The notes under the pieces: model-generated
Seen by the model: only the letters and a program-made list of their open reading frames with translations
The model's database searches: none
Told to the model about the DNA's origin: nothing
Assembly (NCBI GenBank): GCA_017505725.1
Contig: JAFVOR010000084.1
Span: 1-62,978 of the forward strand
From: Alistipes sp.
GTDB taxonomy: Bacteria > Bacteroidota > Bacteroidia > Bacteroidales > Rikenellaceae
Length of the DNA: 62,978 nucleotides
Direction of reading: 5' to 3'
Part shown: positions 1-62,978 of the stretch, piece by piece
Layout of the letters: the number at the start of each line of letters is the position of its first letter
Numbering within the stretch: the stretch's first letter is position 1
Program-made: the position numbers and the translations under genes

Positions 1-921
1 ACTTCATCGTATAACAATGGCGTATTTTATAGCTCAAAATTCACCAAAGTTATAATTGGTGATGGCGTTACTTCGATTGGAGATTATGCATTCTATTATT
101 GCAGTAGTCTGACAAGTGTTACAATCCCTGATAGCGTTACTTCGATTGGGGAGGACGCATTCTTTAATTGCACCTCGCTGACAAGTGTTACAATCCCTGA
201 TAGCGTTACTTCGATTGGAGAGGGTGCATTCGCTCGTTGCACCTCGCTGACAAGTGTTACAATCCCTGATATCATTACTTCGATTGGGGAGGACGCATTC
301 TATGGTTGCACCTCGATGACAAGTGTTACAATACCGAATAACGTTACTTCGATTGGAACTGATGCATTCTCTTATTGCACCTCTTTGACAAGTGTCACAA
401 TTCCTGATAGCGTCACTTCGATTGGATCTAATGCATTCTGTGATTGCAGTAGTCTAAAAGCCTTCTATGGAAAGTTCGCTTCTGCGGATAATCATTGTTT
501 GGTTATTGATGGCGTGCTAAACTCTTTTGCTCCTGTAGGATTAACAGAATACACTATTCCTGATAGCGTTACTTCGATTGGAGATTATGCATTCTCTGAT
601 TGCACCTCGCTTGCAAGTGTAACAATCCCTGATAGCGTTACTTCGATTGGAAATTGTGCATTCTATAATTGCGACGGCCTAACAAGTATCACTATTCCAG
701 ATAGCGTTACTTCGATTGGAACTTATGCATTCTATAATTGCAGTAGCCTGACAAGTGTATATTGCAAGGCGACAACTCCTCCGACTGGCAGCAGTTATAT
801 GTTCAACAACAACGCTACGGGCAGAAAGATTTATGTGCCACGCAATTCGGTAAGTGCATATAAAGCAGCATCGTATTGGAGAGACTACGCTTCGTATATT
901 GTAGGATATGACTTTGAGTAA
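1..921 (+). CDS. BspA-like leucine-rich repeat surface protein, 5'-truncated by the window edge
   Basis: The reading frame is open from base 1 to the TAA at 919-921, so only the C-terminal 306 residues are seen. It consists of about eight LRR_5 (BspA/TpLRR) repeats of 23 residues with the core TIPDSVTSIGxxAFxxC. One repeat is interrupted by an AFYGKFASADN...CLVIDGVLNSF insert. The C-terminal cap (GRKIYVPRNSV, ending YDFE) closes the protein. The repeats are nearly identical at DNA level (69-bp period) and match those of the gene at 60661-62559. BspA-type LRR proteins are usually surface-exposed and bind host matrix proteins or other bacteria. That role here is inferred from the family. The signal peptide and N-terminal domains lie outside the window. 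Confidence 0.9.
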   Translation, partial: TSSYNNGVFYSSKFTKVIIGDGVTSIGDYAFYYCSSLTSVTIPDSVTSIGEDAFFNCTSLTSVTIPDSVTSIGEGAFARCTSLTSVTIPDIITSIGEDAFYGCTSMTSVTIPNNVTSIGTDAFSYCTSLTSVTIPDSVTSIGSNAFCDCSSLKAFYGKFASADNHCLVIDGVLNSFAPVGLTEYTIPDSVTSIGDYAFSDCTSLASVTIPDSVTSIGNCAFYNCDGLTSITIPDSVTSIGTYAFYNCSSLTSVYCKATTPPTGSSYMFNNNATGRKIYVPRNSVSAYKAASYWRDYASYIVGYDFE

Positions 922-945
922 TTGATACTAACCTATTAGACACCT

Positions 946-990
946 ATCGCCTCGTAGATTTTTATTCTGTCTGCGAGGCGATTGCTTTAA
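946..990 (+). terminator. Possible terminator hairpin after the BspA-like gene
   Basis: A perfect 9-bp stem (ATCGCCTCG 946-954 with CGAGGCGAT 974-982) encloses a 19-nt AT-rich loop 25 nt after the stop codon. It is followed by TGCTTT, a weak U-tract. Position fits a terminator, but the poor T-run keeps this moderate. Confidence 0.5.
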
Positions 991-1008
991 TCCCATCCCT
1001 CTGCCATA

Positions 1009-1127
1009 GGTATCGAAAACGATACCAAGCACTCGAAAACGGCATCCCCTTACCCTCTCGGGTATTAAAAATCATACCTGGCACCCTAATATGACTCCTC
1101 TCACTCGTGGGTATTAAAAATCATACC
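1009..1127. repeat. Three small GGTAT...ATACC hairpin repeats
   Basis: GGTATCGAAAACGATACC (1009-1026) is a perfect 7-bp stem with an AAAA loop. GGGTATTAAAAATCATACC occurs twice (1060-1078, 1109-1127), 49 bp apart, and forms a similar hairpin. A degenerate relative lies between the first two. They resemble a short palindromic intergenic repeat. No function is evident. Confidence 0.6.
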
Positions 1128-1171
1128 CGCAAGAAATACCTCATATTCTTTTAACTCTTTGTTGAAAAATC

Positions 1172-1200
1172 TCTCAACTCTCAACTCTCAACTCTCAACT
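1172..1200. repeat. TCTCAAC short tandem repeat
   Basis: Four tandem copies of the heptamer TCTCAAC lie just upstream of the -7 element at 1207. The complementary motif (GTTGAGA) recurs at 44657-44680 upstream of rlmD, so this is a low-complexity intergenic repeat of this genome. Confidence 0.6.
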
Positions 1201-1206
1201 TTTTCT

Positions 1207-1214
1207 TATCTTTG
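1207..1214 (+). promoter_or_regulatory. Bacteroidota -7 element for the aminotransferase
   Basis: TATCTTTG matches the TAnnTTTG consensus and lies 33 nt upstream of the ATG at 1248. No TTTG is found about 20 nt upstream, where repeat sequence sits. The element means that the TTG at 1212 cannot be the start codon, because it would lie in the promoter. Confidence 0.65.
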
Positions 1215-1247
1215 CACCAAAGAAATCCAAATACTTTAATATATATT

Positions 1248-2432
1248 ATGAGCAAGGTTACTATCGAGCGCGCGCATCGTATGGATGGCACTGGCGAGTA
1301 CTACTTCTCGCGCCGTCTTCGTGAGATTGCAGAGATTGAGGCGACTACAGGTCGTCAGATTATCAAGTTGGCTATGGGAAGCCCTGACCTTCCGCCACAT
1401 CCATCGGTTGTGGAGCGTTTGTCGAAGGAGGCTCTCCGTCCCGATGTACACAAGTATATGTCGTTCAAGGGCGAGCCTATTTTGCGTAAGGCTTTTGCCG
1501 ATTGGTACGCAAAGTGGTATGGTGTAGAGGTTGACTTCAACACCGAGATTTTGCCACTCATCGGTTCGAAGGAGGGCATTATGCACATCTGCCAGACCTT
1601 CATCAACCCTGGCGACAAGGTGCTCGTGCCGAACCCAGGTTATGCTGCATACAAGGCCGCTGTAACAATGACAGGTGGCGTGATGCTCCCATATTCGCTC
1701 AACAAGGAGAATGGCTTCAAGCCTGACTTCGCAGCTATCGAGGCTGCTGGCGTAGAGGGCGTGAAGATTATGTTCGCGAACTTCCCTGGTATGCCAACAG
1801 GCCAGACTCCAACCAAGGAGCTCTTCGAGGAGATCGTTGCATTCGGTCGCAAGCACAACATTCTCATTATCCACGACAACCCATATTCGTTCATCCGTAA
1901 CAACGACAAGCCGATGTCGATCCTCTCGATCGAGGGCGCAAAGGATGTGGCTATGGAGATGAACTCGTTGTCGAAGGGTCACTCGATGGCTGGATGGCGT
2001 GTAGGTGTTATCATCGGTAAGGAGGAGTGGATTAACTCGATCTTGACCTTCAAGTCGAATATGGACTCGGGTATGTTCTACCCTGTTCAGGCTGCTGCCG
2101 AGACCGCTCTTTCGTTGGGCGAGGATTGGTTCACCGAGTTGAACGCTATCTATCGTGAGCGCGAGAAGCAGGGTAACGAGTTGCTCGATGCTCTCGGATG
2201 TACCTACCAGCCAAATCAGGCCGGTTTGTTCATCTGGGCAGAGATTCCGGCTGACTACGAGGGCGATTGCTACGACTTCTCGGATGAGGTTATGGAGAAG
2301 TGCGATGTGTTCCTCACTCCTGGTGGCATCTTTGGAACCGAGGGTAAGCGTTATGTCCGCATCACTCTCTGCTGCCCTGCCGAGTTGTTGAAGAAGGCAA
2401 CCGACAATATCAAGGCTCGATACACAAAGTAA
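1248..2432 (+). CDS. Class I/II pyridoxal-phosphate aminotransferase
   Basis: A 394-residue cytosolic fold-type I aminotransferase. Visible landmarks are NPGYAAYK (129-136), NFPGMPTG (178-185, the NxxNPTG-like turn), HDNPYS (209-214, with the Asp that contacts the PLP ring nitrogen and the Tyr) and SLSKGHSMAGWRVG, whose Lys243 should form the Schiff base. An Arg in the C-terminal RITLCCP segment probably binds the substrate carboxylate. Length and layout fit AspC/DapL-like enzymes of Bacteroidota, so the substrate may be aspartate, another amino acid or LL-diaminopimelate. Sequence alone does not decide this. The ATG at 1248 is chosen because the upstream frame runs through the -7 element. 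It is a single-gene transcript ending at the hairpin at 2570. Confidence 0.9.
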   Translation: MSKVTIERAHRMDGTGEYYFSRRLREIAEIEATTGRQIIKLAMGSPDLPPHPSVVERLSKEALRPDVHKYMSFKGEPILRKAFADWYAKWYGVEVDFNTEILPLIGSKEGIMHICQTFINPGDKVLVPNPGYAAYKAAVTMTGGVMLPYSLNKENGFKPDFAAIEAAGVEGVKIMFANFPGMPTGQTPTKELFEEIVAFGRKHNILIIHDNPYSFIRNNDKPMSILSIEGAKDVAMEMNSLSKGHSMAGWRVGVIIGKEEWINSILTFKSNMDSGMFYPVQAAAETALSLGEDWFTELNAIYREREKQGNELLDALGCTYQPNQAGLFIWAEIPADYEGDCYDFSDEVMEKCDVFLTPGGIFGTEGKRYVRITLCCPAELLKKATDNIKARYTK

Positions 2433-2446
2433 AAGAATAATAAGCA

Positions 2447-2540
2447 AACTTCTGCGTTACGCTTCGGTCGTTGAACTGCTCACATACGCTAAAGTATGCT
2501 CCACGCTCAACGCCTCGCAGGCCTTGAATTTCATCTTTTT
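2447..2540. repeat. Intergenic palindromic repeat-like segment
   Basis: This stretch contains nested dyads (GTTGA...TCAAC around CATAC-GCTAAA-GTATG) and ends in GCCTCGCAGGCC. It looks like a decayed intergenic repeat. Only one copy is seen in this window, so the call rests on structure alone. Confidence 0.35.
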
Positions 2541-2569
2541 ATTCATTTACTACACTTTGTAAATAAAGG

Positions 2570-2600
2570 AAAGAGTTACCGTCACTGGTAACTCTTTCTC
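2570..2600. terminator. Bidirectional intrinsic terminator
   Basis: A perfect 11-bp stem AAAGAGTTACC (2570-2580) / GGTAACTCTTT (2587-2597) with a GTCACT loop lies between the convergent aminotransferase gene and the nuclease gene at 2620. T-rich sequence lies on one side and A-rich on the other, so it can stop transcription from both. Confidence 0.85.
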
Positions 2601-2619
2601 GTTTATTTTCGCAATCTCT

Positions 2620-3435
2620 CTATTCGAATATATCGTTCAATACCTTTGCAAGTCGATATCCCGCTTTGCGGAGTAGCAGTTCGACGGTTTCGAGGTTGTC
2701 GCGTTTGAACTTGGAAGGGTCGATAACCTCGTTAGGCTTGTATTGGCGCAATGGTATAGCAGTGCGTGCAGCATCTTCGCCCCAATCGTAGACATCACCT
2801 CGGCACCACTCGGCAACCTCTTCATCGGATGCAGTATCAATTACGCGAGCCAAATCGGTGTAACTCCACGGGTTAACACCTCCTACAAGACCTGCATCCC
2901 ACAAGCGGTGAAAATCCATTGCCTTTTTACCGTACTGCACCTTGTAGACACCCAACGAAGTGTCGCCCGGAAATCGGATATGCACCGGACAATGCATATC
3001 ACCCACTGCGTGCACAATCAGCGCAAGGTGTGTTAGACGCACCGAGTCGTTCATCTTTTTGTGGTTATCCTTCAACTCTTTAGCCCAAGTTTCGATGAAG
3101 TAGAGGCAGTTCTTTACATACTCGTCGCCCTTGCGGATGTAGTGCGGAGGCTTGCAGTTCTCGTCTACGCAATAGGTGTGCGGAAACATAGCCATACGTC
3201 TGTAGTTCGATGGCTGCCAACCGAGATCAATATAGAGCGGCTGATAGTCATCGGCATAGCACGAATAGTAGACTAACGATCTGCGGTGCATATATTTGTG
3301 GAGCATCTCCTTGGCCTTTGGGGTGAGATGGTCTTCGGCAATTTTCGCCACTGCGGCGTGCTCCCTGCGCCCCCAACCGTATGCTGAGGAGCATACGAAT
3401 AGTGCAATGACCAAAAGTATTGAATATCTTCTCAT
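2620..3435 (-). CDS. S1/P1-family secreted nuclease (paralogue 1)
   Basis: A 271-residue protein with a signal peptide ending in AYG, so that Trp21 becomes the mature N-terminus. This is required in S1/P1 nucleases because the N-terminal Trp and the following His (His26) bind zinc. Other expected trinuclear-zinc ligands are visible: His86 (FPHTY), His142, Asp146 and His152 in VHAVGDMHCPVH, and His176 and Asp180 in FHRLWD. The family cleaves single-stranded DNA/RNA or 3'-nucleotides outside the cytoplasm. The gene lies 10 nt downstream of a close paralogue (3446-4285) and ends at the terminator at 2570. It probably scavenges nucleic acids in the periplasm or outside the cell. Confidence 0.88.
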   Translation of the reverse strand: MRRYSILLVIALFVCSSAYGWGRREHAAVAKIAEDHLTPKAKEMLHKYMHRRSLVYYSCYADDYQPLYIDLGWQPSNYRRMAMFPHTYCVDENCKPPHYIRKGDEYVKNCLYFIETWAKELKDNHKKMNDSVRLTHLALIVHAVGDMHCPVHIRFPGDTSLGVYKVQYGKKAMDFHRLWDAGLVGGVNPWSYTDLARVIDTASDEEVAEWCRGDVYDWGEDAARTAIPLRQYKPNEVIDPSKFKRDNLETVELLLRKAGYRLAKVLNDIFE

Positions 3436-3445
3436 ACGCCGTTGC

Positions 3446-4285
3446 CTATTTTAATACCTCGTTCAAAACCTTTGCTAATCGGTAGCCCGCTTTTGTAAGC
3501 AGAAACTCGCCCGTTTGCTGATACTTATTGCGATAAGCAATCTCGTCTATCTCATCATCCGCCTGATATTCACGCATCGGGAACGATGTGATTGCTGCGT
3601 CTTTACCCCAGTCGAAGATGTCGCCCTTTTGGAACTTTGCAATCTCCTTTCCGGTGTAGATATCGAATAGCAGAGCCATATCAGTGTAGCTCCAAGGGTG
3701 TATTGCGCTAATCATTCTTGCGTCCCACAATCCGTGATAACTCATCTTTTTCTTCTTGTTGCCCTTGCCGAAGTAGATGTTGTATGTGCCGAGTGATGGC
3801 TCACGGTCGATAAATCGCATATGCATCGGGCAGTGCATATCACCTATGCCGTGAATTACGAGGTAGAGATGTACCAGACGCACCGAATCATTCATCGAAG
3901 CGTGGTTCTCGGCGAGATTCTTTGCGATGCGGTCGATATGGTAGAGCATATTTCCGTGCGTCTTGTTCTCGCCCTTCTTGATGATGTCGCGGTAGGGCAC
4001 GAAGTTCTTGTCGACGTGGTAGGTGTGAGGAAAGACCACCATACGACTACCATGCTCAGGCTCGAAACCTATGTCGACAATCATCTCCTTGCGATACCAA
4101 TCGGCGTGCGAGGCGTAGTATGCCATAGGGCGACCTCCAAGGTAGCTCTTTATTAGCTCCTTCGCCTTCGGGGTGAGGTGTCTTTCGGCAATCTCGGCTA
4201 CGGTGGCGTGCTCGCGAACACTCCAGCCGAAGCTTGTACCGCAAAGCATAGTCAATGCTGCAAGAGTTAGTAAGATTCGTTTCAT
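3446..4285 (-). CDS. S1/P1-family secreted nuclease (paralogue 2)
   Basis: 279 residues with a signal peptide MKRILLTLAALTMLCGTSFG followed by Trp21. The zinc ligands of the family are present: Trp21, His26, a His in VFPHTYH, His145, Asp149 and His155 in IHGIGDMHCPMH, and His184 and Asp188 in YHGLWD. It shares the layout ATVAEIAERHLTPKAKE with the downstream paralogue, so the two arose by tandem duplication. A third and fourth family member lie at 20571-22205. It is co-directional with the methyltransferase gene upstream (17-nt gap) and probably shares its transcript. Confidence 0.88.
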   Translation of the reverse strand: MKRILLTLAALTMLCGTSFGWSVREHATVAEIAERHLTPKAKELIKSYLGGRPMAYYASHADWYRKEMIVDIGFEPEHGSRMVVFPHTYHVDKNFVPYRDIIKKGENKTHGNMLYHIDRIAKNLAENHASMNDSVRLVHLYLVIHGIGDMHCPMHMRFIDREPSLGTYNIYFGKGNKKKKMSYHGLWDARMISAIHPWSYTDMALLFDIYTGKEIAKFQKGDIFDWGKDAAITSFPMREYQADDEIDEIAYRNKYQQTGEFLLTKAGYRLAKVLNEVLK

Positions 4286-4302
4286 ATTGTTTTGCTGTTA
4301 GG

Positions 4303-4938
4303 TTATTTCACTCTGATAAGGTTGATACCATCGCGTAGTGGTAGAATGACATTCTCTACCCTGCTGTCGTTGCGAACATATTCGTTGAAGGCAATGATCT
4401 CCTGTGTCTGTTTGTCTTTGCGAGCGACCTCCTCGACAACCTTTCCGTACCAGAGGATGTTGTCCGCCAAGATAAACGAGTTGCTGTGTACGAGGTTGTG
4501 CTCGAACAGCATCTCGTAGTAGGCTCGATATTCGCGCTTGTCGCCATCGATGAATACGAGGTCGTACTTCTCGCCGAGCTTCGGAGCAATCTCGAGTGCC
4601 GAGCCGATATGTTGGCGAATCTTGTCGCCCAAGCCGCTACGCTCGAAGAAGTCGGCTGCAATCATCTCCAACTCGTCATCTACCTCGCAGGTGTCGATTA
4701 TTGCGCCATCTTCGAGGCCCGCCGCCATCGAGAGTGCCGAATAACCCGTAAAAGTGCCAATTTCGAGGATGCGCTTTGGGCGAAGCATACGCACAAGCAT
4801 CTCGAGGGTCTTGCCCTGAATATGGCCCGAAATCATTCTCGGGTTGATAACTCGCAGATATGTCTCACGCTCCAATTCGTGCAGCAACTCCGTTTGCGGT
4901 GAGGACATCGCCTCGATGTATTGGTCAAGTTTATCCAT
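4303..4938 (-). CDS. SAM-dependent O-methyltransferase (Methyltransf_3 family)
   Basis: 211 residues, cytosolic. The Rossmann methyltransferase signature ILEIGTFTGYSALSMA sits near residues 55-70. An acidic motif (IDTCEVDD) should bind the SAM ribose, and DLVFIDGDKREYRAYYE resembles the metal-binding IDADK of catechol/caffeoyl-CoA O-methyltransferases. The length is typical of the bacterial family, which methylates catechols or other phenolics. The natural substrate is unknown. It is the first gene of the minus-strand cluster with the two nucleases. Short TGCAAAATTC-type repeats begin directly at its start codon. Confidence 0.88.
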   Translation of the reverse strand: MDKLDQYIEAMSSPQTELLHELERETYLRVINPRMISGHIQGKTLEMLVRMLRPKRILEIGTFTGYSALSMAAGLEDGAIIDTCEVDDELEMIAADFFERSGLGDKIRQHIGSALEIAPKLGEKYDLVFIDGDKREYRAYYEMLFEHNLVHSNSFILADNILWYGKVVEEVARKDKQTQEIIAFNEYVRNDSRVENVILPLRDGINLIRVK

Positions 4939-4979
4939 AATGCAAAATTCAAAATGCAGAATGCAAAATTATTTTAATT

Positions 4980-5018
4980 CGTCATTGCGAGGACAATTTA
5001 TTGTCCGTGGCAATCTCC
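4980..5018. repeat. Solo half of the CGTCATTGCGAG repeat
   Basis: CGTCATTGCGAG and GGCAATCTCC ends flank a perfect GGACAA-TTTA-TTGTCC hairpin. It is one arm of the MITE-like element at 5064-5163, apparently a solo copy. Confidence 0.7.
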
Positions 5019-5063
5019 ATTATTTTGGCTGTTAACTATTAGCCATTAGATTTTTGTATATAT

Positions 5064-5163
5064 CGTCATTGCGAGAGCCGTTAGGCTCGTGGCAATCTCC
5101 TACTTTTAATTTTAATAACAATAATGGAGATTCCCACAGTAGCTCCGCTCCTTCGGAATGACG
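5064..5163 (+). mobile_element. 100-bp MITE-like element, copy 1
   Basis: The ends are inverted: CGTCATTGCGAG at 5064 and GGAATGACG at 5155-5163. Each arm holds its own small hairpin (GAGCC-GTTA-GGCTC in the left arm) and finishes in GGCAATCTCC or its complement. The 25-nt AT-rich centre between the arms is the reverse complement of the centre of the copy at 60208-60307, which is also 100 bp long, so the two copies are inverted relative to each other. There is no coding capacity. It would need a transposase in trans, and none is in the window. It ends 67 nt before the promoter of a structured RNA. Confidence 0.75.
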
Positions 5164-5230
5164 ATTTGATTTATCTTCCGCAAAATTAAAAATTTTTGCC
5201 CACAATACCGCAACTATCAAATATTATTTC

Positions 5231-5238
5231 TAAATTTG
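5231..5238 (+). promoter_or_regulatory. -7 element of structured RNA copy A
   Basis: TAAATTTG matches TAnnTTTG and is followed at once by the conserved RNA 5' end (GTAGCGCAGTCC). No convincing TTTG is visible at the -33 position, unlike copies B and C. Confidence 0.6.
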
Positions 5239-5481
5239 TAGCGCAGTCCTCGGATTGCAGACATATTTTGATGAAAGTGTATTAGCTTTTATCCTTGAAT
5301 GGAAATCTGGAAAATTTCAAATGACCAAGGAGAGCAACGCACTCGTCACCGTGTATTGGTGTAAATGGCACTTTCGTTGCCCTATACCTACCAATACGGG
5401 TGTGGGGTATTGTTTATTTGGTCATAGGTATTCCAGAACCTCCATTCAGATAAACTAATCGGCCTCACACTTTCTTTTTAT
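5239..5481 (+). ncRNA. Rod-shaped structured RNA or leader, copy A
   Basis: A transcript of about 240 nt is predicted from the -7 element to a U-tract. It starts with a small hairpin (GCAGTCC / GGATTGC). A long rod follows: 5273-5280 with 5467-5474, 5296-5303 with 5441-5448, 5306-5312 with 5431-5437, 5321-5328 with 5418-5425, 5353-5360 with 5390-5397. Blocks identical to copy C are GGATTGCAGACATATT (5252-5267), GGTATTGTTTATTTG (5406-5420) and GCCTCACACTTTCTTTTT (5462-5479). The rod helices themselves differ in sequence between copies yet still pair, which indicates a selected structure. The terminal helix plus T-run looks like an intrinsic terminator. The next gene starts 46 nt later. Function unknown: 6S-like RNA or cis-acting leader. 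Confidence 0.75.
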
Positions 5482-5526
5482 ACAATCCGCACATTCGTGG
5501 CTGGTGCGCAAAAAGAGAAAATAAAA

Positions 5527-5964
5527 ATGGAAATATTGATAAGTAACACGATATATTCTTACATCTGTAAGGATATGGATTATTATTTTGCAGAAGATAT
5601 CAAGGTCGGTAATTGGGAAATACATCGAACAGTTAAAAACGGATACAAAGTAAAAAGCAATTACAAATGGGAGGCTGATTCCAATTTAGTATTCTCAATC
5701 ACCGACAAAAATGGCACAACTAAAAATAAGGTTTGGTTTTATTTTAGAAATGACTACGGGCTTCCTGTTGTTAAAAACGACGAAGATAATATCAATCGCA
5801 TTAAAAGATTTATAGAAAATTCTATTCTTTTTAAATGTGAGACATGGGATGACTATGAGAGTACAGCCTTTGTTCTTGGTGTAAAGAACATTATTGATGA
5901 AGTAGGAGATAATCTATCTAAAAGAAATCGTATAGAATATTTCGTAAAACACCCAATATACTAG
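5527..5964 (+). CDS. Hypothetical protein of an AT-rich islet
   Basis: 145 residues, soluble, no signal peptide or membrane segment, no family that I recognise. It is rich in Lys, Asn, Asp and aromatic residues and visibly more AT-rich than the core genes around it, consistent with acquisition. The ATG at 5527 is preferred over the GTG at 5497. It lies 46 nt downstream of the structured RNA at 5239-5481 and 5 nt upstream of the zinc-ribbon gene at 5970, so it is likely co-transcribed with it. Confidence 0.65.
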   Translation: MEILISNTIYSYICKDMDYYFAEDIKVGNWEIHRTVKNGYKVKSNYKWEADSNLVFSITDKNGTTKNKVWFYFRNDYGLPVVKNDEDNINRIKRFIENSILFKCETWDDYESTAFVLGVKNIIDEVGDNLSKRNRIEYFVKHPIY

Positions 5965-5969
5965 TAGAT

Positions 5970-7682
5970 ATGGTAGACAAAATAAAACAATGGTTGGAAA
6001 GTAACAATTTTGATGGTTTCGACAATCAATGGTACGGTTTTGTATCTCAGCTCATTCATAGCAGGCAAATCTTGTTTATGCGAAAAGTAGTAGAGGCGCA
6101 TCGCTTGGGCTTTGCCTCTATCACCATACCTCAACTATCAACCATTGTTAGCAATCGCAATAACTTAGAGATAGATGTATATATATTAACCCAATGTCTG
6201 CTATCTGTTTTAGAAAACAAGCGCCTTCCTTATGTTTGGGAAATATATAATACCATTCGTAATATATACGAGGCGTACAAGGTTGATGAATTTGAGATCC
6301 TATTCAATAAATTTGCGAATAGCCCACTGTTTGATACATGCACAGGATTTACTCATATAAAAAAGAAACCAGATGATATCAATGTCTACGGTAATATACC
6401 AATTGCCACACTTAAAATAAATGAAGATAAATCATGCGAATTGACATACAACGAGAACATAGAATATGTAAGATTTAGCATTTCTGTCGCTCGGCTAAAA
6501 TGCATCTCAGGAAGAAAATACAATCCCGATACAAAAATGTGGTCAATACCTGCATCTTCAATAGATGAAGTGGTAGATTTCTTGAGAAATTCTGTGATAG
6601 GGCGAAAATATAAAGAACAACATCTAATAGAGATAGAATATTTATACCATAAATACGCTCAAACAGGAGTGGAACAACCTTTTACTGCGTTAATGTGTTA
6701 TAGCGAAAGTTTCAACGAAGGCAGAAAGGATGAGATTCATTTTTGTGAGGGTAAAAAATGGATGTATCCACATTTTGGTCACTGCTTTTGGTGTGGAGGT
6801 TCAAGTGTTTTCTGTAAAGGATTGCACGCTCATGACAATTACACCGAGTATACATTATATGATATGTTGAAAATTATCAACAATGGTGACGACTGTCTAT
6901 TACAACAATCTTATAGTGGATACAATAGGCTTAAAAGATTAGTATCTCGCAAGCATTTACAATGTAAATCCTGCAATATGATGATAGAGCCAATAAAAGA
7001 TAAATCGAACAACGGTTACAATGCTCGCAGGGTTGTATATTTTCATTGCTCTAATATAGGCTGTGCAAATAAAGAAAAGATATATTTAACTCATTGTTTT
7101 CAAGAATCATGCGGAGGAATCATTGATAGTCGTGAAACTCAACGATGTTCTAACGGCTTCTATATATGCAAAAAATGCGGAGTATGCTGTGCCGAATCCC
7201 AATTTCAGCGCAAAATCGACTCAGATATACCATTAGGAGATTACATTTCGGGATTAATAAAGCAGCATAAGATGCATCTTGATAGTGGAGAGCCAAAGTT
7301 CTTCTGTCCTACATGTAGACATGCCCTTGAGTATGTCACATTGGATGATCCGCTTACAATAGTTAGTCATGATGGAAAAACAGTTATTGATGGATATCAT
7401 CGATGCCCTAATCATAAAGAGTACTTCGGTGTGTTCCCTAGGGATTATTCAAATCAATGCAAAAATGATTTTTTAGCAAAATTTATATGTCCGATATGTG
7501 GAGCATCACTTGAACAAAAAAAGATTACAGATCCATCAAATAAGAAGGTTATAAAATATCAGCAATGTAAGGAGCATGTAGACCATTATGGCATTTTCCC
7601 GAAAAGTCCAATGAATAAAAATGATAACGAACGGTTAAAAGAATTGAAAAAACGCACGGTACACGAAGTCGAATATTGGTAA
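5970..7682 (+). CDS. Multi-zinc-ribbon protein with a HARP-like segment, function unknown
   Basis: 570 residues, no signal peptide. Residues 168-207 contain ISGRKYNPDTKMWSIP, which resembles the HARP-like or helicase-associated motif (aggRwnpexkxWxvp) found next to SNF2-type and other DNA-processing enzymes. The second half is packed with metal-binding pairs: C272/C275, C332/C335, C360/C365, C400/C403/C406, then two tandem ribbons of the form CxxC-(about 30)-CxxH (C446, C449, C479, H482 and C507, C510, C533, H536), each ending in a FGVFP/YGIFP motif. No helicase, nuclease or ATPase motif is visible. The protein probably binds nucleic acid or protein. Composition is AT-rich like its partner at 5527. 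A role in defence or mobile-element biology is conceivable but unsupported. Confidence 0.65.
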   Translation: MVDKIKQWLESNNFDGFDNQWYGFVSQLIHSRQILFMRKVVEAHRLGFASITIPQLSTIVSNRNNLEIDVYILTQCLLSVLENKRLPYVWEIYNTIRNIYEAYKVDEFEILFNKFANSPLFDTCTGFTHIKKKPDDINVYGNIPIATLKINEDKSCELTYNENIEYVRFSISVARLKCISGRKYNPDTKMWSIPASSIDEVVDFLRNSVIGRKYKEQHLIEIEYLYHKYAQTGVEQPFTALMCYSESFNEGRKDEIHFCEGKKWMYPHFGHCFWCGGSSVFCKGLHAHDNYTEYTLYDMLKIINNGDDCLLQQSYSGYNRLKRLVSRKHLQCKSCNMMIEPIKDKSNNGYNARRVVYFHCSNIGCANKEKIYLTHCFQESCGGIIDSRETQRCSNGFYICKKCGVCCAESQFQRKIDSDIPLGDYISGLIKQHKMHLDSGEPKFFCPTCRHALEYVTLDDPLTIVSHDGKTVIDGYHRCPNHKEYFGVFPRDYSNQCKNDFLAKFICPICGASLEQKKITDPSNKKVIKYQQCKEHVDHYGIFPKSPMNKNDNERLKELKKRTVHEVEYW

Positions 7683-7761
7683 TAATGTTCAACTCTAACA
7701 ATGCTAATATCGCTATATTTTTTTTACAAAAACACAATAATTAAAAAAAAACTAAAACATT

Positions 7762-8145
7762 ATGATTTCTTTTTCAGTTGCAGTAAAAAATGGATTCAAA
7801 AAAGCCTTTGATTTCAAAGGGTGCGCTACGCGTGCAGAGTATTGGTGGTGGCAATTGTTTTGTTTGTTGATAAGACTTCCATTTGCCCTATTGTTGTCTT
7901 ATCTTCTAGTGTCCAACTTGAAGTTTGACCCTCTTGCTATACATATCATATTGTTGCTTATTGAAGCGCTTTTGTTTATTCCATCTCTTTCAGTTCTAAT
8001 TAGACGATTGCACGATGTAGGTCAGAGTTGGACACTTTTGTTGTGGTGTTTTATACCTATATTAGGCATTGCTGCTTGCGCTGCTGTAGTGGTGGTAACT
8101 TTATGGGAGGGCGATTCATACAATCAGCCTAGTACGGAGCAATAA
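7762..8145 (+). CDS. DUF805 family inner-membrane protein
   Basis: 127 residues. The N-terminal FDFKGCATRAEYWWWQLF and the later RRLHDVGQSWTLLLW are the two signature blocks of DUF805 (canonically R-A-x-R-x-E-F/Y-W and R-R-L-H-D). Three or four hydrophobic segments (about 27-50, 58-77, 92-115) make it an integral membrane protein. It ends in a short polar tail, as is usual. The family has no established biochemical role. It follows the zinc-ribbon gene after 79 AT-rich bases and is followed by the terminator at 8241. Confidence 0.85.
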   Translation: MISFSVAVKNGFKKAFDFKGCATRAEYWWWQLFCLLIRLPFALLLSYLLVSNLKFDPLAIHIILLLIEALLFIPSLSVLIRRLHDVGQSWTLLLWCFIPILGIAACAAVVVVTLWEGDSYNQPSTEQ

Positions 8146-8240
8146 AGAGATAACATATTGATGCCATTCAGCGAACAATGTGAGCGTATGTCATTCAATG
8201 TCATAAAAAAAGCTAATGACCAATGGCTAATAGCAAAAAA

Positions 8241-8275
8241 GTACCTGCCGAGCAAAACGCTCGGTAGGTACTTTT
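8241..8275. terminator. Strong bidirectional intrinsic terminator
   Basis: A 13-bp stem, GTACCTGCCGAGC (8241-8253) with GCTCGGTAGGTAC (8259-8271, one G-U pair), and an AAAAC loop. A-run before and T-run after. It lies between the convergent DUF805 and M16 peptidase genes and serves both. Confidence 0.9.
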
Positions 8276-8306
8276 AAATTTTCAACTTAAATCCTCAATT
8301 CTCAAT

Positions 8307-9527
8307 TTACTTGTAAAGTAATACCGACGGCTCGCGCCACACATCGTTTGCTACCTCCATAATCTCCGAGGCGGTGACAGCATTAATTTTGCGGTATGAC
8401 TCCTCCAAGGTGTCGACCTCGCCATAGGATAGCAAACTCTTGCCTACGCCAAGCATATAACCCTCCGCTCCCTCGTTGATGATTGCCAGCTGTGCAATAA
8501 ATTGCCGCTTTGCCATCGAGAGTTGGCGAGAGGTGAGAGCTGTAGTCTGCAACTTCTTAATCTCCCCTGCAATAATCTCACGACAACGCTCCGAGTTCTC
8601 GTGGTCTGACGAGAAGTAGATGCTTGCCAAACCGCAATCCGAAAGCGATGAGTAGGCCGCACCGATATTGTATGTTAGTCCGTTGCGCTCGCGCACATTG
8701 ATATTGAGTCGAGAGTTGGCGCACGGGCCTCCCAGGATATTAGTGAGCAACGCAAACGGTAGGCGGCGTTTGTCGGCAAGGTTGTAGGCTATTGCTCCAA
8801 TAATGCAGTGCGCCTGATGCGTGCGCTTGTTGAGAATCTTCTCGAAAGGTGCAACCTCGATAGGCTTTACGCGCTCAAACTCTCGCTTGGTCGCAGCATA
8901 GCAACCCAAATATCGCTCGGCAATCTCCCTGATGCGAGTGAGCGAGATGTTGCCGATGGATGAAAAGACCATCTTATCGGTAGTGTGAGTGCGTGCTCTA
9001 AAACGATGTATTGCAGCCGAGTCGATGCCCTTCAATGAGCGTGGTGTGCCGAGGATGTTGTGTCCAAGTTCCGATCCCGCAAAAATCAAATCTTCGAACG
9101 AGTCGTAGATATCATCGTTTGGCGAGTCGCGGTAGGTGTTTATCTCGTCGAGAATAACTTCGCGCTCCTTGTCGAGTTCTTTGTCGGGGAATGTTGAGTG
9201 GAACGCTACATCGGCAACCAACTCTACTGCTTTAGTAAAATCGCCACGCAAAACTGTTGCGTGAATTGTGGTGTCCTCCTTGGTGGTGTAGGCATTCAAT
9301 TCGCCACCGAGATTTTCCAAGCGGCAGTTCACCTGATAGGCTTTGCGGTGCTCGGTGCCCTTGAAGAATCCGTGCTCGGTGAAGTGGGCAATACCAAACT
9401 CGTTTGCAAGTTCATCGCGGCTTCCCGCATTTATCATCAACGCACATCGTGCTACCCCACTCTTTGTCTGGCGGTGTACACAGCGAATGCCGTTCGAGAG
9501 TTCGTATATGTAAAATTCAGAATTCAA
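8307..9527 (-). CDS. M16-family zinc metallopeptidase (insulinase/PqqL-like)
   Basis: About 406 residues. The inverted zinc motif HxxEH appears as HFTEH in GIAHFTEHGFFKGTE. A downstream glutamate-containing EREVILDEINTY segment supplies the third zinc ligand. A second M16-type domain (M16_C, QAHCIIGAIAYN onward) follows, so this is the single-chain two-domain size typical of Bacteroidota. It is a processing peptidase, probably cytosolic or periplasmic; no signal peptide is evident. The start is uncertain. The reading frame continues upstream through short TTTTGCATT repeats to a GTG at 9611, inside an 85-bp repeat and overlapping uvrA. I place the start at the TTG at 9525-9527, just before homology to the family begins. 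Confidence 0.85.
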   Translation of the reverse strand: MNSEFYIYELSNGIRCVHRQTKSGVARCALMINAGSRDELANEFGIAHFTEHGFFKGTEHRKAYQVNCRLENLGGELNAYTTKEDTTIHATVLRGDFTKAVELVADVAFHSTFPDKELDKEREVILDEINTYRDSPNDDIYDSFEDLIFAGSELGHNILGTPRSLKGIDSAAIHRFRARTHTTDKMVFSSIGNISLTRIREIAERYLGCYAATKREFERVKPIEVAPFEKILNKRTHQAHCIIGAIAYNLADKRRLPFALLTNILGGPCANSRLNINVRERNGLTYNIGAAYSSLSDCGLASIYFSSDHENSERCREIIAGEIKKLQTTALTSRQLSMAKRQFIAQLAIINEGAEGYMLGVGKSLLSYGEVDTLEESYRKINAVTASEIMEVANDVWREPSVLLYK

Positions 9528-9556
9528 AATGCAAAATTCAAAATTAAAAGTTAGTT

Positions 9557-12409
9557 TTAACCCTGCTTCGCAGGCTTTTCCTCCTTGCGGCTCGGCAAAG
9601 TATGCAAGCACACTCTGCTCTCGCTCTGCTGCGTCGGTTCCGTTTTCAGTTTAAGGAACTGCGCAGTGTGGCTCTGTTCGCACTTAGCGAGTTCCTTCGG
9701 TGTGCCCTCAAAGACGATAGTTCCGCCCTCTGTGCCCGCTTCAGGGCCGAGGTCGATGATATGGTCGGCACACTTAATAACCTCCATATTGTGCTCGACA
9801 ATCACAACGGTATGACCTGCTGCAATCAGAGCATTAAAGGCTTTGAGAAGGCGGTTTATGTCGTGTATGTGCAGACCCGTAGTCGGCTCGTCAAAGATAA
9901 ACATCATTCGCTTGTCGGTAAACTCGCGAGCGAGGTACGATGCTAACTTAACTCGCTGACTCTCACCGCCCGAAAGGGTTGATGATGGCTGTCCGAGCTT
10001 GACATATCCCAAGCCCACATCGCTCAGGGTCTTGAGTCGCTCGATGATGCGGCGGCACGCCTTCTCATCCTCCTTGAAGAAGTCTATTGCCTCGTCGACA
10101 CTCATATTGAGGATGTCGCTCACCGACTTGTTGCGATACCTAACCTCGAGTACCTCGTCCTTGAAACGCTTGCCATTGCACGCCTCGCAGGTGAGCGTGA
10201 TATCTGCCATAAACTGCATCGAAACCTTGATAGCACCCTCGCCCTGACACACCTCGCAACGACCTCCCGATGAGTTGAACGAGAAGTGCGAGGCGGTGAT
10301 GTTGTTATGCTTGGCGTATGGCTGCTCGGCAAAGAGTTTACGAATCTCATCCCACGCCTTGATATATATGGCGGGATTCGAGCGCGACGACTTGCCGATA
10401 GGGTTTTGGTCGACCAGTTCAACACCTCGCAGGAGCGCAGTGTCGCCACTCAAGCCATCGAAATCGCCCGGATGATCTCCCGTCTCGGCCAACTCGCGAT
10501 GCAACGCCGGATAGAGAATATCCCTTGCCAGTGACGATTTGCCCGAGCCACTTACGCCCGTGATGCAGGTCATAACGCCGAGCGGAATCTTGACAGTTAT
10601 ATTTTTGAGGTTGTTGTGTCGACATCCCTTCAGCTTGATGAAGTTGCTCCAACCTCGCACCGACTGCGGTGTCGGAATCTCCCGCTTGCCCGAAATGTAG
10701 TCGGCAGTGTAGCTCTCGGTTGCTGCGTCTAAGTGCTTCAAATCGCCATTATAGACCACTCTACCGCCATTTGCACCTGCCTCTGGGCCGATGTCGATAA
10801 TGTGGTCGGCAGCACGGATGACCTCCTCTTCGTGCTCAACCACGATGACGGTGTTGCCCATATCGCGCAACTGCTTCAGCACCTCGATAAGGCGGTGTGT
10901 GTCGCGCGGATGCAAGCCAATCGAGGGCTCATCGAGAATATACAACGAGCCCGTAAGGTTGCTGCCGAGCGATGTTGCAAGGTTGATGCGCTGACTCTCG
11001 CCACCCGAAAGAGTCGCCGAGCCACGATCAAGCGTCAGATAGCCCAAACCGACATCACTCAAGTATTGCAGACGGGTACGCACCTCGGTGAGGAGTCGCT
11101 CCGAACTCTTCTTGGCGTGGTTGTCGAGCTCTACCGATGAGAAAAACTCTATGGCCTCGTCAATAGTCATTCGCACTACTTCGGCGATATTCTTGCCACC
11201 GAACTGCACATACAAAGCCTCTTTGCGTAGGCGTCTACCCTCGCATTCAGGACAAATAGCTTTGCCCATAAAGCGAGCCTTCAATACGCGGTACTGAATC
11301 TTGTGGCGTTGCGAATCGAGCATCTCGAAGAAGGAGTTTAGTCCCTCGAAATATTCGTTGCCCAACCATAGCAGATGTCGCTGCTCGTCGGTGAGCGTGT
11401 GGTATGGTGCGTGAATCGGGAAGTCGAACTTGTAGGCATTCTTGACAAGTTGATCGCGGAACCATCGCATAGTGTCGCCACGCCAGCAGGCTATGGCGTT
11501 ATCATAGATTGAGCGTGACTTGTCCGGAACAACCAACTCCTCGTCGATGCCGGTGACCTTGCCCCAGCCTTCACATTTCGGACAGGCGCCAATCGGGTTG
11601 TTGAACGAGAACATATGCTCGGTAGGTCGCTCGAACTCGATGCCATCGGCTGTGAAATTCGCATTGAAAAGATGCTTCTCCTCTCCCTCGATGATGACAC
11701 AACTGTGTGTGCCATAACCAAATGCGCGTGAAATAGACTCGCGCATACGGGTGAGTGTGTCCTCGTCTATGGCTACTCGCAAGCGGTCGATAATTACATA
11801 AATATCGTCGGCCGAACGCTCCACATCTACCTCCTTGATAAAATCATCAATCAGCACAGTTCTGCCCTCGACCATAAGTCGTACGATACCATCCTTGATG
11901 AGCGTAAGTAGACGCTCTATGATGCTCTCGCCATTGGCGAGTTGCATAGGTATAGCGATAACGATTCGAGCACCTTCGCCCTTCGAGATTACAAAGTCAA
12001 CCACATCGTCGGTGTTGTAGCATTTGACCTCCGTACCCGACACGGGCGAGATGGTCTTGCCCACTCGGGCATAGAGCAGCTTCAGGTAGTCGTAAATCTC
12101 GGTCACCGTGCCCACAGTCGAGCGAGGGTTTCGCGAGGAGACCTTCTGCTCGATGGCAATAGCGGGTGCAATGCCCGAAATCAGATCGACATCAGGTTTC
12201 GATATTCTGCCCAAGAATTGACGCGCATAGGCCGAAAGACTCTCAACATAGCGACGCTGACCCTCGGCAAAGATGGTGTCGAAAGCCAATGTCGATTTTC
12301 CAGAGCCCGATAGTCCCGTAACGACGATGAGTTTCTCGTGTGGAATATCGAGTTCTATGTTTTTTAGGTTGTGAACCCTTGCTCCCTTGATATATATCGA
12401 ATTTGCCAT
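9557..12409 (-). CDS. uvrA: UvrABC excinuclease subunit A
   Basis: 950 residues, the normal UvrA size. It recognises bulky DNA lesions as a dimer and loads UvrB in nucleotide excision repair. Two ABC ATPase modules are visible. The first has Walker [10 protein letters not shown] (32-40) and signature [13 protein letters not shown]. The second has GVSGSGKSS and [13 protein letters not shown]. Zinc-binding pairs include CPECEGRR and the C-terminal-module pair CEVCQGEG...CEACNGKRF. The last 25 or so residues (after FLKLKTEP) are encoded by an 85-bp intergenic repeat that also supplies the stop codon, so the tail is lineage-specific. It is followed on the same strand by M16 and preceded by yigZ with a 1-nt gap. 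Confidence 0.96.
9559..9637 (+). repeat. 85-bp intergenic repeat, copy 1 (inside the uvrA 3' end)
   Basis: This copy starts CCCTGCTTCGCAGGCTTTTCC, with the nested hairpin CCTGC-TTC-GCAGG, and ends GCGTCGG. Related copies lie at 28169-28250, 45049-45131 and 48511-48594 in the same orientation, plus a degraded inverted one at 30481-30543. Read on the minus strand, it encodes the UvrA C-terminus. Confidence 0.75.
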
Positions 12410-12410
12410 T

Positions 12411-13016
12411 CTACTCTTCGATTATAACTCCTTCAACTTTTGATAGTTTGGCGGTGAGTATCTCCGCTTCACTCTCGCGAATACGCAGACTCATTTTACA
12501 GATATTGTCGAACACCTGCTCGTCGATGCGTGGATTCATCTCCTTGACGATTCGCATCACGCCATTCATCGATGTGTAGTCGAAGTCGATTTTCACCACT
12601 CTGTCGACCGTTTTTTCGATAATCTTGCTCACCGCAATAACATCGGCGGTAGACTCCTTGTAGGCTTGAATAAGCCCCGAGACACCCAACTTTGTGCCAC
12701 CAAAGTAGCGCACTACAACCACCAAGCAGTTTGTGATGTTTGCCGAGAGCAACTGTCCGAGAATCGGTTTTCCGGCTGTGCCTGATGGCTCACCATCGTC
12801 GTTGGCGCGAAACATCTCTCCGTGAGCACCCAAACGATAGGCATAACAATGGTGCGTGGCATCGTAGTACTGCTTGCGCAGAGCATCGAGCAACTCCTTG
12901 ATCTCGCTCTCGCTCTCAACAGGGTATGCGTAGGAGAGGAACTTGCTGCTGCGCTCCTTGTATATTGCCTCGGCTGGCTCGGCGATAGTTAGATATGAGT
13001 CCTTGAGTTCGGCCAC
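12411..13016 (-). CDS. yigZ: YigZ/IMPACT family protein
   Basis: 201 residues, cytosolic. The UPF0029 N-terminal domain carries the family hallmarks ATHHCYAYRLG, NDDGEPSGTAGKPIL and VVVVRYFGGTKLGVSGL. The C-terminal third matches the DUF1949 ferredoxin-like domain. Eukaryotic IMPACT binds Gcn1 and acts in translational stress; the bacterial role is undefined, although ribosome or nucleic-acid binding is suspected. It sits between lepB (start and stop overlap by 1 nt at 13016) and uvrA in one tight minus-strand operon. Confidence 0.92.
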   Translation of the reverse strand: MAELKDSYLTIAEPAEAIYKERSSKFLSYAYPVESESEIKELLDALRKQYYDATHHCYAYRLGAHGEMFRANDDGEPSGTAGKPILGQLLSANITNCLVVVVRYFGGTKLGVSGLIQAYKESTADVIAVSKIIEKTVDRVVKIDFDYTSMNGVMRIVKEMNPRIDEQVFDNICKMSLRIRESEAEILTAKLSKVEGVIIEE

Positions 13017-14344
13017 TACTCCACCTTCTTGAAAATTCTATTCCAACGGATGCCGTCCTCACCCTTCGAGAATACTCTGAATAGAGCCTTGCCCACAATA
13101 TGATCCTCAGGCACAAAGCCCCAATAGCGGGAGTCCGCCGAGTTGTGGCGGTTGTCGCCCATCATAAAGTAGTAGTCCATAGCGAAGGTGTAGGAGTCAG
13201 TCTCTACACCATCGATGAAAATCTTGTCATCCTCGATACGCAAGTCGTGACCCTCGTACTGGTCGATGATGCGCTCATATAGGGGCAGATTGTCGATTGT
13301 AAGTGCAATTGTAGTACCCTTCTTCGGAATCCAAATCGGTCCGAAGTTGTCGACATTCCACGGATAGTTCTCGCTGTGAGGGAATATATCAATCGAAGGT
13401 CGAGTCTCGTTGCAGCGCTCGACGCTAACCACACTCTTGTACTTTCGCATTAGCTCTGCATCGTGCTCGGTTGTGGCAGCCCAATATTGACAGTTGCCAT
13501 ACTCACCAAACTCGGTGATGTTGAGATTTGCAAAGGCATACTCCGAGAGTGGCGAGGTGCTCTGCACAAAGTAGATATGCTGACGCTCGGCGCACTCGGG
13601 TTGCTTTTCGCCATTCACATAGAGCTGCGTGTTGATAATTTGCAATGTGTCGCCTGCGATAGCAACGCAGCGCTTGATGTAGTTTTCGCGCTTGTCGACA
13701 GGTCGCGAAATGACGGTATAGTCGCTGTAGAGTTGTTTCCTACCATTCTCCTTACCAAGTACACTCTGGTACTCGCGCAAAACATCATAGTATGTTGCAG
13801 CCTGATTCTCCAGCAATACAGTATCACCTGCAGGGAAATTGAATACCACAACATCCTCGCGCTTGACATTGCCACGACCACGCAGACGGTGGTAGTCCCA
13901 CTTTACGCACTCCGAGTATGACTTCTTGCTCGAAAATGGCATAGTATTGTAGACAAATGGCATTGCTACAGGGGTGTTTGGCACTTGTGGACCATACGAA
14001 AGCTTGCTTACATAGAGATAGTCGCCGATAAGGATTGTCTTCTCCATTGACGATGTAGGCACTACATAGAGCTGGAATATGAACAAGTGCACCAAATGTG
14101 CCACAACGGTAGCCCATACAATGGCATCAATCCAGCCATAGATGGAGTTGTAAAGCGGGTACTTCTTTCGCAGAGCATCGTTCTTTGCACCTACATAGCG
14201 GTAGAAAAGTCGTGAAATGAAGTAGTCGAATATGAATGGCAAACCGAGCAACATCCATAGATTGCCTGGCCACACCACAAACAACAGAATATATGCTATG
14301 CTGGCAACAGCAAACTTTGTCCAGCGATTATTGAAAAATTTCAT
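13016..14344 (-). CDS. lepB: Signal peptidase I
   Basis: 442 residues, long for LepB but typical of Bacteroidota, which carry an insertion between the catalytic boxes. Two N-terminal membrane segments (about 10-45) and a third near 70-92 precede box B, where PTSSMEK supplies nucleophile Ser99. The general base is Lys224 in YIKRCVAIAGD. Box E is MMGDNRHNSADSRYWG. The enzyme removes signal peptides from exported proteins at the outer face of the inner membrane. It is the first gene of the lepB-yigZ-uvrA run, and lies 73 nt downstream of dapB. Confidence 0.95.
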   Translation of the reverse strand: MKFFNNRWTKFAVASIAYILLFVVWPGNLWMLLGLPFIFDYFISRLFYRYVGAKNDALRKKYPLYNSIYGWIDAIVWATVVAHLVHLFIFQLYVVPTSSMEKTILIGDYLYVSKLSYGPQVPNTPVAMPFVYNTMPFSSKKSYSECVKWDYHRLRGRGNVKREDVVVFNFPAGDTVLLENQAATYYDVLREYQSVLGKENGRKQLYSDYTVISRPVDKRENYIKRCVAIAGDTLQIINTQLYVNGEKQPECAERQHIYFVQSTSPLSEYAFANLNITEFGEYGNCQYWAATTEHDAELMRKYKSVVSVERCNETRPSIDIFPHSENYPWNVDNFGPIWIPKKGTTIALTIDNLPLYERIIDQYEGHDLRIEDDKIFIDGVETDSYTFAMDYYFMMGDNRHNSADSRYWGFVPEDHIVGKALFRVFSKGEDGIRWNRIFKKVE

Positions 14345-14417
14345 TTTTCAAATTAAAAATTAAAAATTAAGAATGGAGAATGGAAAGTTTCGCAGTTTTC
14401 CGTTCTCAGTTTTCCGT

Positions 14418-15131
14418 TTACTCAAACAGGTCATCAATGGTGAATACACCCTTGCGAGGCGCAATAAACTCGGCAGCAACTACCGCACCGAGAGCCAATG
14501 CTCGACGCGAGAAGAGCGTGTGCTTCAGCTCGATTGTGTCATCTGCCGAAGTGTAAGTTACGGTGTGAGTGCCAGGAACTGTACCCTCGCGCAACGATGT
14601 AATCTCGATTGCATTGGCATCAGTTGTTGGCTCGTTTACCCACTTATCTTTGCGCTCTACGCGGTCGAGAATATCATTTGCCAACGAGATGGCTGTTCCG
14701 CTCGGAGCATCCTTCTTCTGTGTGTGGTGAATCTCCTCGATGGCGATATTGTAGCCCTCGAAGCGATTCATCAACTCTGCCAAATAACGGTTGAGACGGA
14801 AGGTTATATTGACACCCAAAGAGTAGTTCGACGACCAGATCATTGTCGAATCCTTCTCACGGCACAACTGCTGCAACTCGGCAAGGAGGTCATTCCAACC
14901 GGTTGTTCCGCTCACTACAGGAGTGCCGCACTCGATACAAGTGCGTACATTCGAGTAGGCGGTGCTTGGAGTTGTGAACTCGATAGCCACATCAATATTT
15001 GCCAACTTCTCGGCACAAAGATCGTGGATATTATCTTGGTCTATAATTAGTTCTACGGTGTGGCCACGCTGGAGCAAAACCTGCTCGATTTCGTGTCCCA
15101 TCTTGCCGTAACCGATAATCGCTACTTTCAT
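14418..15131 (-). CDS. dapB: 4-hydroxy-tetrahydrodipicolinate reductase
   Basis: 237 residues. DapB reduces 4-hydroxy-tetrahydrodipicolinate with NAD(P)H in the lysine/meso-diaminopimelate pathway. The N-terminal nucleotide-binding loop is GYGKMG. The catalytic region EEIHHTQKKDAPSGTA contains the HH and the K that define the family. It ends with the hydrophobic AAEFIAPRKGVFTIDDLF typical of DapB. It has its own -7 element upstream. Confidence 0.95.
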   Translation of the reverse strand: MKVAIIGYGKMGHEIEQVLLQRGHTVELIIDQDNIHDLCAEKLANIDVAIEFTTPSTAYSNVRTCIECGTPVVSGTTGWNDLLAELQQLCREKDSTMIWSSNYSLGVNITFRLNRYLAELMNRFEGYNIAIEEIHHTQKKDAPSGTAISLANDILDRVERKDKWVNEPTTDANAIEITSLREGTVPGTHTVTYTSADDTIELKHTLFSRRALALGAVVAAEFIAPRKGVFTIDDLFE

Positions 15132-15160
15132 AATTTCGTTGGTTTATAAAGTTTAACTCG

Positions 15161-15168
15161 CAAAGATA
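15161..15168 (-). promoter_or_regulatory. -7 element for dapB
   Basis: On the minus strand this reads TATCTTTG (TAnnTTTG consensus), 30 nt before the dapB ATG. A clear -33 TTTG at the expected spacing is not seen. Confidence 0.6.
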
Positions 15169-15199
15169 ACTATTTTATTGCAAAAATAAAAGACAAATG

Positions 15200-15943
15200 C
15201 TATTGCATTTGCCCTTTATACTTAACATTGCTCAAAAACAGCCCTTGCGGTGGTGCTCCACTGCTTGCGCGAGAGAGGTCGCGTGATGCTACAATTTTGG
15301 CAAATTCTTCCACCGTATATCTGCCTCGGCCTACATCGACAAGTGTGCCCACGATGGCGCGTACCATATTTCGCAAAAAACGGTCGGCTCGAATTGTAAA
15401 GCGCAGAGTACCATCCTCTTCCGTCACCCATTCGGCGTGCGAAACATTGCAAATATTGGTCTTGTTATTGGAGTTCAATTTTGCAAATGTGGTAAAATCG
15501 TCTGTGGTGAGCAACACCTTCGCAGCCTCGTTCATTCGCTCGACATTGAGCGGTATGTAGTAGATCCAGGCCGAGTGACGACGAAACGGAGCCTTTACGG
15601 GCGATAGGAAGTAGGTGTACTCTCGCTCCACTGCATCAAATCGCGCGTGCAGATCATCCTCCACACTATATATGCGCTTGATGGCGATATCTTGTGGCAA
15701 CATAGCGTTGAGTTTGTAGGCTATATGCTGACAATCTATCTCTTCGAGAGTGTCGAGGTGCGCCACATAGAACGAAGCGTTTACACCCGTGTCGGTGCGC
15801 CCCGCACCAACTATCTCGGTAGGTCGACGCAGCAACTTGCTCAAGGCATCCTCCAAGGTGCCTTGTACGGTCGGTTGCTCGGGTTGTCGCTGCCAGCCGC
15901 AATAGGCTTTGCCATCGTATTGTAACTCTATAAAGTAACGCAT
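15200..15943 (-). CDS. truA: tRNA pseudouridine(38-40) synthase
   Basis: 247 residues. TruA isomerises uridines 38-40 in the anticodon arm of tRNAs. The N-terminus YDGKAYCGWQRQP and the catalytic motif GAGRTDTGVNA, with nucleophile Asp51, are diagnostic. The C-terminal RFLRNMVRAIVGTL is also conserved. It lies 9 nt downstream of lpdA and ahead of dapB. Confidence 0.95.
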   Translation of the reverse strand: MRYFIELQYDGKAYCGWQRQPEQPTVQGTLEDALSKLLRRPTEIVGAGRTDTGVNASFYVAHLDTLEEIDCQHIAYKLNAMLPQDIAIKRIYSVEDDLHARFDAVEREYTYFLSPVKAPFRRHSAWIYYIPLNVERMNEAAKVLLTTDDFTTFAKLNSNNKTNICNVSHAEWVTEEDGTLRFTIRADRFLRNMVRAIVGTLVDVGRGRYTVEEFAKIVASRDLSRASSGAPPQGLFLSNVKYKGQMQ

Positions 15944-15952
15944 TATTTAAGG

Positions 15953-17320
15953 CTATTTTAATTGCTCATTCTCAATGCTTTTGGCAGCCTCGTATATTCC
16001 TTCGTAGAGCGATGGATGCGCGTGTATTGTGCGTGCCAAATCCTTGGCAGTTGCGCCCATTGCCATAGCAACTGAAGGCTCGCCAAGCATCTCCACAACA
16101 TTCGCTCCGATGATGTGGGCACCTATCAACTTCTCATTGTTATCGAACAAGAGTTTAATAAAACCATCTCGATCTCCTGCTGCTGCCGCCTTACCCGAAG
16201 AGGCGAAGTTGTAGCGAGAAACCTTATACTCGATACCCTGCTTTTGCGCCATCTCCTCGGTGAGTCCCACTGATGCAATCTCGGGTGTAGTGAAGATGCA
16301 GGCAGGTGTTAAAGAGTAGTCTATAGCCTTTGGATTCTTGCCGAACATCTGCTCCACACAGTTTACCGCCTCGGCCGATGCAATGTGTGCCAAGGCAGGC
16401 GTTGCAATTATGTCGCCTACTGCAAAAATTGTCGGGATGGTTGTGCGGAAGTCGCTATCAACCACCACTTTGTCGCGCTCTACCTGAATGCCTACTTTGT
16501 CTAATCCGAGTCCCTCGATATTCGACTTGATGCCCACAGCAGAGAGCACCTTATCGGCCTCTATCTGCTTGGCTACACCCTTTTGCTCGACCTCGACAAC
16601 GCACTTGCCATCAACTACCGAAACACCCTTTACAGCAGTGTCGGTCATAACGGTAATGCGCTGACGACGGAAGGCACGCTCGGCAGCAGCCGACACCTCC
16701 GCATCGAGCAATGGCATAAATTGCGGCATATACTCCACAACAGTCACCTTTACGCCCAGCGATGCGTAGAGGAATGCAAATTCGCTTCCGATTGCTCCCG
16801 AGCCCACTACGACCATCGTCTCGGGCAACTCCTCCAAAACGAGTGCATCACGAGAGGAGAGAACAGAGGTGTGGTCGATAGGGATTGAAGGCACTTCGCG
16901 CGGAGATGCACCCGTAGCGAGGAGGATGTTTTTTGCCTCGTAGGTAGCCTCTCCAACCTTTACCTCATTCGCCGATAGAAGCTCTGCTGAGCCGGTAATA
17001 ACCTCTACGCCAGCCTTTTTGAGCAGCATCTCTACGCCTCGACCTGTGGTCTGTGCCACCTGTCGGGAACGAGCCACCATAGCCTTCAAATCGGCCTTTA
17101 CATCGCCCTCAATCGCCACTCCGAACGACTTTGCATTTTTGCAATAGTGATACACCTGTGCGCTCTTGAGCAGGGCCTTTGTAGGGATGCAACCCCAATT
17201 TAGGCACGTTCCGCCCAACTCGGCACGCTCCACAAGGGCAACCTTTGCCCCCAACTCGGCTGCGCGAATAGCCCCCACATAACCCGCAGGGCCTCCGCCT
17301 ATAACTATTAAATCAAACAT
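15953..17320 (-). CDS. lpdA: Dihydrolipoyl dehydrogenase
   Basis: 455 residues. An FAD-dependent disulfide oxidoreductase that reoxidises lipoamide of 2-oxoacid dehydrogenase or glycine-cleavage complexes. The FAD-binding GGGPAGYVGAIRAAELG is followed by the redox-active GGTCLNWGC (Cys39 and Cys44), an NAD-binding VVVGSGAIGSEFA, and the C-terminal HAHPSLYEGI, whose His and Glu form the active-site base. The ATG at 17320 is chosen over the upstream frame, which runs into short TTTTGAATTTT repeats. No E2 or E3-partner genes are adjacent. Confidence 0.94.
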   Translation of the reverse strand: MFDLIVIGGGPAGYVGAIRAAELGAKVALVERAELGGTCLNWGCIPTKALLKSAQVYHYCKNAKSFGVAIEGDVKADLKAMVARSRQVAQTTGRGVEMLLKKAGVEVITGSAELLSANEVKVGEATYEAKNILLATGASPREVPSIPIDHTSVLSSRDALVLEELPETMVVVGSGAIGSEFAFLYASLGVKVTVVEYMPQFMPLLDAEVSAAAERAFRRQRITVMTDTAVKGVSVVDGKCVVEVEQKGVAKQIEADKVLSAVGIKSNIEGLGLDKVGIQVERDKVVVDSDFRTTIPTIFAVGDIIATPALAHIASAEAVNCVEQMFGKNPKAIDYSLTPACIFTTPEIASVGLTEEMAQKQGIEYKVSRYNFASSGKAAAAGDRDGFIKLLFDNNEKLIGAHIIGANVVEMLGEPSVAMAMGATAKDLARTIHAHPSLYEGIYEAAKSIENEQLK

Positions 17321-17370
17321 AATGATAAAATTCAAAATTCAGAATGCAAAATTACTCTCTTGCTTTCAGC

Positions 17371-18909
17371 TTATTTCAAAATGTATTCCATCGTTTGAGT
17401 CTTGCCTCGCCTATCCTTGTAGGTGATGCGGTACTTACCCTTGAAGCCACGGAATTGAACCTTGCCCTGCTCGTCGGCCTTGACGGTGGTGTTGGTCTTC
17501 CACTCGTGGTTAATAAGCTGATCGAGAGCGTAGTAGGCAGGCTTCTCCTTCATATCTCGGAAGAATATTCCCGATACTGTAGGCTCATTCTTTACGCCAC
17601 AACCATCAACCGTATTCCACCAAGTGATACCCATCATCTTCTCCTGCGAGAACCACAAACGATAGAGTTGTTGGGCGATAATTGCCTGAATCATAAAACC
17701 ACGTTCGTCTTGCGACGGGGCGGTGACTGTCACCTCGCTCAGATGGATTGGCAGATTTGTCTCCGATGCCCAGCCGATGTATTCGCGCACCTGCGATGGG
17801 GTTTGAATCCTCACACCGTTGGCGATGTCCATACAGTGCTTGACATTGAAGAGGTGCATCTGTACTCCCATAACGTCTATTTTGCAACCACGCTCCAACA
17901 ATCGCTTAACCTGTGCCGTGTAGCCGGGCTTGCGGTTGTAGTCGTTGATATTGAGGGCTACATTGCTCGGGAAATACCTCTCGGCACACTTCAGCGCGTG
18001 ATATGGGTAATCTCCATAAAGCAGTCCGTAGCGACTCTTCGACACAGCGTGATTCTCTATCAAGAGACCCTGCTCATCATCTCGGGAACTCTCATTCACA
18101 ACATCCCAACTCTGCAAGCGTCCTCCATAGTGCTCGGCAATCTGCTTGATGCGATTCTCCATAACCTGTGGCATCCTCTTGGCGTAGTCGGGAAATGTCT
18201 GAGCCACCTCCTCGAACGACATCTCCTTCCACTCGTCGCTCAAAACATCTTTGCTCTGATAGCGATTTTGCTCATTTGGGAATAGACGCTTGTGGGCTGC
18301 TAACTCCTTTTCGTTAAAGAGGTTGAAGTACCACGATGGGCGAATCAGACGACTACCCCACACCAATACGTGGCCGTGCATCTGAACCCCCTTTTGCTCG
18401 CAGAATTCCACCAGCTGATCTGTCGAAGGACGACGCCAATGCGACTGGTCGTATGGCTCTTTGCAGTTGTTCCAAAACTCCTCGGTGTCGCGATATTCGG
18501 TTGCGAAGCGAGGTTTGCCCTGCTCCAACTCGAACTCTCGCCAATAGAAAGGTATTGTAGCACGATTGAAGAGTGTGCCAAAAAGCTCTTTATAACGGTC
18601 ATTACGCTCCTTCGATCCAAGCTGATTGAAGTTGAAGATGTGCGCACCAAAGATAAATTCGTGCGAAATCTGCTCAATCTTTACATCTCGTTTGCCTCCA
18701 ATATCTTCGAGCAGCAACTCGCCATCGGCCTTGCGATACCTCTCAATATCGGCATCGATGCGAGCCTGCTCCTCCGCATTCCAAATATTCCAATACGCCT
18801 CGCTCATATAGCCTTTTGTATCCTCGGCGTGTGAGCGTGGAAAGAGTGGCTGTGCTTGGGTGCTGATGGCTACGGCTGACAATATAACCGTTATAATAGC
18901 TCTCTTCAT
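17371..18909 (-). CDS. GH10-family glycoside hydrolase (endo-xylanase-like), secreted
   Basis: 512 residues with signal peptide (MKRAIITVILSAVAISTQAQ). GH10 landmarks: GVQMHGHVLVWGS (strand 3), SWDVVNE with acid/base Glu273, and IHLSEVTV with nucleophile Glu392. The WW motif in MMGITWWNTVDG closes the active site. About 70 N-terminal residues before the barrel and an 80-residue tail are not assigned; the tail may be a small beta-sandwich. GH10 enzymes cut beta-1,4-xylan and related glucans. Here the glycone-pocket sequence is divergent, so substrate is uncertain. It starts 1 nt after the C69 peptidase gene, within a block of secreted hydrolases. Confidence 0.85.
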   Translation of the reverse strand: MKRAIITVILSAVAISTQAQPLFPRSHAEDTKGYMSEAYWNIWNAEEQARIDADIERYRKADGELLLEDIGGKRDVKIEQISHEFIFGAHIFNFNQLGSKERNDRYKELFGTLFNRATIPFYWREFELEQGKPRFATEYRDTEEFWNNCKEPYDQSHWRRPSTDQLVEFCEQKGVQMHGHVLVWGSRLIRPSWYFNLFNEKELAAHKRLFPNEQNRYQSKDVLSDEWKEMSFEEVAQTFPDYAKRMPQVMENRIKQIAEHYGGRLQSWDVVNESSRDDEQGLLIENHAVSKSRYGLLYGDYPYHALKCAERYFPSNVALNINDYNRKPGYTAQVKRLLERGCKIDVMGVQMHLFNVKHCMDIANGVRIQTPSQVREYIGWASETNLPIHLSEVTVTAPSQDERGFMIQAIIAQQLYRLWFSQEKMMGITWWNTVDGCGVKNEPTVSGIFFRDMKEKPAYYALDQLINHEWKTNTTVKADEQGKVQFRGFKGKYRITYKDRRGKTQTMEYILK

Positions 18910-18910
18910 C

Positions 18911-20557
18911 TTAGTAGTTGATTACTTTCAACACTTCGCCATTGTCGTTTGCTACAGCACGCTTCCACTTCTCCGAATAGCCCGACTGCTTGATCTTGTC
19001 TGGAATATTCTTGCCGTTGCCATTGTCGATAAAGCCCTTCTCGTTCTCGGATTTCTCGTTGCCGTCGATATATTTGATAAGCAGATACTTATCGAGTGAA
19101 TCCCACTTCTCGAATAAGTTCTGTGCAGTTACGGTCGAATAGTCGGTGAGCAATTTCTGTGCCTTCTTTGGTGAGAGCGACGCAACCTTTGCATCTATCT
19201 TTGCCACCTCGGCCAGCTTCTCGTTCTCCCACTTGTCAACCTCCTCGCGCACACGCTTGCCGATAACATTGTAGCGTAGGTATGCGAAGTTTGCAATACG
19301 GTTTGTAACCCAGAACATCGAGGTTGGCGAGTAGTGCAACATCGAGCCATTCTCCTCCGAGAGGCACCAAGGCACCTCGGTAGTGTTGCAGTAGATAGGT
19401 GTGAGTGGCGATGTAGCTGCATCGTCTGTACCAAACCAGAGAATACCGGTCTTACCCTCACGAGCCTGGCCGCAGAGCCAGAAACCGGTCTGCTGTGTCG
19501 CAGTAGCACGCTCGTTGCAATACTCCACGCCATCGACCTTGAAGTACATAGGACGCCAACGGTATGGGCACTCGTTGCCTCCTGCACCGATATCGGTGGT
19601 CATATCCATTGGTGTGCCCTCGTAGTGGTCGCGCATTGCATCGAACAACTGCTTTGGCGACACCTTCTTGGTAGGCTTAACCCACAGAGGCATACGATTA
19701 GCAGGGTTGTGGCCCATAGCGTAGTCGGTGTATTTGTCCATACCCTCGGCTACGGTGCGGAAGAATGCCCAAACACGAGCCTCGCAACCACGCAATGCGC
19801 CAAAATCGAGCGGAGCATAAGCGTCGCAGAAAGAGAACTCCTCATCCTTACCATTGAAGTAACCCATCTCGCGGGCAAACGAAATCACATCTGGCGCATA
19901 GAGGCAATTCTCCTTATCGTTGAGCGGGAAGGTTGTGATACGAGCCTGATTGGCGTGTCCCGAAACATATCCGTCAGGAATGCGACGAGCAACCCAAACA
20001 ATGCCTTTGCGAAGGTTGTTGCCCTGAGCATCGAGCTTCGAGCCCTTGCCGATAAGCTCCATAATCCACGCCTCCTTCTTGTCGACAATCGAGAACGACT
20101 CGCCCGACGAGGCATAACCATACTTGTTAGCCAAGAATACGATGGTAGCGATAGCCTCACGAGCGGTACGCGCACGCTGCAATGTGATGTAAATCAACGA
20201 GCCGTAGTCCATAATACCCTTCTCATCGACCAGCTCGTGGCGACCACCATAGGTAGTCTCGGTGATGATGAGCGAGTGCTCGTTCATATTACCGACAGTG
20301 GCGTATGTAGGCACAGCCGATTGCTCGATAAGTCCGAGATAACGGCCTGTATCCCACTCGTTTACTGCAAGCATCTTTGCCTTCTGCTTACCTCCGTTGT
20401 GCTTGTAGAGCGCACCATAGAGCTGATGCGAGTCGGCTGCGTATGTCACCATCACCGAGCCATCAGTCGAAGCGCCTTTTGTTACTATAAAATTTGTGCA
20501 GGCAAAGACTGCTGCAGTAGTTGCCAAAAGTGCAAAGGTCAATAAGAATCTCTTCAT
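18911..20557 (-). CDS. C69-family dipeptidase (PepD-like, Ntn hydrolase)
   Basis: 548 residues. Signal cleavage before Cys20 (FACTNFIVTKGASTDGS) would expose the N-terminal nucleophile Cys that defines peptidase family C69. DNA between the two candidate ATGs (20587, 20557) overlaps the stop of the preceding gene, and the ATG at 20557 gives a regular signal peptide, so I take it. The conserved NMNEHSLIITETTYGGR and SFSIVDKKEAWIMEL blocks match the family. Probable role: periplasmic or extracytoplasmic dipeptide hydrolysis. It lies in the block with S1/P1 proteins, GH10 and GH30. Confidence 0.9.
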   Translation of the reverse strand: MKRFLLTFALLATTAAVFACTNFIVTKGASTDGSVMVTYAADSHQLYGALYKHNGGKQKAKMLAVNEWDTGRYLGLIEQSAVPTYATVGNMNEHSLIITETTYGGRHELVDEKGIMDYGSLIYITLQRARTAREAIATIVFLANKYGYASSGESFSIVDKKEAWIMELIGKGSKLDAQGNNLRKGIVWVARRIPDGYVSGHANQARITTFPLNDKENCLYAPDVISFAREMGYFNGKDEEFSFCDAYAPLDFGALRGCEARVWAFFRTVAEGMDKYTDYAMGHNPANRMPLWVKPTKKVSPKQLFDAMRDHYEGTPMDMTTDIGAGGNECPYRWRPMYFKVDGVEYCNERATATQQTGFWLCGQAREGKTGILWFGTDDAATSPLTPIYCNTTEVPWCLSEENGSMLHYSPTSMFWVTNRIANFAYLRYNVIGKRVREEVDKWENEKLAEVAKIDAKVASLSPKKAQKLLTDYSTVTAQNLFEKWDSLDKYLLIKYIDGNEKSENEKGFIDNGNGKNIPDKIKQSGYSEKWKRAVANDNGEVLKVINY

Positions 20558-20570
20558 ACCTATATATATT

Positions 20571-21368
20571 CTATTTGAGTGTTTCATTCAAGAGTTTAGC
20601 CAAGCGGCAGCTCGCCTTTATCATCATATCGTAGTTGACATCCTCAATCTTCTTGTGCTCCATATAAGGAACAACACTATCAGGCATACACTTATCGAGG
20701 TAAGATGCTGCAATAGTTCCGTTGTCAACAATCCAATCAACCAAACCTCCCTTTGTAAACTCGGCAAAGCGACCATCGAGGCAGAGCTTCATATCGTACG
20801 CTCTGTATGCACCCGAGAAACCAGCAGGATAGTTACCGAAGTGGCTCCAAGTTGTTGCCCACTTTGCCTTCGACATCTTCTTGGCACCCTTTCCGCTTTC
20901 TGATCTTGGTACAAGATAGATGAAGTTCTCGTACGAGTGTGGATATCCCTTGATGCGGTAGTGCGCAAGGTCGTGTATGTCACACACGAGGTCAATGAGT
21001 GTACGCAACGCCTCGGTCACCTTCTGCTTTGGATGCTGCGAGTGAGCCTTGATCACCTCCAGTTGCTTGTTAATTGCGTTGTAGGCATCATTTGGGTTGT
21101 TTTTCTTCGCCTTTGGCTTGAAGTTCTTTGCAAGGTGGAGGTAGTGAATCTCCTCGCCGTGCTTCGCCTTGCCGGCCTTCTCCAACTTATAGAGATACTT
21201 GATATCGTCATTGTAGCTTTGGCCGAGATATTTCTCGAGAGCACTCTTTGCCTCGGGATTAAGGTGCTCAACTGCAAGAATTACGATTCCCTCGTGGCAG
21301 TTATTATGCCACGCGTAGCTCGCTGAAGTGGTCAGAACCAAGGCTAAAAGTATAATAATCTTCTTCAT
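20571..21368 (-). CDS. Divergent S1/P1-nuclease-like secreted protein
   Basis: 265 residues with signal peptide ending SYA and Trp20 as predicted mature N-terminus, then His25. It clearly belongs to the S1/P1 fold (HEGIVILAVEHLNPEAKSALEKYLG), but the zinc site is altered. The usual HxxxDxHxxxH reads as DLVCDIHDLAH, so the first His is Asp126 while Asp130 and His136 remain. The later HxxxD motif becomes WSHFGNY. It may bind fewer metals or have changed activity. It lies between an intact paralogue (21393-22205) and the C69 peptidase, with gaps of 24 and 13 nt. Confidence 0.8.
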   Translation of the reverse strand: MKKIIILLALVLTTSASYAWHNNCHEGIVILAVEHLNPEAKSALEKYLGQSYNDDIKYLYKLEKAGKAKHGEEIHYLHLAKNFKPKAKKNNPNDAYNAINKQLEVIKAHSQHPKQKVTEALRTLIDLVCDIHDLAHYRIKGYPHSYENFIYLVPRSESGKGAKKMSKAKWATTWSHFGNYPAGFSGAYRAYDMKLCLDGRFAEFTKGGLVDWIVDNGTIAASYLDKCMPDSVVPYMEHKKIEDVNYDMMIKASCRLAKLLNETLK

Positions 21369-21392
21369 AGTCTATATCTTTATTAGGGTTAA

Positions 21393-22205
21393 CTACTTTG
21401 CAAAAATTGTATTTAGGATGTGTGCAAGGCGATATCCACCATAGAGTACGGCCTTCGATGTAAGTTCGAACATCTCCTCCTTCTTCTCCTTGGTCAACTC
21501 GGCTACATTGGTGCCCTGAGGAATAATCTCGTAGGCACGGTGTCCCATTTCGATAATATCATTACTCCACTCCTCGAGTGTGCCACTCTGAATCTGCTTG
21601 ATCTCCTCCTCCGAAAGGGTGTCGATTACCGACGAGATTTTCTCGTATGGCCATTTGTTCTGACGACCATCGTGGCCGAGCGAAGTATCCCAGAAGGTGT
21701 GATAGCTTACCTTCTTGCCATTGTTATGTAGCTGCATCTCCTTCTGTGTCGGATGGATATCCGCAGGGAATACGATGTGTACAGGGCAGTGCATATCAGG
21801 CACATAGTGAGCCATATTGATCAATCGCTGACGAACAACAGAGTCAGGCAAGTTCTTGTATTTGCCATCGCCCAACTCTGCAAGTGCATTCACAAGGTGG
21901 CCCATAACGCCTCCTGCAGGCTTACCCTGCACAAAGTCGTAAGCCTTACCATCAGCTGTACTCTTGCCGCTATGGGAACGATTTACCTCCTTAAATGCCT
22001 TGGCACCACGGAATGCATCCATCCACGAAGCGTAGTAAGGAAGTGTGTGCTTAAGGTAGTAGTGACATTTTGCCTTAGCCTCTGGTGTGAGGTGCTGCTC
22101 GGCAATGTAGGCTGCAGTACCGTGAGCGTAGTTTGTCCACGCCTTTGCACTCTCTGCGCCAAATAGGGCAATGAGCGAAGCCACAAGAATCGATAGTTTT
22201 TTCAT
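21393..22205 (-). CDS. S1/P1-family secreted nuclease (paralogue 3)
   Basis: 270 residues with a signal peptide ending SAKA and mature N-terminal Trp23. Zinc ligands visible: Trp23, His28, His133, Asp137 and His143 (AHYVPDMHCPVH), and His169 and Asp173 (YHTFWD). Compared with the pair at 2620-4285 it carries a Gly/Lys-rich segment around residues 67-95 (SHSGKSTADGKAYDF) in place of the FPHTY region. It is probably a functional single-strand nuclease or phosphomonoesterase in the periplasm. It lies in an operon-like run with GH30 upstream and a divergent paralogue downstream. Confidence 0.87.
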   Translation of the reverse strand: MKKLSILVASLIALFGAESAKAWTNYAHGTAAYIAEQHLTPEAKAKCHYYLKHTLPYYASWMDAFRGAKAFKEVNRSHSGKSTADGKAYDFVQGKPAGGVMGHLVNALAELGDGKYKNLPDSVVRQRLINMAHYVPDMHCPVHIVFPADIHPTQKEMQLHNNGKKVSYHTFWDTSLGHDGRQNKWPYEKISSVIDTLSEEEIKQIQSGTLEEWSNDIIEMGHRAYEIIPQGTNVAELTKEKKEEMFELTSKAVLYGGYRLAHILNTIFAK

Positions 22206-22236
22206 AGTTTTATATTTTATTGGTTGTTTATTTGTG

Positions 22237-23655
22237 CTATTTGTTGTTCTCGATAATAATTGTTGTCATCGACCAAGTATTGAGCGGCAGGCTGACAAGC
22301 TTGTACTCTCCGCGACACTTAATCTGGAAGGACTGTCTTTTGTTAGGGATATTTTTCGCTACAACACAAACTACATAGTCGCCATTCGGATTTTGGAACG
22401 CAATGCTGCGCAGATGCTTCTGCTCGGCTATCGAGAGAATCTTTGCACCACGATCCACATACGGGCTGAATTGGCGGAACAACTTTGCCTGAATACTCTC
22501 GGTGAAGCTCTCCTTCTCGATATCTATTGTGAAGAGACCTCCGCAAGGGTGCTTGCCCACATTTGGCTGACCATCTGCATCGAGCACCAAATTCCACGAT
22601 GAGTAGGAGCGACAACCGTTATTCAACGCTCCGAACACGGTCTCTGCCCACCACTTCACATCCTGCTCAGCGAGCTTGGTGAGGTTGGGGCCACGCTCTG
22701 TGAGGTGCATATCGATATTGGATGCGTACTTGCGTACTTCGTGCATTATTTGAGGTGTATTTCCGTTGTATGGGTGCCAAGCGATAGCGTCGATGGTGCG
22801 AGCAACCTGCTTGTTCTTGACCAACTCAATGACACGCTCGTATGCGCTATAATTGTGGTCGTGAATCCAAATCTTGGTATCTAAACCTGCTTTCTTGAAG
22901 GCCTGAGGGATATGCTTGCTTGCCAAGAGCGCCTCTTGCTCTGCCGAAATGAGCGTCGCAGGGCATCCTCCGCGCTGGTCGGTGAGTGGCTCATTCTGGA
23001 TGGTTATAGCGTCGATGTCGATACCGCGCTCCTTGTAGGCCTTGATGTAGGCTGCCCAATAGTTTGCAAACGAAGGCAGATGCTCATCCAGAAGCGAGCC
23101 TCCACACATCTCTCCGCTATCCTTCATCCAGCCGGGTGCACTCCATATCGACGAGAAGGTGTATAGGTGGGGGCAATAGCGCTTCAACGACTTGATGATA
23201 GGTATCATATAGGCCTCGTCACGAGCAACCGAAAAGTTCTTCATCTTGACATCGCCCTTCGTGTCGTTGTAGTTGTAAAGTTCTGTAGCATAGTCGCTTG
23301 CGCCACAGTTAAGTCGTATAATCGAGAGGTTGTAACCCTCTTTTGTAAACACCTGCTTTAAGAACGAGTGTCGCTTGTCCTGGTCAATCTGCGAAAGCAG
23401 CCAGCAGGTGGCATCGGTCATCGACACGCCAATGCCTAGAAAGTCGTGCATAGGCTTGGCTGCATCGAGGTCGATAGTCTCGTAGTAGGAATAGGCGTGT
23501 TTTGTGAATGGCGTACTGCGCACTTGGTGAATTGCCTGATCCTCTGTGCTCTGCAACATAGTGAATTTCACCTCGCCTTCGCGTGGTACATACGACTCGG
23601 CAGAGGCAGAGGCCACTGCCATAGCTAATATTACCGCTGCAATAAGTTTTTTCAT
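22237..23655 (-). CDS. GH30-family glycoside hydrolase, secreted
   Basis: 472 residues from the ATG at 23655, which begins a clear signal peptide (MKKLIAAVILAMAVASASA). GH30 landmarks are the FLGIGVSMTDAT loop, FSSIWSAPGWMKDSG, the acid/base Glu222 in ITIQNEP, and the nucleophile Glu320 in HLTERG. A C-terminal beta-domain (KILSIAEQKHLRSIAFQNPNGDY...) completes the family architecture. GH30 members act on glucosylceramide, beta-1,6-glucan or xylan. The subfamily is not clear from sequence alone. It heads the secreted-hydrolase block. Confidence 0.88.
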   Translation of the reverse strand: MKKLIAAVILAMAVASASAESYVPREGEVKFTMLQSTEDQAIHQVRSTPFTKHAYSYYETIDLDAAKPMHDFLGIGVSMTDATCWLLSQIDQDKRHSFLKQVFTKEGYNLSIIRLNCGASDYATELYNYNDTKGDVKMKNFSVARDEAYMIPIIKSLKRYCPHLYTFSSIWSAPGWMKDSGEMCGGSLLDEHLPSFANYWAAYIKAYKERGIDIDAITIQNEPLTDQRGGCPATLISAEQEALLASKHIPQAFKKAGLDTKIWIHDHNYSAYERVIELVKNKQVARTIDAIAWHPYNGNTPQIMHEVRKYASNIDMHLTERGPNLTKLAEQDVKWWAETVFGALNNGCRSYSSWNLVLDADGQPNVGKHPCGGLFTIDIEKESFTESIQAKLFRQFSPYVDRGAKILSIAEQKHLRSIAFQNPNGDYVVCVVAKNIPNKRQSFQIKCRGEYKLVSLPLNTWSMTTIIIENNK

Positions 23656-23674
23656 ATCTCTATTTTTTAGGTTA

Positions 23675-24331
23675 TTAGTTTCTCTCTCCAAATATCGATG
23701 AGCCGATACGCACCATCGTTGAACCGCACTCGATTGCAAGCTCAAAGTCATCGGACATACCCATTGAAAGTGTGTCGAATGATGCGTCAAAGTGCAATGC
23801 TAATGCCTCTTTATGCCTTGCTAATTGCTCGAAATCGGCACGAATAACCATCTCGTCGTCTGTGTTGGTTGCCATACCCATCACGCCCCGCACACGGATA
23901 TTCTTCAGCTCGGCAAGTGCTCCACTCTGCAGATATTCGACAAGTTCGTCGTATTGCCAACCCGTCTTGCTCTCCTCCTTGGCAACGTGTATCTCGAGCA
24001 GGATGTCGACTACCCTACCTATGCGCTCGGCCTCACGATTGATGCACTCGATGAGGCGCACACTGTCAACCGACTGGATAAGCGACACGAATGGCACAAT
24101 CTGACGCACCTTATTAGTCTGCAAGTGTCCAATCATCTGCCACTCGATATCATTGGGCAATGCCTCGTGTTTGACGAGCAACTCCTGCACTCGGCTCTCG
24201 CCGAATATTCGTTGACCGGCATCGTATGCCCTCTGCAACACCTCTGCGGGGTGAAATTTCGATACCGCCACAAGGGTAACGCCCTGCGGTAGCGATGAGT
24301 GTAGTTCCTTTATCTTCTGCTCGATTGACAT
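23675..24331 (-). CDS. yggS: YggS-family PLP-binding protein (PLP homeostasis)
   Basis: 218 residues. A single-domain TIM-barrel PLP carrier related to alanine racemase. Lys25 in LVAVSKFHP is the PLP-binding lysine. GESRVQEL, WQMIGHLQTNKV and LSMGMSDDFELAIECGSTMVRIGSSIFG are family signatures. It buffers pyridoxal phosphate and affects amino-acid pools. It is located 6 nt after the M23 peptidase gene. Confidence 0.94.
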   Translation of the reverse strand: MSIEQKIKELHSSLPQGVTLVAVSKFHPAEVLQRAYDAGQRIFGESRVQELLVKHEALPNDIEWQMIGHLQTNKVRQIVPFVSLIQSVDSVRLIECINREAERIGRVVDILLEIHVAKEESKTGWQYDELVEYLQSGALAELKNIRVRGVMGMATNTDDEMVIRADFEQLARHKEALALHFDASFDTLSMGMSDDFELAIECGSTMVRIGSSIFGERN

Positions 24332-24337
24332 ATTGTT

Positions 24338-25306
24338 CTATTTTACTCGCAAAGTTTGGCCGATACGCAACACCTTGTTTGCGCTTATGCCGTTCAGGCG
24401 ACAAATCGCCGCTACGGTAGTGTGATTGCGTGCTGCTATTCTGCCCAAGTAGTCACCTTCGCGAACCTTATAGTAGCGTCGCTCTGCCGAGAGTTCGTTC
24501 TCCTTTTTGTCGGCATCAGCAAGTAACTTCTCACCATTCCAATCCTGCTCATACTTAGAGTAGATGCTGAAGTATGAACGTTTGAGCAAGAGGTGATCTC
24601 GACGCAGATTGCCGGTGCGGAAGTCAATCAAGCGCTCAGGGTCAAACGACTGTCCCATATAGCGGCACTCAAAATGGAGGTGTGGGCCGGTACTGCGACC
24701 CGAGTTGCCACCCAGGGCTATAGGCTGACCTGCGACTACCCTATCTCCTGCCTCGACAAGACGCTTGGAGAGGTGTCCGTGGTAGGTCTCGATGCCATTG
24801 TCGTGACGAATGACCACGAGAGTTCCGTAACCCGTATCTGTCGCCTTCGAGAAGCGTACAACGCCATTGAATGTCGAGCAGATGGTGTCACCCACCTTCA
24901 GCGCAATGTCAATACCATTGTGGTTTACTCGGCGACGCAATCCGTAGCGCGATGTGATGCGGCCAATAATCGGATGACGATATGAGCGAAGCGAATCTAC
25001 CAATTCTATGGCTGTAGCCGACGGAATTGACGATAGAGCCACCTCGCGATATGGCGAAATCTTCTCGGTGTCCCAATAGTTTGTGAATGCAGTGGAGTCT
25101 GCCTTGATCTCCTCGTTGCGGATATAACGCCACGAATTGTCGTTGAACAACACAATAGAGAGTTTGGCGTCGGCCGTAGGGAGTGTATCCACCACTATTG
25201 CCGACTGCAACTTCTCGACGGGCTTAACCGCCAATGAGTCAAGCGGATTGGCGGACAATGTCGCCACACCACATAAGGCTATTATAAGTAATTGTAATTT
25301 TCTCAT
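24338..25306 (-). CDS. M23 peptidase with C-terminal LysM domain
   Basis: 322 residues, exported (MRKLQLLIIALCGVATLSA). The M23 (LytM) zinc site is visible as HNGIDIAL (HxxxD) and HLHFEC (HxH). The last 45 or so residues (YYKVREGDYLGRIAARNHTT...) form a LysM peptidoglycan-binding domain. It is a cell-wall endopeptidase or an EnvC-like activator. Its ATG at 25306 overlaps the TAA of the preceding DUF3109 gene (TAATG), which suggests coupled translation. An upstream in-frame extension is encoded by TGCAAAATTC repeats and is not credible. Confidence 0.92.
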   Translation of the reverse strand: MRKLQLLIIALCGVATLSANPLDSLAVKPVEKLQSAIVVDTLPTADAKLSIVLFNDNSWRYIRNEEIKADSTAFTNYWDTEKISPYREVALSSIPSATAIELVDSLRSYRHPIIGRITSRYGLRRRVNHNGIDIALKVGDTICSTFNGVVRFSKATDTGYGTLVVIRHDNGIETYHGHLSKRLVEAGDRVVAGQPIALGGNSGRSTGPHLHFECRYMGQSFDPERLIDFRTGNLRRDHLLLKRSYFSIYSKYEQDWNGEKLLADADKKENELSAERRYYKVREGDYLGRIAARNHTTVAAICRLNGISANKVLRIGQTLRVK

Positions 25307-25929
25307 TAGTGATTCTGAATTTTGCATTCTGAATTTTGCATTTTGCATTCTGAATTTTGCATTTTAAGTAACTCCTCGGCTACCTCCAATGCTTTGTAGA
25401 ACTCCTCGCCCCACTTGCGGATGATAGGTTCGCGTAGCCCCTTGTAGACAGGTATGCCAAGCTTGCATCCATTCTCGCAAGCAGACTTGCAGATGTACCA
25501 ACGGTGATAGTTCAACCCCTCGCCACCATTCTTGAATTTCAAAACTCGGATTGGGTAGAGATGGCACGATATAGGCTTCTGAAAACCACATTTGCCCTCA
25601 CGATACGCCTTGTCGATCGCACACAATGCCACTCCATTCTCGTCGTAGCAGGTGAAGGCGCACTCGCCACCATTGATAAGCGGTGTGGTGTAGTCACCGT
25701 CGACATCCACCACCATAAATCCCTGTTCCTCGACCGCCTTAATGCCTTCGGGAGTCATATATGGTTTGTAATTTTCGTACTCCTCTTCGAGAATATCGAC
25801 CTCCTCGATTTCGAGAGGAGCCCCCGCATCGCCCTCGATGCAACAAGCGCCTTTGCACTGCGACAAGTCGCACGCAAACTTCTCTCTCAAGAGGTCGGCA
25901 CTAACTATTTTTCCTTCTATTTCAATCAT
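25306..25929 (-). CDS. DUF3109 family cysteine-rich protein
   Basis: 207 residues, cytosolic. The N-terminal FACDLSQCKGACCIEGDAGAPL is the DUF3109 signature. Further Cys residues (ECAFTC, CAIDKAYREGKCGF, SCHLYPIR, CKSACENGCKLG) suggest a metal or Fe-S site, similar to YkgJ-type proteins. Function unknown. The last 19 residues, two MQNSECK units and a final IQNH, are translated from TTTTGCATTCTGAA intergenic repeats, so the original stop codon was lost or overwritten. The TAA overlaps the M23 start codon by one base. Confidence 0.9.
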   Translation of the reverse strand: MIEIEGKIVSADLLREKFACDLSQCKGACCIEGDAGAPLEIEEVDILEEEYENYKPYMTPEGIKAVEEQGFMVVDVDGDYTTPLINGGECAFTCYDENGVALCAIDKAYREGKCGFQKPISCHLYPIRVLKFKNGGEGLNYHRWYICKSACENGCKLGIPVYKGLREPIIRKWGEEFYKALEVAEELLKMQNSECKMQNSECKIQNH

Positions 25930-25953
25930 AATTTTGGTCGCTATTTTATCTCA

Positions 25954-26937
25954 TTATGCCTTTGTCTCCTCGATGACCATATCGTAGAGTTCACCAAGCG
26001 AGATGCCAGCGGTGCGAGCCTGCTTAGGTACGATGCTGCCACTCGACATTCCGGGGATAGAGTTTACCTCGATAAGGTAGGCCTTACCCTCTTCGGTAAC
26101 GATAAAGTCGATGCGAACAATGCCGCGACAACGACACGCCTTGTAGGCCTCCACTGCATCGTGTGCGAGCATATCGGCCCACTCCTCCGAGATTGGCGCA
26201 GGGGTGATCTCGTCGCTCATACCGGCAGTATATTTCGCCTCGTAGTCAAAGAATGCGTTCTTCGACACAATCTCCGTAATAGGCAACACAAGAGCCTTTC
26301 CATTGGCAATCAGTACTCCGCAGCCGAACTCTCGACCCGTAATGCACTCCTCTATCAAGACCTCGTCGCTCTCGGTGAATGCGAGGCGCACAGCCTCCTC
26401 AATCTGCTCCACCTCGGTTACTCGAGTTACTCCAAAGCTCGAGCCGCTTGCGTTAGGCTTCACGAATAGAGGTAAGCCCAACTCTGCAGCAATACTCTCT
26501 GCATCGAACGCCTCGCCCCTGTGCAAAAAGATCTCTTTCGCCACATTTATACCGCGCTCCGCAACGGCTCGCTTGGTCGAAACTTTGTCGAAGGTGATGG
26601 TCGAACTAACCTGCGAACACGACGAATATGGGATGCCCATCATATCGAGATAGCCCTGTAGCTTGCCATCCTCGCCTGGTGTACCGTGGATGATAATCAG
26701 CGCATAGTCAAACTCGTGACGCACGCCATCGATGGTGAGCGAAAAGTCGTTCTTGTCCATCTCATACTTTTTGCCATCGGTTGCAGTGTAGGCCCAACTG
26801 CGGTGGTGGAGGTCGATGACCTTCACATCATATTTTTCTCTGTCGAGAGCCTCGCTTATCTGGTGTGCGCTATTGAGCGCAATCTCGCGCTCGGAGGAGT
26901 CACCTCCCGCCAAAAGCGCTATCTTCAATTTTGCCAT
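25954..26937 (-). CDS. ddl: D-alanine--D-alanine ligase
   Basis: 327 residues. An ATP-grasp enzyme that makes D-Ala-D-Ala for peptidoglycan precursors. Seen: the N-terminal AGGDSSEREIALNSA, FVKPNASGSSFGV (ATP-binding loop), the central lysine/glutamate EECITGREF, and the C-terminal YLIEVNSIPGMSSGSIVPK with metal ligands. It lies 2 nt from nadD and 24 nt from the DUF3109 gene in the same operon. Confidence 0.96.
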   Translation of the reverse strand: MAKLKIALLAGGDSSEREIALNSAHQISEALDREKYDVKVIDLHHRSWAYTATDGKKYEMDKNDFSLTIDGVRHEFDYALIIIHGTPGEDGKLQGYLDMMGIPYSSCSQVSSTITFDKVSTKRAVAERGINVAKEIFLHRGEAFDAESIAAELGLPLFVKPNASGSSFGVTRVTEVEQIEEAVRLAFTESDEVLIEECITGREFGCGVLIANGKALVLPITEIVSKNAFFDYEAKYTAGMSDEITPAPISEEWADMLAHDAVEAYKACRCRGIVRIDFIVTEEGKAYLIEVNSIPGMSSGSIVPKQARTAGISLGELYDMVIEETKA

Positions 26938-26939
26938 AT

Positions 26940-27524
26940 CTATTTGTACAATCTGTTCTGAATTATATATTTTGCCACTGCTGAAGGGAGTTTGTCGATG
27001 AAATCTTCGTCGTCGGCAATAGCCTTGCGAATGTCGGTTGCAGCAAAGTCGAACAAAGGTGCATCGCTCAAGAAGGTTATCTTGTCGGCGAACTTTTCGA
27101 CCGAATATCCCTCGCGCGGATAGACCAAAAGGCGGTAGTCACGAAGTATCTCCTCGTACTCACGCCAGCGGTCGAAACTTTCGATATTGTCTGCACCGAG
27201 AAGTATCGAGAATTGCATCTGCGAGCCAAACTCACTACGCAGATAACGCAGTGTGTTGATGGTGTAGGATGGTTTCTCGAGGACAAACTCCACTGCCGAC
27301 ACCTTTATTCTATCGGGATAACGCGACGAGGCACACGCCATTTCGCACATCTCATAGCGCGAAAATTCGGGCGCAAGTTCCGTCGAACTCTTCAGTGGAT
27401 TTTGTGGAGAGACTATAAATATCAACTCGTCACACAACCCCTGCTCCACTACCCATTCGGCAAGGGCTATGTGTCCCTTGTGGATAGGATTGAAGGAGCC
27501 GAAATATAAAGCGATGTTACGCAT
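26940..27524 (-). CDS. nadD: Nicotinate-nucleotide adenylyltransferase
   Basis: 194 residues from the ATG at 27524. The upstream TTG at 27530 adds only two residues. YFGSFNPIHKGHIALA contains the (H/T)xGH nucleotidyltransferase signature. The C-terminal FDFAATDIRKAI is the ISSTxIR-like motif. NadD adenylates nicotinate mononucleotide in NAD synthesis. It is between gmk and ddl. Confidence 0.94.
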   Translation of the reverse strand: MRNIALYFGSFNPIHKGHIALAEWVVEQGLCDELIFIVSPQNPLKSSTELAPEFSRYEMCEMACASSRYPDRIKVSAVEFVLEKPSYTINTLRYLRSEFGSQMQFSILLGADNIESFDRWREYEEILRDYRLLVYPREGYSVEKFADKITFLSDAPLFDFAATDIRKAIADDEDFIDKLPSAVAKYIIQNRLYK

Positions 27525-27559
27525 TCGCAAATTAAAAATTAGGAGTTAAAAATTAAAAG

Positions 27560-28126
27560 TTATTTTGCGAGGAATGCGTCAATAATCGCTCTGGTGTCAG
27601 CCACTGCGGTTGCGAGGTCGTCATTGACGACCTTGTGGTCGAAGTGCGGAGCCTTCGAGATCTCGAACTCGGCCTTAGCCACTCGCTTGGCAATGACCTC
27701 TGCTGAGTCGGTACCACGACCCTCGAGTCGCTTCTGAAGCTCCTCAATCGAAGGGGGCATAATAAATATGGAGCAAGCCTTCTCGCCGAAGATACGCTTG
27801 AGGTTGATGCCTCCCATAACATCTACATCAAAGATGATGACATTACCCTTCGACCAGATGCGCTCCATCTCGCTCTTGAGCGTTCCGTAGCAGGTGCCTG
27901 CATATACCTCCTCCCACTCTACGAAGCTGTCGCTTGCAACCTTCTCGGCAAACTCCTCCTGCGAGAGGAAGTAGTAGTCTACCCCATTCTGCTCTACGCC
28001 ACGAGGTGCACGCGAAGTGGCAGAAATCGAAAACTCGAACTGCGTATAGTGCTTGAGCAGTTCGCGAACAATAGTGGTCTTACCCGAACCACTAGGTGCT
28101 GAAAATATAATAAGTTTTCCGTTCAT
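27560..28126 (-). CDS. gmk: Guanylate kinase
   Basis: 188 residues from the ATG at 28126. P-loop SAPSGSGKTT near residues 9-18, GMP-binding RAPRGVEQNGVDYYFLS, and IFDVDVMGG confirm the family. It phosphorylates GMP to GDP. The frame extends upstream into TTTTGCATT repeats, which are excluded. It follows yicC after a 166-nt gap filled with repeat copy 2; a yicC-gmk pairing is common in bacteria. Confidence 0.96.
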   Translation of the reverse strand: MNGKLIIFSAPSGSGKTTIVRELLKHYTQFEFSISATSRAPRGVEQNGVDYYFLSQEEFAEKVASDSFVEWEEVYAGTCYGTLKSEMERIWSKGNVIIFDVDVMGGINLKRIFGEKACSIFIMPPSIEELQKRLEGRGTDSAEVIAKRVAKAEFEISKAPHFDHKVVNDDLATAVADTRAIIDAFLAK

Positions 28127-28168
28127 AGCTGTTCTGATTCTGAATTTTGCATTTTGCATTTTGCATTA

Positions 28169-28250
28169 ATCCTGCTTCGCAGGCTTTTCCTCCTCGCGGC
28201 TCGGCATAGTGCAAACAAGTTTGCCCTCTGCTCTCGCTCCGCAGCGTCGG
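28169..28250 (+). repeat. 85-bp intergenic repeat, copy 2, with flanking TTTTGCATT runs
   Basis: From CCTGCTTCGCAGG to GCAGCGTCGG, nearly identical to copies 3 and 4. It is embedded in TTTTGCATTTTGCATTC-type low-complexity DNA on both sides (28131-28168, 28251-28292) between gmk and yicC. Confidence 0.85.
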
Positions 28251-28292
28251 TTTTGCATTTTGCATTTTGCATTCTGCATTCTGCATTTTGCA

Positions 28293-29165
28293 TTACAAAA
28301 TGTTGAGTACTTGCTCCTTGATCTTCTCGAGCTCATCCTTCATCTCGACAACAATCTTCTGAATGTCGTGCTGATTTGCCTTCGAGCCTGTGGTGTTGAT
28401 CTCACGACCCATCTCCTGTGCGATGAAGCCGAGCTTGCGACCTGCCTGCTCCTCGTTGTGAGCCACCTCGCGGAAGTATTTGCAGTGGTTGCTGAGTCGC
28501 ACCTTCTCCTCAGTGATATCGAGTTTTTCGATGTAGAATATCATCTCCTGCTCGAGGCGGTTGTTGTCGACCTCGACACCGAGCTTCTCGATACCCTCAC
28601 GGATGCGTGTACGGATAGCCTCGGCGCGTGCCTCCTCGAATGGAGTAATATCGTTGCGAAGCTTCTCGATGAGGTCCACACGGCGCAAAAGATCGTTAAT
28701 AAGTATCTCGCCCTCTTGCTTGCGGAAGTTGTCAAGACGATTGATGGCATCATTGACCACCACCATTACAGCCTCAGCATCTTCGTCAGTTATCTGCGCG
28801 ATGTCGCTCTGTACCACATTCGGCATTCTCATAATCGCAGGTATAAGAATATCGTATGGTGCGGTGAGGTTTGCGTATGTGAGCGCCTCGTCCATCTGCT
28901 GCAGATAGTCTGCAAAGGTGTGCTTGTCGATGCGCGAAGCCTCGGTAGCACCTGTCGATATTACCGATACAACCAAATCTACTTTACCACGCACTACGCG
29001 CTTGGATACGAGTGTGCGAATCTCATTCTCGAGTTCGCGGTAGGCTGCGGGCAATCTAACGCCAAGGTCGAGCTGCTTCGAGTTGAGCGAACGAATCTCG
29101 GCAATGAAAGTTTTGCCATCTACCATCACTTCGGCCTTACCGAAGCCGGTCATTGATTTCTGCAT
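28293..29165 (-). CDS. yicC: YicC family endoribonuclease
   Basis: 290 residues, the normal size. The N-terminal MTGFGKAEV and C-terminal GREINTTGSKANQHDIQ motifs are diagnostic. The DUF1732 region ends in VEMKDELEKIKEQVLNI. YicC proteins are reported RNases involved in sRNA decay. It is the first gene of the long minus-strand core cluster; a TATTTTTG -7 element lies upstream. Confidence 0.95.
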   Translation of the reverse strand: MQKSMTGFGKAEVMVDGKTFIAEIRSLNSKQLDLGVRLPAAYRELENEIRTLVSKRVVRGKVDLVVSVISTGATEASRIDKHTFADYLQQMDEALTYANLTAPYDILIPAIMRMPNVVQSDIAQITDEDAEAVMVVVNDAINRLDNFRKQEGEILINDLLRRVDLIEKLRNDITPFEEARAEAIRTRIREGIEKLGVEVDNNRLEQEMIFYIEKLDITEEKVRLSNHCKYFREVAHNEEQAGRKLGFIAQEMGREINTTGSKANQHDIQKIVVEMKDELEKIKEQVLNIL

Positions 29166-29203
29166 ATTTTTGACGTTTTATATATTCTATATAATAATTC
29201 GTG

Positions 29204-29211
29204 CAAAAATA
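29204..29211 (-). promoter_or_regulatory. -7 element for yicC
   Basis: Reads TATTTTTG on the minus strand, 38 nt upstream of the yicC ATG, matching TAnnTTTG. No convincing -33 element is seen. Confidence 0.55.
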
Positions 29212-29363
29212 CAAAAATAAACGGAAAACGGAAAACTGAAAGCGGAAAACTTTTTGGTTGTGCAATTTTATAGAGGAAGTTAGTGGTAGTTAGCGGTTGT
29301 TAGTGTGCACCATTCTAAATCACGCTAATAACCTCTAATCCCCTCTATTTTTCTCGGTGTATA
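29212..29363. other. Intergenic region with low-complexity repeats
   Basis: ACGGAAAACGGAAAACTGAAAG-like runs are followed by tandem GTTAGTGGTA/GTTAGCGGTT units and a partial inverted copy (GCTAATAACCTC). No gene is supported here. It separates the divergent yicC and the RNA B promoter. Confidence 0.5.
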
Positions 29364-29395
29364 TTTGCACTTTCGTAAATAATTTGCTATATTTG
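29364..29395 (+). promoter_or_regulatory. Consensus Bacteroidota promoter of structured RNA copy B
   Basis: TTTG at 29364-29367, a 20-nt spacer, and TATATTTG at 29388-29395. This is a full match to the TTTG-N19-21-TAnnTTTG consensus for the primary Bacteroidota sigma factor. Confidence 0.85.
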
Positions 29396-29597
29396 TAATC
29401 GAATTGCGGAATACGCAATTTCTATAGATGGCATTTAGGCTATTGTTTTGTTGATAAAACGACCAATTTTATTTAGCGAACAAACAATAGGCACAATAAA
29501 TGCCCTCGCCGTTTTGGCGTGGGTTGTGCTTTTGTTCGCGTGGGTACTTGGTCGTCCCTTTCAACTAAAAGTATATATCCACGCTTCTTCTTTTTAG
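29396..29597 (+). ncRNA. Structured leader RNA, copy B (divergent), with mutually exclusive folds
   Basis: After a small 5' hairpin (ATTGCG...CGCAAT) a rod can form: 29459-29466 with 29548-29555 (ACGACCAA/TTGGTCGT, comparable to ATGACCAA/TTGGTCAT in copy A), 29476-29484 with 29531-29539, 29491-29496 with 29524-29529, apical 29507-29510 with 29516-29519. A competing fold pairs 29430-29437 with 29497-29504 and 29440-29448 with 29482-29490. Near the 3' end, 29538-29546 can pair with 29576-29584, followed by TTCTTCTTTTT, an intrinsic terminator. The 3'-strand block GCGTGGG..TTGTGCTTTTGT aligns with the conserved block of copies A, C and D. The coding start is 63 nt further on. Confidence 0.65.
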
Positions 29598-29659
29598 TTA
29601 AGCGGTTGCTATCTGATACGCAACGATATTTATGTTTAACTAACAAAATTCAAATTATT

Positions 29660-30208
29660 ATGAAGAAGATTTTTTTAATTGTAATGATGCTTGTATTTGC
29701 GATTACAGCAAATGCGCAAACCGATGTCATAAAGTTTTTAGGTATTCCAGTTGATGGAACGAAGGCAGAGATGATTGCAAAACTTAAAGAGAAGGGATTT
29801 TGTCAATCGTATGGGATGGGGGCAGATGTTCTCGAAGGAACATTTAATGGAGTAGAGGTGTATGTTGCACCTGTTATGAATGGTAATAAAGTGCGAAGAG
29901 TTGCAGTGATGTATAAAAATCCGCTTGATGAAATACAGATTAAGTTGCATTTTAATAGATTGGTTGATCAATTTAGTAATAATGGCAAATATCAAGCAAT
30001 TTCTGAAGCTCAGAAAATCCCAGAAAATGAGAGAATCTCTCATCAAATGACAATTTATAAAAAACAATATGAAGCAGGATTCGTTCAATTACCATATAAT
30101 TCTAATAAAATAGTTACAGTACTGATAAGTGAACAAAGGTATGATAAATATCATATTTTGATATTTTATGATAATGGGTACAATACAGCCAATGGAGAGG
30201 ATTTATAA
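29660..30208 (+). CDS. Hypothetical secreted protein
   Basis: 182 residues from the ATG at 29660. Signal peptide MKKIFLIVMMLVFAITANAQ. The mature part (FLGIPVDGTKAEMIAKLKEKGF...) resembles small periplasmic proteins of Bacteroidota that start with a helix able to recognise a GIPVDGTK motif, but I cannot name the family. It is AT-rich, unlike the neighbouring core genes. The upstream in-frame ATG/GTG codons are inside the leader RNA and are rejected. A terminator at 30222 ends the transcript, so it forms a single-gene unit with leader RNA B. Confidence 0.75.
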   Translation: MKKIFLIVMMLVFAITANAQTDVIKFLGIPVDGTKAEMIAKLKEKGFCQSYGMGADVLEGTFNGVEVYVAPVMNGNKVRRVAVMYKNPLDEIQIKLHFNRLVDQFSNNGKYQAISEAQKIPENERISHQMTIYKKQYEAGFVQLPYNSNKIVTVLISEQRYDKYHILIFYDNGYNTANGEDL

Positions 30209-30221
30209 TTCTTCCATTTTT

Positions 30222-30246
30222 AAGCGACCTTGTGTCGCTTTTTTTA
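30222..30246 (+). terminator. Intrinsic terminator
   Basis: AAGCGAC (30222-30228), CTTGT loop, GTCGCTT (30234-30240), then TTTTT. It lies 14 nt after the stop of the secreted-protein gene. Confidence 0.85.
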
Positions 30247-30264
30247 TTGGGGTGAGGTGGCGAA

Positions 30265-30336
30265 TAGTGAATTTAGGGAGAATAGGGAGTTAAATTAGTA
30301 TAGCGATTAGATTATTGCTGATCCCTAAATTCACTA
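30265..30336. repeat. 15-bp inverted repeat
   Basis: TAGTGAATTTAGGGA (30265-30279) and its exact complement (30322-30336) are separated by 42 nt. There is no coding capacity. It looks like a remnant of an intergenic palindromic element. Confidence 0.6.
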
Positions 30337-30404
30337 ATTTCTCTGATTTTACTTTACTCTAAAAAAGCCAATGGCAAACAAAACTATGCACTTTGCACTT
30401 TGAA

Positions 30405-30800
30405 CTTGCTACCCTTTTCCCTTAGGTATCAGCCAATAGGACACATTATCATGCGTAGCAGGACCAAGTCCCACATTATCAACCGACGACAAACCGAGAG
30501 CAGAGGCTGCTTGCAGACTATGCCGAGGTGCGAAGGAGGAAGACCGAAGGTCAATGGGGGATTTAGGGGGTAATGTAGATACCTTATCTTTTTTCTTCGG
30601 CATCAGTCGACAATGGATGTATTATCCTGCTTTAAGCAGGACCAAGTCCCACATTATCAATGGGGGATTTAGGGGGTAATGTAGATACCTTATCTTTTTT
30701 TCTTCGGCAATAGCCAAAAAAGAAAAAAAAAGATTATCCTCCGTAGGAGGGCCAAGTCTCCCTTTTCAAAGGGAGATTTAGAGGGATTGTCAATATGGTA
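30405..30800. repeat. Composite decayed repeat cluster
   Basis: The block ATGGGGGATTTAGGGGG...TACCTTATCTTTTTT...CTTCGGCA occurs twice (30552-30602, 30659-30709). A more diverged third unit (CCAAGTCTCCC...GGGAGATTTAGAGGG) follows near 30750. ACCAAGTCCCACATTATCAA also recurs (30463-30482, 30641-30660). A degraded, inverted copy of the 85-bp repeat sits at 30481-30543. No gene is supported in this stretch. Confidence 0.65.
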
Positions 30801-30847
30801 GCTTACCCTTTTTTTGTTGCCAAAGGCACAAAAAAAGGGTAAGCTAC
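30798..30847. terminator. Long perfect hairpin with T and A tracts
   Basis: An 18-nt arm (30798-30815) pairs exactly with 30830-30847. The core is GTAGCTTACCC then seven T. The 14-nt loop contains a further TGCC/GGCA stem. It can act as a terminator in either direction or be a palindromic repeat. No gene lies directly before it on either strand. Confidence 0.55.
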
Positions 30848-30959
30848 TTATATCGCACCGCTACAACCGCATACCCTTGCTCAATTCCTTGCCTGGGGGA
30901 GTTCTGCAGGAGCTGGTCGTATAAGACTTACCCGAGGTGCAAAAGTAGAACTTTTTTTA

Positions 30960-30967
30960 TATCTTTG
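30960..30967 (+). promoter_or_regulatory. -7 element for mltG
   Basis: TATCTTTG, 8 nt upstream of the first ATG at 30976. Transcription would begin almost at the start codon, so either translation starts at a later ATG (30985) or the mRNA is leaderless or nearly so. Confidence 0.6.
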
Positions 30968-30975
30968 CAAAAAAA

Positions 30976-32016
30976 ATGAGAAAAATGATGAAAAAAAATC
31001 TCCATCGTCCGCTGAAAGGGGTGGCTGCACTGGCAATATTAACTCTACTTTCTGTGGTGGTTGCCTACTTTGCTTTCTATGGCAAAGCCTTTGATAATGA
31101 GACCAATATATATATTACAAATTCTACAACATACGACGATATTAAGGGTGCTTTAACCCCATCTCTCCGCTCTGGGCTGCACAGTGTCGCATTTGACTTT
31201 TACGCCAAGAGATTGAAGCTCGAAAGCCGATATGAACCCGGATTCTACAAATTTTCTGAGGGCGAAAGTGTAATTCGTGTGGTGCGTCGATTGGTTTTAG
31301 GGGAGCAGACTCCTGTGCTGCTCCGTATTGGCGAGGCTCGCACTCTGCCACAACTCGCCGGTAAGATAGCTTCGCAAATCGAGGCGGACTCCGCTACCCT
31401 ACTCTCTGCGATGCGCAACACGGAACTTCGCAAAGAGCTCGGGTTGGTTAAGGATAGCACGATTGCGATATTCATTCCAAACAGCTATCAAATCCATTGG
31501 AATGTATCCCCCGAGAATCTGTTGTATCGCATCCATCGCGAATACTCTCGTTTTTGGAATGAGGAGCGCACCGCAAAACTCAAGCGTTGCGGACTCACCA
31601 AGTATCAGGCTATGACCCTCGCCTCGATAGTTTATGAGGAGGTGAAGATTCCGTCGGAGATGCGAATGATTGCAGGCGTATACCTCAATCGCTTGCGTCG
31701 TGGCATAGCTCTTGGAGCTTGCCCTACAATCAAGTATGCAATTGGTGATTTTGCGCTCAAGCGCATACTACACAAGCATTTACGCTACCGTTCTCCGTTC
31801 AATACCTACATCAACCGAGGCTTGCCTCCGGCGCCAATTTGTGTACCGAGTATCGAGGCGATAGATGCGGTATTGAACTATTCGGAGCACGACTATCTCT
31901 ACTTCTGCGCACGCCCTGAACTCGACGGACGACACAACTTTGCACGAACATTGCGCGAACACAATGTCAATGCCCGCAAATATTCGGAGGCAATAAATAG
32001 GCTCGGAATAAAATAA
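30976..32016 (+). CDS. mltG: Endolytic murein transglycosylase MltG (YceG-like)
   Basis: 346 residues. One N-terminal membrane helix (about 17-36) anchors a periplasmic YceG/LysM-like region. The catalytic domain contains LASIVYEEVKIPSEM with the glutamate of the family, then VYLNRLRRGIALGACPTIKYA, SPFNTYINRGLPPAPICVPS and YLYFCARPELDGRHNFARTL. MltG cleaves nascent glycan strands and limits their length. It is followed 38 nt later by the DUF4199 gene. Confidence 0.94.
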   Translation: MRKMMKKNLHRPLKGVAALAILTLLSVVVAYFAFYGKAFDNETNIYITNSTTYDDIKGALTPSLRSGLHSVAFDFYAKRLKLESRYEPGFYKFSEGESVIRVVRRLVLGEQTPVLLRIGEARTLPQLAGKIASQIEADSATLLSAMRNTELRKELGLVKDSTIAIFIPNSYQIHWNVSPENLLYRIHREYSRFWNEERTAKLKRCGLTKYQAMTLASIVYEEVKIPSEMRMIAGVYLNRLRRGIALGACPTIKYAIGDFALKRILHKHLRYRSPFNTYINRGLPPAPICVPSIEAIDAVLNYSEHDYLYFCARPELDGRHNFARTLREHNVNARKYSEAINRLGIK

Positions 32017-32054
32017 TTTTGCTATATTTGCACTAATAAATTAAATTTTAAGAT

Positions 32055-32657
32055 ATGAAAACTTCTGTTTTGTGGAACGATATCCTGACTAAAGGAGCGA
32101 TTCTTGGTGGCGTGATGTTGGCTTCGAATATAGCCGAAACTTCGATGCTTATCTATGGTGGCACAATAGGTTGGATGGGCGCAATGTCCATCGAGTGCTT
32201 GGCTGTTATGGCGCTCTATTGCTATCTAATCTATCGCTTTACCTCGAACTACGCAAAGCTCGTTATATCAGAGCGTAAGGATATGCCATATTTCACTTAT
32301 GGAAATGGTTACTCCTATGCTGTGATGATATCGATTTTGGCTGGCGTAATCACAGCTCTCGGCAGTCACATATTCCTTAATTATGTTGTGGGTTATGACA
32401 ACTATGTAACTGCTACAATCAACATCGCACAAAGTGCTATTTCGCAGGCGGAACTCCCTTCGGCTATGGTCGGACAGTACGAGCAGATGCTCTCGGCTAT
32501 TCAGCAGCAGGAGGCTCCATCGATGATGAGCAGACTCTTCGGCTCAATCTGGACATACTTGTTGGCAGGCTCATTTGTGGGCTTGATTGTAGCAGCATTC
32601 ACCAAGCGTGAGCCTCAGATGTTCGACAACCAAAACGAGCAGAACGATGAGCAATAA
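32055..32657 (+). CDS. DUF4199 family membrane protein
   Basis: 200 residues with four hydrophobic segments (about 15-33, 38-62, 90-112, 165-185). This is the layout of DUF4199, a Bacteroidota family of unknown function commonly found just upstream of a GT2 glycosyltransferase, as here. The 3' end overlaps the next gene by 11 nt, indicating translational coupling. Confidence 0.85.
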   Translation: MKTSVLWNDILTKGAILGGVMLASNIAETSMLIYGGTIGWMGAMSIECLAVMALYCYLIYRFTSNYAKLVISERKDMPYFTYGNGYSYAVMISILAGVITALGSHIFLNYVVGYDNYVTATINIAQSAISQAELPSAMVGQYEQMLSAIQQQEAPSMMSRLFGSIWTYLLAGSFVGLIVAAFTKREPQMFDNQNEQNDEQ

Positions 32658-33609
32658 GATAGATGTATCGGTGGTTGTCCCTCTCTACAATGAGGAGGAG
32701 TCGCTGCCTGAGTTGATGGCGTGGATCAAGCGCGTATGCGACGAGCACGCACTCGCGTACGAGGTAATAATGGTAGACGATGGCTCTACCGACTCTTCGT
32801 GGAGTGTTGTAGAGTCGCTCAAGGCGGAGTATGGCGAGACACTAAAGGCTATCCGCTTTGCCCGAAACTATGGTAAGTCGGCTGCGCTCTATTGCGGTTT
32901 CGAGGCCGCAGAGGGCGAGGTGGTATTCACGATGGATGCCGATTTGCAGGACTCGCCTGACGAGATACCCGAGATGCGACGAATGATCTTGGAAGAGGGC
33001 TATGACCTCGTATCGGGATGGAAGAAGCGTCGCTATGACCCTATCTCGAAGCGTTGGCCAAGCAAGTTTTTCAATGCCACCGCACGCGTTGTGTCGGGCA
33101 TCAAGCTGCACGACTTCAACTGCGGACTCAAGTGCTATCGCAAGAAGGTTGTAAAGAGTATTGAGGTCTATGGCGAGATGCACCGTTACATTCCAATACT
33201 TGCCAAACACGCTGGTTTCAAGCGCATTGGCGAGAAGGAAGTGCAACATCAGGCACGCAAATATGGCGTATCGAAGTTTGGAATCGAGCGAATGGTCAAG
33301 GGTTATCTCGACCTCATTTCGGTGACATTTATGTCACGATTTGGTCGTTCTCCTATGTACTTCTTCGGCTCACTTGGCACGCTGATGTTCCTCATTGGCG
33401 GATTCACTACAATATGGGTTATTGCAAGCAAGCTCTACAAGCAGATATTCAATCTACCTTTGCGTGCAGTGACCGATCAGCCACTCTTCTATCTCGCAAT
33501 TTTGACTATTGTGCTTGGTGTGCAGTTGTTCCTTGCGGGATTCCTGGGTGAGCTTATTAACAGAAACTCAACAGATAGAAACAAATATTTAATAGACGAA
33601 AGATTATGA
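32647..33609 (+). CDS. GT2 glycosyltransferase (dolichol-phosphate-mannose synthase-like)
   Basis: 320 residues from the ATG at 32647. GT-A fold with VSVVVPLYNEEESLPEL at the N-terminus, VDDGSTDSSW, the metal-binding MDADLQDSPDE (DxD), and FNCGLKCYRK. Two C-terminal membrane helices (about 238-265 and 275-300) resemble GtrB/ArnC-type polyprenyl-phosphate glycosyltransferases. It probably charges a lipid carrier with a sugar at the inner membrane. An ATGA overlap links it to the DUF4293 gene. Confidence 0.92.
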   Translation: MSNKIDVSVVVPLYNEEESLPELMAWIKRVCDEHALAYEVIMVDDGSTDSSWSVVESLKAEYGETLKAIRFARNYGKSAALYCGFEAAEGEVVFTMDADLQDSPDEIPEMRRMILEEGYDLVSGWKKRRYDPISKRWPSKFFNATARVVSGIKLHDFNCGLKCYRKKVVKSIEVYGEMHRYIPILAKHAGFKRIGEKEVQHQARKYGVSKFGIERMVKGYLDLISVTFMSRFGRSPMYFFGSLGTLMFLIGGFTTIWVIASKLYKQIFNLPLRAVTDQPLFYLAILTIVLGVQLFLAGFLGELINRNSTDRNKYLIDERL

Positions 33610-34073
33610 TTCAGAGAATACAGACAGTTTATCTTTTATTGGCGGTAGTATTGATGTCGCTTACACTTTTCTTGCCGTTGGCGACGATATGGCAAGGTGG
33701 CAACGAGATTATTATAAAGGCTTGGTTTGCAGATGGTACGGTGGGCTTTAAGGCTCCCCTACCACTCTACCTCGGCATAATTTTGTCGGTGGCTACGGCA
33801 CTGCCTTTCGTTACGATTTTCCTCTGCAAGAAGCGTATGACACAAATTCGCCTTTGCGTATCGGAGATTGTGTTGTTGCTCGGCTCAGCAGCATTTATTG
33901 CGCTCTACTGCTATCGTATGTGCGATGTATTGGCGGAGTTGATGCAGGAGTTGAACTTTACGCTCGGCTTTGCGGCATTGATGCCTGTTGTGGCGATAAT
34001 CCCGATGGTCTTGGCTATTCGCGGCATCGCCAAAGATGAGGCACTTGTGCGCTCGTTGGACCGCATTCGCTAA
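33606..34073 (+). CDS. DUF4293 family membrane protein
   Basis: 155 residues starting MIQRIQTVYLLLAVV, the typical start of DUF4293. Four membrane helices (about 6-27, 53-74, 85-103, 118-140). Function unknown; restricted to Bacteroidota. Its ATG overlaps the TGA of the glycosyltransferase gene, so both are translated together. Confidence 0.88.
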   Translation: MIQRIQTVYLLLAVVLMSLTLFLPLATIWQGGNEIIIKAWFADGTVGFKAPLPLYLGIILSVATALPFVTIFLCKKRMTQIRLCVSEIVLLLGSAAFIALYCYRMCDVLAELMQELNFTLGFAALMPVVAIIPMVLAIRGIAKDEALVRSLDRIR

Positions 34074-34169
34074 GGAAAATAGCAATAAAAGCAAAATAAA
34101 TTTGGCAATAATAAAAATATTGTCTACATTTGCACCACCAAAAACGGAGATACTCCTATTTGGCACGAT

Positions 34170-34242
34170 GAATCCGTAGCTCAGCAGGTAGAGCACAACA
34201 CTTTTAATGTTGGGGTCCCGGGTTCGAGCCCCGGCGGATTCA
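34170..34242 (+). tRNA. tRNA-Lys (anticodon TTT)
   Basis: A 73-nt cloverleaf. Acceptor GAATCCG/CGGATTC, D-stem GCTC/GAGC, anticodon arm CAACA-CTTTTAA-TGTTG with anticodon TTT, T-arm CCGGG-TTCGAGC-CCCGG, discriminator A. CCA is not encoded. Confidence 0.97.
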
Positions 34243-34250
34243 CGGAGAAA

Positions 34251-34283
34251 GAGAACAGAAATTTCTGTTCTCTTTTCTTTTTC
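34251..34283 (+). terminator. Intrinsic terminator after tRNA-Lys
   Basis: A perfect palindrome GAGAACAGAAA / TTTCTGTTCTC (34251-34272) followed by a T-rich run, 8 nt after the tRNA. Confidence 0.85.
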
Positions 34284-34576
34284 AATAAGTTAGCAATTGG
34301 CGGGTTTTAGGGTGAGAATCCAGCCAAATTCTGCGGGTTACGCATTTTGCAACCCCATAAAATCGGGTAAAATCCGATGCAATTCTCCTTGCCCGACAAT
34401 TCCAATCCCAAACGAAGAGAGAAGTGTGTGACCAACTTTTCAAATTCTCAAAAAAGGTTACGACTTTTTGCGGAATCACTTGCGTGTTCTATGGATAAAA
34501 GTACATTCTCGATTCTGTTTATTATGCAGAACTCTCTATATCGTCATCTAGCAAACTCATATTATCAAAAATATTG
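34284..34576. other. Intergenic region without a supported gene
   Basis: About 290 bases between the tRNA-Lys terminator and the terminator of the fimbrillin gene. Only a short dyad (ATCGGGTAAAATCCGAT near 34361) is visible. A 93-codon plus-strand frame has no family resemblance and runs across the terminator. Confidence 0.5.
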
Positions 34577-34604
34577 GGAGGGTGCTGCCGAAGCAACACC
34601 CTCC
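34577..34604 (-). terminator. Terminator of the M64/fimbrillin operon
   Basis: GGAGGGTG-C-TGC (34577-34588) pairs with GCA-A-CACCCTCC (34593-34604) with one mismatch and a 4-nt loop. On the minus strand it is followed by CAATATTTTTG. It lies 15 nt after the fimbrillin stop codon. Confidence 0.8.
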
Positions 34605-34618
34605 GTGGTTAAACATTT

Positions 34619-36565
34619 TTACTCTTTTATACAACGCACTGAGCCACCGCTGCCGTGAGGGAAGTAGCTTGCGGGGCTGACACCGCTACTGCAGCCGAAT
34701 TCGAGTTTGTATGCGTCGATGGGGCGGCTCGGATTAGGAGAAGCAGACCAGCAAAAGCCGTAAACTCCGACATTGCTCAACGACCCACTAACCTCGCTAC
34801 GATAGCCAACAGCAGGATACCACGCTGTTGTCTCACCATCCGCGAGAGTCCAATACATTCCGCGATTAGATGAATCGCCAGTTGCTTTCACATTCGCAGT
34901 TGCCCAGAAACCATTCTCTCCACCATCAGGGACACGGTAACCGACTGGACAAGGATCGTATAAGCCCTTCGCCGACTCTGATGTATGCCAGCCATTTCCT
35001 GGAACGCTTCCGCCATACCATCCAGTTGCAAAAGTCATAGGATTCTCCTCTGCCCAATCAATAGTTTTTTCACCTGAGACAGTCTTCCAACTACCAGTCG
35101 AAGCAGCAAGGGTTGTTCCCGATTTTGCGCAAGTACCCATAAATGGATCTTTGCGTCCCCACTGATAGAGCAAACCAAATGCACCAATATCGCCAGGAGT
35201 AGCTGAAGTTGCACCGAGGTTGCGATCCATCATTGTACCTGCATTGTTGGCATAGATATGGTCGTTCCAACCCTCCTCCGAGCACCAAATATGCCAAGAC
35301 CAGAGGATTACATCCTTTGAGTTGCGAACTGCAATCGAGGCGTTACCATTGCCAAATACCTCAGGAGTAGAGAAATAGACATAACCATTCTTATAGCCAA
35401 CACCTGTAACAAGGTCGCCAACATTTGGAGCTACATCCGTTCCGAAGCTCTCCCAAAGCACCTCGGTCTTCTTTACATTACCAACAGTAGCATCCGAATT
35501 ACCCTTGACTGCCTTAAACTTATATTTGCCTGCCGCCTTCACAAGGTAGCAGTTGGCAGTACCCTCGGCAGAGAGGTCGGTATAGAGCGAGAGATCGATA
35601 CCCTCGTCCTCACCATCACCTGTACCATCACCGTCACCGCCAGAACCGTCACCAGAGCCCATATTGTTCCAGTCGTCAGTAGTACAGCCTATATCGATAC
35701 GGATAGCAGTAGTCGAGGTGTTCAACACTGCTGTATAGGTGTATGAAACACCAGGCTTGAAATTGAACATATCCTCCAACAAATACGATACGCTCTTTGA
35801 GTTAATCTCCAACAATGGCACTGAGGTTTCGAGCATCTGCGGAACAACAATAGCCTCATAGACCACAGCCTCGCCATCGGCAAAGGTGCGAAGACCGAGG
35901 TTGCGCATCTTGATAGAGTGTGTACCTCCGTATGCATACTTCACAACCGAGCCATTTGCGAGCGACACACGAGCATCGGTAACGGTTGAGTGAAGATGAA
36001 CGGTAGCGTCAGCAGGGAGTGAGCCCACATACTCCTCGCCAGCCATAATCTTTACGACAAGGCGGCTCATAGAGTGCTGCATCTGCAATGATACTGCGCC
36101 ATCGGTTTGTGCTACGCCCTCAGCCTTTGCCCACAAGAAATCTGAATTTTCGTATGCGCCCTCAGCTGTTTGGTCGAGAGCCACCGAGAATGGTTGCTCA
36201 TCGACATCAACTACATCCATATATGGGTAGTAGGCATATACATCGCTCTTACCCTCACCCCAATATATTGGTCGCTCGGTAGCCCAGGCAGCGCCATCGA
36301 ACGCCATCACCTCATTATTGGCACGGTTACCCGAAATTTGGAGTGGTGCAGGTGTTGTTTCGTCTGCATAATCGGTTACATAGATGCCCAACTTGTCATC
36401 TGCCTCAAAAGCACCATCGGCTACACGAGTAGCATTTGGCGACACAATGTTGAACATCATTGTGCTGCTGAGTGGTGCTTCAACATTTTCGTACTCCTGG
36501 CTACAACCGACCAAGCCAAGAGCGAGAGCTGATACTATATATAAATACTTAGCTTTCATATTCAT
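34619..36565 (-). CDS. Fimbrillin-family lipoprotein with a C-terminal FISUMP-like domain
   Basis: 648 residues. A lipobox (LVGCSQ, Cys21) predicts outer-membrane lipidation. The N-terminal half (DKLGIYVTDYADE..., WGEGKSDVYAYYPY, SDFLWAKAEGV, LQMQHSMSRLVVKI) matches the fimbrillin/Mfa-like family of Bacteroidales surface adhesins. A Gly/Asp linker (about 307-325) precedes a C-terminal domain with GLYDPCPVGYRVP and SGGSVRCIKE, resembling the Fibrobacter succinogenes major paralogous domain. Probably a surface adhesin or pilus-tip type protein. The second ATG (36559) has a GGGAGG eight bases upstream, so it may be the true start. It lies 9 nt after the M64 gene. Confidence 0.85.
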   Translation of the reverse strand: MNMKAKYLYIVSALALGLVGCSQEYENVEAPLSSTMMFNIVSPNATRVADGAFEADDKLGIYVTDYADETTPAPLQISGNRANNEVMAFDGAAWATERPIYWGEGKSDVYAYYPYMDVVDVDEQPFSVALDQTAEGAYENSDFLWAKAEGVAQTDGAVSLQMQHSMSRLVVKIMAGEEYVGSLPADATVHLHSTVTDARVSLANGSVVKYAYGGTHSIKMRNLGLRTFADGEAVVYEAIVVPQMLETSVPLLEINSKSVSYLLEDMFNFKPGVSYTYTAVLNTSTTAIRIDIGCTTDDWNNMGSGDGSGGDGDGTGDGEDEGIDLSLYTDLSAEGTANCYLVKAAGKYKFKAVKGNSDATVGNVKKTEVLWESFGTDVAPNVGDLVTGVGYKNGYVYFSTPEVFGNGNASIAVRNSKDVILWSWHIWCSEEGWNDHIYANNAGTMMDRNLGATSATPGDIGAFGLLYQWGRKDPFMGTCAKSGTTLAASTGSWKTVSGEKTIDWAEENPMTFATGWYGGSVPGNGWHTSESAKGLYDPCPVGYRVPDGGENGFWATANVKATGDSSNRGMYWTLADGETTAWYPAVGYRSEVSGSLSNVGVYGFCWSASPNPSRPIDAYKLEFGCSSGVSPASYFPHGSGGSVRCIKE

Positions 36566-36574
36566 ATCCTCCCA

Positions 36575-39500
36575 TTAAAATTTGTTCTTGTTAAACTTTG
36601 GTTTGTCGCCCATTAACTTAGGCTCACGCTGGTCGCGCTGCGAAGAAGCCTTCACGCCCTCGCCATCCCAAGCACGAGTGGAGAGAGTAGATGCGGTCGA
36701 TGTCAGCGACTCGTAATCCTTCGCTTTGAATGCCTCGTAAGAGTACTCTTCACCCGCATACTTCATAATACGCTTAACCATTGCCTCGCGCGAAATGGCG
36801 TTGTAGTAGGCAATATTGTTGTTCATACACGAAGTTGCCTCCGAACGGAACACACCGCGAGTGTGCATAAATGCTCCCTCATATACATCAACTACATTCG
36901 AGAACTGTGGATCGTAAATCATATGCGACCAAGGCACCTCCTGCATACTTCCCGTAAGCGAGATATTCTCATAGAAACCGTAAGACTTCATCGCATTAAT
37001 CTCCTTAACATGACCACAGCAGATGCAAGAGCACGACTGAATAAATGCGTTGTGGTAGATATACTCGTCTGCCAACTTGCCGAAGCCGTGACCACCAGCC
37101 TCGTGGTGTACCAAGCCCTGGAAGTCGTATGGTGCAGGATCGTTGCTCATAGGCACAAGTGCCACTGCCGAGCCATCGCCCCACATATAGCACAAACCGC
37201 TATACTCGTAACTATTCTCAACGAGGATTACAAGCGTAGTAGCCACATTGTCGTTGATAGGAGCAACGCACGCACCTGCAAATACAGTCTCGAAGTCAGG
37301 CGATACACCCTCATTCAAGGTATATTGTGAGCCGAAGCGAGCCTCACGAATAGTATTGACCGTACCCATACCGCTATCGGCTGACATACCGAATACGGTA
37401 TAGACATTGAAGTAGTCCTTGTAGGTCACATAAGGCTCAATATCGAAGAAGTATGTATAGGCATCCTTCATTGCTTGGAGATACTTGCCCTCTGCAATAT
37501 CCTTTGCATCGAAGCAGTCACCCATAATCACAATGTTCACACCATTGCCCACACCCTTGGTCTGATGAGTGTAGAGGTCGCCATCACCATACTCGTAGTC
37601 GTACTGCTCGACGGTCATCTTTGTGCGATAGTCCTTACCATCAAGCAAGAATACCACCTCGCCACCACGACCTGCGTGGGTGCTCTCGATAACTGTACCG
37701 TTGGAATTAACCGTACCAGTCTTGAATGTACCAACATCGCCAGCTGCCATCTCGTTTACGGTAATTGTTACATCGACCTTACCTACGCCGCTTGAAGGGG
37801 TAACGGTTACCCACTCTGGCGCAGACTCAACCGACCACGCCTCGCCTGCCGGAGCACGCATCACAAAGGTCTTAGAGTGCTCGTTGTTGAGTGCACGGAG
37901 CAGGTTGCGCGAGATTGAGAACTCACGGTGAGCCGCAAAACGCTTGAACTCACTCCAACCCGATGCAAACTGATATTTCTTAATAGACTCCTCAGGCACC
38001 TCAATAGTAAAGTTGTCTTTTGCTACGCCATTGAAAGAGTTAGATGCAATAGTAGGAGCATTCTTTGCCTTGCTGACAATCGAAGAGACATAGTAACAGT
38101 TTGCAAATGCCTGCGACTCAATAACCTCTACATCCTTATGGAGCACGATGCCCTCGATATTCTTACAACCATAGAACAAACTCGATGGGATAGCCACAAT
38201 ATTTTCTGGAATCTCAACAACTCCACTCAATCGCCAACAGCCGTTAAATACAGACGAGCCAAGCGAGATAAGTTCCTCAGGAAGAACGAGTGTACCGTTG
38301 AACTCTGTCTTTGCAAATGCGCTACCTCCAATTGTGGTAACAGTTGAAGGGATATTCAACTCGCCCTTGAACTTTGTTTCGCTAAATGCGCTTGACCGAA
38401 TCTCTGTCAAACCCATAGGCAAGGTAAGGTTTCCAGTGAAACCGCAAGACGAGAATGATGATGAGTTGATGGTATGCACACCACTCGGAATGGTCAAAGA
38501 GCCTGTTAGAGCATTACAATCATAGAATGCAGATACTCCGATATGCTCCAAAGTCTCTGGTAATGCGAGGTTTCCCTTGATTGCAGATGTACTAAATGCG
38601 TGTTCGTCAATTCTTTTTAGCGAGTGAGGCAATGAAATCTCGCACATCAACGATTTACAATTGGCAAATGCACTTGAACCAATCTCCTCCAAAGTTGATG
38701 GAAATTGTACATTGGTAATTTTTGTATCCTGGAAACCACTGACATATTTCAAACCCTCTGGCAACTGAACTGTACCAGTGAGTGAAGTATATGAGAATGC
38801 ACTGTACTCAATGCGCTCCAACTTGTCAGGAAGCACGCACTTGATAAGGGTCTTTTTATTTTTAAATGCATCTTTAGGTATCTGATACACGCCATCAATC
38901 TTACTCTCTACCTCTTTGAGGTTAAGACGCATCAAAGAGGTCATCTTATCTCGCATAAATGTATAGTCGGCAGCACCAATCTCTCCCGTGAGTTTCAAGT
39001 TCTTAATAGCCGTGACATCCATCTCAAGGCGATCAACCATAGTCTTCTCCAAGCGACCAGCCTCAGGCGAGTGAACTACAACATACTCACGAGCATTGTC
39101 CTGGTGTGAAGCGTTGTCTGCCTCCCAAGCGGTGATGCTCACGCCCACCAACTCAACCTCGTACTCGCCCGTAGCAGCAGACTTCTTCACACTCAAATCG
39201 AAGTTGGTAATCTTACCCGGCAGGTACTCGGTAGCCTCGGCACGAATGTAGTGGCGTGGGCGACCGTCGATAGTGAGCACCAAGACACTCTTGCCTGCCT
39301 CAACTGTCTGCGGAACAACGATAGCACGGAAGTCGCCACCATCCTCGACAGGAATAATGCCGTCGAGAGGCACATCGCCCACAGGGGTAACCACGCCCGT
39401 AGCGAGGTTGATGGTCGATTTGCGGATAGTGTTGGTAACCAAGACATCCTTTTTTACGGCTGCGAACTCCGCCTCGCTCTCCCAGCCTTCGCCCTGGATA

Positions 39501-40060
39501 AAGCGTACACGAGCCGACGACATCTTGTGGTTAAATTTCAGTTTAATCTTCGACTCGGTAGGGGTTACGCCCTGAACATTCGCCCAAAGGAAGTCCGAGG
39601 CCTCGTAAGCCGCCATCTTGCCGTGCTCGGCAGGGGTGCGCTGATCCTTCGCAACCTCGAAAGCATACTCCTCGATAGAGGTTGGTGTGGCATAAGGATA
39701 GTAGCCGTAGAAATCGACCTTTGTGTCGTTGTCCTTGTAGTAGATGTCATACTCCGACACCCACGAGCCATCTTCGCCCAATGTGAACTTCACATTGTCC
39801 GCTTGATTATCCTCGACCAAGAGGTTTCCTGGCTGTTCACCCTCGTAGTTTACGAGGTAGATACCTACTGCATCGCCTGCGCAGAAGCCACTGTCATCGA
39901 CACGGGTGTCATCGTGCTGGTCGATGTTGTTTTCAATTTGCACCTTGTGCAAACCTTCGACATCGGGATTTGGTGTCTGCAAATCGATATCGGGAGCAAC
40001 GCAACCCGTCATCGCAAGCAGTGTCGCCATTACCGAAAAGTTGAGTAACTTTTTCATCAT
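36575..40060 (-). CDS. Multidomain lipoprotein: fimbrillin-like + BspA LRR + BACON + M64 metallopeptidase
   Basis: 1161 residues. A lipobox (MTGCVA) anchors it. Residues about 40-320 look fimbrillin-like (DAVGIYLVNYEGE, FYGYYPYATP, SDFLWANVQGV, LKFNHKMSSARV). Residues about 350-680 carry LRR_5 repeats (PSTLEEIGSSAFANC and relatives), diverged from those of the two BspA genes. Residues about 700-790 fit a BACON domain (WSVESAPEWVTVTPSSGVG). The last 350 residues are a peptidase M64 domain, with zinc motif HHEAGGHGFGKLADEY (HExxHxxGxxxD). M64 enzymes include an IgA-cleaving peptidase. A role in cutting host or bacterial surface glycoproteins is inferred. It is second in an operon that begins with leader RNA D and a 40-aa peptide. 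Confidence 0.88.
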   Translation of the reverse strand: MMKKLLNFSVMATLLAMTGCVAPDIDLQTPNPDVEGLHKVQIENNIDQHDDTRVDDSGFCAGDAVGIYLVNYEGEQPGNLLVEDNQADNVKFTLGEDGSWVSEYDIYYKDNDTKVDFYGYYPYATPTSIEEYAFEVAKDQRTPAEHGKMAAYEASDFLWANVQGVTPTESKIKLKFNHKMSSARVRFIQGEGWESEAEFAAVKKDVLVTNTIRKSTINLATGVVTPVGDVPLDGIIPVEDGGDFRAIVVPQTVEAGKSVLVLTIDGRPRHYIRAEATEYLPGKITNFDLSVKKSAATGEYEVELVGVSITAWEADNASHQDNAREYVVVHSPEAGRLEKTMVDRLEMDVTAIKNLKLTGEIGAADYTFMRDKMTSLMRLNLKEVESKIDGVYQIPKDAFKNKKTLIKCVLPDKLERIEYSAFSYTSLTGTVQLPEGLKYVSGFQDTKITNVQFPSTLEEIGSSAFANCKSLMCEISLPHSLKRIDEHAFSTSAIKGNLALPETLEHIGVSAFYDCNALTGSLTIPSGVHTINSSSFSSCGFTGNLTLPMGLTEIRSSAFSETKFKGELNIPSTVTTIGGSAFAKTEFNGTLVLPEELISLGSSVFNGCWRLSGVVEIPENIVAIPSSLFYGCKNIEGIVLHKDVEVIESQAFANCYYVSSIVSKAKNAPTIASNSFNGVAKDNFTIEVPEESIKKYQFASGWSEFKRFAAHREFSISRNLLRALNNEHSKTFVMRAPAGEAWSVESAPEWVTVTPSSGVGKVDVTITVNEMAAGDVGTFKTGTVNSNGTVIESTHAGRGGEVVFLLDGKDYRTKMTVEQYDYEYGDGDLYTHQTKGVGNGVNIVIMGDCFDAKDIAEGKYLQAMKDAYTYFFDIEPYVTYKDYFNVYTVFGMSADSGMGTVNTIREARFGSQYTLNEGVSPDFETVFAGACVAPINDNVATTLVILVENSYEYSGLCYMWGDGSAVALVPMSNDPAPYDFQGLVHHEAGGHGFGKLADEYIYHNAFIQSCSCICCGHVKEINAMKSYGFYENISLTGSMQEVPWSHMIYDPQFSNVVDVYEGAFMHTRGVFRSEATSCMNNNIAYYNAISREAMVKRIMKYAGEEYSYEAFKAKDYESLTSTASTLSTRAWDGEGVKASSQRDQREPKLMGDKPKFNKNKF

Positions 40061-40084
40061 AGTTGAATTTATGTTTATTGATTA

Positions 40085-40207
40085 TTAAATTTCTCCTTCA
40101 ACATTTTCGCCGTTGCCCCAATCAACGATGGGGGTTGATAACGAAAATCCCCGCTCGCAGGCAACGAGACATTGCTGCAAGTCAGGTGAAATGTAAGTTT
40201 GTTTCAT
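40085..40207 (-). CDS. Small 40-residue peptide upstream of the M64 gene
   Basis: MKQTYISPDLQQCLVACERG starts a 40-residue reading frame that ends 24 nt before the M64 gene. The MKxxYxxP start, central hydrophobic/Cys segment and acidic Gly/Asn-rich end (DWGNGENVEGEI) match a common, poorly characterised class of Bacteroidales small proteins found ahead of surface genes. An alternative ATG lies at 40213. The frame continues upstream, but that part lies in the leader RNA. Real expression is inferred from position and sequence type. Confidence 0.65.
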   Translation of the reverse strand: MKQTYISPDLQQCLVACERGFSLSTPIVDWGNGENVEGEI

Positions 40208-40274
40208 AAGCATATATATTTCGAGTTTATATTCTTGCCCAAAATTATCCGCACCTCGATAGTGGTATGTTAAT

Positions 40275-40480
40275 TGTTTGCACAAATAGAAAGCGTGGTG
40301 CTGAAAACTTATTTTAAGATTACAGGTTGTAGGATGACCTCGACAATAAAATAAGCAACAGCCCCACGCCATACCAGAGGGTATGACGCAGGAAGATGTC
40401 CGCTCATTCTCTTGTCTAATCGAACTTCCTACATTCGTAATCTGAGAATAAACTTACACTTTCCGCGTAATATGTTGCTA
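40275..40480 (-). ncRNA. Rod-shaped structured leader RNA, copy D
   Basis: On the minus strand the order is -7 element, an ACATATT block, then GGAAAGTGT, as in copies A and C. Helices in plus-strand positions: 40456-40463 with 40289-40296 (GAAAGTGT/ACGCTTTC, one G-U pair where A and C have G-C/A-U), 40437-40443 with 40317-40323, 40427-40433 with 40328-40334, 40412-40416 with 40342-40346, apical 40370-40375 with 40380-40385. The conserved 3'-strand block reads GCGTGGGGCTGTTGCTTATTTT on that strand in two parts (GCGTGGGG, then TGTTGCTTATTTT). The 3' end (CGCTTTCTATTTG) has a weaker U-run than A and C. It ends about 65 nt before the small peptide gene. Confidence 0.65.
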
Positions 40481-40488
40481 CAAAGTTA
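40481..40488 (-). promoter_or_regulatory. -7 element of the M64/fimbrillin operon and RNA D
   Basis: Minus strand TAACTTTG (TAnnTTTG). The -33 region lacks a clear TTTG, so the promoter may be weak or regulated. Confidence 0.55.
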
Positions 40489-41017
40489 GCAAACTTTTTC
40501 GCAGATTGTGCCATTTTGCTGACATTTTTTGCTGTTGCTCTATGAATTAAGGTATAAAAGAACGATTTTTCTTAGTGCAAAGTTCCGCCAATCTTTCTAA
40601 AAAAACAATATTGAAACAAAACTTTGTTATTTACAAATTGGAGAGTTGTTGGCAATATTTATCAATTGACACCATTGTGTTTCATTAGCCAATTACGACG
40701 AACTCATCAGCTTCTGGTATATTCGCAAGCCCGCCCCAAGCACTATAAAGCTAACCTAAGCCATAGCCATCGCATATGTCGTTTCATAGAGAAATAAGCT
40801 CTTCTCACTCTTTTGTGAGTGAATGATTTCTTACCTGTCTTTTTGTCGAGCGTTCTATGTTTAAGCCACTCGCCCCATTTCTCATACCACAGCTTGGAGA
40901 GTATTTTTTTTGAAATTTGTTTTTTGTCTTTATTACAAAAAAAGCAATTAGCAACCTCAATTCTATAACAAGATAGTAAATTTTTATCTCTTTACTCGTC
41001 GAATCGGGCATTTTTCG
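40489..41017. other. Intergenic region between divergent units
   Basis: About 530 AT-rich bases between the M64 operon promoter and the manA promoter. The only clear structure is CTCAC-TCTTTT-GTGAG near 40806. Long frames here are antisense shadows of manA. No gene supported. Confidence 0.5.
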
Positions 41018-41025
41018 TATCTTTG
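41018..41025 (+). promoter_or_regulatory. -7 element for manA
   Basis: TATCTTTG, 22 nt upstream of the ATG at 41048. Confidence 0.65.
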
Positions 41026-41047
41026 TCGCAAAATTAAGTAACAGGCT

Positions 41048-42031
41048 ATGTATCCGATTAAATTCAAACCACAACTCAAGGAGAATATTTGGGGCGGACA
41101 GCGTCTGCTCGAGATCAAGAAGGGACTCTACCCTCGTACCATCGACAAGACGAAAGTCTATGGCGAGAGCTGGGATATTTCGGGCGTGAAGGGCTCGATT
41201 TCGAAGGTAGCAAACGGATTCCTCAAGGGCAACAACCTTCAGGAGATTATCGAGGTCTATATGGGCGAGATTGTCGGCGAGAAGGTATTCGAGCAGTTCG
41301 GTCTGGACTTCCCGCTCTTGATCAAGAACTTGGATTGCAACGACACCCTCTCGGTGCAGGTGCACCCCAACGATGAGTTGGCTGAAGAGCGTCACGGCTC
41401 GTTTGGCAAGACCGAGATGTGGTATATTGCCGATGCCGAGGAGGGAGCAGTAATTTATCTCGGTTTCAAGAATAAGAATATCACTCGCGAGGAGTATATC
41501 CGCGCAGTTGCCGAGGGCACAGTAGCGGACATCTTGCAGTCTGTTCCCGTAAAGAAGGGCGATGTATTCTTCATCCCGGCAGGCACAGTTCACGCTTTGG
41601 CAAAGGGCTTGAATGTAATCGAGATTCAGCAGACATCGGACATCACCTACCGCATCTTCGACTGGAACAGAGTAGATAGCGAGGGTAAATCGCGCGAATT
41701 GCACACTGCATTGGCTGTTGATGCTATCGACTTCGAGTCGGGTGTCGAGGAGTGTCGTCGCACCTACACTGCTACTGCAAATAAAGAGGTCAATATCGTT
41801 GATTGCGAGTTCTTTACAACCGATATGCTTGTCGTGGATGGCGTGGCCGAGTTGGACTACTGCAAGCGCGATTCGTTCACCATCTATATGTGCATCGAGG
41901 GCGAAACAAAGGTCTCTCTTGATGGCGAGACGAGCGAGACTCTTCGCACTGGCGAGGTTATGCTCATACCTGCCATTGCAAACGAGGTTGTAATTGAGGG
42001 TAAGGCCCACATTCTTGCAAGTCACCTCTAA
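41048..42031 (+). CDS. manA: Mannose-6-phosphate isomerase, class I
   Basis: 327 residues. A cupin metalloenzyme interconverting mannose-6-phosphate and fructose-6-phosphate, linking mannose use with GDP-mannose synthesis. Zinc ligands are visible in VQVHPND and KTEMWY of the first cupin core and GTVHAL further on. NxRIFDW-type TYRIFDWNRVD is also typical. The length matches the short Bacteroidota/Firmicutes type. It is a single-gene unit flanked by its own -7 element and terminator. Confidence 0.95.
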   Translation: MYPIKFKPQLKENIWGGQRLLEIKKGLYPRTIDKTKVYGESWDISGVKGSISKVANGFLKGNNLQEIIEVYMGEIVGEKVFEQFGLDFPLLIKNLDCNDTLSVQVHPNDELAEERHGSFGKTEMWYIADAEEGAVIYLGFKNKNITREEYIRAVAEGTVADILQSVPVKKGDVFFIPAGTVHALAKGLNVIEIQQTSDITYRIFDWNRVDSEGKSRELHTALAVDAIDFESGVEECRRTYTATANKEVNIVDCEFFTTDMLVVDGVAELDYCKRDSFTIYMCIEGETKVSLDGETSETLRTGEVMLIPAIANEVVIEGKAHILASHL

Positions 42032-42056
42032 TAAGATAATAGAGGATATAAATAGA

Positions 42057-42085
42057 TAGAGCGGAGAGATTCTCCGCTCTATTTG
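42057..42085. terminator. Bidirectional intrinsic terminator
   Basis: TAGAGCGGAGA (42057-42067) and TCTCCGCTCTA (42071-42081) with a GAT loop, followed by TTTG. It lies between convergent manA and the BACON-nuclease gene. Confidence 0.88.
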
Positions 42086-42087
42086 TC

Positions 42088-43215
42088 TTATTGCCAATCC
42101 GAAGGGGTGTAGGTTGATTTCGGAGCATTCTTCACATTCGGGAAGAAGGTGAAGCCAGTCTTGCGCTCTATCTCTGCCACCGTCATAGTCTGTCGTGAAG
42201 CGTTGTCTTTGTGGTCGAACCAGAAGCCTACGCACTGCAACTCGCTTGCCGAGCAGTTGCCTACCCACTTGCCGCTATTGCCCTTCTTGGTGCGAAGGAT
42301 AACCTTGTAGTAGTGTGTTGGCACCGCGCACGCCTTGCCACTACCCTTATTATCCCACGCATAGTCATAACTAACACCTGGAGCAAAGTGTGCACCTGTA
42401 ACCACGTAGAGCGTATCGGAGCATATCCATTTATTGGTGATATTGCCCTCGAGTGAGGCCCAAGCGCCACCATTGAGAGCCTGCAACTGAGGCGTCATAT
42501 TCGTGTAGTAGAACGTTGTGGCATTGTCCTCGTTCGAAGCCAAACGGTCTGCCGATGGAAGTTGATGACCTCGCGAATGGGTGTTTGTGCCGCCCCCCTG
42601 CGAGTAGTACGAGTTGCGCAGATTAGGCTCATACACATCCTCCACGCAACAAGGATCGTAGTTCCAAGCGTCGGTGCGCTTACCTCTGCCCTCGATATAG
42701 CACTCGTGGAGTGGATATGCCACCCACAAGGCGCAATGTTTCTCCTTGTCGAAGCAGAATGAGTAGTTGCGTAACTTGTTGTTAGATGGCAACTTATCGT
42801 GGTGGCAATACTCCAAATTAGCATTCTCGGGCATCGAAGGCATCTCGGCCCAACCACTCGTGTCGAATGTCGGAACATAAGCCCCTTGCGAGACAACAAT
42901 CGTCTCTGTAATGCCATAGTGGTTGCTCGTAATATAGATTTTTGCACTACGACTCTCTGTTGCATTCGAGCTTTCGGCCTTCACCTTCACCATAAAGTTC
43001 TCACCCTTCTCCGCTGTGAGCCAGTTGGCATTCGGTAGAATCACATAGTCGAAATTCGATATAATCTGAATCTCCTTTACGCCGCCCTTTGCATCGAAGT
43101 CTATCGACTTGGTGGATATCTCAATATGTGGCTCAAAAGGCTTCTCGCCGCCACTTGTCGTGCACGCCATAACGGTGCTGCATAGCGCAAATATAGATGC
43201 TATAACCTTTCTCAT
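42088..43215 (-). CDS. BACON-domain DNA/RNA non-specific endonuclease (NUC1-type) lipoprotein
   Basis: 375 residues. Lipobox in STVMACTTSGG. Residues about 30-110 form a BACON domain (ISTKSIDFDAKGGVKEI...ANWLTAEKG...YITSNHYGITETIVVSQ). The rest is a His-Me finger endonuclease. SRGHQLPSADR is the family motif DRGHxxPxAD with Asp replaced by Ser, and FYYTNMTPQ...LNGGAWASLE holds the metal-binding Asn. It is predicted to be an outer-membrane-anchored enzyme that degrades DNA and RNA. Its ATG overlaps the rlmD stop codon (ATGA), so expression is coupled to that gene. Confidence 0.88.
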   Translation of the reverse strand: MRKVIASIFALCSTVMACTTSGGEKPFEPHIEISTKSIDFDAKGGVKEIQIISNFDYVILPNANWLTAEKGENFMVKVKAESSNATESRSAKIYITSNHYGITETIVVSQGAYVPTFDTSGWAEMPSMPENANLEYCHHDKLPSNNKLRNYSFCFDKEKHCALWVAYPLHECYIEGRGKRTDAWNYDPCCVEDVYEPNLRNSYYSQGGGTNTHSRGHQLPSADRLASNEDNATTFYYTNMTPQLQALNGGAWASLEGNITNKWICSDTLYVVTGAHFAPGVSYDYAWDNKGSGKACAVPTHYYKVILRTKKGNSGKWVGNCSASELQCVGFWFDHKDNASRQTMTVAEIERKTGFTFFPNVKNAPKSTYTPSDWQ

Positions 43216-44621
43216 CGTCTCTCGAGTTTTACGACATTTTCAACGTGGTGAGTGTGCGGGAACATATCTACAGGCTGCACCGCCACAATGCGATACATCT
43301 TGCTCATTAGGGCTAAATCGCGAGCCTGAGTTGCAGGGTTGCAACTTACATAGACAATACGCTCGGGTGCTGCGTTCAGGATAACATCAATAACAGGCTC
43401 ATCGACTCCAGCGCGTGGAGGGTCAAGGATAATCACATCGGGGCGACCATTCTTGGCGATGAAATCGTTGCTCAGCACCCTCTTCATATCGCCCGCATAG
43501 AATACGGTATTCTCGATGCCGTTAATCTGCGAATTGACCTTTGCATCCTCGATAGCCTCGGGCACATACTCGATGCCAACCACCTTCTTGCAACGCTTTG
43601 CGCAGAAGTTTGCGATTGTTCCCGTACCCGTGTAGAGGTCATAGAGGGTATCATCCTCCTTCAACTCGGCAAACTCGCGTGTCACCTTGTAGAGTTCGTA
43701 TGCCTGCTTGGAGTTGGTCTGATAGAACGATTTTGGGCCGACCTTGAACTGCAAGCCCTCCATCTCCTCCATAATGTGATCCTTGCCTGCGTAGCACATC
43801 GGAGTCAAGTCACCAGTCGAGTCGTTCCACTTCTCGTTTACGAAGAAAATGGTCGAGGTAATCTGTGGAAAACGCTCTAACACAGCGTCTAACAACTTCG
43901 AAATCTTCTCTTGGTCGTACTCATTGAAGATGACCGAGAGCATAATGTCGCCCGTCGATGCGGTGCGGAGAATCATTCCACGCATCAAGCCTTCGTGGGC
44001 ACGAGCATTGTGGAACGAGTAGCCCTGCTCGATGCAGAACTGCTTAATGAAGTTGCGAATCTCGTTCGATGGCGATGCCTGAAGGTGGCACTCCTCGATG
44101 TCGAGAATCTTGTCGAACATATTCGGGATGTGGAAACCGAGCGCAGGCTGCGGTGCAATATCGCCCGCCTCGGCAATCTCCTCGTAGGTGAGCCAGCGAC
44201 GGTCAGCAAATGTGTACTCTATCTTGTTGCGGTAGTAGAGCTGCTGCTCCGAGCCCAAGCACGGGCGCACCTCGGGAATCTCGAGCTTGCCGATGCGGAC
44301 AAGCTGGTCGCACACCTGCTGTGTCTTGTAGTCGAGCTGTGTCTGGTACGGGAGATTCTGCCACTTGCAACCTCCGCAAACGCCAAAGTGCTTGCAGACA
44401 GGCTCGCAACGCTTCTCCGATTTGCGAACAAAGTTCACTACCCTGCCCTCCATAAAGCGACGATGCTGCTTTGTAATCTGCACATCAACAATATCGCCCG
44501 GCACGGTCATCGGCACAAATACCACCACGCCCTCGTGGTGTCCCATAGCCTTACCCTCGGCTGCCAAAGTCGTAATCTCCAACCCCTCAATAAATGGGTG
44601 TGGTCCTCGTTTTCTCGCCAT
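43212..44621 (-). CDS. rlmD: 23S rRNA (uracil-C5)-methyltransferase, RlmD/RumA family
   Basis: 469 residues from the ATG at 44621. An N-terminal TRAM domain is followed by Fe-S cysteines CEPVCKHFGVCGGCKWQ, the SAM motif TLYDLYTGTGTIANF, ILDPPRAG, and the catalytic Cys in YVSCNPATQARDL. RlmD methylates U1939 (E. coli numbering) of 23S rRNA; RlmCD-type specificity cannot be excluded. An upstream extension of 7 codons passes the -7 element and is rejected. Confidence 0.92.
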   Translation of the reverse strand: MARKRGPHPFIEGLEITTLAAEGKAMGHHEGVVVFVPMTVPGDIVDVQITKQHRRFMEGRVVNFVRKSEKRCEPVCKHFGVCGGCKWQNLPYQTQLDYKTQQVCDQLVRIGKLEIPEVRPCLGSEQQLYYRNKIEYTFADRRWLTYEEIAEAGDIAPQPALGFHIPNMFDKILDIEECHLQASPSNEIRNFIKQFCIEQGYSFHNARAHEGLMRGMILRTASTGDIMLSVIFNEYDQEKISKLLDAVLERFPQITSTIFFVNEKWNDSTGDLTPMCYAGKDHIMEEMEGLQFKVGPKSFYQTNSKQAYELYKVTREFAELKEDDTLYDLYTGTGTIANFCAKRCKKVVGIEYVPEAIEDAKVNSQINGIENTVFYAGDMKRVLSNDFIAKNGRPDVIILDPPRAGVDEPVIDVILNAAPERIVYVSCNPATQARDLALMSKMYRIVAVQPVDMFPHTHHVENVVKLERR

Positions 44622-44639
44622 AGTTTTCAATCTTTGGCA

Positions 44640-44647
44640 CAAAGATA
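44640..44647 (-). promoter_or_regulatory. -7 element for rlmD
   Basis: Minus strand TATCTTTG, 18 nt upstream of the rlmD ATG. Confidence 0.65.
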
Positions 44648-45048
44648 CGAAAAAAAGTTGAGAGTTGAGAGTGGAGAGTTGAAAATAAAGGGCTAGTAAG
44701 GGAAAGTAAGGGAAAGCAGAAAGCGCACCCCAGTAAGCGAACGCAGTGAGCGCCCCCAGTAATCCCCAGTAATACTTGCGCCTTGACCACAGTGGTCAAG
44801 GCGCAACGATTATAGGATTTGATAGGATTAGATAGGATTCGCACCTGCGGTGCTTGATAGGATGCGCGGGAGGCTGAGGGTTGCAGGAACTCCCGCCCTA
44901 GTCAAGGCGCAAGTTTATTAGGGTCGTTAGAGTCGTTAGGGTCGTTAGGGGTGCGCTACAAGCAAAAGAAAAAAAACATTAATCACCCTTAACTACCCTT
45001 AATAGCCCTTAATAACCTTTACTAGCCGTTAATCCTCAATTCTGCATT
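44648..45048. repeat. Repeat-rich intergenic region
   Basis: It contains GTTGAGA tandem units (44657-44680), a near-perfect 15-bp palindrome TTGCGCCTTGACCAC (44776-44790) with its complement (44792-44806), hairpins GCACC-TGC-GGTGC (44841-44853) and GCGGGAG/CTCCCGC (44866-44872, 44890-44896), a second CAAGGCGCAAG fragment near 44902, three GTCGTTAGGG units (44930-44950) and CCCTTAATA/CCCTTAACTA tandem units (44986-45030). No gene is supported. Confidence 0.6.
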
Positions 45049-45131
45049 AACCCTGCTTCGCAGGCTTTTCCTCCTCGCGGCTCGGCATAGTGCAAACAAG
45101 TTTGCCCTCTGCTCTCGCTCCGCAGCGTCGG
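45049..45131 (+). repeat. 85-bp intergenic repeat, copy 3
   Basis: Nearly identical to copies 2 and 4, flanked by TCTGCATT and TTTTGCATT. It abuts the 3' end of the GH97 gene. Confidence 0.85.
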
Positions 45132-45148
45132 TTTTGCATTTTGCATTC

Positions 45149-47332
<2,184 letters not shown>

Positions 47333-48409
47333 CTATTCTGCTTTAGTCGAACAATAGAGGCAACGATATACGCCACCATCTGTCAATTGGAACTTATACT
47401 CCACAGGCTCGTTATTGCAGATACACTTCTTGTTCGGGCAAACCAAACCCTCGACCTCTGCAGCCTCGTGGTTGTGGAGCGACTCCTTGCCCTCCTCGGC
47501 CCACTTGAGCAGTGTGTATATCAACGCCTTACGCACGAACTTACCATTCTCCACCTGGCGGAAGTAGGCAGCACGAGGGTCTGCATCAACCTCCTTTGTG
47601 ATCTCGTTGACGCGTGGAAGTGGGTGCAATACAGCCATCTTCTCCTTTGCCAACGCCATCTTCTCGGTGTCGAGGATGTAGCAATCCTTCACACGCTCAT
47701 ACTCGGCTTTATCCGAGAAACGCTCCTGCTGAACACGGGTCATATAGAGGATATCCAACTCGCCCATCACCTCCTCGAGGGTCGATACCTCGCGGTACTC
47801 GATGCCATTCTTGTCGCAGATGTCGTGCTTGATATAGTCAGGCAAGCGCAACGAATCAGGGGCAATAAGAACAATCTTTGTACCCTCGTAGCGCGACAAC
47901 GCCTTGATAAGCGAGTGAACAGTGCGACCATAGAGCAAGTCACCGCAGAAACCGATTGTGAGGTTATCGAGGTGACCCAACTCGCGAGTGATTGTCAAGA
48001 GGTCGGTCAAGGTCTGTGTTGGGTGAGCGTGAGCACCATCACCTGCATTGATGATAGGCACTCGCGACACCTGCGATGCGTCGAGCGGTGCGCCCTCGAT
48101 ATGGTGACGCATAGCGATAATATCGGCAAAACAACCCACCACACGCACGGTGTCCTCTACGGTCTCCCCCTTGCTCACCGACGATGAATTTGCATCCGAG
48201 AAGCCCAGCACATTACCGCCTAACTCCATCATAGCAGCGGTGAAGCTCAAGCGTGTACGGGTACTTGGCTCGTAGAAAAGTGTTGCCAACTTCTTGCCCT
48301 TGCACACCTCGCTATACTTCTCGCGATTGGCAATAATGTCCAATGCCAACGCCACAATATCATCGGTCTCCTTGCGTGTAAGGTCGGTAGGATCAGTCAA
48401 ATGTCTCAT
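47333..48409 (-). CDS. pyrB: Aspartate carbamoyltransferase with a fused PyrI-type zinc domain
   Basis: 358 residues. The catalytic part has FYEPSTRTR (carbamoyl phosphate loop), AHAHPTQTL and [10 protein letters not shown], and would normally end near residue 310. The extra 45 residues carry CPNKKC (Cys324, Cys329) and CLYC (Cys350, Cys353). Spacing is the same as in the zinc domain of E. coli PyrI (CPNSNC and CKYC), but the N-terminal nucleotide-binding domain of PyrI is absent. The chain should thus fold with zinc at the catalytic-subunit contact but lack CTP/ATP allostery. No separate pyrI lies in the operon. Confidence 0.95.
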
Positions 48410-48631
48410 TTGAAATTAAGAATTAAAAATTAAAAATTAAGAATTGAGAATTAGTTTTAATTCTGAATTTTGCATTTTGCATTTTGCATTCTAAATTGTG
48501 CATTTTGCATTAACCCTGCTCTGCAGGCTTTTCCTCCTCGCGGCTCGGCATAGTGCAAACAAGTTTGCCCTCTGCTCTCGCTCCGCAGCGTCGGTTCTGC
48601 ATTTTGCATTCTGCATTCTGCATTTTGCATT
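48410..48631 (+). repeat. 85-bp repeat copy 4 (48511-48594) with AT-rich flanks, inside the pyr operon
   Basis: The pyrE-pyrB gap is filled by TTAAAAATTAAGAATT and TTTTGCATT runs around the fourth 85-bp repeat. No terminator is apparent, so the operon is probably read through. Confidence 0.8.
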
Positions 48632-49261
48632 CTATTTAATCCAACTCTCGTCGCTTGGGTTGTTGCGGAATGCAAGGATGCGCTCCTTCCACTCTGGTGC
48701 GATATAACCCTCCTCGGCAGCCACCTCTACGAGTGCGTCGAGATTCGACAACGAGTAGTTTACGGTGTTTGCAGCCTCGATGCGCTCCACACCACGCTTC
48801 ATTCCGTAGGTGAAGATGCTGACGATACCCAAAACATCTGCACCAGCCTCGCGCAATGCGTCAACAACCTCGATGCAAGAGCCACCTGTCGAGATCAAAT
48901 CCTCGACAACTACAACCTTCTGACCCTTCTCAAGCTTACCCTCGATGCGGTTTGCACGACCGTGATCCTTCGCGCCGCTACGAACATAGCCCATTGGCAA
49001 GTCCAAAATCGTAGCCACGATAGCTGCGTGAGCAATACCGGCTGTAGATGTACCCATCAAAACCTCGCACTCAGGGAAGTGCTTCTTAACCAACTCTGCC
49101 AAGCCGGCCTCGACCTGCTCACGAACGCGTGGTGCGGTCAAAATGAGGCGGTTGTCGCAATATATTGGGCTCTTGATGCCACTTGCCCAAGTGAATGGCT
49201 GCTCGGGACGCAAAAATACTGCGTTAATCGAAAGTAACTCCTTTGCAATTTTCTTTTCCAT
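48632..49261 (-). CDS. pyrE: Orotate phosphoribosyltransferase
   Basis: 209 residues from the ATG at 49261. The PRPP-binding motif [13 protein letters not shown] (residues about 114-126) and [16 protein letters not shown] are typical. It converts orotate to OMP. The nine-residue upstream extension is repeat-derived. It lies 116 nt after pyrF; the gap has TTAGCCATTGGCCATTGGC and TTTTGCATT repeats. Confidence 0.95.
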
Positions 49262-49377
49262 AGTAGTAATTTGGGGACTTTTAGCCATTGGCCATTGGCC
49301 GTTAGCTTTTATTATTGTTTATAATATCGTTTTTAACCTAATTTTGCATTCTGCATTCTGCATTCTAAATTCTAAAT
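49262..49377. repeat. Low-complexity repeats in the pyrF-pyrE gap
   Basis: TTAGCCATTGGCCATTGGC (shared with 60178-60197) and tandem TTGCATTC units. No promoter or terminator was recognised. Confidence 0.6.
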
Positions 49378-50079
49378 TTACTCTCCAAGAAACTCCTTAC
49401 AGCAACGCTCGTATGCAGCTACAGGGTCTGCAGCAGCTGTAATAGGACGACCTACAACGATGTAGTCCGAACCAATCTCTCGAGCCTGGGCAGGAGTCAT
49501 AATGCGCACCTGATCATCCTTCGAGCTATCGGCAAAGCGAACGCCCGGAGTGATGGTAAAGAACTCCTTACCGCAGTGCTCCTTCACAAGGGAAGCCTCG
49601 AGTGGCGAGCATACTACTCCGTCCAAACCTGCCTCTTTGGCATTCTCGGCATACTTTGCGATGCAGTCGTTGATAGTTGCATCGATGAGCAACTCCTTCT
49701 GCATACGCTCCTGGCTTGTCGAGGTGAGCTGAGTTACGGCAATCAACAACGGACGAGTACCATCCTCGCGAGTCAAACCCTCCAAGCCGGCACGCATCAT
49801 ATCTACAGTACCTGCTGCGTGAACATTGCACATATCAACATCGAGGCGTGAGAGTACGCTCATAGCCTTGCGAACGGTGTTTGGAATGTCGTGCAACTTC
49901 AAATCGAGGAATATCTTGTGTCCACGCTCCTTGATCTCGCGCACGATTGCAGGTCCCTCTGCATAGAAGAGCTCCATACCAATCTTCACGAAGGGCTTAC
50001 GGCCTGTGAACTTATCCAAAAACGAAAGTGTCTGCTCCTTGCTGCTGAAATCGCAGGCAATAATTACATCTTTTGCCAT
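49378..50079 (-). CDS. pyrF: Orotidine 5'-phosphate decarboxylase
   Basis: 233 residues. The catalytic [13 protein letters not shown] (DxKxxDI) and the [13 protein letters not shown] start identify the class I enzyme. [12 protein letters not shown] near the end binds phosphate. It makes UMP from OMP. In Bacteroidota pyrF is often longer (subtype 2), whereas this is the short standard type. It lies 15 nt after pyrD. Confidence 0.95.
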
Positions 50080-50094
50080 ATAGCTTATTATCTT

Positions 50095-51009
50095 TTATTC
50101 GATTATACCAATTATATCACTTAATTTTTCGATGCCGAGTCGCTCCATCACAAATGGCAACTCCTCGATAATCTCCTTGCACGCATAAGGGTTACGCAGA
50201 TTCTCTGCGCCCACCTGTACTGCAGTTGCACCGGCCATCATCATCTCGACGACATCCTCTGCCGTGGCAACGCCACCACAACCGATAACCGGAATCTTCA
50301 CTGCGTGTGCCACCTGATAGACCATACGCACAGCAATTGGGAATATCGCTGCACCCGAAAAACCGCCCATCTTGTTGGCAATAACAGGCTTTCTGCGAGC
50401 GATATCGATACGCATACCGAGCATCGTATTGATAAGCGTAATACCGTCAGCACCAGCCTCTTCGCACGCCTTTGCAATGGCCACAATATCGGTCACATTT
50501 GGCGAGAGTTTGATAAATACAGGTTTTGTAGTAACCGCTTTTACAGCCTTTGTTACCGCAGCAGCCGACTCGGGCGAAGTGCCGAATGCCATACCTCCGT
50601 TATGGACATTTGGGCAAGAGATATTAACCTCTAAGATTGCCACCTGCTCCTCCTTGTCCAACTTCTGACAACACTCAACATACTCCTCGATGGAGAAGCC
50701 ACTGATGTTGGCAATGATTGGCTTGCGGAAAATCTTGCGAAGCTCCGGCAATTCGTGTGAAATGACTGCATCAACACCTGGGTTTTGCAAACCTACCGAG
50801 TTGATAAGTCCCGACGGACACTCTGCAATACGAGGTGTCGGATTGCCGAAACGAGCATCGCGTGTAGTACCCTTGAATGAGATAGAACCAAGTATATTGA
50901 TATCGTAAATCTCGGCCATCTCCTTGCCGAATCCGAATGTTCCACTTGCAGGAACAACGGGGTTGTCAAGCGCAACGCCACACAACTCAACCGAAAGATC
51001 TCTTACCAT
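50095..51009 (-). CDS. pyrD: Dihydroorotate dehydrogenase, class 1B catalytic subunit
   Basis: 304 residues from the ATG at 51009, which overlaps the pyrK 3' end by 7 nt. FMN-barrel signatures NPVVPASGTFGFG, VAILEVNISCPNVHNGG (with active-site region Cys), FIKLSPNVTD and IGCGGVATAEDVVEMMMAGA are present. With PyrK it forms the NAD-linked enzyme that oxidises dihydroorotate. Confidence 0.95.
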   Translation of the reverse strand: MVRDLSVELCGVALDNPVVPASGTFGFGKEMAEIYDINILGSISFKGTTRDARFGNPTPRIAECPSGLINSVGLQNPGVDAVISHELPELRKIFRKPIIANISGFSIEEYVECCQKLDKEEQVAILEVNISCPNVHNGGMAFGTSPESAAAVTKAVKAVTTKPVFIKLSPNVTDIVAIAKACEEAGADGITLINTMLGMRIDIARRKPVIANKMGGFSGAAIFPIAVRMVYQVAHAVKIPVIGCGGVATAEDVVEMMMAGATAVQVGAENLRNPYACKEIIEELPFVMERLGIEKLSDIIGIIE

Positions 51010-51740
51010 ATTACCTCCTCCTTTTTGAATACAGGACCATCTTTGCAGACACGCTTTGCACCCTTTGTAGTGTGAATCGAGCAACCCATACAGATGCCAA
51101 AGCCACAGCCCATACGCTCCTCGAGTGACACTTCACCATCAATATCGAGCGAGTTGCAGAGAGCCTTCAACATCGGCAATGGTCCACACGAATAGAAATA
51201 ATCGGCCTCTACTCCACTCTCACGGATAGCATCGGTGACAAAGCCCTTGATGCCCTGCGAGCCATCAGCTGTCGCTACGATAACCTTCGCGCCCAAAGCC
51301 TCAAACTTCTCGGCATAGAATATCTCTGCCTCGGTATTGAAGCCAAGCACTACGGTAACCTCCTTGCCGTGTGCAATCAAGTCGCGTGTCAAGCGATAGA
51401 GAGGCGGAACACCCACTCCACCACCTACGAGCAGTGGTCTCTCGCAGTTGTGCTCGGTGTCGAATCCGTTGCCAAGGCCTGTCAATACATCGAGCTGTGT
51501 ACCCTCTGCCATCTGCGACATCAAATCGGTGCCTTTACCCACTACCTTATATATAATAGTAAGCTCGCCCTCCTCGTAGTTGCATACCGAGATAGGTCGA
51601 CGCAGATAGAGTCCGTCGAGCGCAATCTCCACAAATTGTCCGGCATGAGTAACCCCCGACACATCACCTGCGAGATGCATCTCGTAGATGAGAGGTGTCA
51701 TGGCCTCGTTCTTTGTTACGGTTAGTACTACTCTCTGCAT
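51003..51740 (-). CDS. pyrK: Dihydroorotate dehydrogenase electron-transfer subunit
   Basis: 245 residues. FAD-binding LRRPISVCNYEEG, NAD-binding LLVGGGVGVPPLYRL, and the C-terminal 2Fe-2S cysteines in CGFGICMGC...RVCKDGP. It passes electrons from PyrD FMN to NAD. It is between carB (3-nt gap) and pyrD (overlap). Confidence 0.95.
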   Translation of the reverse strand: MQRVVLTVTKNEAMTPLIYEMHLAGDVSGVTHAGQFVEIALDGLYLRRPISVCNYEEGELTIIYKVVGKGTDLMSQMAEGTQLDVLTGLGNGFDTEHNCERPLLVGGGVGVPPLYRLTRDLIAHGKEVTVVLGFNTEAEIFYAEKFEALGAKVIVATADGSQGIKGFVTDAIRESGVEADYFYSCGPLPMLKALCNSLDIDGEVSLEERMGCGFGICMGCSIHTTKGAKRVCKDGPVFKKEEVIW

Positions 51741-51743
51741 AAC

Positions 51744-54700
51744 CTATTTTGTTCTATACTCTGCATCGATAGTTGAAACACCGAGTGTAATCTCCTCCAA
51801 AACATCGAGCAGTGCACTTACGGTCTCGAGTGCAGTGATGATCGAGACATTGTTCTCGACAGCCGCATTACGAATCTCGTAACCATCGAGACGGGTATTG
51901 TGCTGATTTACATCGATTGTGTTGATCACATAGCTTACGTGACCCTTAGCCAACGACTTTGGTATATCATTGCTACCCTCCGAAATCTTGCGCAACATAC
52001 GGGTGCGAAGACCGTGCTCACGCAAGAACGACGCTGTACCCTCGGTAGCCTCCAGGTTGAAGCCGAGGTTGTAGAAGCGACGGATAAGTGGCAATGCGGC
52101 CTCCTTGTCCTTGTCGGCAATTGTGAGGAATACGGTACCATAGTTTACTACGGTCATACCCGAAGCCTGCAACGACTTGTACAAAGCGCGGGTAAGCGAA
52201 TCGTCGTAACCGATAGCCTCACCTGTAGACTTCATCTCTGGCGAGAGGTACGAATCGACACCCTTGATCTTTGCGAACGAGAATGCCGGAGCCTTCACAA
52301 AGTGACGCTTGCGCTCCTTGCCATAGACCTCGGTGATGCCTTGCGATGGCAATGTCTCGCCCAACATTACGCGAGTAGCAATCTTCGCCATAGGCACATT
52401 TGTCGACTTGGAGAGGAATGGTACTGTACGCGAAGAACGAGGGTTGACCTCAATTACATAGACCTTATCCTCTGAATCAACAATAAACTGAATATTGTAG
52501 AGACCAACGATACCGATAGCGCGACCAAGACGGATGGTATAGTCAATCATCAAATCCTTAACCTTCTGGCTCAACGAGAACGAAGGATAGACGCTGATAG
52601 AGTCACCGGAGTGGACACCGGTGTGCTCCACGTGCTCCATAATACCAGGGATGAATACATTACCCTCGGCATCGCAGATAGCATCAACCTCGGCCTCCTT
52701 ACCCATAATGTACTTGTCTACCAAAACTGGCGAATCCTCGTTCACCTCTACTGCGTTGTGCAAGTAGTGGCGCAATGCCTGCTCGTTACCAACAATCTGC
52801 ATTGCACGACCACCCAACACGAAGCTTGGGCGTACCAATACAGGGTAACCGATATTTGCTGCAGCCTCGACACCCTCTTCGATATCGGTCACAGCCTTCG
52901 CCTTTGGCTGAGGAATGCCCACCTCGCGCATAATAGCCTCGAAGAGCTTTCTATCCTCGGCTCTATCGATAGCCTCGATACCTGTACCTACAACCTTTAC
53001 TCCCATCTTCTCGAGTGGCTTTGCGAGGTTGATAGCGGTCTGGCCACCGAGAGTTACGATAACGCCATCAGGCTGCTCCATACGGATGATATTCATCACA
53101 TTCTCCACTGTGAGCGGCTCGAAATACAACTTATCCGAGATGGTAAAGTCGGTCGAGACAGTCTCAGGGTTATTATTGATGATGATAGCCTCGTAGCCCG
53201 CCTCGCGGATAGTCCAAATAGCGTGTACAGTTGTATAGTCGAACTCAACACCCTGACCGATACGGATAGGACCCGAACCGAGTACAACTATCTTTTTGCG
53301 ATCGCTTACGATAGACTCGTTCTCCTGCTCGTAGGTCGAATAGAAGTAAGGAACATAGCCCGAATACTCACCTGCACAAGTATCGATAGTCTTGTATACA
53401 GGCTTGATATTGAGCTCCTGACGCAACTCGAACACCTCCGACTCGGTCATACCCCACAACTGACCAATAAACTTATCGCCAAATCCGATGCGCTTTGCCT
53501 CGAGCAACACCTCACGGTCGCCCTTGTGAGCCTTAACCTCACGCTCGAAGTTTACGATATTGTCAATCTTCTTCAGGAAGAACATATCAATCTTGGTGCG
53601 GTCGTAGATGAGCGAACGGTCAACACCACGACGCAACAACTCGGCAATAGCGTAGAGACGGTCATCGGTTGCGCGAGTGATATACTGCAAGATGTCTGCA
53701 GTAGCCATATTGTCGAACTTCTTGTGGTAGAGGTGACATACGCCGGTCTCGAGCGAGCGAACTGCCTTGAGCAAGCTCTCCTCGATAGTACGACCGATGC
53801 TCATAACCTCACCCGTAGCCTTCATCTGTGTACCGAGTTCGTTCGACGCCTCGCTAAACTTATCGAATGGGAAACGAGCTACCTTGGTCACGATATAGTC
53901 CAAAGCTGGCTCCGAGCAAGCAGGACCATTCGAGAGCATAATCTCGTCGAGAGTCATACCTATAGCCACCTTCGCTGTTACACGAGCGATAGGGAAGCCA
54001 CTCGCCTTCGAAGCCAAAGCCGACGAACGCGATACTCGAGGATTTACCTCGATGATATAGTATTTGAACGAGAGCGGGTCGAGTGCGAACTGCACATTGC
54101 AACCACCCTCAATCTTCAAGGCACGAATAATCTTGAGTGCGCTGGTACGGAGCATCTGCGCCTCCTTGTCGGTCAATGTCTGGCAAGGTGCAACCACAAT
54201 AGAGTCACCTGTGTGAACACCTACAGGGTCGACATTCTCCATATTACAGATGGTAATTGCGGTGTCGTTCTTGTCGCGCATTACCTCATACTCGATCTCC
54301 TTGTAGCCCTTGATGCTCTTCTCGACCAACACCTGATGTACAGGCGAGAGTGCCAAAGCGTTACGCATCAACTCACGCAACTCCTCCTCATTGTCGACAA
54401 ATCCACCACCTGTTCCACCAAGTGTGAAGGCAGGACGGAGCACCAACGGATAACCAATCTGCTTGGCAACCTCGACACCCTCCTCAACTGTATTGACAAC
54501 CTCCGATGGCAAAACCGGCTCGCCCAAATCGATACAGAGCTGCTTGAACAACTCTCTATCCTCGGCCTGCTCGATGCTCTCGAATGATGTACCCAAAATC
54601 TCGACACCGCACTCCTCCAAGATACCCTTCTTGGCCAACTGCACAGCGAGATTCAAACCGGTCTGACCGCCCAAGCCAGGAACGATAGCGTCAGGACGCT

Positions 54701-54941
54701 CGTAGCGAATAATCTTTGCTACATACTCCAGCTTCAAAGGCTCCATATAGACCTTATCGGCAATAAATGTATCGGTCATAATGGTTGCAGGGTTTGAGTT
54801 CACGAGGATAACCTCGTATCCCTCCTCCTTGAGTGCAAGACACGCCTGTGTACCTGCGTAGTCAAACTCGGCTGCCTGACCAATAACGATTGGACCCGAG
54901 CCGATAACCATTACCTTCTTTATATCTGTTCTCTTAGGCAT
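51744..54941 (-). CDS. carB: Carbamoyl-phosphate synthase large subunit
   Basis: 1065 residues, full length. Two homologous ATP-grasp halves start with [20 protein letters not shown] and [33 protein letters not shown] and [12 protein letters not shown] are the ATP-binding loops. The C-terminal MGS-like domain would hold the UMP/ornithine effector site. It makes carbamoyl phosphate from bicarbonate, two ATP and ammonia. Its start overlaps carA by 8 nt. Its normal ammonia source, the CarA glutaminase, appears inactive here. Confidence 0.96.
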
Positions 54942-56025
54942 TGTGATTCTCCTCCATCAAATTAATAAACTTATCGAAAAGATATGCGCTATCCTGCGCA
55001 CCCGGAGCCGACTCCGGATTGTACTGCACCGAGAATACTCGCTCGGTAGGGCACTCGATACCCTCCACGGTGTTATCGATTACGCTGCGGTGAGTTACTG
55101 CAAGCGGAGTTGCCTCCAACGACTTCTCATCCACGAAATAGAGCGAGCCCTGCGAGGTAATCTCAATCTTGCCACTTGCGAGGTTGCGAACTGGATGACC
55201 ACCACCACGGTGAACGCCATCGATGGTTGCTACATTCGCGCCATAAGCCAAGGCAAGCAACTGATGACCAAGACCTACGCCAAAGATAGGCAACTTGCCA
55301 CGCAACTGCTTGATAAGTTCCACCACTACAGGAACATCTGCCGGTGCACCCGGACCGTTCGATACAAGTACTCCGTGTGGATTGAATGCCAAAATCTCCT
55401 CTGCAGAGGTATTGAAAGGTACAATCACCACATTGCAACCACGCTTGTTGAGCATACGCACCAGGTTCAACTTTGCGCCGCAGTCTACCAAGACAACATC
55501 GAAACGATGGTTTGGAGTGCGCGAATACCAACGCTTCTTGCAGCTTACCTGCTCAACTGCGTTGTGAACTATCGGTGTCGAGGCGATAAGTTCAAGAGCC
55601 TCCTCCTTCGACATCTCGGCTGGAACGATGGCCGCACGACAGCTCTTCGAGTCGCGGATGATACGAGTGAGCATACGGGTGTCGAGACCACTAATACCCG
55701 GAATTGAATCCTCCTCCATCAACTCGGAGATGGTCTTTGTGTAGCGGAAGTTGCTTGGTGTCATACACTCTTCACGAACTACCAGACCACCAATCGAGAG
55801 ATCGCGTGCCTCGAAATCCTCATCGGTAATACCGTAGTTACCAATTGTTGGATAGGTCATCACCACAATCTGATTGGTGCAGGCTGGATTCGACAGAATC
55901 TCCTGATATCCGGCCATTGAGGTGTTGAATACGATGTCGCATACCGCCACTTTGTCGGCGCCGAAACCGTAGCCATAGAACTCCTGACCGCTCTCCAAAA
56001 CTAATTTTTTGTTGGGTTGTTTCAT
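54934..56025 (-). CDS. carA: Carbamoyl-phosphate synthase small subunit, glutaminase site lost
   Basis: 363 residues with both CarA domains, no frameshift. The class I amidotransferase nucleophile elbow, normally G-I-C-L-G-H-Q, reads FGVGLGHQ, so Cys is Gly251. The catalytic His of the HPE motif is Asn336 (QYNPESAPG), while Glu338 is kept. Glutamine-binding positions also differ: HRGGGHPV for HGGNHPV and TSQGSLYF for TSQNHGF. The subunit probably cannot hydrolyse glutamine and acts as a scaffold for CarB, with free ammonia as substrate, comparable to ammonia-dependent mammalian CPS1. It overlaps carB by 8 nt and follows pyrC after 18 nt. Confidence 0.93.
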
Positions 56026-56043
56026 TGTTCTATTATTTTGTTG

Positions 56044-57321
56044 TTATTTGTTTTCCTTCCAAACTTGCTCACCGCCGAAGAGTGTCAAAACAGAGCGTCC
56101 GTAGACCTCCTCACCCTCGAATGGCGTAGCCTTACCCATCGAGACGAACTCCGCAGGGTCAATCTTATATGGGTTTGCAATGTCGAACACTGCGATATCG
56201 GCTCTCTCTCCTACACGCATCGCACCGCCCAAGCGGAATATGCGACGAGGATTCTCCGACATCAGCGCAATCAACTTTTCGATTGAAACCACACCCTTGC
56301 GGACAAGGTGTGTGTAGCATATAGCAAACGAGGTCTCAATACCCACGATACCCATTGCACTACCCTTCAATCCGCGCGACTTCTCCTCAGCGGTGTGCGG
56401 TGCGTGGTCAGTGGCGATAACCTCGATAGTTCCATCCTTGATACCCTCGATAAGGGCAGCTCTATCCTCTGCTGCTCGCAACGGAGGATTCATCTTGAAG
56501 CGTCCCTCCTCCTTGAGGTCGGCATCGCACAAGACAAGGTAGTGAGGAGCTGTTTCGCACGAGATATGTTCATATCGGCTCTTCGCCTCACGAATAATTG
56601 CGACACTCTCCTTGGTCGAGATGTGACATACGTGGTAGCGGCACTTCTCCTCTTCGGCTAGTACAACATCGCGCTTGATAGGGCCCCACTCACTCTCCGA
56701 GCAGATACCCTTATGTCCGTGCTGACGAGCATACTCTCCGTCGTGGATATAGCCTGCGTGAAGCAACGAATCATCCTCGCAATGTGCCGCAATGATACCA
56801 TCAACTGCCGCAATGCGCTTCATCGCCTCGCGCATCAAACCCTCGGTCTGAATGCCATTACCATCATCCGAATAACCTACCGAAAGGTCACGCAATGCCT
56901 CGATATCGGCCAGTTCTCGTCTTTCGCGACCCTTCGAGATTGTAGCGAATGGGCGTACCTCAATTACCGCCTGTTCATCAATCATCTGCTGCTCGATAGC
57001 GATAGTCTCGGGAGCATCAGGCGCAGGCAGAAGGTTTGGCATCGAGCATACGGTGGTTACACCACCACGCGCAGCAGCCTTCGTTCCGGTCGTGATTGTC
57101 TCCTTTGCAGAATAGCCCGGCTCACGCAGATGAACGTGCACATCCGCAAGTCCATATGTCACTATGCAACCGCTTGCATCGAATACCTCAGTTGCCTCGT
57201 CTGCCACGATGGAGTTGCCAATCTCGGCAATCTTACCATCAGCAACAAGGATGTCAGCCACAAAGCTCCGACCCTCGGCAACGATAGTTCCGCCCTTGAT
57301 TATCAACATATTTCTGCTCAT
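56044..57321 (-). CDS. pyrC: Dihydroorotase
   Basis: 425 residues, class I type. Zinc ligands in DVHVHLREPG (HxH), further His in CHISTKES and the metal Asp in ATDHAPHT. GVTTVCSMPN is the substrate-binding segment. It cyclises carbamoyl aspartate to dihydroorotate. First structural gene of the UMP operon, 13 nt downstream of the leader terminator. An alternative ATG four codons in (57309) is possible. Confidence 0.95.
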   Translation of the reverse strand: MSRNMLIIKGGTIVAEGRSFVADILVADGKIAEIGNSIVADEATEVFDASGCIVTYGLADVHVHLREPGYSAKETITTGTKAAARGGVTTVCSMPNLLPAPDAPETIAIEQQMIDEQAVIEVRPFATISKGRERRELADIEALRDLSVGYSDDGNGIQTEGLMREAMKRIAAVDGIIAAHCEDDSLLHAGYIHDGEYARQHGHKGICSESEWGPIKRDVVLAEEEKCRYHVCHISTKESVAIIREAKSRYEHISCETAPHYLVLCDADLKEEGRFKMNPPLRAAEDRAALIEGIKDGTIEVIATDHAPHTAEEKSRGLKGSAMGIVGIETSFAICYTHLVRKGVVSIEKLIALMSENPRRIFRLGGAMRVGERADIAVFDIANPYKIDPAEFVSMGKATPFEGEEVYGRSVLTLFGGEQVWKENK

Positions 57322-57333
57322 TCAAACCTATAA

Positions 57334-57363
57334 TTACAAAAACAGGCGACCAAACAGGTCGCC
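57334..57363 (-). terminator. Intrinsic terminator (attenuator) in the pyr operon leader
   Basis: Minus strand GGCGACC-TGTTT-GGTCGCC (plus positions 57345-57363) followed by TGTTTTTG. It lies between the leader peptide stop (57373) and the pyrC start (57321), so it must be read through for operon expression. Confidence 0.85.
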
Positions 57364-57372
57364 CGTTAACAG

Positions 57373-57501
57373 TTAATGTGTCAAAACAGTGATAGAATAG
57401 CAATAGCGCGAAATTGACAACAGTGGCTGCGGGGCGGCTTGTGCGCTCTCGTAGCCCTTTGTTGGGCAAGCTTTTATACCAAGCAATGCAATTCGCTTCA
57501 T
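57373..57501 (-). CDS. Putative pyr operon leader peptide
   Basis: A 42-codon frame starting MKRIALLGIKACPTKGYES and ending SITVLTH. It begins 21 nt downstream of the -7 element and its TAA ends 9 nt before the attenuator stem. A ribosome reaching the stop codon would cover the stem base, allowing transcription to continue. This is the arrangement of the E. coli pyrE attenuator, where an upstream frame ends a few bases before the hairpin. The sequence itself has no family. Function is inferred from geometry. Confidence 0.6.
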   Translation of the reverse strand: MKRIALLGIKACPTKGYESAQAAPQPLLSISRYCYSITVLTH

Positions 57502-57522
57502 TACCCTATCGTTTATTTTGTG

Positions 57523-57553
57523 CAAAGATACAATCTTTGCGTTAATTTACAAA
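57523..57553 (-). promoter_or_regulatory. Consensus promoter of the pyr operon
   Basis: On the minus strand: TTTG (plus 57550-57553), a 19-nt spacer, and TATCTTTG (plus 57523-57530). This gives a leader of about 195 nt before pyrC. Confidence 0.85.
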
Positions 57554-57575
57554 GTAAATTCCTGGAAAATTCACT

Positions 57576-58763
57576 CTATCTCGGCAAAATTTTCACGCCG
57601 AGCTTAGCATAGGCCCTCTCGGCCTTTGCCAAAGCATCCTCAATCGAGGTACCGGTTGCCAATATCACGCCGAAACGACGGTGGCCCACAACCTCAGGTT
57701 TTCCGAAGAGGCGAATCTGTACACCCTCCTCCTCGAGCACCTTCTCGATATTCTCAAACTCCACCTTGTCGGTATCACCCTCCACAACAATCGCCTTCGA
57801 TGCACTTGGTGCAATAAAGCGAACTGCAGGGATAGGCAAGCCCAAAACGGCGCGAGCGTGGAGTGCAAATTCCGAGAGATCTTGCGATGCCATAGTTACC
57901 ATTCCGGTGTCGTGCGGGCGAGGCGAAACCTCGCTGAAGATAACCTCGTCACCCTTGATAAACATCTCGACACCAAAGATTCCGTAACCGCCTAAGGCAT
58001 CGGTGATTGTACGCGCCACCTCTTGCGCTTTCGCATATGCGCTTTCGCTCATTGGCTGCGGCTGCCACGACTCACGGTAATCGCCATCAACCTGATGGTG
58101 ACCGATAGGCTCGAGCAGTGTTGTACCACCAATATGACGCACCGTCAAGAGTGTGATTTCGTAGTCGAAATCGACAAAACTCTCCACGATTACTCGACCA
58201 GCTCCCGCGCGACCACCCTCCTGGGCGATATGCCAAGCACGGTCGATATCCTCCGCCTTTTTGATGGTCGACTGACCGTGTCCCGATGAGCTCATAATTG
58301 GCTTTACCACACAAGGGATACCAATCTCTGCCACAGCGCTTTCGAACTCCTCGCGAGTGTCGGCAAAGCGATAATTTGCAGTCTTCAGGCCACACTCCTC
58401 GGCAGCCAAGCGACGGATACCCTCGCGATTCATCGTAAGCCACACTGCATTCGCAGTGGGTGCAACACGATAGCCCTGTTTCTCGAGCTCAACAAGCACA
58501 GGTGTAGCAATAGCCTCCACCTCTGGGATGATGACATCAGGTTTCTCCGTCTCGATAATTTCGCGCAGACGCTCACCATCGAGCATCGAGAGCACGTGAC
58601 TTCGATGCGCAACCTGCATCGCAGGGGCATTTTCATAGCGATCGAGGGCGATAACCTCTACCCCATATCGCTGGAGCTCAAGCGCAACCTCCTTGCCCAA
58701 CTCTCCCGAGCCACACAAAAGGGCACGCTTCGCAACCTTCGTAAGCGGAGTTCCTATCTTCAT
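57576..58763 (-). CDS. purT: Formate-dependent phosphoribosylglycinamide formyltransferase (GAR transformylase 2)
   Basis: 395 residues, ATP-grasp. [33 protein letters not shown] and [20 protein letters not shown] are PurT signatures. It formylates GAR with formate and ATP in purine synthesis, avoiding folate. It lies 20 nt after purA, so the two purine genes form an operon. Confidence 0.95.
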
Positions 58764-58783
58764 CTCTTTATATTATTAAGGTG

Positions 58784-60049
58784 TTATCGAACAATTGTCT
58801 CAGCACGATCCGGTCCTACCGAGATAATCTTAACAGGCACGCCTGTCTCCTTCTCGATAAACTCAACATACTCCTTGAACTCTACCGGGAAATCCTCATA
58901 ATTGCGAACATTGCAGATGTCGCAGTTCCAACCCTTGAACTCCTTGTAGATAGGTACAATGTCGTCAGTGCACTCGTATGGGAAGTAGTCGAGCTGCTTG
59001 CCATCCAACTCATAACCTACAGCAACCTTGATTGTAGGGAACTCGTTCAAGACATCGCTCTTCATCATAATCAACTCAGTAACACCGTTCATCATCACAG
59101 TGTACTTGAGAGCAACCAAGTCCAACCAGCCGCAACGACGAGGGCGACCTGTGGTTGCACCAAACTCGTTACCGATCTGGCGCAAGGTCTCGCCTGTAGT
59201 ATCGAACAACTCTGTTGGGAATGGACCGCTACCTACGCGAGTACAGTATGCCTTGAAGATACCGTAAACATTACCGATGCGAGTTGGAGCAACGCCCAGA
59301 CCGCTACATACACCCGAGCAAAGGGTGTTCGACGATGTTACATATGGGTAGGTACCGAAGTCGATATCGAGTAACGAACCCTGTGCACCCTCTGCCAAGA
59401 TAGAAGTATCGTTCTTGAGAGCCTCGTTTACCATCTGCTCGCTATCCACGAATTGGAACTTACGCATAGCCTCGATACCCTTGAACCACTCCTGCTCGTA
59501 TGCGGTGATGTCGTAGGTGTAAGCATACTGACGGAGCATCTCCTCGTGCTTTGCCTTCAAAGTGTTGTAACGCTCGATGAAGTCAGGCATCAATATATCA
59601 CCTACACGCAAACCATTGCGACCTGTCTTATCCATATAAGTAGGACCGATACCCTTCAATGTCGAACCGATCTTGGTCTTACCCTTTGCAGCCTCGCTTG
59701 CTGCGTCGAGCATACGGTGAGTTGGGAGGATAAGGTGAGCACGCTTCGAGATAACCATATGCTTTGCTACATCCACGCCCATCTTCTCGATGTCGGCAAT
59801 CTCCTCGGCGAGAATCACAGGATCGATAACCACACCGTTACCGATGATGTTCATTGCCTCATCACGGAAAATACCCGAAGGAACAGTGTGCAAAACAAAA
59901 CTCTTGCCCTCGAACTTCAACGAGTGACCTGCGTTTGGACCACCCTGAAAACGTGCAATAGCCTGATAATTAGGAGTCAATACATCAACAACCTTGCCTT
60001 TACCCTCGTCACCCCACTGGAGTCCGAGTACTACATCTACCTTTTTCAT
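58784..60049 (-). CDS. purA: Adenylosuccinate synthetase
   Basis: 421 residues from the ATG at 60049. GTP-binding GLQWGDEGKGK (residues about 8-18), GGPNAGHS, and ATTGRPRRCGWLDLVAL are diagnostic. It catalyses the first committed step from IMP to AMP. Upstream codons (60050-60076) are not conserved in type. Confidence 0.96.
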   Translation of the reverse strand: MKKVDVVLGLQWGDEGKGKVVDVLTPNYQAIARFQGGPNAGHSLKFEGKSFVLHTVPSGIFRDEAMNIIGNGVVIDPVILAEEIADIEKMGVDVAKHMVISKRAHLILPTHRMLDAASEAAKGKTKIGSTLKGIGPTYMDKTGRNGLRVGDILMPDFIERYNTLKAKHEEMLRQYAYTYDITAYEQEWFKGIEAMRKFQFVDSEQMVNEALKNDTSILAEGAQGSLLDIDFGTYPYVTSSNTLCSGVCSGLGVAPTRIGNVYGIFKAYCTRVGSGPFPTELFDTTGETLRQIGNEFGATTGRPRRCGWLDLVALKYTVMMNGVTELIMMKSDVLNEFPTIKVAVGYELDGKQLDYFPYECTDDIVPIYKEFKGWNCDICNVRNYEDFPVEFKEYVEFIEKETGVPVKIISVGPDRAETIVR

Positions 60050-60207
60050 TTTATATTTGGATTTTTGAGTATTCACATTTGCGGTGTAAAGTTACGAAAT
60101 TCTATTCTAATAGAAGGTATAATTAACCACATTTATTAACATTTTTTCAACCTTGCGAAATTTATAAGCTATTAGCTTTTAGCCATTGGCCATTGGCTTA
60201 TATATAT

Positions 60208-60307
60208 CGTCATTGCGAAGGAGCAAAGCGACTGCGGCAATCTCCATTATTGTTATTAAAATTAAAAGCGGGAGATTGCCACGAGCCTATCGGCTCTCGC
60301 AATGACG
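60208..60307 (-). mobile_element. 100-bp MITE-like element, copy 2 (inverted relative to copy 1)
   Basis: The ends are CGTCATTGCG at 60208 and CTCGCAATGACG at 60296-60307. Internal GGCAATCTCC (60236-60245) and GGGAGATTGCC (60270-60280) flank the centre, which is the reverse complement of the centre of the copy at 5064. It begins after TTAGCTTTTAGCCATTGGCC-type DNA that is also related to the copy 1 flank, and ends 14 nt before the -33 box of RNA copy C. Confidence 0.75.
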
Positions 60308-60321
60308 ATTTGTTTTGATTT

Positions 60322-60353
60322 TTTGCACTTTTCAGAAAAAGTTTCTATTTTTG
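60322..60353 (+). promoter_or_regulatory. Consensus promoter of structured RNA copy C
   Basis: TTTG (60322-60325), 20-nt spacer, TATTTTTG (60346-60353): exact match to the TTTG-N19-21-TAnnTTTG consensus. Confidence 0.85.
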
Positions 60354-60588
60354 TAACGCAGTCCGCTGGATTGCAGACATATTATTAGTGAAAGTGTTTC
60401 GCTAACCTTGACGATAAAATTTGGCGATTTTACAAAGAGCAAGGATAAGCAACAGCACTCTACACCGCATTTGGTATATCATTTTCTACATATACCATTC
60501 GGTGTGAGGTATTGTTTATTTGCTCTTGGGCCACGCCAAATGCCTATCGTCGGATAAACGAACTGCCTCACACTTTCTTTTTTTATAG
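60354..60588 (+). ncRNA. Rod-shaped structured RNA or leader, copy C
   Basis: About 235 nt between a consensus promoter and a run of T's. Helices: 60390-60397 with 60570-60577, 60410-60416 with 60545-60551, 60419-60426 with 60534-60541, 60435-60442 with 60520-60527, ATAAGCAA 60445-60452 with TTGTTTAT 60512-60519 (one G-U), 60463-60467 with 60500-60504, apical 60473-60478 with 60491-60496. Identical blocks with copy A are given there. The terminal helix plus TTTCTTTTTTT acts as an intrinsic terminator. The BspA gene starts about 70 nt later. Confidence 0.78.
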
Positions 60589-60660
60589 TAACCCACTATC
60601 GCGAGGCGGATAGTAATTTGAATTAGAGAAACTTATTGTTAAACTAAAAAACAAATTACT

Positions 60661-62559
60661 ATGAAACGATTTTTACTTTCAGCCGTTCTTGCAACGACTT
60701 TGGCATTTACATCGTGTCAATTTGATGACTCCGACATTTGGGATAAGTTCGGAGAGATGGAAGAGTCCATTCGTGACCACGAACAGCGTATCTCTGCCCT
60801 CGAAGAGTTGTGCAAGCAGATGAATACCAACATTGAGGCGTTGCAGACTCTTGTTAATGCGCTCGAAAAGCGTGACTATGTAACCAATGTTTCGGAGGTG
60901 CGTAGCAATGGCGAGGTTATCGGTTACACTATTTCGTTTGGCAAGAGCGATACCATTACAATCTATCACGGAGAAGATGGCAAAGACGGTTATACTCCGC
61001 AGATTGGCGTGATGAAGGACACCGACAATATCTATTATTGGACTCTTGATGGCGAGTGGTTGCTCGACGGAAAGGGAAACAAGATTAAGGCAGTCGGTAC
61101 TGACGGTGCAGATGGTAAGGATGGACAAGACGGAACAAGCGGAACTGATGGCAAAGACGGAGCAGACGGCAAAAATGGCGTAACTCCACAACTCAAAATC
61201 GAGAACGACTATTGGTATGTGTCGTATGACAATGGCGCAACTTGGGTACAACTTGGCAAGGCAACGGGAAATGATGGTGTTAACGGAGAAAATGGCGAAG
61301 ACAGCGACAGCATCTTCAAGAGCGTAACACAAGATGACGAATATGTCTATTTCAACTTGGCAGACGGAACAATGATTACTTTGCCAAAGCACGACAAGGA
61401 GAATATCCAATTTGAGGACTTGCAAGCAAAGGCAATCTGTTGCAAAAAATGGGACACCAACAACGATGGCGAACTCTCCTATGCAGAGGCAGCAGCGGTA
61501 ACAGATATTGGTGATGTGTTTAGTGAGAACAAAAATATCATCGCATTTACTGAGTTAAAGCACTTTACAGGAATTACCAAAATACCAGCAAACGCATTTG
61601 AAGGTTGTACTGCTTTGTGGAAAGTTAAAATTCCTGATAGCGTTACTTCGATTGGAGAGAGTGCATTCGAAGATTGCACCTCGCTGACAAGTGTCACAAT
61701 TCCTGATAGCGTTACTTCGATTGGAGAATATGCATTCTTAGGTTGCACCGCGCTACCTATAATAGATGGCATACGCTATGCTGATACATATTTGGTGGCG
61801 GCCGTGGATGAAACTCGCACATTATACACCATTAAGCCCGGTACTCGATTTATTGGAACTGATGCATTCTCTTATTGCTCCTCTCTGACAAGTGTCACAA
61901 TTCCTGATAGCGTTACTTCGATTGGAACTGATGCATTCAAAGATTGCACCTCTCTGGCAAGTGTCACAATTCCTGACAGCGTTACTTCGATTGGAACTGA
62001 TGCATTCTCTTATTGCACCTCTCTGACAAGTGTCACAATTCCTGATAGCGTCACTTCGATTGGACAGAGCGTATTTTATAGATGTAGTAGTCTAAAAGCC
62101 TTCTATGGAAAGTTTGCTTCTGCGGATAATCGTTGTTTGGTTATCGATGGCGTGCTAAACTCTTTTGCTCCTGCAGGATTAACAGAATATACTATTCCAA
62201 ATGGTATCACTTCAATTGGAGAGTTTGCATTCTATTTTTGCACCTCGCTGACAAGTATTACAATTCCAGATAGCGTCACTTCTATTGGAGTTTGTGCATT
62301 CCGTTTTTGCAGGAGCCTGACAAGTGTAACAATTCCTGATAGCGTTACATGGATTGGAGGTTCTGCATTCGAAGATTGCGCTAGTCTGGAAAGTGTATAT
62401 TGCAAGGCTATAACGCCCCCAACGGCAGGAAATAATACATTTATCTACAACAACGCTTCGGGAAGAAAAATTTATGTGCCACGCAATTCGGTAGAGGCAT
62501 ATAAGACGGCTTCGGGTTGGAACCAGTATGCTTCGTCTATTGTCGGCTACGACTTCTAA
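60661..62559 (+). CDS. BspA-like LRR lipoprotein with coiled-coil and collagen-like stalk
   Basis: 632 residues. Lipobox (AFTSCQ, Cys20). Residues 22-72 look like a coiled coil (EMEESIRDHEQRISALEEL). A DUF4988-like segment (YVTNVSEVRSNGEVIGYTIS) follows. Residues about 105-220 have collagen-like GxD/GKDG triplets (TDGADGKDGQDGTSGTDGKD). DTNNDGELSYAEA (about 268-280) is an EF-hand/dockerin-type calcium loop. From about residue 300 on, LRR_5 repeats of 23 residues dominate, ending with GRKIYVPRNSV...YDF. The layout suggests a surface adhesin with stalk and recognition domain. It lies behind structured RNA C, and its LRR part is nearly identical in DNA to 1-921. Confidence 0.9.
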   Translation: MKRFLLSAVLATTLAFTSCQFDDSDIWDKFGEMEESIRDHEQRISALEELCKQMNTNIEALQTLVNALEKRDYVTNVSEVRSNGEVIGYTISFGKSDTITIYHGEDGKDGYTPQIGVMKDTDNIYYWTLDGEWLLDGKGNKIKAVGTDGADGKDGQDGTSGTDGKDGADGKNGVTPQLKIENDYWYVSYDNGATWVQLGKATGNDGVNGENGEDSDSIFKSVTQDDEYVYFNLADGTMITLPKHDKENIQFEDLQAKAICCKKWDTNNDGELSYAEAAAVTDIGDVFSENKNIIAFTELKHFTGITKIPANAFEGCTALWKVKIPDSVTSIGESAFEDCTSLTSVTIPDSVTSIGEYAFLGCTALPIIDGIRYADTYLVAAVDETRTLYTIKPGTRFIGTDAFSYCSSLTSVTIPDSVTSIGTDAFKDCTSLASVTIPDSVTSIGTDAFSYCTSLTSVTIPDSVTSIGQSVFYRCSSLKAFYGKFASADNRCLVIDGVLNSFAPAGLTEYTIPNGITSIGEFAFYFCTSLTSITIPDSVTSIGVCAFRFCRSLTSVTIPDSVTWIGGSAFEDCASLESVYCKAITPPTAGNNTFIYNNASGRKIYVPRNSVEAYKTASGWNQYASSIVGYDF

Positions 62560-62655
62560 TGCGGATATTAAATTAAAAATTGAGAATTAAGAATTAAAAA
62601 TTGTTGTTAATTCAGAAAAAAGTATTACCTTTGCCACCGCTTACGAGCATCGGAT

Positions 62656-62726
62656 TGAGCTGTGGTGTAATGGTAACACAGCAGATTTTGGTTCTGTCGT
62701 TCTGGGTTCGAGTCCCGGCAGCTCAA
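62656..62726 (+). tRNA. tRNA-Gln (anticodon TTG)
   Basis: A 71-nt cloverleaf. Acceptor TGAGCTG/CAGCTCA, D-stem GTGT/ACAC, anticodon arm GCAGA-TTTTGGT-TCTGT (anticodon TTG), T-arm CTGGG-TTCGAGT-CCCGG, discriminator A. CCA not encoded. Confidence 0.96.
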
Positions 62727-62764
62727 CACAAAGAGAGGAAAGCGAAAGCTTTCCTCTCTTTGTG
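62727..62764 (+). terminator. Intrinsic terminator after tRNA-Gln
   Basis: A perfect 17-bp stem, CACAAAGAGAGGAAAGC (62727-62743) and its complement (62748-62764), with a GAAA loop, directly after the tRNA. There is no long T-run, so it may also be a processing hairpin. Confidence 0.75.
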
Positions 62765-62978
62765 TTGAGTAGTGTGTTACCCACCCCCTAAATCCCCCTC
62801 CTGTGAGGGGGACTTATTTTAATAGGAGGCTATAAGGCCTCCTATTATTGTGTTGAGCAGTGTGTTACCCACCCCACACACCTAAATCCTCCTCTTGTGA
62901 GGGGGCTTAAATTTTATTGACACAGCAGATAGCCTCTCCTTCTCTTTGTGTTGAGTAGTGTGTTACCCACCCCACACC
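62761..62978 (+). repeat. Decayed tandem repeat after tRNA-Gln
   Basis: TGTGTTGAGYAGTGTGTTACCCACCCC occurs at 62761-62787, 62849-62875 and 62947-62973 (27 bp; written with its first 20 bases TGTGTTGAGYAGTGTGTTAC). Between copies lie CCTAAATCCCCCTC-TGTG-AGGGGG hairpins and an AATAGGAGG/CCTCCTATT dyad. The unit before the third copy includes ACACAGCAGAT, as in the tRNA, and TTCTCTTTGTGTTGAG, as in its terminator. The array runs off the window. Confidence 0.7.

Follow-up and report, generated by a model that had tools for sequence, protein, structure and literature searches.

The window analysed here, a stretch of 62,978 nucleotides of Alistipes DNA, contains four copies of a rod-like RNA element, named A to D, each of which lies upstream of an open reading frame in the same direction. 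Match scores are given for two covariance models, R1, built from 13 copies of the element in this genome, and R2, a broader model built from 94 diverse members. Copy C lies on the plus strand and has as its promoter the Bacteroidota −7 element TAnnTTTG (TATTTTTG, 60346–60353), with a 5′ hairpin, predicted by folding, that begins 4 nt past it (60358–60374). The rod element (60381–60582; 156.6 bits with R1, 131.0 bits with R2) includes the 5′ strand of its closing helix, P1 (GAAAGTGT, 60390–60397), which is shared with a competing hairpin (TTAGTGAA/TTCGCTAA). The P1 3′ strand (ACACTTTC) and a U-run form a terminator-like end (60570–60584), directly preceded by a pseudoknot strand, CTGCCTC (60563–60569). 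The partner of this strand, GAGGCGG (60603–60609), lies in the loop of a downstream hairpin, H2 (60595–60614), for which family-wide swap tests of stem and pseudoknot are given below. The gene that follows (60661–62559) has a lipobox-like start and encodes a lipoprotein-like protein with DUF4988 and BspA-type LRR domains (Pfam LRR_5, 5.3e-73; DUF4988, 2.8e-36).

Copy A, also on the plus strand, has the promoter element TAAATTTG (5231–5238), a rod element at 5264–5479 (192.4 bits with R1, 171.6 bits with R2) and an H2 hairpin at 5489–5509. Its pseudoknot strand ATCGGCC (5458–5464) pairs with GGCTGGT (5499–5505), G-U pairing included, and its gene (5527–5964) encodes a protein of 145 aa with no Pfam family at E ≤ 0.01. 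Copy D, on the minus strand, belongs to a shorter class II (40284–40472; 112.3 bits with R1, 111.8 bits with R2) and uses GCACC/GGTGC in place of the CTCC/GGAG of other copies. The GCACC lies in its pseudoknot strand CAGCACC (40297–40303) and the GGTGC in the loop GGTGCG (40250–40255) of its H2 hairpin (40246–40264). A 42-aa ORF follows on the minus strand (40085–40213), which may encode either a leader peptide or a small protein in its own right, ahead of a fimbrillin/LRR/BACON/M64 gene (36575–40060, 1161 aa). Copy B is a divergent plus-strand element (29418–29592; 30.0 bits with R1 with filters off, 46.9 bits with R2) with a downstream hairpin (29605–29624) in which inspection by eye gave no convincing pseudoknot, and precedes a gene for a secreted-looking protein of 182 aa (29660–30208), for which Pfam gives nothing above the curated cut-off. 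The coordinates, promoter elements, hairpins and start distances in a preliminary description of the four copies hold, the re-measured start codons lying 46–73 nt past the copies as bounded there. By eye, REP-like palindromes (GTCATTGCGA..., GGAGATTGCC...) also occur just 5′ of copies C and A (60210–60310 and 5120–5165).

Fold, copy number and spread of the family

Single-sequence folds of the four copies are more stable than those of shuffled sequences, with z scores of −6.7 (C), −7.0 (A), −5.5 (B) and −5.1 (D), and for each copy none of 200 shuffles was as good. The preliminary description had pointed to a rod helix that differs in sequence between A and C while keeping its pairing, and had taken this to indicate a selected fold. 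The compensatory helix is present (TGAATGGA/TCCATTCA against GACGATA/TATCGTC) and the selected fold is upheld by the wider alignments. Among the 94 sequences, whose alignment leans towards the structure because it was fitted to the model, two-sided changes occur in 37 of 41 pairs (852 two-sided cells compared with 234 after shuffling), and 94.6% of pair cells hold standard pairs, compared with 71.9% when shuffled and 39–56% when the partners are slid. The P1 helix is paired in 98.7% of cells in this alignment. A MAFFT alignment of the 13 copies from the genome itself, which was not fitted to the model but from which its structure was predicted, shows change on both sides of 19 of the 34 predicted pairs. 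In this second alignment mean column identity is 61%, and there are conserved bases in the internal loops of the rod. A candidate second pseudoknot around P4, with a hairpin GAAAT..ATTTC, scored at least 9 in 68 of 92 elements compared with 42.1 in swaps; with this modest support it was dropped as a claim.

Searching the whole genome gave 15 matches with R1 at E ≤ 1.5e-8 and 18 with R2 at E ≤ 1.7e-5, copy B included, so the four copies described at first are right for the window but an undercount for the genome. Judged by their model scores, A, C and D are strong members of one RNA family and B is a divergent member. Copy B was missed by R1 with default filters at E ≤ 10, and even with R2 (genome-wide E 4.5e-6) it is the weakest of the four. 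The reverse strands of four elements score 26–30 bits, and the 27.2 bits obtained with R2 for the reverse strand of copy C are a palindrome artefact.

A covariance-model search of the Bacteroidales, as the preliminary description had advised, was run together with searches at other ranks. The resulting counts do not amount to one rate because the thresholds differ between taxa and the large searches were strictly filtered, with E-values that are rough: R1 matches occur in 94 of the 101 genomes sampled from the genus (E ≤ 0.01; up to at least 22 matches in one genome), in 231 of 268 genomes and 17 of 22 genera of the family Rikenellaceae (E ≤ 0.001) and in 98 of 393 genomes and 62 of 207 genera of the order (E ≤ 1e-6), while R2 matches occur in 32 of 296 genomes and 17 of 140 genera of the phylum (E ≤ 1e-6). 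Carriers outside the Rikenellaceae include Bacteroides xylanisolvens XB1A, B. heparinolyticus DSM 23917 and a Phocaeicola MAG. The rod is approximately 170–230 nt long, about 200 letters overall. Family, fold, pseudoknot covariation, promoter and gene placement are all results of computation, and they describe a real, widespread and apparently undescribed family of cis-leader RNAs whose fold and placement are well supported computationally.

Promoter, gene placement and the start-proximal pseudoknot

The motif TAnnTTTG, which passages of PMC7366714 give as the consensus of the sigma-ABfr −7 element, begins 25–75 nt upstream of 158 of 184 elements, compared with 6.9 expected from shuffles. Among the 165 promoter-bearing elements, 142 have a 5′ hairpin with a folding energy of −4 kcal/mol or below (71 expected from shuffles). 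At the other end, 155 of 186 elements are followed within 220 nt by the start of an ORF of 100 aa or more, compared with 8, 9 and 9 in three shuffles; the median start is 52 nt downstream, and 86 of the 155 start at 40–59 nt. The arrangement is that of an attenuator leader, with a promoter directly 5′ (158/184) and a same-strand gene directly 3′ (155/186). Under a more permissive rule (at least 30 aa) an ORF is called after 179 of 186 elements, also with a median start of 52 nt, which is weak evidence because the same rule fires on 130–144 of 186 shuffled stretches. Seven elements have no called ORF at all; two of these (L187, L195) lie where the contig or the fetched stretch breaks off, and in three a foreign sequence that recurs between loci joins directly onto the P1 strand.

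This foreign sequence, beginning GAACCGA, is common to six of 353 loci, where it replaces the U-run after the P1 3′ strand (L126 near 708, minus strand; L159 at 499; L161 at 484; L229 near 5786, minus strand; L279 near 114, minus strand; L281 at 5875). In L229 the junction is followed by type I restriction genes (HsdR, HsdM) and a YhcG nuclease. The junction may be a mobile-element site in the leader or a different downstream module.

The strand directly 5′ of the P1 3′ strand is complementary to the loop of H2, the hairpin that follows the U-run. The two strands change together across the family, examples being CAACTCC/GGAGTTG, CATCTCC/GGAGATG, CGATACCC/GGGTATCG and CCGGTCC/GGACCGG. A pseudoknot score of at least 18 was reached in cis by 100 of 184 elements, compared with 18.4 when partners were swapped between elements, and a score of at least 16 by 134 of 184 compared with 36.7. 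The pseudoknot is weak in the remainder (84 of 184 below 18 and 50 of 184 below 16), which we count against the leader model favoured below. The H2 stem was examined in the 137 elements whose pseudoknot scored 15 or more, where it scored at least 10 in 109, compared with 46.6 in swaps. For 135 of these 137 elements an ORF was called, and the end of the H2 loop lies most commonly 20–29 nt before the called start codon (65/135), with a second group at 45–54 nt (17/135) and a long tail; in a further 11 the called start precedes the loop end and is probably miscalled. The GGAG of the H2 loop was considered as a Shine-Dalgarno site and rejected by eye, being too far from the start and missing from several class II loops.

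Promoter, 5′ hairpin, rod and U-run together would also make a complete sRNA-like unit, and the foremost alternative is that the terminated rods are multi-copy sRNAs acting in trans, with the downstream genes merely read through and the H2 loop perhaps an sRNA target. Such families exist in Bacteroides: according to passages of PMC11697453, FopS of Bacteroides thetaiotaomicron is a set of paralogous sRNAs, approximately 14 copies per genome, that act in trans, consist of a single-stranded 5′ stretch and a terminator hairpin, and are reported there as deposited in Rfam. FopS is the closest multi-copy RNA in concept, sharing copy number, a Bacteroidota promoter, an intrinsic-terminator end and a link to surface proteins (PMC11697453), but its description differs from that of the present family, a rod of 170–230 nt that forms its pseudoknot in cis and lies ahead of a gene. 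Some matches also lack a close ORF. Among the 11 matches fetched from outside the order, the nearest ORF of at least 70 aa is 179–373 nt away at L345–L347 and L349, and at L350 there is none before 1074 nt; these five rods, each with a U-run, may be an sRNA variant of the family that stands alone. For the family as a whole the sRNA reading is less likely because a gene stands at a preferred distance (an ORF of at least 100 aa after 155 of 186 elements) and the pseudoknot partners match, and covary, in cis. Also against it is L324, where two elements (1665–1501 and 1464–1280, minus strand) lie 36 nt apart in one leader with no TAnnTTTG between them. Overall we regard trans-acting sRNAs as an unlikely account of the family.

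Downstream genes and the terminator-like end

The genes behind the leaders are diverse. Pfam finds 95 families among 132 of the 176 listed downstream proteins, the leading ones being BspA-type LRR_5 (16), LRR_8 (11), DUF4988 (6) and BACON (6). The proteins have no pathway in common, which we count against the leader model favoured below. By a crude rule, and with genes that are not independent of each other, exported-looking products are encoded by 104 of the 131 leader genes with 150 aa or more and by 185 of the 457 neighbouring genes; a lipobox occurs in 54 of the 131 and in 46 of the 457. This agrees with the earlier suggestion of a multi-copy family that often lies 5′ of surface genes.

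The absence of a metabolic theme among these genes bears on whether the rod core could be the aptamer of a small-molecule riboswitch. The conserved internal-loop bases, the pseudoknot and possible second one, and the terminator-like end all resemble riboswitch architecture, as do tandem copies, both in L324 and in L321 (1701–1501 and 1337–1132, minus strand), where the second element has its own TACCTTTG. Against this, no metabolic gene theme appears downstream, and the element exceeds most known aptamers in length and has a more rod-like shape, so that a riboswitch of this kind seems to us quite unlikely.

Directly after P1, 140 of 185 elements have a U-run of at least six T in nine positions (45 have fewer), which together with the near-complete pairing of P1 gives the helix-then-U-run end of an attenuator leader. 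The proportion of T is 0.79–0.96 at five consecutive model positions past P1, in an alignment that favours T because the U-run belongs to the model. The minimum-energy fold includes P1 in 167 of 197 elements. Blocking the P1 3′ strand has a median cost of 4.2 kcal/mol, compared with folds of −66 to −92 for the genome's own copies, and in 126 of the 197 the 5′ strand finds a local partner instead. In some of those own copies (such as L055, L056, L057 and L062) blocking costs 6–7 kcal/mol and there is no local re-pairing. Examples of competing hairpins that take up the P1 5′ strand are GATGAAAG/CTTTTATC, ATTAGTGAA/TTCGCTAAT, ACTTAAAG/CTTTAAGT and ATTTAAAG/CTTTAAAT. The competing hairpin is real in a subset of the family, since 53 of 181 elements score at least 16 compared with 15.4 in swaps; 61 of 181 score below 10. 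The base of P1 is A-U rich, unlike many strong terminators, and we count this against a terminator. Taken together, P1, the U-run and the competing hairpin fit a conditional terminator without proving one. The preliminary description had proposed a cis leader under terminator control, perhaps by a NusG-like antiterminator; the cis leader and its terminator-like end are retained, termination at the U-run being a prediction and a NusG-like link conjectural.

The same data bear on a simpler alternative, in which the element is a constitutive cassette that stabilises the mRNA or enhances its translation, P1 does not terminate and the U-run is a linker or a third pseudoknot strand. A 5′ hairpin near the expected end of the transcript, the favoured spacing between H2 and the start codon and the diversity of the downstream genes would suit such a cassette. 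It is opposed by the high T content past P1, and it is disfavoured, and a switch indicated, because the competing hairpin covaries in a subset of elements. We therefore find a constitutive cassette distinctly improbable.

Relation to known RNAs and a proposed model for the leader

A mobile, MITE-like palindrome that carries the promoter by chance would be multi-copy, would score on its reverse strand as four elements do and could turn up in bacteria of other families, such as Bacteroides xylanisolvens, as this element does, but is scarcely credible for copies of one genome that average 61% column identity, keep their pairing by compensatory changes and recur in the order promoter, rod, H2, gene. 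A class I query gave no match in plasmids. It did match MT838511.1 (L335), an 'UNVERIFIED Bacteriophage' record that carries the leader; this is probably bacterial DNA, because the ORFs beside the element resemble those of Bacteroides xylanisolvens XB1A, having the same lengths (164, 283 and 223 aa) and, in the first, the same start sequence. Seven predicted viral contigs have a pattern match, one of them with a full element: L336 (IMGVR_UViG_2802429514_000001) carries a class I element at 7109–7311 (183.8 bits), followed by a 732-aa ORF. A Vibrio phage match of copy D was dropped (16% query coverage, E 6e-3), and the C83 BLAST match proved on inspection of the sequence to be due to chance.

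Over the elements scanned (in the window, at copy C and at 15 further loci) no Rfam 15 family exceeded its cut-off. At gathering scores the window has three matches, an SRP RNA and two tRNAs, all away from the elements. Relaxing the threshold to E ≤ 10 for copy C gave just two microRNA families, far below their cut-offs, and no 6S, and neither 6S nor any other family matched the 15 further loci at E ≤ 1. For FopS this holds only as far as the Rfam copy used contains a model of it. The RF01685 model had no match in the genome itself, in a search whose control was likewise without a match. 6S RNA is rod-like; the preliminary description argued against a plain 6S RNA, and this is borne out by the lack of an Rfam 6S match in the scanned loci, the 18 genome copies and the ORF of at least 100 aa after 155 of 186 elements. 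Both 6S (6S-Flavo, RF01685) and Bacteroidales-1 (RF01693) are likewise structured Bacteroidota RNAs, but the leader family differs from them in having no Rfam match, many copies per genome and genes at a preferred distance.

Attenuating leaders and riboswitches with intrinsic terminators are a known kind of RNA, and they share with this family the promoter, the structured leader, the terminator-like helix with its U-run, the competing hairpin (here in a subset) and tandem copies. The family differs in having no metabolic gene theme and in the additional pseudoknot between its terminator-like end and a start-proximal hairpin after the U-run. A survey of candidate structured RNAs mined from human microbiomes covers the same kind of genomes (PMC8040213), and fragments of the present family may be among its unnamed candidates; in main-text passages its Alistipes example is a 49-bp L20 leader and no multi-copy rod leader appears. 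Searches of largely open-access papers, and main-text passages of several, gave no such leader family; an unnamed earlier listing is possible. To the preliminary description the analysis adds the downstream hairpin with its covarying pseudoknot, the competing hairpin at P1, the actual number of copies and the spread across the phylum.

On balance we think it slightly more likely than not that each copy is a cis-acting 5′ leader, comprising a conditional terminator and then a start-proximal pseudoknot in the read-through mRNA, that is switched by a common signal; termination, switching and signal are the parts of this model that we infer. Transcription would start at the TAnnTTTG promoter, and the 5′ end of the transcript would fold into the small hairpin. 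The next 170–230 nt would form the long rod, with P1, directly before the U-run, acting as the conditional terminator. Early in transcription the P1 5′ strand could, in part of the family, be held in the local hairpin, favouring read-through. In the read-through mRNA the strand beside P1 would pair with the H2 loop, most commonly 20–29 nt before the start codon, and a pseudoknot so close to the start may tune translation or mRNA stability. A common signal, either a ligand or a protein, would act on the conserved internal loops, so that many surface and accessory genes could be switched together. More tentatively, the family may be a Bacteroidota-wide class of signal-sensing leaders, with approximately 20 copies per genome at most, that switches unrelated surface and accessory genes and combines a conditional terminator with a pseudoknot, formed only on read-through, that docks a hairpin just upstream of the initiating ribosome.

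To our knowledge few regulatory RNAs have been described in the Bacteroidota, a phylum that includes many gut commensals, and an Rfam entry for the leader family would annotate many genomes at once. Bacteroidota largely do without Shine-Dalgarno pairing, and a covarying pseudoknot close to their start codons gives a means of studying how their ribosomes choose start sites. With a leader common to BspA-type, BACON-domain, fimbrillin-like and other surface proteins, it would be possible to test directly whether the cell surface is controlled in a coordinated way.
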